Source of the DNA: a virus
Virus record (IMG/VR): IMGVR_UViG_3300031652_000009
Coordinates: 1 to 41,766 of that record
DNA length: 41,766 nt
Reading direction: 5' to 3' (one strand)
In this document: piece after piece, positions 1 to 41,766 of the stretch
How the letters are laid out: every line of letters begins with the position of its first letter
How positions within the stretch are numbered: the stretch's first letter is position 1
The notes under the pieces: model-generated
What the model was told of the DNA's origin: nothing
The model's input: the letters and a program-made list of their open reading frames with translations, nothing else
Databases searched by the model: none
Program-made: the position numbers and the translations under genes

Positions 1-82
1 TTATGTATTTTAAACTATCAATTTGATTTTCTAAACTTTGATTTGCTGCTTTTAGTAATTCAACTTCTAAATCCTTTTTCAT
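1..82 (-). CDS. Small coiled-coil protein, 5' part (3' end cut by window edge)
   Basis: This is the first part of a 48-residue protein whose complete copy lies at 41514-41660. The start codon at 80-82 follows a GAGGTGATTG ribosome site. The protein is charged and heptad-like (MKKDLEVELLKAANQSLENQ at the N-terminus) and probably forms a short coiled coil. Function is not recognised. Confidence 0.6.
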   Translation of the reverse strand, partial: MKKDLEVELLKAANQSLENQIDSLKYI

Positions 83-188
83 AATTTATCAATCACCTCA
101 AATTTTTATTTTTTATTGTAACAATCAGAACATAGTTCATTGTCAATTAGCTCTTTTATGGTTGTCACTACTCGACAACCGCAACCTT
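1..188. repeat. Left copy of the 188-bp end repeat (circular overlap)
   Basis: These bases recur at 41579-41766 with one difference (G at 128, A at 41706). The repeat cuts through two genes that are intact when the ends are joined, so the simplest reading is an assembly overlap of a circular or circularly permuted genome of about 41,578 bp. A true short direct terminal repeat cannot be excluded from sequence alone. Confidence 0.9.
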
Positions 189-228
189 TACAAGTAAAGG
201 TCTTTGATGCTCCACTATTATCTTTCAT
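106..228 (-). CDS. 40-residue zinc-ribbon protein
   Basis: A short reading frame starts at 228 behind an AGGACTGATTAA leader and encodes 40 residues with two CxxC knuckles (CKGCGC and CSDC), the pattern of a treble-clef or zinc-ribbon micro-protein that binds one zinc ion. Such proteins are common in phage early regions as regulators or scaffolds, but no specific function can be read. It follows the 203-residue RyR-domain gene by four bases, in the same operon. In the partial right-end copy the second knuckle reads CFDC because of the base difference at 128/41706, and both forms keep the cysteines. Confidence 0.7.
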   Translation of the reverse strand: MKDNSGASKTFTCKGCGCRVVTTIKELIDNELCSDCYNKK

Positions 229-232
229 TTAA

Positions 233-844
233 TCAGTCCTTTTTAATGTTTTTTTTTAACTCATCCAAAATATCCATTGCATAACTATAACCATCCCAAT
301 TATCTACACCGGCTTCCTGCAATGCTTGAAGTTTTAAAGATTCATTTTCTAAAACTTCTATTTGTTCCATATAATCATTTCTTTGATTTAATAATTCTTT
401 ATTATTTTCTCTTAAAACTTCATTATCACTTTTTAAAATTTCAACTCTTTCTTTTTGAGTTTTAAGACTATCTTTTAATAATTCTTTTTCAGGATCTTCT
501 ATTAACATTAGTTCCCTGACAACTTCATTAAATAAATCATCTTTCATTTGTTGGAAAACGTTTAAATCTTCAAAATTTATTAAACAACTATGAAGCTTTT
601 TTGACCGATCGGTAACTGGTGCATATTTCCAACCATTAAATATTTTTGCTTCTGCCCATGCTGAATGCATTTCTTTGGCGGTTATAGTTGGATTTTCAAT
701 AACTGCATTAACTGTTTTTAACACTTGTGTTTTTCTTTCTGGGTTTAAATCGTTCCAGTTTTCTATTTGCTCTTCATTGTTATATTTTCTGATAACCTGA
801 ATTAAATTAAAAGCTATTTTTCCCATTATTTGTTTTTTATTCAT
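233..844 (-). CDS. RyR-domain protein with C-terminal coiled coil
   Basis: A 203-residue protein. Residues about 55-115 resemble the RyR domain, a small module first described in ryanodine receptors and found in bacterial and phage proteins: MHSAWAEAKIFNGWKYAP, then KKLHSCLINFEDL, matching the family's HxxWxxxK, GWxYG and K-H-P-x-LxPYxxL pattern with the proline replaced by serine. Residues about 120-175 are strongly heptad-like and charged, probably a coiled coil for oligomerisation. The biochemical role of phage RyR proteins is unknown to me, although ligand or nucleotide binding has been proposed for the family. The start is supported by a GGAGATTTAAAAAATT leader. It lies within the minus-strand early operon. 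Confidence 0.6.
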   Translation of the reverse strand: MNKKQIMGKIAFNLIQVIRKYNNEEQIENWNDLNPERKTQVLKTVNAVIENPTITAKEMHSAWAEAKIFNGWKYAPVTDRSKKLHSCLINFEDLNVFQQMKDDLFNEVVRELMLIEDPEKELLKDSLKTQKERVEILKSDNEVLRENNKELLNQRNDYMEQIEVLENESLKLQALQEAGVDNWDGYSYAMDILDELKKNIKKD

Positions 845-871
845 AATTTTTTAAATCTCCTTTTTATTAAT

Positions 872-1063
872 TTATTTATCTGATCGATAATATCCTAAAT
901 TACTATCATAATATTTTGATAAATCATTGCTTATATTATTAAAATTTTCAATTTCAATTACTTCTAAATCCATGATGGAATATTTTCCATCAATTAAATC
1001 TAAAACATCATCAAAATCCATAGTTATCATTATAATTTGTTTTTCTTTTATCACTAAATACAT
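872..1063 (-). CDS. Hypothetical acidic early protein (63 aa)
   Basis: Small acidic protein without recognised family. The start is well supported by AAGGAGCGG eight bases upstream, a leader shared with the genes starting at 3450 (minus) and 12824 (plus). The first part (MYLVIKEKQIIMITMDF) looks like a beta hairpin. It sits in a tight series of small minus-strand genes typical of a phage early region. Confidence 0.6.
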   Translation of the reverse strand: MYLVIKEKQIIMITMDFDDVLDLIDGKYSIMDLEVIEIENFNNISNDLSKYYDSNLGYYRSDK

Positions 1064-1086
1064 GATATCCGCTCCTTTTTATTAAT

Positions 1087-1290
1087 TTATTTACGTTTAA
1101 ATTTTGCTAATTCATCCCTGACACTATTTTTTACTAATTCATATGCCGCTTTTCGTACATCTGTAAATTGACTATCATTTTCAACTTCAATTATAATTTC
1201 TTCAGTAATTTTTACATTTTGAAAATGATTTAAATTTTTAGTAAATGTTATTCCTATTTTTAATTCCTTTATTTTTGGTAAATCTGCCAT
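1087..1290 (-). CDS. Hypothetical early protein (67 aa)
   Basis: A 67-residue protein with alternating hydrophobic residues in the middle (KIGITFTKNLNHFQNVKI, then EEIIIEVENDS), suggesting a small beta sheet followed by a C-terminal amphipathic helix rich in lysine. The upstream gene ends on the base next to its start region (1291), so the two are translationally close. No family recognised. Confidence 0.6.
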   Translation of the reverse strand: MADLPKIKELKIGITFTKNLNHFQNVKITEEIIIEVENDSQFTDVRKAAYELVKNSVRDELAKFKRK

Positions 1291-1542
1291 TTAATCAGTC
1301 CTTTTGTCAAAGCTTTTTTTTAATAAATCTAATTTTTGAATTCTTTTAAATTCAAATCTTCCAAATTGTGTCTTAAAAATTATATTTTTATAGTTTAAAC
1401 TAATAACTTTTATATCGTCTATATCAATACTAAAATCTAATCCATTAGCATTTATCATCAAAGTTCCTAAACTTATTTGATGATAAAATATTTCATTAAG
1501 TGGGTTCTTTTTTAAGAATATTTCAATTACTCGTTTTTCCAT
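1291..1542 (-). CDS. Hypothetical early protein (83 aa)
   Basis: An 83-residue protein, mostly beta-strand-like, with a basic C-terminus. A GGAGAATTAAAAAAATT leader precedes the start. It abuts the 67-residue gene downstream without a gap. No recognised domain. Confidence 0.6.
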   Translation of the reverse strand: MEKRVIEIFLKKNPLNEIFYHQISLGTLMINANGLDFSIDIDDIKVISLNYKNIIFKTQFGRFEFKRIQKLDLLKKSFDKRTD

Positions 1543-1569
1543 AATTTTTTTAATTCTCCTTTTTAAATT

Positions 1570-1743
1570 TCAATTTTTTTTACCTTCCCTTTTTATTGTA
1601 ATTTTGTACCATATTTTTTTATCCTGATCGTAAAATTTACTTTCAATACTACAATTATTCTCTACTATATCAAGACGTAATAATTTTTTTATAATTATTT
1701 GATCTTGATTTTCATAAGTAATTGCTATTGTTTTATCATTCAT
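1570..1743 (-). CDS. Hypothetical early protein (57 aa)
   Basis: A 57-residue frame from ATG at 1743 to TGA at 1570, preceded by AAGGAGAATTAAAAATT, a leader nearly identical to those of neighbouring genes, which is good evidence that it is expressed. The product (starts MNDKTIAITYENQDQIIIKK) is basic and contains one Cys and one Trp. No family recognised. Confidence 0.55.
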   Translation of the reverse strand: MNDKTIAITYENQDQIIIKKLLRLDIVENNCSIESKFYDQDKKIWYKITIKREGKKN

Positions 1744-1748
1744 AATTT

Positions 1749-1919
1749 TTAATTCTCCTTTTCTGGTAATTTAGTATTATTAATACTTTGTATAAGTCTT
1801 AAAGAATACTTTATAATTTCATCTTCCAAATCACCTGATATTTTTAAATTTTTAAATATTTTTTTAACTTTCATTAATTCATATTCCGTAATATCAGATA
1901 TTTTAATAGTTTTAGCCAT
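1749..1919 (-). CDS. Hypothetical early protein (56 aa)
   Basis: A 56-residue mostly helical protein (MAKTIKISDITEYELMKVKK at the start) preceded by AAGGATTGATTAA. Its last codons contain the ribosome site of the next gene (1570-1743), so the two are coupled. Resembles a small helical DNA- or protein-binding module only in general composition; no family recognised. Confidence 0.55.
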   Translation of the reverse strand: MAKTIKISDITEYELMKVKKIFKNLKISGDLEDEIIKYSLRLIQSINNTKLPEKEN

Positions 1920-1933
1920 TTAATCAATCCTTT

Positions 1934-2164
1934 TTAAATTTCAATTTTGTTATATTCACTTATTTCAAAATCAATATTAAATCTATATTGTTGACCGATT
2001 TTGAAATTTTTATATTTTCCGGTGCGGTCTGCAATCTCAAAACTTCCAAAACTACCAAATAAAAAAGTATAAAATGGTAAAAATCTATTTGTTGATCCAT
2101 GTTCTTTCATTTCAATTTTTACTAACATAGCAGTTGCAAAATTTTCATTGTATTTTATATCCAT
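1934..2164 (-). CDS. Hypothetical early protein (76 aa)
   Basis: A 76-residue protein with regularly spaced aromatic residues and glycine-flanked strands (FLPFYTFLFGSFGSFEIADR), probably a compact all-beta, OB-like fold. Start preceded by AAGGATTGATTAA. It has four bases between it and the upstream gene. Function unknown. Confidence 0.55.
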   Translation of the reverse strand: MDIKYNENFATAMLVKIEMKEHGSTNRFLPFYTFLFGSFGSFEIADRTGKYKNFKIGQQYRFNIDFEISEYNKIEI

Positions 2165-2168
2165 TTAA

Positions 2169-2351
2169 TCAATCCTTTTTAAATAATACTGTATTTCGTT
2201 CAATTTTACGGTAACTTACATTCCAAAAACTGTTTTTACTTCTTAATTTTTTAACTTCTGTTTGTACTTCTTGCGGCTCATCGGTTAGCATTAATTTAAT
2301 TTGACGATATGCTCCGGGTCTCCATTTATAAACTTCCCATTTTTGTAACAT
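2169..2351 (-). CDS. Hypothetical small basic protein (60 aa)
   Basis: A 60-residue basic protein (MLQKWEVYKWRPGAYRQIKL) with a strong GGAGGTGG ribosome site, the best in this part of the operon. The 79 bases upstream are non-coding and may hold a processing site or weak promoter. Basic and aromatic content suggests nucleic-acid binding, but no family is recognised. Confidence 0.55.
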   Translation of the reverse strand: MLQKWEVYKWRPGAYRQIKLMLTDEPQEVQTEVKKLRSKNSFWNVSYRKIERNTVLFKKD

Positions 2352-2430
2352 TCAAGTCCACCTCCACGAGTTATATATTTATATTTAATATTTTATATAT
2401 CCCTATCATGTAGATCCTCTACTAGTTTTT

Positions 2431-2640
2431 TTAATAAAGTGAATCAATCAATTTACTTATTTCATTTTCTTTATCCTCTAAATATTTATCAGAAATAGTT
2501 AAATCTAACCATTCTTTATCTAATTCATTCCTTAATTTTCTAATTTTAGATCTAATCTCTTTTTCTTTATTTTCAGATACTTTTATAGTCTTTTTTTGTT
2601 TTCCTGCATAATGAAATCTTTTGAAATTTTCACCAGTCAT
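2431..2640 (-). CDS. Hypothetical basic helical protein (69 aa)
   Basis: A 69-residue charged protein, basic in its N-terminal half with a helical, coiled-coil-like C-terminal half (KEIRSKIRKLRNELDKEW). Leader GGAGTTGATTAA. Last gene before the 254-residue gene in this operon's promoter-proximal part. No family recognised. Confidence 0.55.
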   Translation of the reverse strand: MTGENFKRFHYAGKQKKTIKVSENKEKEIRSKIRKLRNELDKEWLDLTISDKYLEDKENEISKLIDSLY

Positions 2641-2685
2641 TTAATCAACTCCATTCAAAGTATAAATTTTAAAGTATAGATTGTG

Positions 2686-3450
2686 CTATTTAGCACAATC
2701 TATAGCAATATTTACATGTTTATCAATATATCTTGCCATATCATACATAAAAGAAGATTTACTAGTACAGATTACATTGTTATTTAATAAATTAATAAAT
2801 AATTGATGGTTATGGTTATTACTTTTAAAAGTAATATAAATTCTTTTATTTTTCCAGTTTTTAAAACCAATTCTAGGTCTTTCATTTGTGATTATTTCAA
2901 ATATATTCATAAGTCTGTGAATAAAATCTCCTTGGGTTTTTAATTTTTGTTTTTCTATAATATTTTTTTTTCTGACATTATCGTCGATTCTTATAAATTC
3001 ATAAAGTCTTTTAAGTACTAAACTAAAAGTGACTTGATAATTACAATCAGTATTTTCAGCTAATAATTTTTTTGTTTTTTTGTGTGCTAAAGTCATTAAT
3101 GCTTGTCTAGTTAAACCATGGCCTTGTCTTACAAATTTTTTTCTTTCAGCAAATAATTTTTTCAAAACTTCTGTGTATTGATTTTCCATTTTAGTTAATT
3201 CTTCTTTAATGGAAAATAATACTTTTAATAATGCACCTTCTTTATAAAATCTCATATTTTCATTTTTATATTTATTTCCGTTTGAAATATCCATTGAATA
3301 TTTTGGATATTCAATTACAAAATTTTCATCAATTAATTCACTGGACTTAGAACAAGTTTTAAGATATATTCTATACGCTATACAAGCAGTATCCATAATT
3401 TCATTTATCATACTTTCTTTGTTATTAATATTAATCATTTTTAATTCCAT
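2686..3450 (-). CDS. Hypothetical early protein (254 aa), first gene after promoter P1
   Basis: A 254-residue basic protein of unknown function. The N-terminal half is helical; the middle has a conserved-looking stretch (RQGHGLTRQALMTLAHKKTK) and the C-terminal part is strand-rich (KRIYITFKSNNHNHQLFINL). The start codon follows AAAGGAGCGGATCAC, the same leader as the plus-strand gene at 12824, and lies about 45 bases downstream of a consensus promoter. It is therefore the first gene of the early transcript running toward position 1. No catalytic motif is evident. A DNA-binding or host-takeover role would be guesswork. Confidence 0.65.
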   Translation of the reverse strand: MELKMININNKESMINEIMDTACIAYRIYLKTCSKSSELIDENFVIEYPKYSMDISNGNKYKNENMRFYKEGALLKVLFSIKEELTKMENQYTEVLKKLFAERKKFVRQGHGLTRQALMTLAHKKTKKLLAENTDCNYQVTFSLVLKRLYEFIRIDDNVRKKNIIEKQKLKTQGDFIHRLMNIFEIITNERPRIGFKNWKNKRIYITFKSNNHNHQLFINLLNNNVICTSKSSFMYDMARYIDKHVNIAIDCAK

Positions 3451-3494
3451 GTGATCCGCTCCTTTAAAATTTAATTAATTTATCTGATAAGTAT

Positions 3495-3523
3495 AGTATA
3501 TTATAATTACTTACACCTGTCAA
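3495..3523 (-). promoter_or_regulatory. Promoter P1 (minus strand, early operon)
   Basis: TTGACA (3523-3518), 17-base spacer, TATACT (3500-3495) on the minus strand, upstream of the 254-residue gene. The -35 region and first half of the spacer (TTATTGACAGGTGTAAG) are identical to promoter P3 at 12759, and the gene leaders also match, so the two control regions are duplicates. Confidence 0.8.
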
Positions 3524-3556
3524 TAAGTTTTATTAAATTTTACAGTTACAAAAATA

Positions 3557-6283
3557 TTACAAATGTAAATTTGCAGGTAGTGTGATTGGTGGTTTCCAAT
3601 TGCAATTATATTTAATATCACCTAAATCATTTATTGTATAAATAGTAGCTTTATCGATTAATTCAATATAATTATGATATGGTTTACATACTGTATTCCA
3701 AGTATCTATAAAATTTGAATGATTAATAAAGATATATTTTCGATTGAATGCTAAAGTTTTTAAATTCCAACATTCAAAAGTACCAGCATCTTTTAACTTT
3801 TTTAAAAACGGTTTAATAATTTCCCAACCTTTTTTTATAGTACCGGTTTTTTTATCATATAGATCCAAATCAAAAATGATATAAGGATCTTCTTGATTGG
3901 ACTTATTATTTTCAATAGAAAATCCGGTACAATACGTAGAAGTAAGTATATCGGTCATGGTATATTGGATCAGCGGTTTTATAGCTTCTTGATTTACAAA
4001 AGAATTAATTTTATTATTTCCTTTGTAACCTACCATGCCAATAGTTTTAGAATTAAATAATTTATGTAATTCTCTTTTGGTCTTTCTTTTTATTTTGATA
4101 TTATCTGCATCATCTTTTATTAATTTTTCCTCATAAAAAAGATGATTTATTTTATTTTGAGAATTATATGTAAAATTTAAAATTTGATCCTTAACTATTT
4201 CAGCATATTTGTAATATGTTGCATAATCGGCATCTAATTCATTATCAGTAAAATATAAAATTTCAGATTTATCATTTACTAAGATTGATAAAATTTCTGG
4301 CTTTTTAGTGTTTTTAATTAATAATTGACCTTTTTTTTCAGTGGTTAAATACCACTTATTATTAACTATTTCAGGAGCAAACCATCTTTTATCAAAGTAT
4401 ATTGGCTTTTTTTCAATGTCTTTTTCCTGTATTAAATTAATAGCATTTTCTAAATTAATACTGAGCTTTTCATTTTTATTTATAAATTGTTTAATTTTTA
4501 AATTAAACATTCCTTTTTTCTTATACTTATTGCCTGTTTGAGCAATATAATTATTTACATCATTTTGTATGATTTTAGACATCTTTGTTTCATCTAATAT
4601 AAAATAACCGTCAGGTTCTATAATGGGTATAGAATCAATCATTTTGCGTAAAATAATTCCGTCTGTATTTATATTAATTAATTTACAACTATCTTTGAAT
4701 TTATAGCATAAATTTAACAATAAGCTTTGACCTTTTAAGCAGATAAATCGGCCTAAAGGTTTACAAGAAATAGGAATATCAAAATTAGAATTAATCAATC
4801 CGAAAGCTGTATTTAAAATTAGTTTTATACCTACTTGAATTTTTTCCAGACCTTCAATTTGTTTTTCTCTTTCTTCATATACTGCAATGTCAGCACCATC
4901 ATTTCCACCAACTTCTATTATTTCTAATTGGAATTCATTTTCTTTTTTAAGTTCTGTTATTTTATCCCCTATTTTAAATTTCAGATTATATATGGCTTCA
5001 TACAAAGGGATATTTATAATATCTTCAAATAATTCTCTATACTGCAAAATAATACTTGGGTATTGAGATTTATAATCTAAATGCAACATATTAGTATTTA
5101 AATGATTTGGAATAGCTCCATGCAAACCACCTAAACCAAATTTGATCCAAATATCATTATATTCATTTCTAATATAAATCTCGTCAAAACTATTAATCGC
5201 AGTTGTTACGAAATTATTTTCAAATATATTTTTATCATCATCAAGGTATTTTGTTTGATAAAAAGAACAATACTGTTCTTTTAATTCTCTATCATTTAGT
5301 ACTTGTTGATTTTTATTTACAAAATCAACAAAATTATTAAATTTAGCATCTGGACTATTAATATAATCTGTATAATTTATATTTTTTATTTTATTTTTAT
5401 CACGATCAGGCACTTTCAAAATTTCACAAATTAGATTTGTGTTGTTTTCTGAATATAATGCATCTTCAGATATTTCAAAATCTGGATTTATTTCTTTTAC
5501 TGCTTGATATGCGTACCATCTTTTTAAAATATCACCTTTAGGCTTTTTTAAAAATTGTTTTTCAAGTGACAATACATCATTTATTCCATACTTTTTAAAA
5601 TCATTATATAAATTATCTTTTTTTATATCAGCTATTGATTTATATTTTCCAAGATCGAATTTTACATTATATCCCTCATCAATTAATTGAAGGTTTTTTA
5701 ATGATATCGTTGGAACGATTGATTTATCTTGTCTGATACTAAAATAATAATTTATTTTTGGTATTGATAACCAATTCATGGTTTTGAATACCTTACTTTG
5801 ACCCATTAATTCAGGAAATTCATTTAAAAAATTAGACTCTGTAATATTACCTGAAAATGCATCAATGGATCTTTGAAATAATTCTTTTGATGATATGGTT
5901 TTATCATTTTCTTTAAATTTAAAATAATGATCGCACCAAAAAGAACGATTCAATCTAAAATAATTTAATCTGTTATAAATGATATAGTCTGATACTTTTC
6001 TAAGATTGTAATTAATATCAGGTGTACCTTTTTCAACAAATTTACATAGACAATTTATGATTATAGGATCGTAATCAATCCCATAAAAATATATATGACG
6101 TGTAAAACCCTTAAATAATTCATATAAGTTATAAAACCCTTTGTCATTTTCAATTTCGATAACTGCAACCTCAGATTTTTCATTTTTTATTTGTAATGAA
6201 AAATAATCGTAAAGAACTTCAGTATCTGCAATTAAATATCTTAATTCCAGTTCATTAAAATCTTTTATTTTTAATTCATTCAT
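3557..6283 (-). CDS. Family B DNA polymerase with 3'-5' exonuclease domain
   Basis: A 908-residue replicative DNA polymerase. Exonuclease motifs: Exo I ADTE (D20, E22), Exo II around YGIDYD (65-72), Exo III YGINDV (232-237). Polymerase motifs: GLGGLHG (about 383-389), motif A DYKSQYPSI (403-411), motif B KLILNTAFGL (487-496) and motif C NTDGI (539-543), in which the first acidic residue of the usual DTD is asparagine while the second, the metal ligand, is kept. Motifs A to C are closely packed, and about 360 residues follow motif C with no domain I recognise, longer than usual. The start ATG overlaps the stop of the upstream small membrane protein (ATGA). Together with the P4-type primase-helicase it should form the phage replisome. 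No terminal-protein gene or inverted genome ends are visible, so protein priming is not indicated. Confidence 0.88.
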   Translation of the reverse strand: MNELKIKDFNELELRYLIADTEVLYDYFSLQIKNEKSEVAVIEIENDKGFYNLYELFKGFTRHIYFYGIDYDPIIINCLCKFVEKGTPDINYNLRKVSDYIIYNRLNYFRLNRSFWCDHYFKFKENDKTISSKELFQRSIDAFSGNITESNFLNEFPELMGQSKVFKTMNWLSIPKINYYFSIRQDKSIVPTISLKNLQLIDEGYNVKFDLGKYKSIADIKKDNLYNDFKKYGINDVLSLEKQFLKKPKGDILKRWYAYQAVKEINPDFEISEDALYSENNTNLICEILKVPDRDKNKIKNINYTDYINSPDAKFNNFVDFVNKNQQVLNDRELKEQYCSFYQTKYLDDDKNIFENNFVTTAINSFDEIYIRNEYNDIWIKFGLGGLHGAIPNHLNTNMLHLDYKSQYPSIILQYRELFEDIINIPLYEAIYNLKFKIGDKITELKKENEFQLEIIEVGGNDGADIAVYEEREKQIEGLEKIQVGIKLILNTAFGLINSNFDIPISCKPLGRFICLKGQSLLLNLCYKFKDSCKLININTDGIILRKMIDSIPIIEPDGYFILDETKMSKIIQNDVNNYIAQTGNKYKKKGMFNLKIKQFINKNEKLSINLENAINLIQEKDIEKKPIYFDKRWFAPEIVNNKWYLTTEKKGQLLIKNTKKPEILSILVNDKSEILYFTDNELDADYATYYKYAEIVKDQILNFTYNSQNKINHLFYEEKLIKDDADNIKIKRKTKRELHKLFNSKTIGMVGYKGNNKINSFVNQEAIKPLIQYTMTDILTSTYCTGFSIENNKSNQEDPYIIFDLDLYDKKTGTIKKGWEIIKPFLKKLKDAGTFECWNLKTLAFNRKYIFINHSNFIDTWNTVCKPYHNYIELIDKATIYTINDLGDIKYNCNWKPPITLPANLHL

Positions 6284-6450
6284 TTTCTTATCATTCTCCT
6301 TGAAATTATTGCAATAGTGCCAATCACTATTGTAAATATATTTTGAGTATCAAATTTATGATTCCAAAAATTAAATATCAATATTACTATGTTTCCTAAA
6401 TATACTATCCAAAATATGAATAAAATAGTTTTTCTTTCAATATCAGCCAT
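6280..6450 (-). CDS. Small two-helix membrane protein (56 aa)
   Basis: A 56-residue protein with two predicted membrane helices (about ILFIFWIVYLGNIVILIF and FTIVIGTIAII) and a basic tail. ATG at 6450 follows AAAGGAGTGTAACGC. Its stop overlaps the polymerase start (ATGA), so the two are translationally coupled. Possible roles include anchoring the replisome at the membrane, but this is inference from position only. Confidence 0.6.
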   Translation of the reverse strand: MADIERKTILFIFWIVYLGNIVILIFNFWNHKFDTQNIFTIVIGTIAIISRRMIRK

Positions 6451-6465
6451 GCGTTACACTCCTTT

Positions 6466-6502
6466 AAATAAAAAGAAGAGGTATACCCTCTTCTTTTTAT
6501 TT
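6466..6502 (-). terminator. Hairpin terminator after the 53-residue zinc-ribbon gene
   Basis: A perfect 16-bp inverted repeat (6466-6481 with 6487-6502) with a five-base loop. On the minus strand the descending arm ends in CTTTTTATTT. It overlaps the stop codon of the gene at 6497-6658 and lies just before the leader of the next gene, so it probably attenuates transcription from P2 or from the primase operon into the polymerase gene. Confidence 0.65.
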
Positions 6503-6658
6503 TTCCGATTCTTCCCAAGTATATCCACATTGTAAGCACCTATAATAAAATATGCCTTTAATCTTTTTAAAACTGGTTTTTTCATGTGGACAATTTTCTT
6601 GTTTTTCATTTCTTAAAAAAGTATCGGTTGTACCAAATAATTTTTTAAAAAATCCCAT
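6497..6658 (-). CDS. Small zinc-ribbon protein (53 aa)
   Basis: A 53-residue frame starting at 6658 after AAAGGAGCTGATACAT. It has an N-terminal amphipathic helix (MGFFKKLFGT) and a zinc-ribbon pattern CPHE...CLQCGYTWEE (C23, H25, C41, C44). The gene has its own consensus promoter (P2) and a terminator, so it is a single-gene unit set between primase and polymerase. The ribbon resembles those of small adaptor proteins; function unknown. Confidence 0.7.
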   Translation of the reverse strand: MGFFKKLFGTTDTFLRNEKQENCPHEKTSFKKIKGIFYYRCLQCGYTWEESEK

Positions 6659-6700
6659 ATGTATCAGCTCCTTTTTTTTTAATTATTTGAAACTAATTAC

Positions 6701-6729
6701 ATTATATAATAACCACTTATTACTGTCAA
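6701..6729 (-). promoter_or_regulatory. Promoter P2 (minus strand)
   Basis: TTGACA (6729-6724), 17-base spacer, TATAAT (6706-6701) on the minus strand, starting seven bases after the primase stop. It shares TTATTGACA, a TAAGT element and TATAATGTAAT with the promoter at 9709-9737, so the same sigma factor and possibly the same regulator act on both. Confidence 0.8.
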
Positions 6730-6735
6730 TAACTT

Positions 6736-8685
6736 TTATGTATCAAAATCAACTTTTAATATATTATTTTTATTATCAGTGTTATTATTATTTATTTTTC
6801 TTATATTTTTAATTCCCTTGCCTTGTTGACCATTGATCCTGACATTTTTATAAAAATCCTGATCCGGTATTTCCAAATATTCTTTCATCATTTTTTTAAG
6901 TTTTTTACTTTGAAGAGGTGCAAAACCCTCTTCGTATGCTACATTTTGATAGTGTTTATAAATATCAGTCCAATGTATTTTTTCTTCAGGATCTTTAATT
7001 TTCTCATAATTGCTTAATATAAAATCAATAGTTGTGTTGGAATCTTTTTGATATTCTATAATTAAATCGGATTTATCCTCAAAAAATTCAGATTTTCGAT
7101 CCCAATTTTTATATAATAATATACCTTCAATAAGATAATTTAACATTTCGGATCTTAGATCCGAATCATTTTTTATTTGAAACTTCAAATTAGGGTTGTT
7201 TTTTCGACCTCTAAATTGATTATCAAATTTGATTGGGTGGGTTCTGCCCCATAAACCGCCGGTTTCTGCACCTGATTTCATCCGGGGGATTTCATTACAT
7301 GCAATTATTAATTTTAAATTACCTGTCATTGTATAGGAATCTTTATATTTTCTATCAAATGTTAACTCACTACCATCAATAAACTTATTAACAGGTTTAA
7401 TGCTATGAGTTAAGAAAAAATCAGCATCAAGGTCTGGATCTATAAAAATAGTGCAGTTTTCCAAGTTAGTAGGTTTGAAATTTTTATAAATGTCTTCTAA
7501 TGAAGCTGAAGTTATTCTAGACTTCATTAATTCAAACATCATTGATAACATTGTGCCTTTTCCTGATCGTGTTAAACCTACTAAAGCGAAATATTTTTCT
7601 AAATAAAAATCAGTTGTAAAACCATATCCCCATAATTTTTTTATTTCTTCAGAATCAACGCCCCATTGGTTCATGATTTCATCTAAATTTTTAGTTTTAA
7701 TATTTTCATTATAAGTTATATCAATTTGATAAGTTGTGAAAATTTCTGGTGTATGAGGTATTAATTTTTTTGCTTTAATATCATAGATCCCGTTTTTCAC
7801 ATTAATATAATTATCCAAGTCGGGAAATTCAGCTTTTGGGGCAATACAATCATAAAATAATGATTTGATATTATTTAATTGATTAATAGTTAAACTAACC
7901 AGCTTTTTATTTTCTATAGCAAAAATATATTTTCTTAATTGCTGGTTTAATAATGAATTATTTTTATCATCTGTAAATGGTTTATAGTAATTATTCTTTT
8001 CATCATAATAATATAAATCATTGCTGATTTTATGTCGTTTTATAATAGGAAAATATTTTCTGACTATATCCTTTATATAGTCAATATTTAAATTATAAAA
8101 GCCCTCCAATTGCTGTACTAATTCTTTCCATATCTTATTAAATGTCGTTTTTATTTGTTTATATAACTTCTGATGTTTGTCGTCAATACAATCAGTTTTA
8201 CTAAACGTATGTGTATGACCACTATCTGCAAATGTTTTTAATTTTTGATTGTTTTTACCACAAATAGGACAGCTCCAAATTATACCATTACTTTTTATCT
8301 GTTTTATATAATCATCAATATCTAAGATTTCAAATGTATTTTTCAATGCTTCTAATTGTTTATTAATTATGGTATTTTGTAACTTTTCTTTATACTCTAC
8401 ATATTCATACTTTATTCCTTGTTTATTACATGGTAAAATATTTCTGATAGGTAAAGTTATGTAACTTTTTTTCGATATAGTGGCAGTAAAGGGGATTATC
8501 AATTGGGATTCCCTTTGTTGGACTTCGACTATTCTAAAATTCTTTTTTAGATAGTCAATTTCTTTCTCTAAATAGCTATCTAAATTATCATTATCAATAA
8601 TATCTTGGAAAATATTTTCGTCTAAATCTATAGACTCAATGTCATACTCCAAGATTATATAGTCATTTCCGCTGTTTGTTACCAT
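6736..8685 (-). CDS. P4-type primase / superfamily 3 helicase
   Basis: A 649-residue replication protein. Residues 139-166 hold a zinc-binding-like pattern (CPIC, then HTHT and C166). Residues about 200-330 resemble the D5 N-terminal region (DNYINVKNGIYDI). The C-terminal half is an SF3 helicase: Walker A GLTRSGKGT (370-378), Walker B CTIFIDPDLD (411-420), motif C KLIIACNEIPR (458-468) and an arginine finger in LWGRTHP (R481). Such proteins load at phage or plasmid origins as hexamers and unwind DNA; P4 alpha protein also binds iterons and primes. A primase active site is not obvious here, so priming activity is inferred. It overlaps the AbrB-like gene by 23 bases and faces iteron array A. 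Confidence 0.88.
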   Translation of the reverse strand: MVTNSGNDYIILEYDIESIDLDENIFQDIIDNDNLDSYLEKEIDYLKKNFRIVEVQQRESQLIIPFTATISKKSYITLPIRNILPCNKQGIKYEYVEYKEKLQNTIINKQLEALKNTFEILDIDDYIKQIKSNGIIWSCPICGKNNQKLKTFADSGHTHTFSKTDCIDDKHQKLYKQIKTTFNKIWKELVQQLEGFYNLNIDYIKDIVRKYFPIIKRHKISNDLYYYDEKNNYYKPFTDDKNNSLLNQQLRKYIFAIENKKLVSLTINQLNNIKSLFYDCIAPKAEFPDLDNYINVKNGIYDIKAKKLIPHTPEIFTTYQIDITYNENIKTKNLDEIMNQWGVDSEEIKKLWGYGFTTDFYLEKYFALVGLTRSGKGTMLSMMFELMKSRITSASLEDIYKNFKPTNLENCTIFIDPDLDADFFLTHSIKPVNKFIDGSELTFDRKYKDSYTMTGNLKLIIACNEIPRMKSGAETGGLWGRTHPIKFDNQFRGRKNNPNLKFQIKNDSDLRSEMLNYLIEGILLYKNWDRKSEFFEDKSDLIIEYQKDSNTTIDFILSNYEKIKDPEEKIHWTDIYKHYQNVAYEEGFAPLQSKKLKKMMKEYLEIPDQDFYKNVRINGQQGKGIKNIRKINNNNTDNKNNILKVDFDT

Positions 8686-8848
8686 TTAGAATCCCTTCTT
8701 TCTTATCAATGACTATTTTATTATTATGCTTATATACAACGATTAGATCGCCTTTTATTAAATTTAATTCTTTTAAGAGTTCATTTGGCAAATTAACACA
8801 TAAACTATTACCATTATATGTTACAATTCGATCATATTTTGAAACCAT
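8663..8848 (-). CDS. AbrB/MazE-type transcription regulator
   Basis: A 61-residue protein with a SpoVT/AbrB swapped-hairpin signature: SLCVNLPNELLKELNLIKGD followed by LIVVYKHNNKIVI. I start it at ATG 8848, which has a GAGGTGATT ribosome site, rather than at an upstream ATG lacking one. The family binds DNA as a dimer and often autoregulates. The palindrome TGTCATGACA at the predicted transcription start could be its operator. It could alternatively be the antitoxin half of a toxin-antitoxin pair, but the next gene is the primase, not a toxin. Confidence 0.8.
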   Translation of the reverse strand: MVSKYDRIVTYNGNSLCVNLPNELLKELNLIKGDLIVVYKHNNKIVIDKKEGILNGNKQRK

Positions 8849-8889
8849 CTTCTTAATCACCTCTTTTTTGTAGGGTTTAACAATTTTTT

Positions 8890-8931
8890 TGTCATGACAT
8901 AGATTATACATTAAATTATATTCAAAGTCTA
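8890..8931 (-). promoter_or_regulatory. Promoter and candidate operator of the replication operon
   Basis: Minus strand: TAGACT (8931-8926), 17-base spacer, TATAAT (8908-8903). A perfect 10-bp palindrome TGTCATGACA (8890-8899) covers the expected start point, where a bound repressor would block initiation. It drives the AbrB-like gene and the primase-helicase. Confidence 0.6.
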
Positions 8932-8950
8932 TAATTTTATCATTGTTATT

Positions 8951-9413
<463 letters not shown>

Positions 9414-9419
<6 letters not shown>

Positions 9420-9442
9420 TGAGTAATTAATTATTGTATACT
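9414..9442 (+). promoter_or_regulatory. Candidate promoter at the right edge of array A
   Basis: TTTACA (9414-9419), 17-base spacer, TATACT (9437-9442) on the plus strand. Transcription would start near 9449 and reach the terminator at 9540-9574. In array B the corresponding segment keeps GAGTAATTAATTATTGTATA but has a poorer -35. Confidence 0.55.
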
Positions 9443-9447
9443 ATAGG

Positions 9448-9574
9448 TATAATAATGAAAGTTATTTTTTTCATAATTATTTTCCTATTGTAAATAATAA
9501 ATGAATGCACGTAAAATTAAAAGAAATAATAATGTAATGGTCAAAGATTAAGCAACTTTGACTTTTTTTTTTTT
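9448..9574 (+). ncRNA. Candidate small RNA beside array A
   Basis: A stretch bounded by a plausible promoter and a good intrinsic terminator, without a supported gene. It could be an origin-linked regulatory or primer RNA. A 12-codon hydrophobic frame (starts 9455, MKVIFFIIIFLL) lies inside but lacks a convincing ribosome site. Confidence 0.35.
9540..9574 (+). terminator. Intrinsic terminator
   Basis: GTCAAAG (9540-9546), nine-base loop, CTTTGAC (9556-9562), followed by twelve T. Plus-strand orientation. It insulates the divergent control region from transcription out of the iteron array. Confidence 0.85.
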
Positions 9575-9586
9575 GTAAAAAAATCA

Positions 9587-9699
9587 TTTAATTGTATAAC
9601 TACTTATATTATAATGTAATTATAGTCTTGAATTGTTATGAGTGATAATGTAGAGTATCACCAAATAAGAGATAATTGCAGTTATCTCTTATTTTATTT
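9587..9699 (+). ncRNA. Candidate small RNA unit (promoter-like element plus terminator hairpin)
   Basis: A -10 element TATAAT (9610-9615) sits in TACTTATATTATAATGTAAT, the same 20-mer found at the main promoter 120 bases downstream, but its -35 is weak. The following sequence forms GTGATA/TATCAC and a 13-bp hairpin (9663-9675 with 9682-9694) ending in T-rich sequence. This would give an RNA of about 75 nt. It may instead be a relic of promoter duplication. Confidence 0.35.
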
Positions 9700-9708
9700 A
9701 AAAAGTTA

Positions 9709-9737
9709 TTGACAACAATAAGTACTTATATTATAAT
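9709..9737 (+). promoter_or_regulatory. Main rightward promoter
   Basis: TTGACA (9709-9714), 17-base spacer, TATAAT (9732-9737). TTATTGACA, the TAAGT element and TATAATGTAAT are shared with P2. It is the only consensus promoter upstream of the ssDNA-binding gene, giving a leader of about 565 nt. Confidence 0.85.
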
Positions 9738-9743
9738 GTAATC

Positions 9744-10309
9744 AGTTAATGAAGTTGTAAAAAAAATTATATATTGTACACTTTGTAAGTCGTTCTAAGG
9801 AACGACTTACAAAAAAAAAATCAGTATATACAAATGGTGTAAGCTTGACTATGGTTAAGATAGAGTTTACCGCAAGATACTAGTTATAAAGCGTAAATAG
9901 GCTGACGAGTTAAAGAATACATAATTGTATCGCTCTACTTACACCGTTTGTATATACTGATAAGTATATAGTGAATACCTTAATAGAAATAGATAATTCA
10001 TTTAAGTAATACCGGCTAATTTTTATAGTTTTTTATCGCCGTAAAACGTATAAAAACAAGGGTGTGGCAGGTGGGTAATATAAAATTTTGTATTATGTGA
10101 TAGTTTTTTTTAAGCTAGTTTTTAGTAAAAAACTAGCATTCCAAGGTAAACTTTTTAGTAACGTTTTTAAAACACCTTAAGCGAATAATAAAATGTTACA
10201 CTAAAATTTTGGACTGTTTTAAGCTCCTTAATATTAATTGATTTGATAACAGGTTTCCGGGTTTTCCTTAAAAACCCGGAATTAAAAATTATAAAGGAGA
10301 ATTAGCGAT
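9744..10309 (+). ncRNA. Long structured leader RNA
   Basis: No credible gene in about 560 bases, but at least six stems: 9782-9795/9800-9813 (14 bp, perfect); 9821-9843/9938-9960 (23 bp, one U-G); 10020-10032/10043-10056 (13 bp, one bulge); 10114-10123/10128-10137 (10 bp, perfect); 10153-10167/10190-10206 (15 bp, one G-U, CA bulge); 10255-10265/10271-10281 (11 bp, perfect). The non-Watson-Crick pairs are G-U when read on the plus strand, which supports folding as RNA. None is followed by a T-run, so these are not ordinary terminators. Large phage RNAs such as ROOL or GOLLD are possible relatives, untested. Confidence 0.65.
9820..9961 (+). ncRNA. 142-nt multi-branched RNA element closed by a 24-bp stem
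   Basis: The closing stem pairs 9820-9843 with 9938-9961. Inside are CTTGAC/GTTAAG (9844-9849 with 9854-9859, one G-U), TAGAG/CTCTA (9861-9865 with 9933-9937), a bulged TTTACCGC/GCGTAAA stem (9866-9897) and ATACA/TGTAT (9917-9930). This compact architecture looks like a discrete RNA domain. A MITE-like element with inverted ends is the alternative, but no target duplication is clear. Confidence 0.5.
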
Positions 10310-10975
10310 ATGGCTAAAAAAAATTCAAGAATTAAATTTAAAACTAAAGGACAAAAATGGGTAACAGGAAAAGTATATTTACTATTCCCAAGTCTAGAAA
10401 AACCCAGTCAATTTGATGAGGATTCCGAATTAAAGTATTCAGTAACAATTCTAATGGACAAAGATTCAAAAGATGTTAAGAACATAAAAGAAATAATATC
10501 GTCTGAATGGCTTGAGGGTACTATTAAAAAAGGTGCGCACAACCCATTAAAAGATGGTGACTTGAAAAAGGCTGAACTTGAAAAAGAAGATAAAAACGGT
10601 GATATTTACGAAAATAGATATTATATTAGATCCTCTTCAAAGTTTGAAGTCAAGGTAGTAGATGCCAATAAAAGGATCTGGGTGGGTACAGATCAAGAAA
10701 TCAATGGATTTGTTGGTAGGGTTCATAGTTTAGTAAGAGCCTACGAAGCCGGAATAAATTCAGGTGTAACACTTTATTTAAAAGGTGTTCAAGTTATAAG
10801 TAAAGGTCTTGAAATTGGTGGAGATACAACCGCTGATTTTGATGTTGAAGAAACTGAAGATGATGATCCTTTTGGAAATGATGAAAATAATCAAAAAAAT
10901 AACGAAAAAAATCAAAAAAATAACGAAAAAAATGAAAAATTGAATAAAAATCAACAAGAATTACCTGATTTTTAA
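10310..10975 (+). CDS. Single-stranded DNA-binding protein, DUF2815 type
   Basis: A 221-residue protein. The N-terminal 170 residues match the DUF2815 family of phage ssDNA-binding-like proteins (WVTGKVYLLFPSLEKPSQ, then YSVTILMDKDSKD and an IKKGAHNPLKDGD stretch). The tail (about 170-221) is acidic, then low-complexity Asn/Lys/Glu repeats (KNNEKNQKNNEKN), ending PDF, like the acidic, disordered protein-interaction tail of SSB proteins. AAGGAGAATTAGCGAT precedes the start. It follows the structured leader and is the first gene of the rightward arm, ending in a strong terminator. Role: coating ssDNA during replication or recombination. Confidence 0.8.
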   Translation: MAKKNSRIKFKTKGQKWVTGKVYLLFPSLEKPSQFDEDSELKYSVTILMDKDSKDVKNIKEIISSEWLEGTIKKGAHNPLKDGDLKKAELEKEDKNGDIYENRYYIRSSSKFEVKVVDANKRIWVGTDQEINGFVGRVHSLVRAYEAGINSGVTLYLKGVQVISKGLEIGGDTTADFDVEETEDDDPFGNDENNQKNNEKNQKNNEKNEKLNKNQQELPDF

Positions 10976-11005
10976 ATAAATATACGAAAAAACAACAAAA
11001 ACAAA

Positions 11006-11050
11006 AAATCAATCTATACTTGTAAATATCAGGGATAGATTGATTTTTTT
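11006..11050 (+). terminator. Intrinsic terminator after the ssDNA-binding gene
   Basis: A 12-bp stem AAATCAATCTAT (11006-11017) with ATAGATTGATTT (11035-11046), followed by T4. It separates the ssDNA-binding gene from the downstream cluster. No new consensus promoter is seen before 11086, so readthrough or an unrecognised late promoter must serve those genes. Confidence 0.85.
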
Positions 11051-11085
11051 AATAAACTAAAAACGAGTAAAGTAGAGGTGTAATT

Positions 11086-11355
11086 ATGACTCAGGATCAA
11101 AATCAATTGATTAGTTTAATGAATACTAATCATAAAACCTTAAGGACTGAAGTAAGAGAAGGTTTTAAAGAAGTTAATGATAAATTGGATAAAATGGTTT
11201 CAAAAGAACAATGCCAGGCAAATAGAAGTAATTGCAATAATAAAACTGAATGGACAGTTAAGAAAATCACCGCCGTAAGTAGTGCGGCGGTGGCAATCAT
11301 TGGGGCGGCTACTACTTTAGTTCTAACAATAGCCAAGATATTTGGAGTGGTTTAA
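11086..11355 (+). CDS. XhlA/holin-like membrane protein
   Basis: An 89-residue protein with an N-terminal amphipathic helix (TLRTEVREGFKEVNDKLDKM), a short Cys-containing linker and a C-terminal membrane helix (about 65-88, AVSSAAVAIIGAATTLVL). This order is that of XhlA/haemolysin-like proteins that accompany phage holins. It is far from the amidase, which is on the other strand, so a lysis role is uncertain. Leader AGAGGTGTAATT supports the start. Confidence 0.5.
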   Translation: MTQDQNQLISLMNTNHKTLRTEVREGFKEVNDKLDKMVSKEQCQANRSNCNNKTEWTVKKITAVSSAAVAIIGAATTLVLTIAKIFGVV

Positions 11356-11673
11356 ATGAAAGTAATTAAAAAACCTGTAGAGGTAGAAGTATATCGATGC
11401 GGAATAGATGAAAAAGAGCCGGATTGGTTTTTAGAGCGGGTAGTACAAGAATTGATTTATGTCTATCCTGATAATAAATGCAGAATAAAACCATACTATA
11501 AAGATTATGATTATGTTACTGTATTTCCGGGTGATTATATAATCTATGAAGATGGATTATTATATTCTTGTACTAAAGAAGAATTTGACCATAGATTTAT
11601 AGTGTTATCGAATGAAACGGAGATTATACATTTTAAATTAAAAATTAATACAAAAGGTTACAATCATGATTAA
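11356..11673 (+). CDS. Hypothetical protein (105 aa)
   Basis: A 105-residue protein starting directly after the upstream stop (TAAATG), with GGAGTGG as ribosome site. It contains EVYRCGIDEKEPDWFLERVV and VTVFPGDYIIYEDGLLYSCT, a pattern seen in small phage proteins of unknown function (a GDYII.Y strand motif) found near packaging genes. No enzymatic motif. Confidence 0.6.
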   Translation: MKVIKKPVEVEVYRCGIDEKEPDWFLERVVQELIYVYPDNKCRIKPYYKDYDYVTVFPGDYIIYEDGLLYSCTKEEFDHRFIVLSNETEIIHFKLKINTKGYNHD

Positions 11674-11752
11674 ACAAGTTTTATTCATGGTGAAATTTCA
11701 TTTAAGATGTTTGATTATTAAATTAATAATATTTTGGAGGAATATAAGATGA
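11666..11752 (+). CDS. Candidate 28-residue peptide
   Basis: ATG at 11666 follows AAAAGGTTACAATC. The frame overlaps the end of the gene before it and its TGA overlaps the ATG of the next gene (ATGA), a chain typical of translational coupling. The peptide is basic and hydrophobic (CLIIKLIIFW near the C-terminus). It may be real or a coupling device only. Confidence 0.35.
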   Translation: MIKQVLFMVKFHLRCLIIKLIIFWRNIR

Positions 11753-12504
11753 ATGAAAAAAATATATTTACAGAAAGTGAAAATGAAGAATTAACTAAAG
11801 CGGCTAAAAAATTACAAGAAGATTTAACAATCCATAATAAGGCATGTTTATTTGATGAACAAAATAATTTTTTTGTAGGTTTTGGATATGATGGTATACA
11901 AGGTTTTATTGACCAATGTAATCATGGTAAAATAATGGTTATGACTTTAGAACAGTTTAAAACTTATAGTAATTTTGAAAATGAAATTAATAGAATTAAA
12001 AATCAAAATTTTGATCTTGAAAAAATAGAGACTCAATTTAATCTTCAAAATGAAAAATTTCAATTAATGGGTTTTGATGATGCAAATGATTTTTTAGATC
12101 AATGGTTAGAGGATCATAAGATTGAAATTGTTATAGATCCTGATACATTCAGTCATAATAATGTTAATAAATACAAAGCTGAAAACGTTGAATTAAAACA
12201 ACAAATTAAAAATCTTGAAAAAGATATTGAAAGACTTGAAAAAATAGAAAATCAATTTAATATTCAAAATTATAATAAATCTGTAACATCTTTAAATATT
12301 CAATTAAAAGAAGAGATTAAAAATCTTAAAGCTGAAAACGTTGATTTACTAAGCCAAATAAATAATTTGACTGCAAGGAATAAACAACTATGTAAGGATG
12401 CTGATACATTTTTAAAGAAAAAAGATCCAGCTAGTAAAATATATCAGGATCTAGAATTTATTAAAAATCTTATTAATACTCTTCAAAAAGAATATAATGA
12501 GTAA
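11749..12504 (+). CDS. Coiled-coil protein with internal duplication
   Basis: A 251-residue protein. I choose ATG 11749 because GGAGG lies just before it and an upstream TTG would overlap that site. Most of residues 75-250 are heptad-like. The segment EKIETQFNLQNEKF recurs as EKIENQFNIQNYNK about 75 residues later, and AENVELKQQIKNLEKD recurs as AENVDLLSQINNL, so the gene grew by internal duplication. Function unknown. Confidence 0.6.
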   Translation: MNEKNIFTESENEELTKAAKKLQEDLTIHNKACLFDEQNNFFVGFGYDGIQGFIDQCNHGKIMVMTLEQFKTYSNFENEINRIKNQNFDLEKIETQFNLQNEKFQLMGFDDANDFLDQWLEDHKIEIVIDPDTFSHNNVNKYKAENVELKQQIKNLEKDIERLEKIENQFNIQNYNKSVTSLNIQLKEEIKNLKAENVDLLSQINNLTARNKQLCKDADTFLKKKDPASKIYQDLEFIKNLINTLQKEYNE

Positions 12505-12679
12505 ATATAATAAAGAATATTATGAAAAAAATAAATATAAGTATAATGAAAGATCCAGAAGATATTATAAAAAAAATTATAGTAATGAATCAAAAAGAAA
12601 AAAATATTTAAAACATGAAGAAGATATGAAAAAATTAAAAGCCTTATTATTTGATTATTGTAGTGGAGATTTTTTTTAG
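12497..12679 (+). CDS. Small highly basic protein (60 aa)
   Basis: A 60-residue Lys/Tyr/Arg-rich protein (MSKYNKEYYEKNKYKYNERS) overlapping the upstream gene by eight bases. The repeated Y-x-K-N pattern resembles the N-terminal part of some phage HNH-associated or nucleic-acid-binding proteins, but no HNH motif follows. Confidence 0.5.
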   Translation: MSKYNKEYYEKNKYKYNERSRRYYKKNYSNESKRKKYLKHEEDMKKLKALLFDYCSGDFF

Positions 12680-12740
12680 TATGGTATAATTGATTAGAAT
12701 TATTTTAGACCAAAAAATCAATTTATGTTTTATCCCTATT

Positions 12741-12787
12741 ACACCTGTCAATAACTTATTGACAGGTGTAAGTAATTATAGTATAAT
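12741..12787 (+). promoter_or_regulatory. Promoter P3 with a perfect 29-base palindromic operator
   Basis: TTGACA (12759-12764), 17-base spacer, TATAAT (12782-12787). The palindrome ACACCTGTCAATAA, central C, TTATTGACAGGTGT (12741-12769) is perfect and includes the -35 box, so a dimeric protein bound there would control the promoter. P1 carries only the promoter-side half. Confidence 0.8.
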
Positions 12788-12823
12788 ATAATTATCAAAT
12801 CAAACATTAAAGGAGCGGATCAC

Positions 12824-12937
12824 ATGAGTAAGAGAATAAAAAAAATTAAAAAATTAGAAGATCAAAGATTAAAAAGGCTATTGCAGAAAGAAGCAATAAG
12901 ACAACAACAAATAAATGAATTTAAATCACCTTTTTAA
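12824..12937 (+). CDS. Small basic helical protein (37 aa)
   Basis: A 37-residue Lys/Arg/Gln-rich protein (MSKRIKKIKKLEDQRLKRLL) directly downstream of P3 with the leader AAAGGAGCGGATCAC shared with the minus-strand gene starting at 3450. Its last codons form part of a terminator. Promoter, leader and terminator argue strongly that it is expressed. A nucleic-acid-binding peptide is plausible from charge alone. Confidence 0.6.
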   Translation: MSKRIKKIKKLEDQRLKRLLQKEAIRQQQINEFKSPF

Positions 12938-12949
12938 GGTGATTTTTTT
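12923..12949 (+). terminator. Intrinsic terminator overlapping the 37-residue gene
   Basis: AAATCACCTT (12923-12932), TTT loop, AAGGTGATTT (12936-12945), then TTTT. The stop codon is inside the hairpin. Confidence 0.8.
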
Positions 12950-12967
12950 CAAGTAAAGGTGGTAAAT

Positions 12968-13222
12968 ATGGCACTTGAAAAGTTAAAAGTAAATTACGAA
13001 TTGGATAAAGATTTCTTTAAATATGCGTTAACAACTAAAGGTTTAACAATGAAAAAATTAGCTGAATTATTAGATTTGCCTGATTGGCGTTTATGGCGTG
13101 TAATACGTGAAGATACACTTGTAATATCAGAAATATTAGCAATACTTGATGTAACTGGTATGAAATTTGAAAAACTGTTCAAACCTTTAAATAAAGATAT
13201 TATTAATGATAAAGAGAAGTAA
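12968..13222 (+). CDS. Helix-turn-helix regulator, XRE/Cro-like
   Basis: An 84-residue protein. Start at ATG 12968 after AAAGGTGG; an upstream GTG would overlap that site. Residues about 24-72 resemble a Cro-type HTH: LTMKKLAELLDLPDWRLWRV, then VISEILAILDVTGMKFEKLF, the usual five-helix order. The recognition helix (PDWRLWRVI) is unusual in its two tryptophans. It lies between two terminators, just before the packaging genes, so it could control the late operon or the P3 operator. No partner repressor or integrase is visible. Confidence 0.65.
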   Translation: MALEKLKVNYELDKDFFKYALTTKGLTMKKLAELLDLPDWRLWRVIREDTLVISEILAILDVTGMKFEKLFKPLNKDIINDKEK

Positions 13223-13244
13223 CCGGCATGTAATTAAACATGTC

Positions 13245-13272
13245 AAAACACATGTTAGAACATGTGTTTTTT
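13245..13272 (+). terminator. Intrinsic terminator before the terminase genes
   Basis: AAAACACATG (13245-13254), six-base loop, CATGTGTTTT (13261-13270), followed by TT. A second small inverted repeat CATGT/ACATG precedes it (13227-13242). No consensus promoter lies between it and the terminase start at 13309, so late expression may depend on antitermination. Confidence 0.7.
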
Positions 13273-13308
13273 ATGATATCATAGTACTAAAGGTGGTGTT
13301 AATATAAT

Positions 13309-13758
13309 ATGACTCCTAAAAAAAAGCTGTTCGCGGATAAATATTTAGCGAACGGGTTTAATGCCACACAAGCCGCACAATTGTGCGGTTATAAGAGTAA
13401 AAATTATAAATCTTTAAATGATATGGGGTATAGGTTAAAGAAAGATCCTGAAGTCAAAGCCTATATCAGAGAACGGATGCAATTAATTGATAATACATTA
13501 ATGGCACAAACCGGAGAGATTTTAAAATTTTGGACTAGAGTAATTAGGGATCAAGAAACTGAAGAAAAAGTATTATATAAAGTTATAATTGATTCAGAAG
13601 GTGAAGCACAAGAGTTTACTAAAAGGGTAAATGTTCGCACAGCTTTAAGAAATCGATTGAAAGCATCTGAACTTTTGGCAACTTATCATCAGATGTTGGA
13701 TGGTAAACCTGTAGAAAAATCATCAAAAGTAACAATTGTGAGGGGTAGAAAAAAATGA
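13309..13758 (+). CDS. terS: Terminase small subunit
   Basis: A 149-residue protein of the Terminase_2 family: MTPKKKLFADKYLANGFNAT, QAAQLCGYKSKNYKSLNDMG and KDPEVKAYIRERM form the N-terminal DNA-binding helix-turn-helix. The remainder is an oligomerisation region and a basic tail (KVTIVRGRKK) that contacts the motor. It recognises the packaging site and recruits the large subunit, whose start it overlaps by four bases (ATGA). Confidence 0.88.
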   Translation: MTPKKKLFADKYLANGFNATQAAQLCGYKSKNYKSLNDMGYRLKKDPEVKAYIRERMQLIDNTLMAQTGEILKFWTRVIRDQETEEKVLYKVIIDSEGEAQEFTKRVNVRTALRNRLKASELLATYHQMLDGKPVEKSSKVTIVRGRKK

Positions 13759-15230
13759 TTCATAGATCCGAATTATTAAATAAGTATGATATCAATACAT
13801 GTATTGATATTCTGGATTATGACTTAGATAAATTAATATTAGATGAAGAATTATATAAATTTAAAACCGCTCAAGAATTTAGTGATAATAAAGATTATGA
13901 TGAAGAAATCACTATTAATTTTGATGATTTAATAGGTGATACTTTTATAGATGTTGTAGATGATATCATAGATAAGAAACATCTAAATTATATATTTAAA
14001 GGTGGTAGAGGATCTTTAAAAGGGTCTTTTGTATACTTGAACACTATTGCAGAATTGCAAGAAGATGCTAACAATGGAAAAGTTACTCATTGTGTAGCAT
14101 TAAGAAAAGTTAAAGATACTATCAGGGATAGTATTTTTACCAATTTGATTTGGGCAATAAATATTTTAAATTTACAAAATGAATGGGATTATCAATTATC
14201 ACCGCTCAAAATATGGAATAAAAAAAACGGTAACATAATTTTATTCAGGGGTTGTGCTAACCAATTAGATCATAAAAAAATTAAATCAATAAAATTTACT
14301 GAAGGATATTGCAAGATTGCAATATTTGAAGAAACAACGGAATTTGCTGGAATGGATGAAATTGATGATATTATACAATCATTAATCAGGGCTGGTGATG
14401 AAGCATTAATATTTATGATGTATAATCCCCCACCATCTAAGTCTAATTGGATCAATGATTATATAAGAGAATTGAAAAAATTAGAAAAAGAAGGTATTGG
14501 GAATGATGTATTAATACATCATTCCACTTATGAAGATATAGGAGATCCCAAGCAAGAGAATTTTTTAGGTAAAAAGTTTATAGAAAAAGCTAAACAGGTA
14601 GAAAAAATAAATCCTAAAAAATATCGACATGTTTATCTTGGAGAAGAAACCGGTGAAGGTTTAGAAATATACCCGGAATATGATCCAAGAACTAAAAAAG
14701 GTTTATTAGAAATCCGGGAAATTTCAGATGAAGAAATCAAAAATTTTGTAACTGTTCATAGAGGTATTGATTTTGGATATAGTCACGCCACCTGTTATAG
14801 TGAGGTATTTTGGCATGAGTTATCCGAAACTATATATATATTTGGTGAGGTTTACTTGTATAAAGCTAGTAATTCGACATTAATTAGGTCCATAAAAAAG
14901 AAAGCTAAGAACTTTTTAATTACTGGTGATAGTGAAGATCCTAGAACTATAAACGAGTTTAATAAAAGTGGATTGAATGTAATAGGGGCAAAAAAAGGCC
15001 CTGACAGTAAAGATCATGGTATTAACTGGTTGAGAGGTGTAAGAAGGATTATTATAGATCCAAAACGATGCCCTAATATCGCTGATGATTTTCAAACATA
15101 TGAATATGAAAAAGATCCGAAAACAGGTAAAATCATATATGAATTTCCTGATGAACCCGATGGGTCGGCATCTGTTAGGTACGCTCTAGAAAGAATCATA
15201 ATTAGAAGCAATTGGGAATTTTTTAAATAA
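13755..15230 (+). CDS. terL: Terminase large subunit (PBSX-type)
   Basis: A 491-residue packaging motor. ATPase: GGRGSLKGS (83-91) in the Walker A position, Walker B KIAIFEE (187-193) and coupling motif MMYNPP (221-226). Nuclease (RNase H fold): GIDFGYSH with D339, ITGDSEDP with D392, and a third acidic residue near D469. The Walker A is odd: family members usually read GGRGSGKS or GGRGSxKS, whereas here the residue after the lysine is glycine and the serine is one place later. Residues 1-75 are acidic and longer than usual. It cuts and pumps DNA into proheads through the portal. Confidence 0.9.
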   Translation: MIHRSELLNKYDINTCIDILDYDLDKLILDEELYKFKTAQEFSDNKDYDEEITINFDDLIGDTFIDVVDDIIDKKHLNYIFKGGRGSLKGSFVYLNTIAELQEDANNGKVTHCVALRKVKDTIRDSIFTNLIWAINILNLQNEWDYQLSPLKIWNKKNGNIILFRGCANQLDHKKIKSIKFTEGYCKIAIFEETTEFAGMDEIDDIIQSLIRAGDEALIFMMYNPPPSKSNWINDYIRELKKLEKEGIGNDVLIHHSTYEDIGDPKQENFLGKKFIEKAKQVEKINPKKYRHVYLGEETGEGLEIYPEYDPRTKKGLLEIREISDEEIKNFVTVHRGIDFGYSHATCYSEVFWHELSETIYIFGEVYLYKASNSTLIRSIKKKAKNFLITGDSEDPRTINEFNKSGLNVIGAKKGPDSKDHGINWLRGVRRIIIDPKRCPNIADDFQTYEYEKDPKTGKIIYEFPDEPDGSASVRYALERIIIRSNWEFFK

Positions 15231-15251
15231 ATTTTAAAGGAGATATATAAG

Positions 15252-15494
15252 ATGAATGAATCTAAAGTAGAAGAACTAAAATATAAAGGGTGTTCTATAA
15301 AATTAACTGATGGTAGGACTCGAAGAACGTTTACACTTAGTGAATTTGCAATTAAAAAACTGATTGATTTATGTGAAAAGGAAAATATTTCACAAAATGC
15401 AATGATTGAAAAAGCTGTAAATAATTATAAAGATAACACAAAAATAAAATATAATAAGTGCGCCATAAAATTTGGCGAAGATGGAGGTATTTGA
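15252..15494 (+). CDS. Ribbon-helix-helix DNA-binding protein
   Basis: An 80-residue protein whose centre fits the Arc/MetJ ribbon-helix-helix pattern: RRTFTLSEFAIKKLIDL (strand and helix 1), KENISQNAMIEKAVNNY (helix 2 with the Ser cap). It forms dimers that bind operator DNA through the strand. AAGGAGATATATAAG precedes the start. Position between terminase and the Acb2-like gene suggests regulation of this late cluster, but its operator is not identified. Confidence 0.7.
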   Translation: MNESKVEELKYKGCSIKLTDGRTRRTFTLSEFAIKKLIDLCEKENISQNAMIEKAVNNYKDNTKIKYNKCAIKFGEDGGI

Positions 15495-15495
15495 T

Positions 15496-15849
15496 ATGAA
15501 TGTTAAATATTTGTATAAAGGAACACAAAATTATACAACTATAGAATATTTAAAAGATCCTAAATATAATGCACCAAATGATTATAAAATTACTAATTCT
15601 AAAACTACACAATATTTAAGTACTTTACATTTTCAAGAAGGGTCTATAAAAGATGTTGGTGTAAATGGTATATTCATGGAGGATCTTATTAATATTTGCA
15701 TTGATAGGCTTGAACATTATCAAACTTCTGAATTTAGTTGTAAAGAAAACATGTACGCTATTCACCATTTAAACTTAGCTTTAGAATTTTTAAATAAAAG
15801 AACGAATGATCGAATTAAAAGAGGTGTACAAGGTACATATAAAAAATAA
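15496..15849 (+). CDS. Acb2/Tad1 hairpin-domain protein (candidate anti-CBASS/anti-Thoeris sponge)
   Basis: A 117-residue protein. ATG 15496 is chosen because GGAGGT lies just upstream. Residues from about 45 match a small phage family annotated with the Acb2/Tad1 hairpin domain: STLHFQEGSIKDVGVNGIFM, EDLINICIDRLEHYQ, CKENMYAIHHLNLALEFL and the C-terminal NKRTNDRIKRGVQGTYKK. Studied members form hexamers that bind cyclic di- or trinucleotides or gcADPR-type signals and so silence CBASS or Thoeris defence. Many homologues lie, as here, between terminase and portal and are untested. The family call is from pattern recall; the anti-defence role is inference. Confidence 0.7.
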   Translation: MNVKYLYKGTQNYTTIEYLKDPKYNAPNDYKITNSKTTQYLSTLHFQEGSIKDVGVNGIFMEDLINICIDRLEHYQTSEFSCKENMYAIHHLNLALEFLNKRTNDRIKRGVQGTYKK

Positions 15850-15860
15850 GAGGTGTTATT

Positions 15861-17228
15861 ATGTCAAAAGAACTATTGGAACTCATCAAACAAGATAAGG
15901 AACTAAAAACAGGTTCTTTAAAATATGCAGGTCGTAAATATTATACTTATAATCCCATTATGAATTTAATGGAAGATGATTATGAATATTATATAAAAGA
16001 CAATATGCAATATAAAGTTAAAAATAATAAGAAAAACGAAATTTATATCAACTATTTCAAAATGTTAGTTACTCAAAAGATTGATTATCTTTTGAGTAAA
16101 AAACCATCTTATGATAAACAATTTGATAATCAAGGATTTAATGTTTTTACAATGTTAGATACCATGATATTAAATTCAAGTTTGGATTCTCGATCATGGT
16201 TACATGTTTATATTTCTAATAATAAATATCAATATATAGTCGTTAAAGACATGGAAATAATACCGTATTATTCCCCGGATGGTAAAATCCTAAATAGAAT
16301 TATACGGTATTATAACGAGAGTGATAAATTAGATAAAAAAGAAATATTGCATATTGAGGACTGGTCATTGGATGGTGTTAAAAGATATGCTTATAAAAAT
16401 AATACGATATTAGATGAATCAATCGATTCTCATTATGTTCTAAATGAATATACCGGAGATCAATTAGAACAGTCGGTATTTTCCAATTTCCCTATGATCC
16501 CTTTTATTCCATTATGGAACAACAAGGATCATACCTCTGATTTATATGATATACATTGTTTGATTGTAGCTTATAATTCAATAGCTACTGGATTTATAGA
16601 TAATATCAAAAAGTTCCAGGAAGCTTTATTGATATTAAGAGGTTATATAGGCGACAAAGAAAGTATCAAAAAAATAATGAGAGAGATGCAAGAATCAAAA
16701 GGAATATCAGTTGATAAAGATGGTGATGCCGGATATATAACCGTAGATATACCAGTTGAAGCTAGACAGGTTTTAATGGATATTTTAAGGGATGTAATAT
16801 TCTTATTAGGTCGTGGCGTAGATCCTTCAAAATTAGCAGAAGGAACAAATATAACGAATACTGTCATAAAAAGTCGTTATATACAGTTAAATTTTAAAGG
16901 TGCAGACTGTATAAAAAGAGTTATTGAATTCTATGATAAATTTATAGAATTTATGAATATGGTAACACCTTATACATTCAATAATGATTTGGAATTTAAT
17001 ATATCAATGTTGATTAATGAATCAGATGTTATCGACAATTGTCTTAAATCCCAAAACATGGTATCACAAGAGACAATTTTAAAGAATCATCCGTGGGTCG
17101 AAGATCCAAAAGAAGAATTAAAAAAAGTAAATGAAGAAGAAAAAGAAAGACAAAAATTATATGATGATTCACTGTTTAACATGAATGATAAGAATAAAAA
17201 TAAAAATATAAATGACAATAATAAGTAA
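15861..17228 (+). CDS. Portal protein (SPP1 gp6-like)
   Basis: A 455-residue protein in the portal position after terminase. Recognisable elements: YYTYNPIMNLMEDDYEYYIKD, NYFKMLVTQKIDYLLSKKPS (early helical region), IEDWSLDGVKRY, NFPMIPFIPLWNNKDHTSDL and a long stem and crown helix followed by a charged Asn/Lys-rich C-terminus. The SPP1-type portal forms a dodecamer at one capsid vertex through which DNA enters and leaves. It is the last gene before array B. Confidence 0.88.
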   Translation: MSKELLELIKQDKELKTGSLKYAGRKYYTYNPIMNLMEDDYEYYIKDNMQYKVKNNKKNEIYINYFKMLVTQKIDYLLSKKPSYDKQFDNQGFNVFTMLDTMILNSSLDSRSWLHVYISNNKYQYIVVKDMEIIPYYSPDGKILNRIIRYYNESDKLDKKEILHIEDWSLDGVKRYAYKNNTILDESIDSHYVLNEYTGDQLEQSVFSNFPMIPFIPLWNNKDHTSDLYDIHCLIVAYNSIATGFIDNIKKFQEALLILRGYIGDKESIKKIMREMQESKGISVDKDGDAGYITVDIPVEARQVLMDILRDVIFLLGRGVDPSKLAEGTNITNTVIKSRYIQLNFKGADCIKRVIEFYDKFIEFMNMVTPYTFNNDLEFNISMLINESDVIDNCLKSQNMVSQETILKNHPWVEDPKEELKKVNEEEKERQKLYDDSLFNMNDKNKNKNINDNNK

Positions 17229-17242
17229 AAATATAAATTACT

Positions 17243-17776
<534 letters not shown>

Positions 17777-17806
17777 GGTTAAAAAAAAAATAGTACGTGT
17801 GTTTTT

Positions 17807-17875
17807 AATCATCAAATCATATATTTATTGATGATTTGTGCTAAGATTATATTATACTCGTCGAATATATCGACG
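17807..17875 (+). promoter_or_regulatory. Candidate promoter and operators of the capsid operon
   Basis: AATCATCAA (17807-17815) is inverted as TTGATGATT (17828-17836). Within the latter, TTGATG could be a -35, followed after a long 19-base spacer by TATACT (17853-17858). CGTCGA/TCGACG (17859-17864 with 17870-17875) forms a palindrome over the expected start point. A smaller hairpin CGTC/GACG follows before the scaffold ribosome site. Confidence 0.45.
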
Positions 17876-17916
17876 TTAAATAAAAATCGTCTTAGGACGT
17901 AAAAAAGGAGAAATAA

Positions 17917-18549
17917 ATGAGTAAGAGAATTAAGGCTAAATTAGGGGATGAAAAATATAATAAGCTTAAAGAATTATTAGGTGATGATATTCGTTTGGAT
18001 GATATTGATATAATACCGAATAATTATGTTACCAAAAATCGTTTTGATGAAGTTAATACCGAAAATAATTCCAATAAACAAAAGTTAACATCATTTGAAA
18101 ATAAAGATAAAAGTATTAAAAAACTGTTAGAAGATACTAACAGTGAAAATGTTGAAAACCTTGTAAATTCTTATAAGAGTTTAGAAACTACCCATAAGGA
18201 CGAAATAAAAAATATACAGTCCAGTAATGATAATGAGATAACAAACCTTAAAAAATCGTACATGGTTAAAGATTTTTTAAGGGATAATGGGGTAACAAAA
18301 TCAAAAAATGTGGATCTTCTTTTTAAATCGATTAATTTAGAAAATATTAAATTAGAGAATGATAAACTTATTGGGGCTAGTGATATTTTAAAAAGTATGA
18401 AAGAAGATTATAGTGAATTATTCACAAAAACTAAATTAGATAGTAAACCGCCAAAAGATACAAATAATTTGGGTGGTGATGATTCGGATAATTCCGATGC
18501 TGGATCAGGTGATATTTTTGACCAGTTGGTTCAGGGATACGAATTATAA
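17917..18549 (+). CDS. Capsid scaffold protein (Gp20-like)
   Basis: A 210-residue protein immediately before the major capsid gene. It has the typical scaffold make-up: a short N-terminal domain (KYNKLKELLGDDIRLDDIDI), a long coiled-coil-like middle (about 45-110), a conserved-looking helical region (MVKDFLRDNGVTKSKNVDLL) and an acidic, disordered tail ending in a short helix (FDQLVQGYEL) that should bind the capsid protein. Scaffolds guide prohead assembly and leave before packaging. AAAGGAGAAATAA precedes the start. Confidence 0.8.
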   Translation: MSKRIKAKLGDEKYNKLKELLGDDIRLDDIDIIPNNYVTKNRFDEVNTENNSNKQKLTSFENKDKSIKKLLEDTNSENVENLVNSYKSLETTHKDEIKNIQSSNDNEITNLKKSYMVKDFLRDNGVTKSKNVDLLFKSINLENIKLENDKLIGASDILKSMKEDYSELFTKTKLDSKPPKDTNNLGGDDSDNSDAGSGDIFDQLVQGYEL

Positions 18550-18578
18550 AAATGAAAAATGAAAGGTGTTGATTTTAC

Positions 18579-19463
18579 ATGGCTATGTCATACGCAAAAA
18601 AATATTTAAATTATTTTGATGATGTATATAAAGTAGCTTCAGTAACAAGATTGCTAGAAACGCCACAAATGGCGGTTGAATTTAAGGGTAATAATCAGGT
18701 ATTAGTAAATACCATGACTTTATCTGGTAACTATGACTATTCTAAATCGTCAGGATATACCGGTGGTACAGTTAGTAATGCATGGGTAGCGTATGAATTA
18801 GAAATGGATCGAGGATTAAAGATCCCGATCGATGCAGTTGATTCAGATGAAGCAAGAGTAACAGCGGCAAAAATCCAAGATACTTATCTTAGGACAAAGT
18901 TTTTTCCTGAGCTAGATCTATATAGATTTACTAAAATCTATTCGGATCTAAATGGAAGTGCTGTAAGTGGTACTAATATTGTCGAAGGAACAATGACAAA
19001 TGATAATATAGTTAATTCATTAGATGCAGGGATTCATTTAATGAATGATGCAGAAGTACCAAAAGAAAATAGGATTATATTTATCTCTGAAACTTCTTAT
19101 AGAAGATTAAAGGGATCAGGTGAATTCTTTAAAATTAAAGATGCTACAACTAAGTCTAGAATACTCGACCGTAGCGTAGAAGTATATGATGGTCACATAT
19201 TAATACCGGTACCACAATCAAGATTTAATACCGCCGCTACTTTTGGGGCTGGATCTAATACAACAACCGGTACAAATATTAATTTCATTATAGCTTTTGC
19301 ACCTGCTATAATGGCAATCATAAAAAGAAATGTATTAAGAATATTTACACCTGAACAAAATTTAGATTCTGATGGTTATTTAATGACAGCAAGACAGTAT
19401 CACGGTTGTAATCTTTATAGTAATAAAGTAGCTGGTGTTTACATAAACAAAGAAGCGGCTTAA
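18579..19463 (+). CDS. Major capsid protein
   Basis: A 294-residue protein with features of the HK97 fold: N-arm then FKGNNQVLVNTMTLSGNYDY (E-loop region), RGLKIPIDAVDSDEARVTAA (spine-helix region), IIFISETSYRRLKGSGEFFK and a VPQSRF plus LMTARQYHGCNLYSNKVAGV P/A-domain end. It is short for the family and preceded by a scaffold gene, so no delta domain is needed. The start follows a GAAAGGTG site. It should make up most of the icosahedral shell. Confidence 0.85.
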   Translation: MAMSYAKKYLNYFDDVYKVASVTRLLETPQMAVEFKGNNQVLVNTMTLSGNYDYSKSSGYTGGTVSNAWVAYELEMDRGLKIPIDAVDSDEARVTAAKIQDTYLRTKFFPELDLYRFTKIYSDLNGSAVSGTNIVEGTMTNDNIVNSLDAGIHLMNDAEVPKENRIIFISETSYRRLKGSGEFFKIKDATTKSRILDRSVEVYDGHILIPVPQSRFNTAATFGAGSNTTTGTNINFIIAFAPAIMAIIKRNVLRIFTPEQNLDSDGYLMTARQYHGCNLYSNKVAGVYINKEAA

Positions 19464-19485
19464 TGAAAGTTAGGAGGGAATGAAA

Positions 19486-20256
19486 TTGAGTAAAGCATTG
19501 ATTAGGGATCAAATGATTGGATATTATGAAAATGTGACAGATGAAGCCTTGCAAAATTTAAAAAATGGGAAATCATTTGATTTTAGTCAAATGAAAAATC
19601 ATTCCCTAATGGAAAAAATGGATAAATCATTATCCAATTTAAGAAATGATAGGCCTAAAATAAATCGATATTTAAATGATATGAATAAAATGGTAAATAT
19701 AGCTCAAAAGGATTATAATAAAACGCTTAATCGATTATTATCAACTGAGAATGATATCACAAGACAAAAAATACTTTCAGATTATGCAAATCATGGTATT
19801 CATGGTTTTACAGCTCGAAACGGTGCAAAATGGAACTTAGAAACTTATTCCAATATGTATACTACACATTGGAATAATGAATTTTTAAGGAGAAATTTAT
19901 TAGATAAAGTTGGAAATAATAAATATCAAAAAGTGGAAATATCCTCACATAATAATTCATGTCCTTTATGTGAACCATATCAGGGCAGAATTTTGACTAT
20001 GTCAGAATTTGAAGATGCCCAAACAGCCGGATTATTTCATATTAGATGCAAACATTATGCGATTCCTGTTCTTGAATTTGATATTAATGTCGATTTAAAA
20101 AAGGAAGCTAAGAATACAGAAAGTAAAATGTGGGATAATATAAACACCGAAACGTTATTTAGACGGTGGTTTAGACGTGCAATTGTGGCGTTTATTAGAA
20201 TTGAAATTGAAAAATGTAGGAAAAAATTATTAGAATATAAGGATGAGGAGGGTTAA
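19486..20256 (+). CDS. Minor head protein, Mu F/SPP1 gp7-like
   Basis: A 256-residue protein. I choose TTG 19486 (eight bases after GGAGG) over ATG 19480, which sits too close to that site. Residues about 145-195 carry the family's metal-binding signature: CPLCEPYQGRILTMSEF and HIRCKHYAIPVLEFD. In SPP1, gp7 enters the capsid with the portal and aids DNA ejection. The C-terminus is rich in basic and aromatic residues (RRWFRRAIVAF). Confidence 0.8.
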   Translation: MSKALIRDQMIGYYENVTDEALQNLKNGKSFDFSQMKNHSLMEKMDKSLSNLRNDRPKINRYLNDMNKMVNIAQKDYNKTLNRLLSTENDITRQKILSDYANHGIHGFTARNGAKWNLETYSNMYTTHWNNEFLRRNLLDKVGNNKYQKVEISSHNNSCPLCEPYQGRILTMSEFEDAQTAGLFHIRCKHYAIPVLEFDINVDLKKEAKNTESKMWDNINTETLFRRWFRRAIVAFIRIEIEKCRKKLLEYKDEEG

Positions 20257-20258
20257 AA

Positions 20259-20999
20259 ATGGTATATACAATCCCGGGGCAACTTGATTCGATTGGCGCA
20301 GGTTTATCAACTATTGATTCAACTGCATCAACTATTGCATCAACTGCTACTATTTTGGATTCAATAACTACAGTTCAATCAACTGCGGTATCAACTATAG
20401 GTAGTTCGGCAACTATAATTGATTCCACTGCAACTTTACTTGATAGTGTAGCGACTGACATTTCAGAAGCGGCAAGTAAAACAGATAGTGTTGGTGTTGT
20501 GGCTTCTACAGGAAATGCAAAAACAGATAGTGTTGGTGTTGTGGGTTCAACTAATGGATCAAAAGTTGATAGTGTTGGTGTTGTAGCTTCTACAGGAAAT
20601 TCAAAAGTTGATAGTGTTGGTGTTGTAGCTTCTACAGGAAATTCAAAAGTTGATAGTATTGGCGTTTTACAATCTACAACTGATAGTAAAGTTGTTTCTG
20701 TAGGTGTTATAAATTCGACTGTTAATTCTAAAGTATCATCTTTTGGTACTGCAAATGGATCAAAGGTTGATTCTGTAGGTACTTTACAATCTACAACTGA
20801 TAGTAAAGTTGTAAGTATAGCAACGTCACTAAGTACCGCAGATAGTAAAGTAGTTTCTGTAGGTGTTGTGGGTTCAACTAATGGATCTAAAATAGATTCG
20901 ACTGCTGTACTAATTAGTACATTAGAATCAAAATTAGATAGTCATATGGTTGTAACTAATTCAAAAATTGATTCAGTCGGCGTTGTGGCGGCGGCTTAA
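20259..20999 (+). CDS. Ser/Thr/Val-rich repeat protein, candidate head fibre or decoration
   Basis: A 246-residue protein composed almost wholly of degenerate 14-residue repeats such as SKVDSVGVVASTGN, encoded by 42-bp DNA repeats that are nearly identical between about 20478 and 20690. Start ATG with GGAGG upstream. Aliphatic residues recur at fixed intervals between Ser/Thr, consistent with a trimeric beta-helical or coiled fibre; there are no Cys and few aromatics. Its position after the minor head gene and before a glycosyltransferase suggests a surface fibre that is O-glycosylated. No family match can be claimed. It could also be a repeat-length-variable phase-evolving protein. Confidence 0.55.
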   Translation: MVYTIPGQLDSIGAGLSTIDSTASTIASTATILDSITTVQSTAVSTIGSSATIIDSTATLLDSVATDISEAASKTDSVGVVASTGNAKTDSVGVVGSTNGSKVDSVGVVASTGNSKVDSVGVVASTGNSKVDSIGVLQSTTDSKVVSVGVINSTVNSKVSSFGTANGSKVDSVGTLQSTTDSKVVSIATSLSTADSKVVSVGVVGSTNGSKIDSTAVLISTLESKLDSHMVVTNSKIDSVGVVAAA

Positions 21000-21024
21000 T
21001 ATAAAGTTAGGAGATTATGAAATT

Positions 21025-22065
21025 ATGAAAATTTGTCATGTATTACCATTTGCGCCATATAGATGCGGATTATATGAAGCGGCTAGAGATATGATTAAAG
21101 CGGATTACCTTATTGGAGGTCATGAAGTTATAATCATAGATGCCGGTATAATCAAAGATGGTAAAATGGTAGAAGAAGGCAAGGAAAATCAAATTGATAA
21201 TAGGACTGATTATAAATTAATAACTGATAATCTATTTAAAATAGATGAAGCTGATATTATTATTATGCATACTGGTTTGTCTGATAATATTTTAGTTAGA
21301 ACAGATGCCCCTTTAATTTGGGTGGTACACGGTCGACCGTTAGCATGTTTTAGACCAGAAATACAGGGAAAATCACAAGCCTATAGTTTGTATCATAATG
21401 TAAATAGATGGTCTAGAACTAAAAAAATGTTATACTTTTGGCCGGAATATATACCGCATTGGAAACCTATTTTCCAAGAAAAAAATCTATGTTTGGATTA
21501 TCCAGTTATTGATTCAAAACCATTTAATAAAAATCTTAAACATAATTTTTCTAGTACCGGAAAATATAATTTGATTCTTTGTGATGCTGATCGTGAGGAT
21601 TACGATATATACGAAACATTAATCGGTGTATTAGAAGCTTCAAAACATATTGAAGGTTTAAAATTACATATTTATGGTTTAGAATTTCCATTGAAAAATC
21701 CTTATAATATTTTATTAGGGATCATGAAAGATAAAGGTATATTAGGTGATTTATTACCGCGAACAACTGAATTAAATAAAGTGTTTAATTCTGGTGATTG
21801 TTTGATTACACCTAATCATATTATAACTCGTACTATAGGAGAAGCTATACAAGCAGGATTACCGATTATATGTCAAGAACCTAGTAAAGTTACACCTTAT
21901 AGTGCTAAGTTTAATGATACATTTAATTTAGTTTTAACTATTCAAGATTTTTGTGAGGATTTTGATGCTGGAATTAATTTAAATAATAAAGATTTAAAAG
22001 AAGGTATGAGTTTAACAAATTATTCAAATAAAATGGATAAGGTTTATAAAGAAATAAAGAAGTGA
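21025..22065 (+). CDS. GT-B fold glycosyltransferase (GT4-like)
   Basis: A 346-residue protein. ATG 21025 is preferred (MKICHVLPFAPYRCGLYEAA, the N-terminal nucleotide-fold strand and loop); upstream codons overlap the repeat gene. The C-terminal domain has NLILCDADREDYDIYETLIG, then TPNHIITRTIGEAIQAGLP and IICQE, fitting the E-x7-E sugar-nucleotide motif of GT4-type retaining enzymes. It lies inside the head/tail operon directly after the repeat protein, so a virion protein is the likely acceptor. It lacks signal or membrane segments, so it acts in the cytoplasm. Sugar specificity is unknown. Confidence 0.75.
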   Translation: MKICHVLPFAPYRCGLYEAARDMIKADYLIGGHEVIIIDAGIIKDGKMVEEGKENQIDNRTDYKLITDNLFKIDEADIIIMHTGLSDNILVRTDAPLIWVVHGRPLACFRPEIQGKSQAYSLYHNVNRWSRTKKMLYFWPEYIPHWKPIFQEKNLCLDYPVIDSKPFNKNLKHNFSSTGKYNLILCDADREDYDIYETLIGVLEASKHIEGLKLHIYGLEFPLKNPYNILLGIMKDKGILGDLLPRTTELNKVFNSGDCLITPNHIITRTIGEAIQAGLPIICQEPSKVTPYSAKFNDTFNLVLTIQDFCEDFDAGINLNNKDLKEGMSLTNYSNKMDKVYKEIKK

Positions 22066-22069
22066 TTTG

Positions 22070-22396
22070 ATGTATACATTTAGAAATTTGATACCTCAAT
22101 TTATAACACAATTACAAAAAAATGAAAAAGAAGCATTGAAGCAAGTAGGTATATTTGGCGAAAAGAAATTAAATAAATATTCGCCGGTTGATACCGGATT
22201 TTTAAAATCAAGAAATGATTATCAAACTGGTAATCATTATGTAGATATTGGAAATTATGGCTGTGATTATGCCATATTCCAAGAATTCGGAACTTATAAA
22301 ATGTCAGCCCATAGTTTTGTAAGACCCACAGCTTACAATCACACAAATGATATAAGTAGAATTATTGTGACTAATTTAAAGAAAGGGATGAGGTGA
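22070..22396 (+). CDS. Tail completion protein, HK97 gp10-like
   Basis: A 108-residue protein with the HK97_gp10 pattern: LNKYSPVDTGFLKSRNDYQ (the SPVDTGxL motif), YAIFQEFGTYKMSAHSFVRP (the YAxxxExGT and F-x-RP motif) and a helical end. It joins head completion and tail in siphoviruses. Start ATG 22070 with a short AAGTGA site. It overlaps nothing but follows the glycosyltransferase within four bases. Confidence 0.8.
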   Translation: MYTFRNLIPQFITQLQKNEKEALKQVGIFGEKKLNKYSPVDTGFLKSRNDYQTGNHYVDIGNYGCDYAIFQEFGTYKMSAHSFVRPTAYNHTNDISRIIVTNLKKGMR

Positions 22397-22400
22397 TTTT

Positions 22401-22778
22401 TTGGAATATGATGCATTAAAAATATATGTCAGTCAAAGATTGGCTAATTTGGCGACTATTCCAGTTACTAATAAAAAGCCGATAACCTCACCACCTTATA
22501 TAATTTATAAATTTACTGCTTGTGGTTATAATGTAAGACATAGAAAAGACTGGATATTAGAACTAGATTATTGGGATAATAAAGATGATGATACTGATAT
22601 TATCCAACAATCTATTTATATAAAAAATGGTAGAGAAGATTATATTGGTTTGAATAATAGTATGCAAAATGAAGATGATGGATTTTATATTTCAACAATA
22701 GAATTCGAGTCTCCTATAATTGAGATAGAAAGCGGTATATCTCATTATAATCAAAGATTTTTATTAAAAGTAGATTAA
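22401..22778 (+). CDS. Tail terminator protein
   Basis: A 125-residue protein in the tail-terminator position between the gp10-like gene and the tail tube. Start TTG 22401 follows GAGGTGATTT. The N-terminal helix (DALKIYVSQRLANLATIPVT), proline-rich strand (ITSPPYIIYKFT) and a beta-rich rest (WILELDYWDNKDD) fit SPP1 gp17/lambda gpU-type terminators, which cap the tail tube and set the head joint. Identified mainly by order and strand pattern. Confidence 0.6.
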   Translation: MEYDALKIYVSQRLANLATIPVTNKKPITSPPYIIYKFTACGYNVRHRKDWILELDYWDNKDDDTDIIQQSIYIKNGREDYIGLNNSMQNEDDGFYISTIEFESPIIEIESGISHYNQRFLLKVD

Positions 22779-22797
22779 TATGAAAGGAGATGTTTAA

Positions 22798-23898
22798 ATG
22801 ACAGTTAATGCAGTAACACCAACTATACCCGTAGCAAATGATTTAATCGCTGGTGAATTTAAAGCATATCTTAATTATAATACACCTTTACAAACTTTAA
22901 TCGGGGCGACTCGTGACGGTTGTAAAGTAGATATTATAAGAACTATTAAAGAGTTAAGTTTTGATGGAGCATATGGGCCATCACTTGATAGTGATGGCGT
23001 ACCGCTAGTACGGTATACCCGGTTATTGGGTATGATTACTTTACAAAATCTTTATTTAAAATACTTTAATAGAAAAAAAATATCAGATGCAGAAAGTGAC
23101 GGAACATGGGAATCGAATGATTGGGCGGCAACCGGTGGTACATATGCCGCAGAAACTTCAATAGTTAATTCAGGTAATCAGTCGGCAAAATGTTCTATTG
23201 CTTCAGGTCAAACAGCTCACGGAATACATGAGGTTTTCACCGCCGCAAAAGATTTAACTGCATTCGTTAATAGTGAAGTTTCAGGAACCTCAGATTTTAT
23301 TGGTTTTAGTGTTTATATAACTACAGCAATGTTAGCAATATTAGGAACAGATAGCATTCAAATAAGGTTACACATGGATAGTGAAGGAACAGAAACCAAC
23401 TATTATAAATATGATGTTGAAGCTAGTGCCTTGACTGCGGATCAGTGGACAAATTTAAAAGTTTTAAAAAGTGCTTTCACAGAAGTTGGATCGGGTGACT
23501 GGTCAGCGGTAACAGGTATTAGTTTTCAAGTACCTGATGAAACGGATGATGCACTAGAATTTTATGTTGATTCTATAGATCTAATTCAAGATATTTCAGA
23601 TAGTGCAATCGTACCGGTTAACGGCGGTTTATTTGAATATACTGATGAAGGATCTTATAAAAGATATACACCAAATTTAACTTTGTCTGAAGATGATTAT
23701 TTAGAAAATTTAACTTTGATAGGTACTAAATTAGATGGTAAAAAAATTAAAGTAGTTCTTAAGAATGCTTTTAATGATGGAAACTTGTCATTGGCTTTTG
23801 AATCAATGGATGAAGTCGTTAATGAAACCCAATTTACTTCTCATTGGGATAAAAATAATTTTGTTTGCCCTATTGAAATTTACGAATATGTAGCTTAA
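22798..23898 (+). CDS. Major tail protein 1 with inserted carbohydrate-binding-like domain
   Basis: A 366-residue protein. Residues 1-95 and about 268-366 align with the next gene product (LIGATRDGCKVDIIRTIKEL and SFDGAYG here; IIGATRGGSKLEIEKEIKEI and EYDGSLG there), i.e. one tail-tube fold. Between them, about 96-265, is a jelly-roll-like module: DGTWESNDWAATGGTYAAET, then DQWTNLKVLKSAFTEVGSGD, and FYVDSIDLI at the end, as in CBM4/9-like galactose-binding folds. A module looped out of a tube subunit would stud the tail surface. AAAGGAGATGTTTAA precedes the start. Confidence 0.75.
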   Translation: MTVNAVTPTIPVANDLIAGEFKAYLNYNTPLQTLIGATRDGCKVDIIRTIKELSFDGAYGPSLDSDGVPLVRYTRLLGMITLQNLYLKYFNRKKISDAESDGTWESNDWAATGGTYAAETSIVNSGNQSAKCSIASGQTAHGIHEVFTAAKDLTAFVNSEVSGTSDFIGFSVYITTAMLAILGTDSIQIRLHMDSEGTETNYYKYDVEASALTADQWTNLKVLKSAFTEVGSGDWSAVTGISFQVPDETDDALEFYVDSIDLIQDISDSAIVPVNGGLFEYTDEGSYKRYTPNLTLSEDDYLENLTLIGTKLDGKKIKVVLKNAFNDGNLSLAFESMDEVVNETQFTSHWDKNNFVCPIEIYEYVA

Positions 23899-23912
23899 GG
23901 AGGTGTAAAAAT

Positions 23913-24479
23913 ATGGCAGATATAAACAAAATAGATCCTGCGGTAATCGAGAAAGTTAAAGATTTGCTTTTAGGTGAGGGCGTAGTATATGTCAATCACG
24001 GTGAAGCCGGTGAAGCTATTATAGGAGCTACAAGGGGTGGATCGAAACTCGAGATTGAAAAAGAAATTAAGGAAATTGAATATGATGGATCTTTAGGAGC
24101 AACAAAAGGTATGAGACGACCAACAAAATTTATTGCTAGGTTAATAATAAATTTTCTTAAAATAAATTATGTAAATTTGGCATATGGTGTTAATGTAACA
24201 GTATCGGACGGATCAGATGCGCTGGGAACATATAAAAAAATAACCTTTAATACTTCATTTGCTTCTACAGATGTTCTAACTAATGTAACTTTTAAAGGTT
24301 ATAAAGCTAGTGGAGAATATTGCATTATTAGGTTGGATAATGCTTTTAATATGAATGACATTTCTTTTGAATTTAAAGAAAAAGATGAAATTATAAGCGA
24401 AATGACATATACTGCTTTTTATGAATACTTAACACCGTCTACTTGTGGGTTATATATAGATGAAGAAGAAGCATCTTAA
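23913..24479 (+). CDS. Major tail protein 2 (paralogue without insert)
   Basis: A 188-residue tail-tube protein related to the gene before it but without the extra domain: EAIIGATRGGSKLEIEKEIK, EYDGSLGATKGMRRPTKF, and NVTFKGYKASGEYCIIRL, which parallels LTLIGTKLDGKKIKVVL of the larger protein. The acidic end (YIDEEEAS) is tail-tube-like. Which of the two is the main tube protein is unclear; the small one may build the tube and the larger decorate it or cap one end. GGAGGTGTAAAAAT precedes the start. Confidence 0.75.
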   Translation: MADINKIDPAVIEKVKDLLLGEGVVYVNHGEAGEAIIGATRGGSKLEIEKEIKEIEYDGSLGATKGMRRPTKFIARLIINFLKINYVNLAYGVNVTVSDGSDALGTYKKITFNTSFASTDVLTNVTFKGYKASGEYCIIRLDNAFNMNDISFEFKEKDEIISEMTYTAFYEYLTPSTCGLYIDEEEAS

Positions 24480-24509
24480 TAATAAAAATTTGAAAGTGAG
24501 AGAAAAATT

Positions 24510-24938
24510 ATGAGTGATGAAAAAAGAAAATTGAAAGTTCCTGAAGTAATGTTAGTGAGTGAAATTTTAGATAGAGTGAATTTTAAACATTATGCGGAAT
24601 TTCTTTTAACAAAAATAGAAAAAAGTCTAGATGCTGATATTGAAAAGCTTGAAATAAAAGCGGCAATGATTATTGGTGATATTACAGCATTTATTTTACA
24701 AAATCAATGTAAAGCAAAACTTGAAATATATCAGTTAATAGCTAATTTTAAAGGTGTTAAAACTGATTATATTGATAATATGACTATAGATGAATACACT
24801 GAAACATTAAGAGATATTTTTCAAGCTGGGATTCCTAAGATATTAGTAAGTGTAATGAATAATCAAGATATTGTTAGGATGGATGAGGTTAAAAAAAAGT
24901 TAAATATGATGGGGAAATCGAAGGAAAACAATACTTAA
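24510..24938 (+). CDS. Tail assembly chaperone, gpG-like
   Basis: A 142-residue helical protein (EVMLVSEILDRVNFKHYAEF) between tail tube and tape measure, the place of lambda G. It ends shortly after an A8G run at 24891-24899. Such chaperones coat the tape measure before the tube polymerises. The longer G-T form is listed separately. Confidence 0.75.
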   Translation: MSDEKRKLKVPEVMLVSEILDRVNFKHYAEFLLTKIEKSLDADIEKLEIKAAMIIGDITAFILQNQCKAKLEIYQLIANFKGVKTDYIDNMTIDEYTETLRDIFQAGIPKILVSVMNNQDIVRMDEVKKKLNMMGKSKENNT

Positions 24939-25321
24939 AAAGTATTGTTTATGGATATTTATTTATACAAAACAATTTTAATAAGGTCAATATAATAGAG
25001 CCTATAATGGGATATTATAAAGATTTTTCATATTTACAATATATTTTAAACCTGCCATTTGATGACGGGTTTAATTTATATGCTAAATGTTTAATGAATA
25101 TTAAAAAAGATGCTGAAGAAAAAATAGAAGATAGATATTTTCAAATGTGGATAAGGGATCAGGAAAACGGATCATCTAAACATACATTTAAGGAATATCT
25201 TGATAGTGCTAAAAAAGAAGTTGAGACAAGAAGTTTGGGGATTACTTTTAGAAATAAAGAAGAAAAAAGAATTATAAATGAAATTGAAAATAAGAAACCT
25301 AAATTAAAAAGGGTGATGTAA
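24510..25321 (+). CDS. Tail assembly chaperone G-T fusion by -1 frameshift
   Basis: After codon 130 (AAG, 24897-24899) a -1 slip on A AAA AAG gives a frame that is open from GTT at 24899 to the TAA ending at 25321, adding 140 residues (270 in total). The added part begins VKYDGEIEGKQYLKSIVYGY and includes the later ATG at 25007, which has no good ribosome site of its own. This is the lambda G/GT arrangement: the T part is thought to recruit tube subunits. The frame relation (108 bases from 24899 to 25007) is exact. Confidence 0.8.
24893..24899 (+). promoter_or_regulatory. Programmed -1 ribosomal frameshift site A AAA AAG
   Basis: The heptamer is in the correct phase relative to the ATG at 24510 (codons AAA 24894-24896 and AAG 24897-24899). 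The inverted repeat AATACTT/AAGTATT lies about 30 bases downstream (24930-24944) and may act as a stimulator. Confidence 0.75.
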
Positions 25322-25323
25322 AA

Positions 25324-25923
25324 ATGTTAGTAACATTAAATAAGGTTAAATCAATTTTAGATATTAGTAATACTGATAATGATAATTTCATCAAAATACA
25401 ATTACCTTTTGTTGAAAATGATATTTGTATAGAATGTAGGGATCATTTTGTTGATATGAAGTTTAATTTTATAACTTCTAATTTAATATCATTTAATTCA
25501 TCATTAAACAGTTTAAATTTAAATGATATTAATACAAAGGGTTTTCATGTAGGGGATACGATAAGAGTGTATAATTCTATAAGGAATGATGGAATTTTTA
25601 CTATAGATACAATCAATCAAAATTCATTAATATTAAATGATATTGATGAAGTTGAGGATGAAGATGCCGGAGAATTAATTTATATAACAAGAATTAAATA
25701 TCCTAAAGCTTTAAAAAAAGTAGCTGCCTTAATGATTGATTTTAAAATAAAAGAAAATGAAAATGAATCTCAGGGTATAAAAAAAGAAAAGATTGACGAT
25801 TATTCGGTCGAATATGAGGATAAATCACAAGGATATCCATCTAGTATTTTAAGTATGTTATATAATTATAGACAATTATATAACCAAACTTTATTTACTG
25901 TTTGGGATCATTTGGTTGATTGA
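25324..25923 (+). CDS. Head-tail adaptor-like protein
   Basis: A 199-residue protein. The start MLVTLNKVKSILDISNTDND and the helical end (KALKKVAALMIDFKI, SILSMLYNYRQLY) fit gp6/SPP1 gp15-type adaptors that bind below the portal. A strand-rich insert (about 50-115) is unusual in length. The gene lies after the tail chaperones rather than after the capsid gene, which is atypical. The call rests on these end motifs and on the stopper-like gene that follows. Confidence 0.6.
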   Translation: MLVTLNKVKSILDISNTDNDNFIKIQLPFVENDICIECRDHFVDMKFNFITSNLISFNSSLNSLNLNDINTKGFHVGDTIRVYNSIRNDGIFTIDTINQNSLILNDIDEVEDEDAGELIYITRIKYPKALKKVAALMIDFKIKENENESQGIKKEKIDDYSVEYEDKSQGYPSSILSMLYNYRQLYNQTLFTVWDHLVD

Positions 25924-25932
25924 GGTGATTTA

Positions 25933-26259
25933 ATGATTAAAAAATATTATAAAGAATGTATAAAATTAACACCGGTTAAATCGTTGAATTCTTCATTAAC
26001 GCCGGTCATTAGTTATAATGAATCATCTATAAAAGGTTATTTAGGCAGTGGGTCAAATAACCCGGTTCAAATAGCTGATAAAGACACGTACGAAACATTA
26101 AGAAAATTTTATACTAGTGATTTGACAATCACTATTAATGATTTTATTAAATATGATGGGAAAACTTATGAAATTGTAGGAGATCCTCAAAATACTGCCA
26201 ATAAAAATCATCATATTAAGTGCATGGTTAGAAAGATTGATGATATAAAGCAAAAATAA
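25933..26259 (+). CDS. Head closure (stopper)-like protein
   Basis: A 108-residue beta-rich protein, GAGGTGATTTA before the start. The end DGKTYEIVGDPQNTANKNHH and IKCMVRKI fits the SPP1 gp16/head-tail joining pattern (GxxYxVxxxP...HxxxxVRRI). With the preceding adaptor it would seal the packaged capsid until the tail joins. Confidence 0.6.
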   Translation: MIKKYYKECIKLTPVKSLNSSLTPVISYNESSIKGYLGSGSNNPVQIADKDTYETLRKFYTSDLTITINDFIKYDGKTYEIVGDPQNTANKNHHIKCMVRKIDDIKQK

Positions 26260-26272
26260 GGAGGTGTGAAAA

Positions 26273-28705
26273 TTGCAAATAGCAGACTTATTTTTTAGAG
26301 TTCGTTTAGATGGTGCGCAACGGGTATCAAGTCAATTAACCGGTTTAGGTCGGGGAATGACTAGTGTAGGTCAGAAAATGAAAAATGTAGGATCTTTATT
26401 AACTAAAACAGTAACATTACCATTATTAGGAATTGGAGCGGCGGCAATAAAAACTACTGTTACTTTTGACAAGCAAATGTCTAGAGTATCAGCGGTAACA
26501 GGATATACCGGCAAAGAATTTAAGTCTTTAAGAGACTTAGCACAAGAAATGGGAAGAAAGACAAGTAAATCGGCAACGGAAGCGGCACAAGCAATGGAAT
26601 ACATGGGTTTAGCTGGATGGGATTTAAAAGATATCCAAGCAGGGCTTGAACCTGTATTAAGAGCTAGTGAAGCAGGAATGATGGATCTAGGTCTTACTTC
26701 TGATTTGGTAACTGATAGTATGGCGGCTTTAAATCTTAAAACTAAAGATTTGAAAAAATATTTAGATATTGCAGCTAACGCACAAAATAATTCTAATCAA
26801 TCAATGCAACAATTTCTCGAGGCTATGGTTACAGCCGGGGGATTGTTTGACACTTTCAATGTACCATTAGAAGAAGCCGGAGCGTTATTGGGTGTATTAG
26901 CTGATAGAGGTGTTAAGGGTGCAGAAGCTGGAAACGCTTTAATTAGTATTATGAATAATATGACTAGTGGGTTCGGTCGTGCAGGTGATGCAATGGCTGA
27001 TTTGGGTGTTGAAATTTATGATACTAATGGTAAATTTAGAGGAATGACAGTAATTTTAAAAGAAATTAATAAAAAATTTGAGGGAATGACTCAGGAACAA
27101 AAGAATACTTACATGCAAATGATTGGTGGAAAAACAAGATTTAATGATTTTAAAAAATTATTGCAAGGTACTTCTGATGGTTTAGAGGTGTTGACAAAAA
27201 AATTGTATAATTCTAAAGGTGCATTATCATCCGTTGCTAAGACTATGCAAGATAATACAGCCGGAGCAATGACACGTTTTAAATCTATTCTTGAAGGAAT
27301 CGGAATACAAATTGGTGATAAATTAACACCTTTAATTGATTGGTTGACTGATAAATTACAAAAATTATCAGAGTGGTTTTATAATTTATCTGATAAAAGT
27401 AAAAATATGATATTAATTTTTGCAGGTATTGCGGCGGCTATACCATTAGTTATTACTGGTTTTGCTGGTTTAATATTGGTAGCTGGTGGACTTGTAACAG
27501 CAATCGGAACTATTGGCGGTTTAATAGTTTCATTAATAAGCGGCGTTGGTTTATTGTTAATACCATTGGGATTATTAGCCGGTGGGTTTACTTTATTAAC
27601 TGGTGTTATTGCAATGGTAGGACTAGGGGAATTATATAATAAATTCGGTTCAGTTCATGGAATTATGACAGCTTTAAAGGATTTTATAATTAATTCTTTT
27701 GTTCCCGGACTTAAATATCTTGTTAGTGGTGAAGGTTTGGGAAGTGTGCAAGAATCGGCGTTTATTACTAAAGATAGATTACAAGCTATTCGTAATACAA
27801 TGGGAAGTATTAAAAGTTTTATAATAGAAAGCCTGGTACCAGCATTAAAGTTTTTGGTGACCGGTGAAGGTCTCGAAAACGTAAAAAATGCTAGTAATTC
27901 GACTAAAAACGCATTAAATTTTGTTAGACAAAAAATGGTTGATATTTATAATTTTGTTATGGATTCATTAATTCCTAGTTTAAGATTTTTGGCAACTGGT
28001 GAAAAAGGATCTTTGACACAAGTTAAAGACCATGGTACAAATTTGAAAGAAAATTTAGTAAAATTAAGAAAACAATTTGAATCTTTAAAAAATTATATTA
28101 CAGGTACGTTAATACCGGCGTTAAGCTATCTAGTAACTGGTGATAAAGGATCGCTAGATAGTGTCAAAGGAATATCTAAACAAACTAAAGGATCACTGCA
28201 AGACCTTAGAAAATCAATAGAAAAACTATTAAAACAAATAGAGGATTTTGATTCATCATCTATGGTACAACAATTAAGTAATATAATAGGTGCGGTTAGT
28301 GCTGTTATTGACTTTGTTGGTAAAGCTATTGACCAAATAAAACGATTAAATAGTAATCCACCTAAAGATTGGGGTGCTGGAAAAGGTCAGGGCGTAGGTA
28401 TTGATTTAAAAGGTCATGCAATGGGTGTAAAAAATAACCCGGTCGGTCATTGGGCAACTGTAGGAGAAAGAGGTCGAGAATTAATGTATGTACCGCCCGG
28501 AGCTAGTATTTATAGTAATAACGAAACAGAAGCAATGTTAAAGCCTTATCAAGCAAAAACAACTAAAATATCTAATAAAACTATGCAAGAAATCAATAAT
28601 ATAAATATAGATAAAATTAATATAGATCCTAAAGAAATTAAGGATCTAAATGATTTGATAGATTTATTTAAAAATATTAAACATTTTCAAGCTTTGAATG
28701 TTTAA
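26273..28705 (+). CDS. Tape measure protein
   Basis: An 810-residue protein, TTG start after GGAGGTGTGAAAA. Residues about 60-330 match the PhageMin_Tail core (FDKQMSRVSAVTGYTGKEFK, KSATEAAQAMEYMGLAGWD, AEAGNALISIMNNMTSGFG). A hydrophobic stretch (about 375-455) with several membrane-like helices follows, then four repeats of about 45 residues with the core FxPxLxxLxxGE (near residues 476, 520, 565 and 612), then a Gly-rich region and helical tail. Length sets tail length; 810 residues at 1.5 angstrom each would give a tail near 120 nm, typical of a siphovirus. Confidence 0.9.
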   Translation: MQIADLFFRVRLDGAQRVSSQLTGLGRGMTSVGQKMKNVGSLLTKTVTLPLLGIGAAAIKTTVTFDKQMSRVSAVTGYTGKEFKSLRDLAQEMGRKTSKSATEAAQAMEYMGLAGWDLKDIQAGLEPVLRASEAGMMDLGLTSDLVTDSMAALNLKTKDLKKYLDIAANAQNNSNQSMQQFLEAMVTAGGLFDTFNVPLEEAGALLGVLADRGVKGAEAGNALISIMNNMTSGFGRAGDAMADLGVEIYDTNGKFRGMTVILKEINKKFEGMTQEQKNTYMQMIGGKTRFNDFKKLLQGTSDGLEVLTKKLYNSKGALSSVAKTMQDNTAGAMTRFKSILEGIGIQIGDKLTPLIDWLTDKLQKLSEWFYNLSDKSKNMILIFAGIAAAIPLVITGFAGLILVAGGLVTAIGTIGGLIVSLISGVGLLLIPLGLLAGGFTLLTGVIAMVGLGELYNKFGSVHGIMTALKDFIINSFVPGLKYLVSGEGLGSVQESAFITKDRLQAIRNTMGSIKSFIIESLVPALKFLVTGEGLENVKNASNSTKNALNFVRQKMVDIYNFVMDSLIPSLRFLATGEKGSLTQVKDHGTNLKENLVKLRKQFESLKNYITGTLIPALSYLVTGDKGSLDSVKGISKQTKGSLQDLRKSIEKLLKQIEDFDSSSMVQQLSNIIGAVSAVIDFVGKAIDQIKRLNSNPPKDWGAGKGQGVGIDLKGHAMGVKNNPVGHWATVGERGRELMYVPPGASIYSNNETEAMLKPYQAKTTKISNKTMQEINNINIDKINIDPKEIKDLNDLIDLFKNIKHFQALNV

Positions 28706-28723
28706 AGAAAGAGGTGATAATAA

Positions 28724-31048
28724 ATGCCTTGGCTATATAGTGTATCGAGTGGTACACCACCTAATTATACATATACTTTATTAAATTATTTAAATCAGCA
28801 TTGCAGTGCTATCGGTAGTGTCCCGGCGAATGCTTCAATTACTCAGTTAAAAGTTTACGCCGCCGGATATACCGGTGCTGTTCTTGCAAGGTTAATATTA
28901 TGGAGTTCAGGATCGTCAAAACAAGTATTAAGGCAATCCGGAACTTTTACAATGGCGGCTGGTGGAGCGTCACCCGGTAATCAACAATGGTGGACTCACT
29001 CAATAACACCATTAAAAGTATCGGGTGGTACTTATTGGGTGGGATTATATCGTAATCCTCAAGGTGGCCATGTTGCCGGAACTGCTAACAGTGGTACTAG
29101 TTATAGAAAAACTAATACCGCCGGTTTTCCGTCTGCAAGTAGTATGTTAGGTTATGAGACACAAAGTAAAGAATTTTATGTAGGTCTGTTTTATATTACT
29201 GCACCTGCATCGGTTACTAGTGTTAATGTATCTCGTATTAGTGATAGTAAAATTAGTGTATCATGGACTAAACATTCAACATCTGATAGTCCATATACTT
29301 TTCAAATAATTGAAAGATATGATAATATTACAGGATCTTATTATAGAATTGCTAAATTATCGGGTAGTCCATCATCTTATAACGATACTACAGTTAAAAG
29401 TAATAGATATTATAGGTATAGAATAAAGACTTATAATGAATCTGGGTATAGTCCTTCATATACTTACTCAGACTATATAAATACAACACCTGCACAACCG
29501 TCAAATGTTGTAGCTACTAGAGTTGGTACTACTGTAAAATTGACATGGAATGATAATTCAACAAATGAAGATCAATTCAGAATACAAAAAAGATCTTCGC
29601 CGGATCAAGGTGCAAGTTGGGGTTCTTGGGGTTCAGATGTTACACCAACTTCTAATTTAGAAGAATATATAGATTCAAGTCCATATACATATGGACAATA
29701 TAGAATTAGAAGTGAAGAAACAACACAATCGTTATATTCTTCATATGTAGAATCAAATGAAGTTATAACAATTGCACCACCGGATGCACCTACTTTATTA
29801 TATCCAGTTGGTGAATTTTTAGATGGTGATGATGCTATTACATTTAGTTGGCGACATAATTCGGTTGATGGAACGAGTCAAAGTAAATTTAGTCTAAGAT
29901 ATAAATTATTAGCAGATAGTTGGCCGGTAACACCTCAACTTGATGAAGTGTCAAGTACTTTAGAATATCATGAATTTGCTGCTGAAACTTTTGATAATAA
30001 TGAAATATATTATTGGCAAGTAAAAACTTGGGGGCAAGATCCAACTGAGTCAAGTTGGTCAGATAGTGAAGCATTATATACAGTTGGTCGACCTGTAGGA
30101 ACTATAACAAGTCCTAATGGTGTTGATGATTATGGTTATTCATTATTATCTTTACAATGGCTATATACACAAGCACAAACAGTGGGTCAAGCTCAATATA
30201 TAGCAAAATTATATGATGAAAATGATACTTTATTAGAAAGCAAACAAGCATATTCACCAGTTAATGATGGTGGTACTGGTGAGGCTGTTTTTGATTATGA
30301 ATTAGAAAATGCTACTAATTATAAATGCACTTTGCAGGTACAAGATAATAATGCCGGACTATGGAGTTATGAAACAGAAGTAGAATTTACAACTGATTTT
30401 TATGTTCCTTCTACACCTGTAATAACTGTTAATAATAATAGTGATGGAATTATTACTATTGATATAGAAAACCCATCGCCGGAGGGTGACGAGTTAGAAG
30501 CCGATCATAATAATTTATACCGTTCTATAGATGGCATAAATTATAAATTAGTTTATGAAAATATAGAACCCAATACCACGATAAGTGATTATCTGCCAAA
30601 TATTGGCGGCGATACTTATTATTATGTAAATGCAGTTAGTACAACGCCTAGTATTGCAAAAAGTAATGTTGAACAAATAACACAAACATTACAAGGTTAT
30701 TATTTTTTAAATGGTGGTACTAGTTATAGTACATATTTAGCTATTTTTGGTGATATTTTATTTAGTGATACAAACCAAATAGATGTTACATTAAAACAAT
30801 TTGAGGGCAGAACTTATCCGGTTAAATATATAGGGGATTCAATTAAAAGAATGATTACATTTTCAGGTGATGTGTTAATTAGTGATTATAATACATTAAA
30901 AGAAATTACTGAAAGTGAAAATATTTATTATAGGGACTATAAAGGAAATAATTTTAAATGTCATATTAATACTCCACAATTTGATAAAAAAGATATTTAC
31001 GCATATCAATTTAAATGTGTAATTGAAAGAATTGAGGATGATGAATAA
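28724..31048 (+). CDS. Distal tail / fibronectin type III-rich tail protein
   Basis: A 774-residue protein in the Dit position after the tape measure. Residues 1-155 are a jelly-roll-like domain rich in Trp, Gly and Ser (TYWVGLYRNPQGGHVAGTAN). Then come about five Fn3-like repeats starting near 157, 255, 351, 454 and 562 (e.g. KISVSWTKHS, VKLTWNDNSTNEDQF, ITFSWRHNS). The last 120 residues (GYYFLNGGTSYSTYLAIFGD, RTYPVKYIGD) resemble the C-terminal part of distal tail proteins. It probably forms the baseplate hub and displays glycan-binding modules. Its stop overlaps the next start (TAATG). Confidence 0.65.
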   Translation: MPWLYSVSSGTPPNYTYTLLNYLNQHCSAIGSVPANASITQLKVYAAGYTGAVLARLILWSSGSSKQVLRQSGTFTMAAGGASPGNQQWWTHSITPLKVSGGTYWVGLYRNPQGGHVAGTANSGTSYRKTNTAGFPSASSMLGYETQSKEFYVGLFYITAPASVTSVNVSRISDSKISVSWTKHSTSDSPYTFQIIERYDNITGSYYRIAKLSGSPSSYNDTTVKSNRYYRYRIKTYNESGYSPSYTYSDYINTTPAQPSNVVATRVGTTVKLTWNDNSTNEDQFRIQKRSSPDQGASWGSWGSDVTPTSNLEEYIDSSPYTYGQYRIRSEETTQSLYSSYVESNEVITIAPPDAPTLLYPVGEFLDGDDAITFSWRHNSVDGTSQSKFSLRYKLLADSWPVTPQLDEVSSTLEYHEFAAETFDNNEIYYWQVKTWGQDPTESSWSDSEALYTVGRPVGTITSPNGVDDYGYSLLSLQWLYTQAQTVGQAQYIAKLYDENDTLLESKQAYSPVNDGGTGEAVFDYELENATNYKCTLQVQDNNAGLWSYETEVEFTTDFYVPSTPVITVNNNSDGIITIDIENPSPEGDELEADHNNLYRSIDGINYKLVYENIEPNTTISDYLPNIGGDTYYYVNAVSTTPSIAKSNVEQITQTLQGYYFLNGGTSYSTYLAIFGDILFSDTNQIDVTLKQFEGRTYPVKYIGDSIKRMITFSGDVLISDYNTLKEITESENIYYRDYKGNNFKCHINTPQFDKKDIYAYQFKCVIERIEDDE

Positions 31049-32706
31049 TGCCCAGACAAACCATAGTAAAAAATATATATCAATCAACTGATGACGGTTT
31101 CGTAAATCATGATTTATCAGGGATAAATTTTGATGATGGTGCATTAATGTTAGGTTATATGTTTTATGACATGGATGGCTATTGTGATTATTTTCAACTT
31201 TTCAGAGAATTTGATATACCAAAAGGATCAATTATTGAAAAAGCTACTTTAAATTTTAATGTTTGGGATGTTGAGAATGGATATGTAGGCAGTGAATTAC
31301 ATTTAGCAGATGAAAACGATGCACCGGCTAGTTATAGTGATTTTACTAACTTAACACCATTAAATGAATTTATTCCAATGTTATTTGATGAATCGGTACA
31401 AGAACAAACATTTAGTTATGATGTTACCGATATGATTCAAGAAAAAATTGATAGTGAAAACTGGTCACAAGGTAGTAATTTTATATTTTTTAGTATTAAT
31501 ACTTATTATGAAACTTCTGATAGTGGTGTTGATATTGATTCTTGGGACTATCAACCTATTGCAAGTTTATCAATTACTTTTATACCACCTACTCAATTAA
31601 AAGTAGCAGATATTTTAACATTTCCAAGAACAGAGGGATTTAAATATCAATTATTATCATTGAGTGATGGATCATATATACATAATGAATTTGTAACCAA
31701 CAAAATTGAAAATGCAATGATTGATTATAATTTTACCAGAGATGTAATAAATACTTGTACATTATCTATGAAGGATTATACATCTATAAATTATTTAAAT
31801 GATTTAATCAGAGTAAAATATTGGATAAATCATCAAGGAACTATTTACGAATTTCCTTTAGGTACTTATTTAATGTTATCACCACAAAAAGATAGTGATG
31901 GTAAAGTAGTAACTAGAAATATATTTTGCTATGACTTATTATATGCTTTGGTACAAGACAAAATAACTGCTAGTGTAACATATGAATCGGGTACTAATGT
32001 AATTGATACTATTAAAAGTATTTTAGATAGTGTAGGATCTTGGGTAAAATATATTATAGAAGATACAAGTTTAACATTAGCAGAGGATATGAGTTATGAA
32101 GTAGGCAAAAGTAAATTATTTATAGTTAATTCATTGCTAAATACAATTAATTATGAGAAATTATTTTGTGATGGTTTAGGCAATTATCGAGCTATTCCAT
32201 GGAATAATGATAAAAAAATTGTTTGGAGTTTTGAGGATAATAATCAATCCTTGTATGAAAAAGGTGTATCTTCTATTGAAGATTATACCAATGTTTATAA
32301 TTATGCTCTAGTCATAGCAAATCAACTTGAAGAGGATACAGAACCATTGATAGGCACGTATACTTTTGAAGATGAGGGATTGAGTTCCCATCCATTGTCA
32401 ATAACTTCTTTAGGTCGTACAATAGTACAACCTTTTGAAAGTGAGGCGGTTAGCCAATCGTACGTGGATTTAAGAGCAAGACGAGAATTATTAAAAATGC
32501 TTGAAATTGAACAGGCTATTAATTATAAACATGCCCTAGTAATAAATACGTGGAATGATGGTATTCCTTATCCGGGGGATTGTTATAAATTTAAAAATAC
32601 CCTTTTAAATATAAATAGTATTTATAGGATAGAATCATTCACATATTCATTGAAAGTCGGTCAAAGTGTTAATTCTATCATAAGGAGGATTTATGAAATT
32701 GAATAA
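31048..32706 (+). CDS. Tail hub protein with N-terminal DNRLRE-like domain
   Basis: A 552-residue protein. Residues about 1-185 resemble DNRLRE/jelly-roll modules found in secreted proteins (FREFDIPKGSIIEKATLNFN, then FSYDVTDMIQEKIDSENW). Residues about 195-552 have the strand pattern of tail-associated hub proteins (gp27-like): FPLGTYLMLSPQKDSDGKVV, RNIFCYDLLYAL, and PGDCYKFKNTLLNINSIYRI followed by the R-I-Y end. It follows Dit as expected for Tal. The extra N-terminal domain is not usual for the hub and may bind host polysaccharide. Confidence 0.65.
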   Translation: MPRQTIVKNIYQSTDDGFVNHDLSGINFDDGALMLGYMFYDMDGYCDYFQLFREFDIPKGSIIEKATLNFNVWDVENGYVGSELHLADENDAPASYSDFTNLTPLNEFIPMLFDESVQEQTFSYDVTDMIQEKIDSENWSQGSNFIFFSINTYYETSDSGVDIDSWDYQPIASLSITFIPPTQLKVADILTFPRTEGFKYQLLSLSDGSYIHNEFVTNKIENAMIDYNFTRDVINTCTLSMKDYTSINYLNDLIRVKYWINHQGTIYEFPLGTYLMLSPQKDSDGKVVTRNIFCYDLLYALVQDKITASVTYESGTNVIDTIKSILDSVGSWVKYIIEDTSLTLAEDMSYEVGKSKLFIVNSLLNTINYEKLFCDGLGNYRAIPWNNDKKIVWSFEDNNQSLYEKGVSSIEDYTNVYNYALVIANQLEEDTEPLIGTYTFEDEGLSSHPLSITSLGRTIVQPFESEAVSQSYVDLRARRELLKMLEIEQAINYKHALVINTWNDGIPYPGDCYKFKNTLLNINSIYRIESFTYSLKVGQSVNSIIRRIYEIE

Positions 32707-33412
32707 AAATTTTAATTATGGGTTATTAACATCAATAATGAATAAAAAAGTAAATCAATTATTTATTACTGGTAATATATCAAGTTTAAGTCCTTTGCAA
32801 GTTAAATTAACACCATCCGACGATGCTATAAATGTAAAAAGTTTAACTAATTTAGTAAATGTTAAAGTTGGATCAAATGTATTAATGGTTAAATTTTTAA
32901 ATAAATTTATTATTATTGGTGTTATTGGTGCTATTGTCGATCCTAGTGTAAAGGTTGTAGTAAAACAATCTTCTCAAAGTTCAAACACAAGTAGTAGTTT
33001 TACAACTGATAGTGAATTAACAATGACATTAAAACCTAATAAATTATATAGAATTGATTTTTATCTTATAGTTAATAATGCAAGTACCTCACCGGATATG
33101 GTTGTTAATTTTAATAATACTGGAACAGTTACCCTATACGGTCAAAATCATTTCAGATGTATGTCAGTAAGTGGCACAAATAACGCCGCTTATGATTTTG
33201 GAAAAACTTCTACTTATGATGCTTTTGATGATGATATCGTTATTGGATTAAATTCCGGTCATGGTTCGGCAAGAAGTTCATTTATGGCAAAAGGTGGGGC
33301 TTCTGGTGGTAATATAACTTTATTATTTAGGCAATATAGTACAGATGGTGGTAATCCTTCATATGTACGTGTAGGATCTTTCATTGAATATTATGAAGTT
33401 CAAGAAGTTTAA
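32693..33412 (+). CDS. Baseplate / receptor-binding candidate
   Basis: A 239-residue protein overlapping the hub gene by 14 bases, with GGAGGATTT before the ATG. Residues about 1-85 are OB-like, as in small baseplate proteins (LFITGNISSLSPLQVKLTPS, GSNVLMVKFLNKFIIIGVIG). Residues about 90-239 form a beta-sandwich-like tip (TDSELTMTLKPNKLYRIDFY ... VRVGSFIEYYEVQEV) similar in pattern to phage fibre-tip or TNF-like jelly rolls. It is the last gene of the late arm, often the receptor-binding protein. Confidence 0.55.
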   Translation: MKLNKNFNYGLLTSIMNKKVNQLFITGNISSLSPLQVKLTPSDDAINVKSLTNLVNVKVGSNVLMVKFLNKFIIIGVIGAIVDPSVKVVVKQSSQSSNTSSSFTTDSELTMTLKPNKLYRIDFYLIVNNASTSPDMVVNFNNTGTVTLYGQNHFRCMSVSGTNNAAYDFGKTSTYDAFDDDIVIGLNSGHGSARSSFMAKGGASGGNITLLFRQYSTDGGNPSYVRVGSFIEYYEVQEV

Positions 33413-33561
33413 AACTTGCTAGATGTAAATTTGCTAAGTATAAAAAAAAATTTGCTAATTAAAAACCTGCTAGATATAAATTTGCTAGATATAAATTTGC
33501 TAGATATAAATTTGCTAGATATAAATTTGCTAGATATAAATTTGCTAAGTATAAAAAAAAA
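33413..33561. repeat. TTGCTA tandem repeat array
   Basis: About ten units beginning TTGCTA, with five or six near-perfect copies of the 15-mer TTTGCTAGATATAAA (about 33470-33543) and two longer units ending in A9. The same sequence forms the left arm of the terminator that follows. Read in one frame from TTG it gives LLDIN repeats, but no ribosome site is present, so I regard it as non-coding. Confidence 0.8.
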
Positions 33562-33595
33562 CTTGCTAGACATGATTATATCTAGCAAGTTTTTA
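33553..33595. terminator. Bidirectional terminator between the converging arms
   Basis: AACTTGCTAGA (33560-33570), ten-base loop, TCTAGCAAGTT (33581-33591). On the plus strand it is followed by T4-5; on the minus strand by nine T (the A-run at 33552-33560). It ends both the structural operon and the minus-strand operon. Confidence 0.88.
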
Positions 33596-33606
33596 GTTAG
33601 TAAGTT

Positions 33607-34005
33607 TTAATTAGCAATATAATTAAAAGTATATTTAACACTTGCTAGGTATCCACCTTTTGAAAAATTTAAATAAATAATATTTTCTCCGGAATCTAAA
33701 GGTCTATAAGGACTAACATAATATTTATTACCTGTAATATATATATAATGTCCGTCTAAATATAAATAGCCTTTAGCGGTAATCAAAAATCGATCACTGA
33801 TTAATAAATTCCCTGTAAACCAATTACCAAGATTATTATTAAATTCGCTAAAAAATATATTACCACCTAATTTACAATCAATATAGAGTCTATCAAAAGT
33901 ATTTGATTCGACATCAATCGATTGTAAATAAGTATCGCAAAAAACCGTATTGCTAAAATTAAATAAAAGTATTAAAATTAATGCGATTAAAATAAATTTT
34001 TTCAT
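33607..34005 (-). CDS. Secreted protein with signal peptide (132 aa)
   Basis: A 132-residue protein with a clear signal peptide (MKKFILIALILILLFNFSNT, cleavage probably near FCD at 24-25). The mature part is beta-rich (YLYLDGHYIYITGNKYYVSP, NIIYLNFSKGGYLASVKY). No lipobox of standard form. It sits at the end of the minus arm next to the terminator, a common place for accessory genes. A phage-encoded exported protein could alter the host surface, for example superinfection exclusion, but nothing in the sequence proves this. Confidence 0.6.
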   Translation of the reverse strand: MKKFILIALILILLFNFSNTVFCDTYLQSIDVESNTFDRLYIDCKLGGNIFFSEFNNNLGNWFTGNLLISDRFLITAKGYLYLDGHYIYITGNKYYVSPYRPLDSGENIIYLNFSKGGYLASVKYTFNYIAN

Positions 34006-34019
34006 TTAAAAACACTCCT

Positions 34020-34307
34020 TTATAATTTATATTTATTTTTCAAAAGATCTTTTTTATAATTTATTTCAAATAAAAGATCCTTATCATTAATATTATATAC
34101 TTCTTTTAATGATTGAAATGTCATTAAAACATGTGACATTTCCTCTATTACTTTATTACGTATAAAAATTTTATTTAAATCTTTATTTATGTCTTGAATT
34201 ATTACTTGGGATAATTCTATTAATTCTTCAAGACATTTTTTCTTTTGAATATTAGTACCCATTAATTCAACTAATTTTTTATAAAATTCTCTATCATTAT
34301 CAATCAT
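34020..34307 (-). CDS. MazG-like nucleotide pyrophosphohydrolase fold protein
   Basis: A 95-residue all-alpha protein. KKCLEELIELSQVI and VIEEMSHVLMTFQSL occupy the positions of the two MazG/all-alpha NTP pyrophosphatase motifs (ExxE and ExxD), but the last metal ligand Asp of the usual EExxD is His. It may thus be a divergent or inactive member. Active relatives hydrolyse dNTPs or (p)ppGpp precursors. It overlaps the upstream gene by eight bases. Confidence 0.55.
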   Translation of the reverse strand: MIDNDREFYKKLVELMGTNIQKKKCLEELIELSQVIIQDINKDLNKIFIRNKVIEEMSHVLMTFQSLKEVYNINDKDLLFEINYKKDLLKNKYKL

Positions 34308-34632
34308 TTAAATTTACTCCATTACTTAAAAAATACTCATAATTTTTATTACAAACATCATAAACAGCTATACATAATTCATTATTTTTACTTTCTATTT
34401 GAATATAATCATCTTTATAAAATATTGATACTAATTCATCTTCAAGCGTAATTTCTATATTACAAGTTTTATCTTTATTATTATATGTAAATCTTGAAAC
34501 ACCTTGAAAACTTGGATCAATTATATCAATATTTAAATTTACTAAGCTAATTTTAAAGAATTTTTTTATTTTTTCTTCAGTATTTAATTTATTTTTATCT
34601 AAATTTTTAATTATTAATCTATTTATTTTCAT
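34300..34632 (-). CDS. Hypothetical protein (110 aa)
   Basis: A 110-residue protein, helical at first (TEEKIKKFFKISLVNLNIDI) and strand-rich later (CNIEITLEDELVSIFYKDDY). It is coupled to its neighbours by four- and eight-base overlaps. No family recognised. Confidence 0.6.
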   Translation of the reverse strand: MKINRLIIKNLDKNKLNTEEKIKKFFKISLVNLNIDIIDPSFQGVSRFTYNNKDKTCNIEITLEDELVSIFYKDDYIQIESKNNELCIAVYDVCNKNYEYFLSNGVNLND

Positions 34633-35045
34633 ATGCGATTTTGCTCCTTACATTTATTTTTAAATTCATTTGATAGAGAATTTGGTAAATTAAATCTAAC
34701 AGGTACTTCTGTTGGATATTTTGAATCATATAACATTGTTAAACTGATAACATTATCCATTGTATAAATTATATGTAATACATGTGTTAAATTAGTAAGA
34801 TATTTAATATTTTGTCCAACATTTACAGGTATTTTTTCTTTATTTTCTATAATATGAAATAGAAATTTATCTCGATCCTCTTCAAACGTTTTCGGATCTT
34901 TTAATGTATACTTTATAGTATCTGCAATTCTATTATAATTTACTTCAGTAACTTGAAGAAATACACCGATATAATCTGGTATATTTGAGTACGATATTTT
35001 ACCGATATCATACCATTTTTTATTCTTAGCTTCGTCATTATTCAT
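34629..35045 (-). CDS. Hypothetical protein (138 aa)
   Basis: A 138-residue protein with strand-rich centre (YIGVFLQVTEVNYNRIADTI, HVLHIIYTMDNVISLTMLYD). Overlaps the next gene by ATGA and the previous one by eight bases, so it is part of a strictly coupled set of small genes of unknown role. Confidence 0.6.
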   Translation of the reverse strand: MNNDEAKNKKWYDIGKISYSNIPDYIGVFLQVTEVNYNRIADTIKYTLKDPKTFEEDRDKFLFHIIENKEKIPVNVGQNIKYLTNLTHVLHIIYTMDNVISLTMLYDSKYPTEVPVRFNLPNSLSNEFKNKCKEQNRI

Positions 35046-35403
35046 CTGTTTTATTCTCCTCTATATCATATATTATTTTACTTTCATGGACTTCATGAGT
35101 TCCATAAATTATACTTGTTGGTGTAATATTTATAGCAAAAAAATCATTTTCACTTATATTAAATTTAATAATATTTGATTTAAGCAATTCAATACTTTCA
35201 ATTTTAAAATTTATTAAGTATTTTAAATTATTAAGTTCTAATGGCTTAGATATATCAAAATTAATTCTAATTCGTTCCCAATATTCTTCAGTTTTAAAAT
35301 GAATAATAATTCTTGGGATATTATTTTCTAATTCATCTATTTCATCATACTTTTTCATGCAAATTACTATTTCAGTACATTTTTTATTTATATAATATTT
35401 CAT
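35038..35403 (-). CDS. Hypothetical protein (121 aa)
   Basis: A 121-residue acidic protein, mostly predicted strands (RIIIHFKTEEYWERIRINFD, FFAINITPTSIIYGTHEVHE). It shares the start MKYYI with the gene upstream, where the leaders are also alike (GGAGAATGAAAAATT). No domain recognised. Confidence 0.6.
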   Translation of the reverse strand: MKYYINKKCTEIVICMKKYDEIDELENNIPRIIIHFKTEEYWERIRINFDISKPLELNNLKYLINFKIESIELLKSNIIKFNISENDFFAINITPTSIIYGTHEVHESKIIYDIEENKTDE

Positions 35404-35762
35404 AATTTTTCATTCTCCTTATAATTTTTTGATATTACTACAGGTAACCAATGAGGTATTTTATATTGTTCTTTTTTTGTTGCTATGGGAAATTTTAATA
35501 GCTTTCCACTTAGAAAATATATGTTAATATGGCAACCTGTAAATTTTATTATTTTTTCGTTTTTTAAATCAATTATACTATCAGCATAATCAACCGACAT
35601 ATTTATCCAATGATAAATATTTTTATAATTTATAGGGCTTATTACTTCATCACCTTCATAATTAATATTATTTTCTTCTAACATTATTTCTATATCTACA
35701 AAATTGATAAAATCATTTTTTTCTAATAAATCTAATATTAATTTTTTTATATAATATTTCAT
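35400..35762 (-). CDS. Hypothetical protein (120 aa)
   Basis: A 120-residue protein with helical N-terminus (KKLILDLLEKNDFINFVDIE) and strand-rich C-terminus (GCHINIYFLSGKLLKFPIAT). ATGA overlaps on both sides. No family recognised. Confidence 0.6.
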   Translation of the reverse strand: MKYYIKKLILDLLEKNDFINFVDIEIMLEENNINYEGDEVISPINYKNIYHWINMSVDYADSIIDLKNEKIIKFTGCHINIYFLSGKLLKFPIATKKEQYKIPHWLPVVISKNYKENEKL

Positions 35763-35923
35763 AATTTTTCATCCCCCATATAGATATTAAATTTGTGTTC
35801 TGGATCTTCAATTGGTGAGAAATCAATTTTATCAATTTCATCTTGTCTTAAAATAAAGACTGTAATATTTTCATTTCTAAGAATAATCATATAATAAATT
35901 ATTTTTAGAATTACAATAAACAT
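35759..35923 (-). CDS. Small protein with N-terminal hydrophobic helix (54 aa)
   Basis: A 54-residue frame starting at 35923 after GAGGAGTTAAAAAA and ending in an ATGA overlap with the next gene. The first 15 residues (MFIVILKIIYYMIIL) are membrane-like and the rest is acidic. It is the first gene after the large hairpin that follows the amidase gene. Confidence 0.55.
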   Translation of the reverse strand: MFIVILKIIYYMIILRNENITVFILRQDEIDKIDFSPIEDPEHKFNIYMGDEKL

Positions 35924-35936
35924 TTTTTTAACTCCT

Positions 35937-36001
35937 CTATCCCCTATCCAAAACCTACCCTATTATACGGTTTTTTGATGAAATAATAGGGTAGGGGATA
36001 G
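35937..36001 (-). promoter_or_regulatory. Large interrupted hairpin between the amidase gene and the next operon segment
   Basis: CTATCCCC (35937-35944) pairs with GGGGATAG (35994-36001) and TACCCTATTAT (35956-35966) with ATAATAGGGTA (35983-35993), with an 11-base bulge on one side. On the minus strand no T-run follows; the hairpin instead ends directly at the GAGGAG ribosome site of the 54-residue gene. It may be an attenuator, processing site or translation control. Confidence 0.55.
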
Positions 36002-36008
36002 GTAAAAA

Positions 36009-36743
36009 TTATTTCTTATATATTTTATCAAGATAATTTTCTTGATATTGTTTTAATATATGGCAAAGTTTTCCGAAATCTACATTAGTTGATTCCTTAT
36101 ATTTTTTACCAGTGAACCATTTTTTATTGTATGCTTCTTTTAAAATTCCGGTGTATTCTTCTTTATCATCTTTATTATCAGATTCTTTAATATAAGACTT
36201 ATTAAAATATTTGCAGATACCTCTGCAAATATCCTGAGCGGTTTCCTTTTGAAATGCACTTGACTTTAAAAGTTCAGCTTCTCTTTTATTAGTCATGAAT
36301 GCCGCCTCAACAAGAATAGCAACCATAGCGGTATTTCTTAATACATAGAAATCAGCACTTTTTACACCCCTATTGTCTTGCTTTGTTCCCTTAAGTAATT
36401 CATTTTGAACTAAAGATGCTAAACGTTGACCATTTCCAGAACCCGGATAATAATAAGTTTCTATCCCGTCGGCATTATTCCAGCCGCCGGAACCATAAGC
36501 GTTAGCATGAATTGATACAAATATATTAACTTTTGAATCATTAGCACGTTTACATCTATCAGCTAAACTATTATCACTTGTCATCGGGCTACAATCAACG
36601 TAACTAAAACCATTTCTTTTTAGTTCTGGAATTAGAAACTTTTTGACCTTCTCGTTGAAGTAGTTTTCCCGATATCCGTCAGGAGTCCTTTTTCCTGCGG
36701 TTTCGTAACCGTGACCATCATCAATTCCTATTTTATAACTCAT
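36009..36743 (-). CDS. N-acetylmuramoyl-L-alanine amidase (endolysin)
   Basis: A 244-residue endolysin. Residues 1-170 are an Amidase_3 domain: zinc ligands H11 (DDGHG), E26 (GYRENYF) and H79 (VSIHANA), and the catalytic E146 (LVEAAFMTNK). It cleaves the amide bond between muramic acid and the peptide. Residues about 195-244 (YTGILKEAYNKKWFTGKKYK) form a small C-terminal region, probably wall-binding. GGAGGAATGAAAG precedes the start. No signal peptide, so release needs a holin. Placement on the minus strand away from tail genes is unusual for Gram-positive siphoviruses. Confidence 0.9.
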   Translation of the reverse strand: MSYKIGIDDGHGYETAGKRTPDGYRENYFNEKVKKFLIPELKRNGFSYVDCSPMTSDNSLADRCKRANDSKVNIFVSIHANAYGSGGWNNADGIETYYYPGSGNGQRLASLVQNELLKGTKQDNRGVKSADFYVLRNTAMVAILVEAAFMTNKREAELLKSSAFQKETAQDICRGICKYFNKSYIKESDNKDDKEEYTGILKEAYNKKWFTGKKYKESTNVDFGKLCHILKQYQENYLDKIYKK

Positions 36744-36772
36744 CTTTCATTCCTCCATTTATAATTATTATT

Positions 36773-37267
36773 TTATAATGATTTTATTTTTACATAACTT
36801 TCTATACCTTTAGTATTTTTATGTATTGGGCAAATCATTCCCTGAAACTTATATAATTTATCTTCAGTTAATTTATATAAATACAAAATATAACTTGTAT
36901 TTATCTTAAATTGATAAGGAAATTTATTTCTATTGATTTTTAACATTAAATTAATTATTTTGCCATTATATAAATATTTAGATCCATCTATTTCAAAAAA
37001 ATCATCCGGTGTCATAATGACATCTTTTAAATTTTCTTTATCTTCAGTTAAATTTTTTGGAACGAGATTTTTAAAAAAGTCCTGAGTACTTAATGAATAA
37101 GTACTTTTTGGAATTTTTAATTTATCATTATCCCAATTTATTAAACTAAATAAATTATGGACAATTTTCAAACCTCTGTATTCATGGTATCCATCATAAA
37201 AATTTTTACATGCACCGTTACTTAAAATAGTACCTTTTATATATTTATCAAATATTGTATTACTCAA
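36773..37267 (-). CDS. Hypothetical protein (164 aa)
   Basis: A 164-residue protein. I choose TTG 37267 because GAGGTG lies ten bases upstream and this start overlaps the end of the gene before it. It contains DVIMTPDDFFEIDGSKYLYN and a strand-rich C-terminus with one Cys-Pro-x-His (MICPIHKN). No family recognised. Confidence 0.55.
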   Translation of the reverse strand: MSNTIFDKYIKGTILSNGACKNFYDGYHEYRGLKIVHNLFSLINWDNDKLKIPKSTYSLSTQDFFKNLVPKNLTEDKENLKDVIMTPDDFFEIDGSKYLYNGKIINLMLKINRNKFPYQFKINTSYILYLYKLTEDKLYKFQGMICPIHKNTKGIESYVKIKSL

Positions 37268-37688
37268 TATTAAACACCTCTTTAAATTTAAATAAATAAC
37301 AATCATTTTTATGAATTGTATCTGTAGTACTTAAAACTTCAAAAACTTTATCAATGTCAATAGCTCTTAATTCGCAATATTCTGCGAAATAGAACAATAA
37401 AAATGCTTTTATTTGTGGGTTTATTTCTGCTAATTTTTTTAATCTAATGGCCTGTTTTTTATCTTTATCTTTCATATACCATGAAAGACCTTTGGTTTTT
37501 TGTTTGGTATCAAAACAAAAAATATTCTTTTTACATGCTATAATATAATCGAAGGGTTCACCTTCAATATATATTCCTTTAAAATTTCTTTTTGGCTGGT
37601 TTTTCCAGCCAAAACCTTTGTGAGATTTAATAAGATAGTCTATTAATTTATCTACTTGATTTTCTAAATAATTATTTACTGGTTTCAT
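37260..37688 (-). CDS. RecU-like Holliday-junction resolvase / PD-(D/E)xK nuclease
   Basis: A 142-residue protein. ATG 37688 is chosen for its GGTGAT site; it overlaps the upstream gene by 17 bases. The nuclease core is visible: GEPFDYIIACKKNIFCFDTK (catalytic Asp after G-x-P-F and the D-x-K dyad FDTK), followed by DKDKKQAIRLKKLAEINPQI and KAFLLFYFAEYCEL, the order of RecU-type resolvases (PDFxG...E/DxK...HQ...aFLLixF). It would resolve branched DNA before packaging. A VRR-NUC relative is the alternative. Confidence 0.65.
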   Translation of the reverse strand: MKPVNNYLENQVDKLIDYLIKSHKGFGWKNQPKRNFKGIYIEGEPFDYIIACKKNIFCFDTKQKTKGLSWYMKDKDKKQAIRLKKLAEINPQIKAFLLFYFAEYCELRAIDIDKVFEVLSTTDTIHKNDCYLFKFKEVFNIE

Positions 37689-38097
37689 TGCTTTTATCAC
37701 CATCCATATTTTTAATTTCATTCATAAAAACATAATCCTTATCATCATTTAAATTATATTTATGACCAATGATTTCTAACGTCTGGTCATTATCATTAGG
37801 ATCATAATCTAATTCGTATTTTTCTATAAAATCAGTGATTTTTATTCTTAATTCTTTCAACATATTATTAATACAAAATGCAGAATTGTTTAAATCTTTA
37901 TAATTTTTTGAAAATTCTTTATAAAAATCACTTAATTTTTGTTTTAAATCTCCAATAATCCTTTCAGATACCATTAAATCATTTTTAAATTTAGTTATTT
38001 TTTTAGATAGCAATGTTATATAAATTATAAATGATACTATTAAAATAATAGTAATAACTATTCCATAAATTAATGATATTGTGTATAAATTTTCCAT
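37672..38097 (-). CDS. Membrane-anchored coiled-coil protein (141 aa)
   Basis: A 141-residue protein with one N-terminal membrane helix (ISLIYGIVITIILIVSFIIY), then a long charged coiled coil (about 32-95) and an acidic tail. AAAGGAGATTTTTAAA precedes the start. Topology resembles small lysis-accessory or i-spanin proteins and it is three genes from the amidase, but no lysis role can be asserted for a Gram-positive host. Confidence 0.55.
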   Translation of the reverse strand: MENLYTISLIYGIVITIILIVSFIIYITLLSKKITKFKNDLMVSERIIGDLKQKLSDFYKEFSKNYKDLNNSAFCINNMLKELRIKITDFIEKYELDYDPNDNDQTLEIIGHKYNLNDDKDYVFMNEIKNMDGDKSNETSK

Positions 38098-38121
38098 TTT
38101 AAAAATCTCCTTTATATTTTT

Positions 38122-38235
38122 TTATATTTTAATAATTACTTTATCTACTAAATTAAAAATTAATGTACCTGCGATATCGAAACAAAGGATCATTAATAAC
38201 CCTATCAATATCGTTATAATTACTTGTTTTTTCAT
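38122..38235 (-). CDS. 37-residue membrane peptide
   Basis: ATG 38235 follows GGTGGTATTA and overlaps the stop of the previous gene (TAATG). The peptide has one strong membrane helix (VIITILIGLLMILCFDIAG) with basic ends. A candidate holin-like or regulatory peptide by size and neighbourhood; no homology claimed. Confidence 0.5.
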   Translation of the reverse strand: MKKQVIITILIGLLMILCFDIAGTLIFNLVDKVIIKI

Positions 38236-38576
38236 TAATACCACCTTCTTTTTTTTAACTTATCATATCTTATATTTATATGTGGTTCTGGATTTAATAT
38301 CATATTAACATTAAATACTTTTCCTAATAATTTATTATTTATGGATAATAAACCATTAAAATATTTTGAATAACAATTATTAAAAGTTTCAGCATCAAAT
38401 TCGTTGCAAAATTCTCTAATTTTTCCGATATCGTGTTTATCTGATGTAATTTGTATGTTCCCTTGCATGTATAATTGAATAAAATCATTAAATGAAAACC
38501 CAGTAATAGCTTGAAATTTAATAATATTTTCTTCACAAATCATCAATTTTTCAAATATATGATTCATATTAATCAT
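38235..38576 (-). CDS. Hypothetical protein (113 aa)
   Basis: A 113-residue protein, helical N-terminus (KLMICEENIIKFQAITGFSF) and a basic end (KLKKRRWY) that overlaps the start of the following membrane peptide. AAAGGATTGAATTAA leader. No family recognised. Confidence 0.55.
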   Translation of the reverse strand: MINMNHIFEKLMICEENIIKFQAITGFSFNDFIQLYMQGNIQITSDKHDIGKIREFCNEFDAETFNNCYSKYFNGLLSINNKLLGKVFNVNMILNPEPHINIRYDKLKKRRWY

Positions 38577-38581
38577 TTAAT

Positions 38582-38815
38582 TCAATCCTTTCTATCAATA
38601 CGATTATATATAGGCATATTGTACTTTAAATCAAAGTTTTCATCACTCATACATAAAAATATTATTACTTCAAAAAATGCGATTATTCCGGGAATAAAAG
38701 TCCATACAAATAATATATATAATATCCCTAAACCCGGCTTATTCAAATAAAATTTATGTATTCCTAAACCACCTAAAAATAATGCTAATAATATTGCTGT
38801 GCTTCTATTTTTCAT
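38582..38815 (-). CDS. TM2-domain membrane protein
   Basis: A 77-residue protein that matches the TM2 domain: KNRSTAILLALFLGGLGIHK, FYLNKPGLGILYILF, FIPGIIAFFEVIIFL and a conserved-looking DLKYN end. Two membrane helices joined by a short turn. TM2 proteins are widespread in bacteria and occur in phages; their role is not well known. Confidence 0.85.
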   Translation of the reverse strand: MKNRSTAILLALFLGGLGIHKFYLNKPGLGILYILFVWTFIPGIIAFFEVIIFLCMSDENFDLKYNMPIYNRIDRKD

Positions 38816-38816
38816 A

Positions 38817-39053
38817 TTAATTCAACCCCTCATTAACTCTTTTTAAAAATATATTTTCTATGGTTACACCTTGAATTTTAATATCATAATATCCGGCATC
38901 ATGTAAACCACCATAAACCCTTATATAACCGGGTAAAAATAAAAAGCCTACTTCAATATCAAAATAATATTGTATTTTTTCAAAACCTTTTTTATTTGTA
39001 TAAAGTGATAAATTCATTTCTTTATTTTCTGATATTTTGATTAAATTTTTCAT
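38817..39053 (-). CDS. Hypothetical protein (78 aa)
   Basis: A 78-residue beta-rich protein (LFLPGYIRVYGGLHDAGYYD) one base from the TM2 gene. Start supported by AAGGAGATTAAAAAAAATT. No family recognised. Confidence 0.55.
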   Translation of the reverse strand: MKNLIKISENKEMNLSLYTNKKGFEKIQYYFDIEVGFLFLPGYIRVYGGLHDAGYYDIKIQGVTIENIFLKRVNEGLN

Positions 39054-39062
39054 AATTTTTTT

Positions 39063-39374
39063 TTAATCTCCTTTTTTTATATTTTTCATGCAATTATATT
39101 TATCGCAATCAGTTAAACATTGATCGTTAAATTGTGATCGTCTAAAATACATTCTACAAGTTTTATATAAGTCACAATCAAAAGAATCAATAACTTTTAA
39201 TCTAGATAATGGAACACTAAATATTTTATTATTCATTTCAATAAGACCTTCACCATATGTACGACCTAACATAGTACATGATATTAATTTAACTTTAAAA
39301 CCTTTATATATTACTTTTGATCCTATATGTTTTACCGCTTCTTGAATTAAAATTTTAATCACCTCTTTAATCAT
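39063..39374 (-). CDS. Cys-rich small protein (103 aa)
   Basis: A 103-residue protein. The C-terminal third has a dense cysteine set (CDLYKTCRMYF, then CLTDCDKYNCMKN) that could bind zinc or an iron-sulfur cluster; the first half is strand-rich (KVIYKGFKVKLISCTML). It overlaps the helicase gene by eight bases, so the two are coupled and may work together. Confidence 0.6.
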   Translation of the reverse strand: MIKEVIKILIQEAVKHIGSKVIYKGFKVKLISCTMLGRTYGEGLIEMNNKIFSVPLSRLKVIDSFDCDLYKTCRMYFRRSQFNDQCLTDCDKYNCMKNIKKGD

Positions 39375-40887
39375 TGAATAATTTATTTAAAATTTGGTTT
39401 GCCTGTAATTTATTTAAATTACTACTATTGTATTCTGGCAAATGTCTATTTATTAAATTTAATTGTTTTTCACTGGCTGGAGAATATCCCCAACCTTTCA
39501 TAATATTTAGATCCCATATATACCGCTCATTTGAGTATTTATCCATTAAACGTTTAAAAACACGATCAAAGAAGTTTTGAGCTTCATAAGTTTTACCCAT
39601 AAAAGTTATATTTCCTAATTCATCAATAGGACTTGTTTTTAATTTTTTGGTTTTTAGAGATAATGAAAAGCTACCATCTGAATGTTTATACCAGTTAATA
39701 TTATGAGTATTATAATTATGTTTTTTTGCCCACAAATTAACCAATTTGTAATTGATTTTCCAATTATCCGGTATATCTTCCCTTTCTTCAATAATTTCAG
39801 GTAAATCAAATAAATCAACATTATAATCTATTTCGCCATCTGTAGGACTTGATTTACTTGTTGTAATATCATAACCTAACAAACTTGGAGCTGTAATAAG
39901 CGATAATTCATTAGAAACACCTATACAATCTATTAAATGTAATTTATCCTTCTCAGTATGTAATCTAAGTCCACGACCTACCATTTGAGTATAAAGACTT
40001 TCATTTTTTGTTGGTCTTGCGATTATTATAGTATTTATTAATGGCAAGTCAGTACCTTCAGTAAATATCATACAGTTTATAAGGCATGATATTTTTTTCT
40101 CAGTAAAATCTTTTATTATTTTTTCTCTGTTTTTAGTTCCGGCACTTATTACAACTGATCCCGGAATATATTTTTGAATTTCTTCACAATGTGCCACTGT
40201 AGTGCCAAATATTAAAGTTGATCCAACTGCATGTTTTTTATAGATTTCTCCGATTGATTTTGCATTTTCACTATCAATCAATTCTTTTTCCAGATCTTGA
40301 ATTTTATAATCCCCGGATCTTGTTTTAACTTTTCCAAGATCCATTTTGACATATACTCTTTTACATTGAATATTACTTAAATAATTATTTCTGATACCTT
40401 TTAATAGGCCATATTTGAAAATTATTTTATCAAAAAATTTATCCAACCTTACTTTATCATTTCTATTTGGCGTTGCGGTAAACCCTAAATTTAATCGAGG
40501 TTGAAAATAATTAAATAATTTTACATAAGATGAAGCCGGGCAGTGGTGGGCTTCATCCCATATAATAACATCAAAATGATTTCGGGGATATTTTTTAAAT
40601 CTCCTCGACATTGAAGCTATACAAGTACTTACTACTTCAGTTTCCAAATCACCTTTTAATTTTCCCATTTCAATTGATTTGGATCTATTAATATATTTTA
40701 ATGGTTGTTTTACTAATTCTTCCCTATGACTTACAATCAATACTTTTCCTGAAATAGAGTTTATATAATTAGTAAAAATTACTGTTTTGCCTAAACCCGT
40801 AGCTATATTTATTAAATAAGATCCGGTATCTAATTCATTTATTTTATTTAAACAATCGATTTGATAATCTCTTAATTTTATTTCCAA
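39367..40887 (-). CDS. Superfamily 2 DEAH-box DNA helicase
   Basis: A 506-residue helicase of the restriction-type/UvrB-like SF2 group. Motif I ATGLGKT (29-35), Ia VLIVSHREELVKQP, motif II DEAH (111-114), motif III GFTATPNRND (135-144), motif V region FTEGTDLP, motif VI QMVGRGLRLH (301-310). The C-terminal 180 residues are less conserved, with a short DNA-binding-like end. Phage members act in replication restart or recombination. No nuclease or methylase domain is attached. GAGGTGGAATAATTGG precedes the start. Confidence 0.88.
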   Translation of the reverse strand: MEIKLRDYQIDCLNKINELDTGSYLINIATGLGKTVIFTNYINSISGKVLIVSHREELVKQPLKYINRSKSIEMGKLKGDLETEVVSTCIASMSRRFKKYPRNHFDVIIWDEAHHCPASSYVKLFNYFQPRLNLGFTATPNRNDKVRLDKFFDKIIFKYGLLKGIRNNYLSNIQCKRVYVKMDLGKVKTRSGDYKIQDLEKELIDSENAKSIGEIYKKHAVGSTLIFGTTVAHCEEIQKYIPGSVVISAGTKNREKIIKDFTEKKISCLINCMIFTEGTDLPLINTIIIARPTKNESLYTQMVGRGLRLHTEKDKLHLIDCIGVSNELSLITAPSLLGYDITTSKSSPTDGEIDYNVDLFDLPEIIEEREDIPDNWKINYKLVNLWAKKHNYNTHNINWYKHSDGSFSLSLKTKKLKTSPIDELGNITFMGKTYEAQNFFDRVFKRLMDKYSNERYIWDLNIMKGWGYSPASEKQLNLINRHLPEYNSSNLNKLQANQILNKLFND

Positions 40888-40900
40888 TTATTCCACCTCT

Positions 40901-41476
40901 TTATAATTTAAGTTTTGTTCCATCACTAAATTTTATATACCCTCTATAATCACCAATTGTACTATCAATTGTACTAATAGTAGTTTCTAATTCTTCACCC
41001 GTAAATATATCAAGTTCATGAGTAGGTTGTATTTTTTCAGCACATTTAAAAATAGTATCTTCAATATATTCTTCTTTTTTATTATATTTTTTTATATCCC
41101 TTTCAAATTTTGGATCGATTTCCTTAAATCGATCCAAATTTCTTTTTTCATCAATTTCTTTTTGTTTCAAAAATTCTATATGCTTTTTTCGATATTTAAT
41201 ATATTCTTTATATATTAAATAATTTATATCTGATATATTATTGCAAATTTTAAGTAATTCTTTACTTAATTTATGCTTTTTACATGTATGTACTATTTTT
41301 TCAGTATCTAAAAATATAATTTTATTAATCTGGTGATGATTGTTGTCTATATCGCAAAACGGACAACAATTATCTTTTTCTTTTAATTTATATGATTTAT
41401 TTTTATAATTTATAAACCGTATTATTATACTTAGTATTATAATGATATATACGACAATACTAATTTTATAAATCAT
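40901..41476 (-). CDS. Membrane-anchored zinc-binding-like protein (191 aa)
   Basis: A 191-residue protein with an N-terminal membrane helix (IYKISIVVYIIIILSIIIRF), then CCPFC...NNHHQ...HTCKKH (a plausible zinc site, about 37-73), a long charged helical segment (about 85-145) and an acidic, Thr-rich end. GAGGTGATTGA precedes the start. It is the first large gene upstream of the helicase. Function unknown. Confidence 0.55.
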   Translation of the reverse strand: MIYKISIVVYIIIILSIIIRFINYKNKSYKLKEKDNCCPFCDIDNNHHQINKIIFLDTEKIVHTCKKHKLSKELLKICNNISDINYLIYKEYIKYRKKHIEFLKQKEIDEKRNLDRFKEIDPKFERDIKKYNKKEEYIEDTIFKCAEKIQPTHELDIFTGEELETTISTIDSTIGDYRGYIKFSDGTKLKL

Positions 41477-41513
41477 TCAATCACCTCTTATTGGATCTTT
41501 TCATAGTTTTTTT

Positions 41514-41660
41514 TTATTTCCTTTCTAATTCTTTTATATGTTCGGCTTGAATTTGATTCATTTTTTCTAATGTTTTTATTATGTATTTTAAACTATCAAT
41601 TTGATTTTCTAAACTTTGATTTGCTGCTTTTAGTAATTCAACTTCTAAATCCTTTTTCAT
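41514..41660 (-). CDS. Small coiled-coil protein (48 aa), complete copy
   Basis: A complete 48-residue frame, ATG 41660 behind GAGGTGATTG, ending in TAA at 41514. Charged and heptad-like (LENQIDSLKYIIKTLEKMNQ), probably a short coiled coil. The left window end holds its first 27 codons again. Confidence 0.6.
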   Translation of the reverse strand: MKKDLEVELLKAANQSLENQIDSLKYIIKTLEKMNQIQAEHIKELERK

Positions 41661-41766
41661 AATTTATCAATCACCTCAAATTTTTATTTTTTATTGTAAC
41701 AATCAAAACATAGTTCATTGTCAATTAGCTCTTTTATGGTTGTCACTACTCGACAACCGCAACCTT
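41579..41766. repeat. Right copy of the 188-bp end repeat
   Basis: Matches 1-188 except for A at 41706 in place of G at 128, shown by base-by-base comparison. Joining the two copies restores all reading frames that cross the edge. Confidence 0.9.
41684..41766 (-). CDS. Zinc-ribbon protein, 3' part (5' end beyond window)
   Basis: The C-terminal part of the 40-residue zinc-ribbon protein that is complete at 106-228. The single base difference changes the second knuckle from CSDC to CFDC. Confidence 0.65.
   Translation of the reverse strand, partial: GCGCRVVTTIKELIDNELCFDCYNKK

Follow-up and report, generated by a model that had tools for sequence, protein, structure and literature searches.

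The locus and its promoters

The DNA analysed here, called the window throughout, is an entire IMG/VR virus record (IMGVR_UViG_3300031652_000009) of 41,766 bases and 27% GC. Its source is a tailed phage of which little is known; the closest TerL in the phage collection is ~40% identical, and the window phage thus has no close relative there. Genes for a D5/P4-type primase and a DNA polymerase run leftward, and a rightward block opens with the gene for a Gp2.5/Enc34-type ssDNA-binding protein (SSB), behind which lie the packaging and structural genes (Table 1). Between the two lies the interval 9744-10309, which an earlier note on this DNA had described as a gene-free leader RNA of ~560 bases with long stems, none of them a standard terminator. 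The interval does lack genes (no ORF of at least 50 aa; longest start-to-stop frame 30 codons), the stems that had been named were found by inverted-repeat search and folding, and no terminator-like site lies within it.

Table 1. Features at the leader locus of the window and in its gene setting
Feature	Position	Strand	Basis or remark
DNA polymerase gene	6283-3557	leftward	
D5/P4-type primase gene	8685-6736	leftward	
Leader promoter, TTGACA-17-TATAAT, palindromic spacer ATAAGTACTTAT	9709..9737	+	12/12 consensus, sigma-70-type
Promoter-proximal motif TATATATTGTACAC	9768..9781	+	identical at L142:7207-7220 in the relative
Hairpin H1, perfect 14-bp stem	9782-9795/9800-9813	+	inverted repeat, folding
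Core RNA closed by helix P1	9820..9961	+	P1 9820-9843/9938-9961, 24 bp, one U-G
Hairpin P2, CTTGAC TATG GTTAAG	9844..9859	+	stem 9844-9849/9854-9859
Hairpin P3, GUUUAC-c-GC ... GC-GUAAAU	9865..9898	+	apical loop with palindrome ACUAGU
Weak hairpin P4, GGCU-GACG-AGUU	9900..9911	+	relative: GAUU-GACG-AAUC
Remaining 5' untranslated region	9971..10309	+	not clearly structured overall, z -2.2
SSB gene	10310..10975	+	PF10991 E 2e-21; phrog_112 E 1e-28
Terminator-like hairpin closing the promoter-RNA-SSB unit	11004..11048	+	

The structure is concentrated at the 5' end. The first 227 nt (9744-9970) have an MFE of -71.4 and a z of -8.3 against shuffles. The following 339 nt, which contain hairpins at 10114-10137 and 10257-10279 together with the SSB ribosome-binding site AAAGGAG, reach z -2.2 on the plus strand (4 of 100 shuffles were as good) and z -3.2 on the minus strand. 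Sliding windows of 160 nt give z -4.8 at 9700, -2.6 at 9780 and 0 to -2.2 beyond that, where controls average -0.7 (SD 1.3). The description of a structured leader is thus upheld for the first ~230 nt and not for the other ~340, and the stable RNA of 140-560 nt that had been proposed can be narrowed to a 142-nt core inside those ~230 nt.

The interval opens 7 nt past its promoter, which is one of a set. The same cassette, laid out as AAGTTATTGACA...TAAGTANTTAT...TATAAT with a palindromic spacer, recurs in the cassette alignment at 3523-3495(-), 6729-6701(-), 9709-9737(+) and 12759-12787(+), and the nearest relative of the phage bears a version of its own with the palindrome TATAGTATACTATA. The palindromic spacer looks like a repressor operator, and the cassettes of the two phages look like a repressor regulon that has diverged jointly with its repressor. 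That the leader promoter shares this recurring cassette suggests, without proving it, that the RNA is made together with the replication genes. Upstream, three promoter-like copies stand in tandem at 9403-9740; the first two seem to be terminated at 9540-9574 (a 7-bp hairpin plus T12) and 9663-9699, and two short RNAs of ~120 and ~80 nt would appear to precede the main leader.

Two non-coding arrays of GGTAACA/TGTTACC iterons, each of ~490 bp and mutually 80.5% identical, lie at 8950-9440, upstream of the primase gene, and at 17238-17715, between the portal gene and the next. The relative also has two arrays arranged in this way, but built of another iteron, GGTTACA. The layout recalls ori and crr of phage P4, and by this analogy the pair of arrays may be a replication origin. 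Replication-origin hairpins were considered as the identity of the RNA element, which adjoins an array in the window, and were set aside because the relative has element and arrays far apart, which leaves the element without a clear tie to the origin.

The element in the nearest relative

Relatives were sought by a TerL profile scan, which recovered phages with common structural genes, and by a DNA polymerase scan, which recovered the closest, IMGVR_UViG_3300031371_000009 (G013; coordinates prefixed L142). Its DNA polymerase is 57% and its major capsid protein 79% identical to those of the window phage. A DNA search of this record with the intergenic region of the window picked out the arms and the centre of the window's 142-nt inverted repeat, and the homologous core, at L142:7567-7758, was aligned with that of the window by hand. 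No other stretch of the intergenic region aligns as well. The 23 pairs of P1 common to both phages are identical at 45 of 46 bases, the 5' strand being unchanged, against coding DNA that is mostly 65-70% identical between the two phages (up to 78% in short stretches), so P1 must be under strong constraint. The sole difference, A to G in the 3' strand, turns a U-A pair into U-G in the plus-strand RNA and would leave an A-C mismatch in the minus.

The rest of the element is conserved in patches. The motif TATATATTGTACAC runs directly into a strong hairpin in both phages, that of the relative (L142:7221-7249) having a sequence other than H1. Within the core, P2 and the 3' hairpin differ in sequence and keep their pairing, P2 being replaced by a longer unrelated hairpin. 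The lower stem of P3 (six pairs) and its loop core AUACUAGUUA are identical at L142:7635-7670, and the loop-loop duplex that two ACUAGU palindromes would form has a computed energy of -5.8 kcal/mol. The stem of P4 is worth only about -0.5 kcal/mol; its GACG loop is fixed, one pair has changed on both sides from C-G to U-A, and others have changed on one side. Across the alignment of the two cores, 70 of 71 pair cells are formed and one pair is changed on both sides, a result equalled by 239 of 500 shuffles (n=2), and covariation carries no statistical weight since only two members were found. P1 in particular has been preserved as sequence, without compensatory changes, as would also be expected of a target for DNA binding.

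As to the strand, the earlier note is right that the plus strand has U-G or G-U at the pairs 9835/9946, 9847/9856 and 10163/10194. Selection on a plus-strand RNA, which it had read from them, is supported by the relative more than by the wobbles themselves, which at three of three are weak evidence (p = 1/8). Both cores fold more stably as plus-strand RNA, at -48.8 versus -39.6 kcal/mol in the window and -58.8 versus -43.3 kcal/mol in the relative; the whole interval 9744-10309 scores z -7.7 on the minus and z -6.8 on the plus strand. The stability of the window core (9820-9961, z -6.65) includes its closing helix, the interior within that helix being no stabler than shuffled sequence (z 0.05). 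For the window copy, the fold common to both phages comes within ~2 kcal/mol of the optimum (-46.6 vs -48.8).

In the window the order is promoter, hairpin, core, 350 nt, SSB and terminator. In the relative a promoter (7154-7182) is followed by a hairpin, a tRNA-Met gene (7258-7331), further structured RNA and the core, which ends ~35 nt ahead of the ribosome-binding site of a 306-aa coiled-coil gene (7808-8728), itself followed by a terminator (8744-8776). Each transcript thus comprises promoter, RNA, one gene and terminator, and no terminator separates RNA from gene. The genes after this unit in the relative, SSB and TerS among them, are driven by their own promoters, that of SSB lying 2.7 kb downstream. 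A further phage, G014, resembles the relative in that its SSB gene has a separate promoter and, as there, a short leader, and in a comparison of the three phages the leader is not conserved together with the SSB gene. The suggestion that the leader controls the rightward operon in cis finds no support in its SSB-specific form, the core of the relative heading another gene; such control is unlikely because the gene behind the RNA is not conserved.

Other large phage RNAs often have transfer RNAs nearby (PMC12286853). Elsewhere in the relative, L142:11097-11214 is a tRNA-like gene with acceptor, D, anticodon and T stems and an anticodon loop ~50 nt larger than usual, called by ARAGORN only with the intron option (tRNA-Ile, 26-nt intron). 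Similar sequence lies at L112:9090-9010 (-) in record G006, within a gene-free leader of ~790 nt (L112:9262-8475 (-)) heading the corresponding operon. That leader holds degenerate tRNA-like pieces with intact T-arms, for which neither ARAGORN nor Rfam makes a call. It was considered as a member on account of its corresponding place and not counted as one, since it lacks the core and shows no clear structure (z -1.6).

Known RNA families and further members

In Rfam searches that included a permissive cmscan, no family reached its gathering score in the window, and in the relative only tRNA did. The covariance searches against ROOL and GOLLD proposed in the earlier note gave no match at the locus. 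For ROOL (RF03087; gathering 99.1 bits), nothing matched in the window, G013, G006 or G001 even with E allowed up to 10, in a search whose control genomes gave no ROOL signal by which to gauge its sensitivity. GOLLD (RF02032; gathering 150 bits) has none in the window, and its best match in the relative, 9.8 bits, lies elsewhere than the core. The possibility that the RNA is a new class, raised at the same time, fits the lack of any matching Rfam family.

Several known RNAs nevertheless share features with the element. Like it, ROOL is a phage-borne structured RNA, often near tRNAs, and uses kissing loops in its assemblies (PMC12286853), but its model has 574 positions, against ~230 structured nt here, which lie inside an mRNA leader. 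GOLLD is likewise phage-borne and often near tRNAs, which sometimes sit inside its linker (PMC12286853), but its model of 416 positions is to be compared with a 142-nt core. Symmetric palindromic kissing loops are known for GOLLD and for OLE (PMC12286853). The putRNA of HK022, ~70 nt with two stem-loops near the early promoters (PMC9378689), resembles the element, as does EAR, in being a stem-loop RNA that opens a phage transcript independently of the gene behind it; the difference is that here each unit terminates after one gene, and the later genes of the relative have promoters of their own. Finally, the ‘inter-inverted-repeat’ transcript of PLE and an ~800-nt noncoding RNA of ICP1 are abundant RNAs whose role is not known (PMC7567579). 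The PLE transcript lies between inverted repeats, as the core does, but both RNAs belong to other hosts. A hammerhead ribozyme was considered for CUGACGAG and rejected, as the matching stem II and GAAA are missing, and a retron was considered for the flanking inverted repeats and rejected, no reverse transcriptase being found among the genes examined.

Further members were sought widely. Pattern scans of IMG/VR for the P3 and P4 motifs returned the relative and three chance matches resembling coding DNA. A covariance model of the core found just the two known copies. The screen for the core covered 49 related records, and the sequence of P1 is missing from 48 other related records with up to 3 mismatches allowed. 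DNA searches of phages and plasmids with the leader, and single-protein scans for relatives, gave short, chance-like matches only. A scan with the major capsid protein added one 6.6-kb fragment without the leader region, and a second scan of genome contigs with the DNA polymerase added nothing.

What the element may be

Because the relative has the same RNA before a different gene, the element appears to represent a new, small family of phage RNAs and not to be a switch of SSB. We favour, at a probability of roughly 0.45, a structured non-coding RNA module of ~230 nt that opens a short transcription unit as its 5' leader and acts in its own right. It would be transcribed from one of the repeated promoter cassettes of the phage, as the leader of a promoter-RNA-gene-terminator unit, and its core would be a multi-hairpin domain closed by a helix of 23-24 bp. 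With no terminator between RNA and gene, a separate RNA would need processing, and the long P1 duplex may be an RNase III-type site at which it is cut out of the mRNA. Two copies of the RNA may then pair through the palindromic ACUAGU loop, which is conserved.

The main rival is a gene-independent cis-acting leader, which would act on the stability, translation or growth-phase response of its own mRNA whatever gene follows, in its simplest form as a 5' stabiliser or an RNase III-processed 5' end. A long 5' stem could plausibly stabilise an mRNA. Both copies share a transcript with a gene, with no terminator between, and the core of the relative ends close to a ribosome-binding site; but the gene behind the core differs between the phages, 350 nt of weakly structured RNA intervene between core and SSB start in the window, and a pure stabiliser would need neither the conserved P3 loop nor the GACG loop. 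We regard it as possible, though unlikely. It is improbable that the element acts at the level of DNA, whether as an inverted repeat to which a phage protein binds, as part of an origin or as a MITE-like insertion that has been domesticated and has terminal repeats of 24 bp. In its favour, the sequence of the long inverted repeat is conserved, and in the window the element lies near a GC-skew minimum (9-9.7 kb) and the iteron array at 8950-9440. In the relative, however, the element is at 7.6 kb and the arrays at 17.5 and 37 kb. Moreover, paired hairpins have been swapped in the core interior, unlike in a copied insert, the existing mismatches are G-U in the plus RNA, and no obvious target-site duplication flanks the element.

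The promoter-proximal site and stem-loop make-up also recall HK022 putRNA (PMC9378689), and a put- or EAR-like RNA that makes polymerase ignore downstream terminators would suit the order RNA, SSB, 11086-type gene, TerS, TerL, which is maintained in both phages. However, putRNA is much smaller, and no antitermination family turned up in the permissive Rfam searches. The relative closes its unit with a terminator behind a single gene and starts the later genes from promoters of their own, which makes a long antiterminated operon unnecessary. We think this reading quite improbable. Membership of ROOL or GOLLD as a divergent form, to which the phage setting, the size of the leader and the adjoining tRNA in the relative had pointed, is largely refuted by the searches for both models and the permissive cmscan, and has hardly any likelihood left.

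A fuller version of the favoured RNA module would be a new family of non-coding RNAs made from a short early-type unit, freed at the 23-24 bp duplex and di- or oligomerising through ACUAGU, and so a small functional analogue of ROOL and GOLLD. Taken as a whole, this is rather doubtful. ROOL, GOLLD and similar structured RNAs of phages can reach high abundance, yet we know of none with an assigned function. Tests would be easier on a conserved RNA of much smaller size whose promoter is clear, whose core is defined and whose palindromic loop is conserved. The element is also a reminder that standing in front of a gene need not make an RNA its regulator.

Elsewhere in the window, repetitive non-coding DNA occupies 33410-33617, where convergent gene blocks meet. 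It contains a strong bidirectional terminator (33557-33594), and similar repeats occur near one end of the relative's record.
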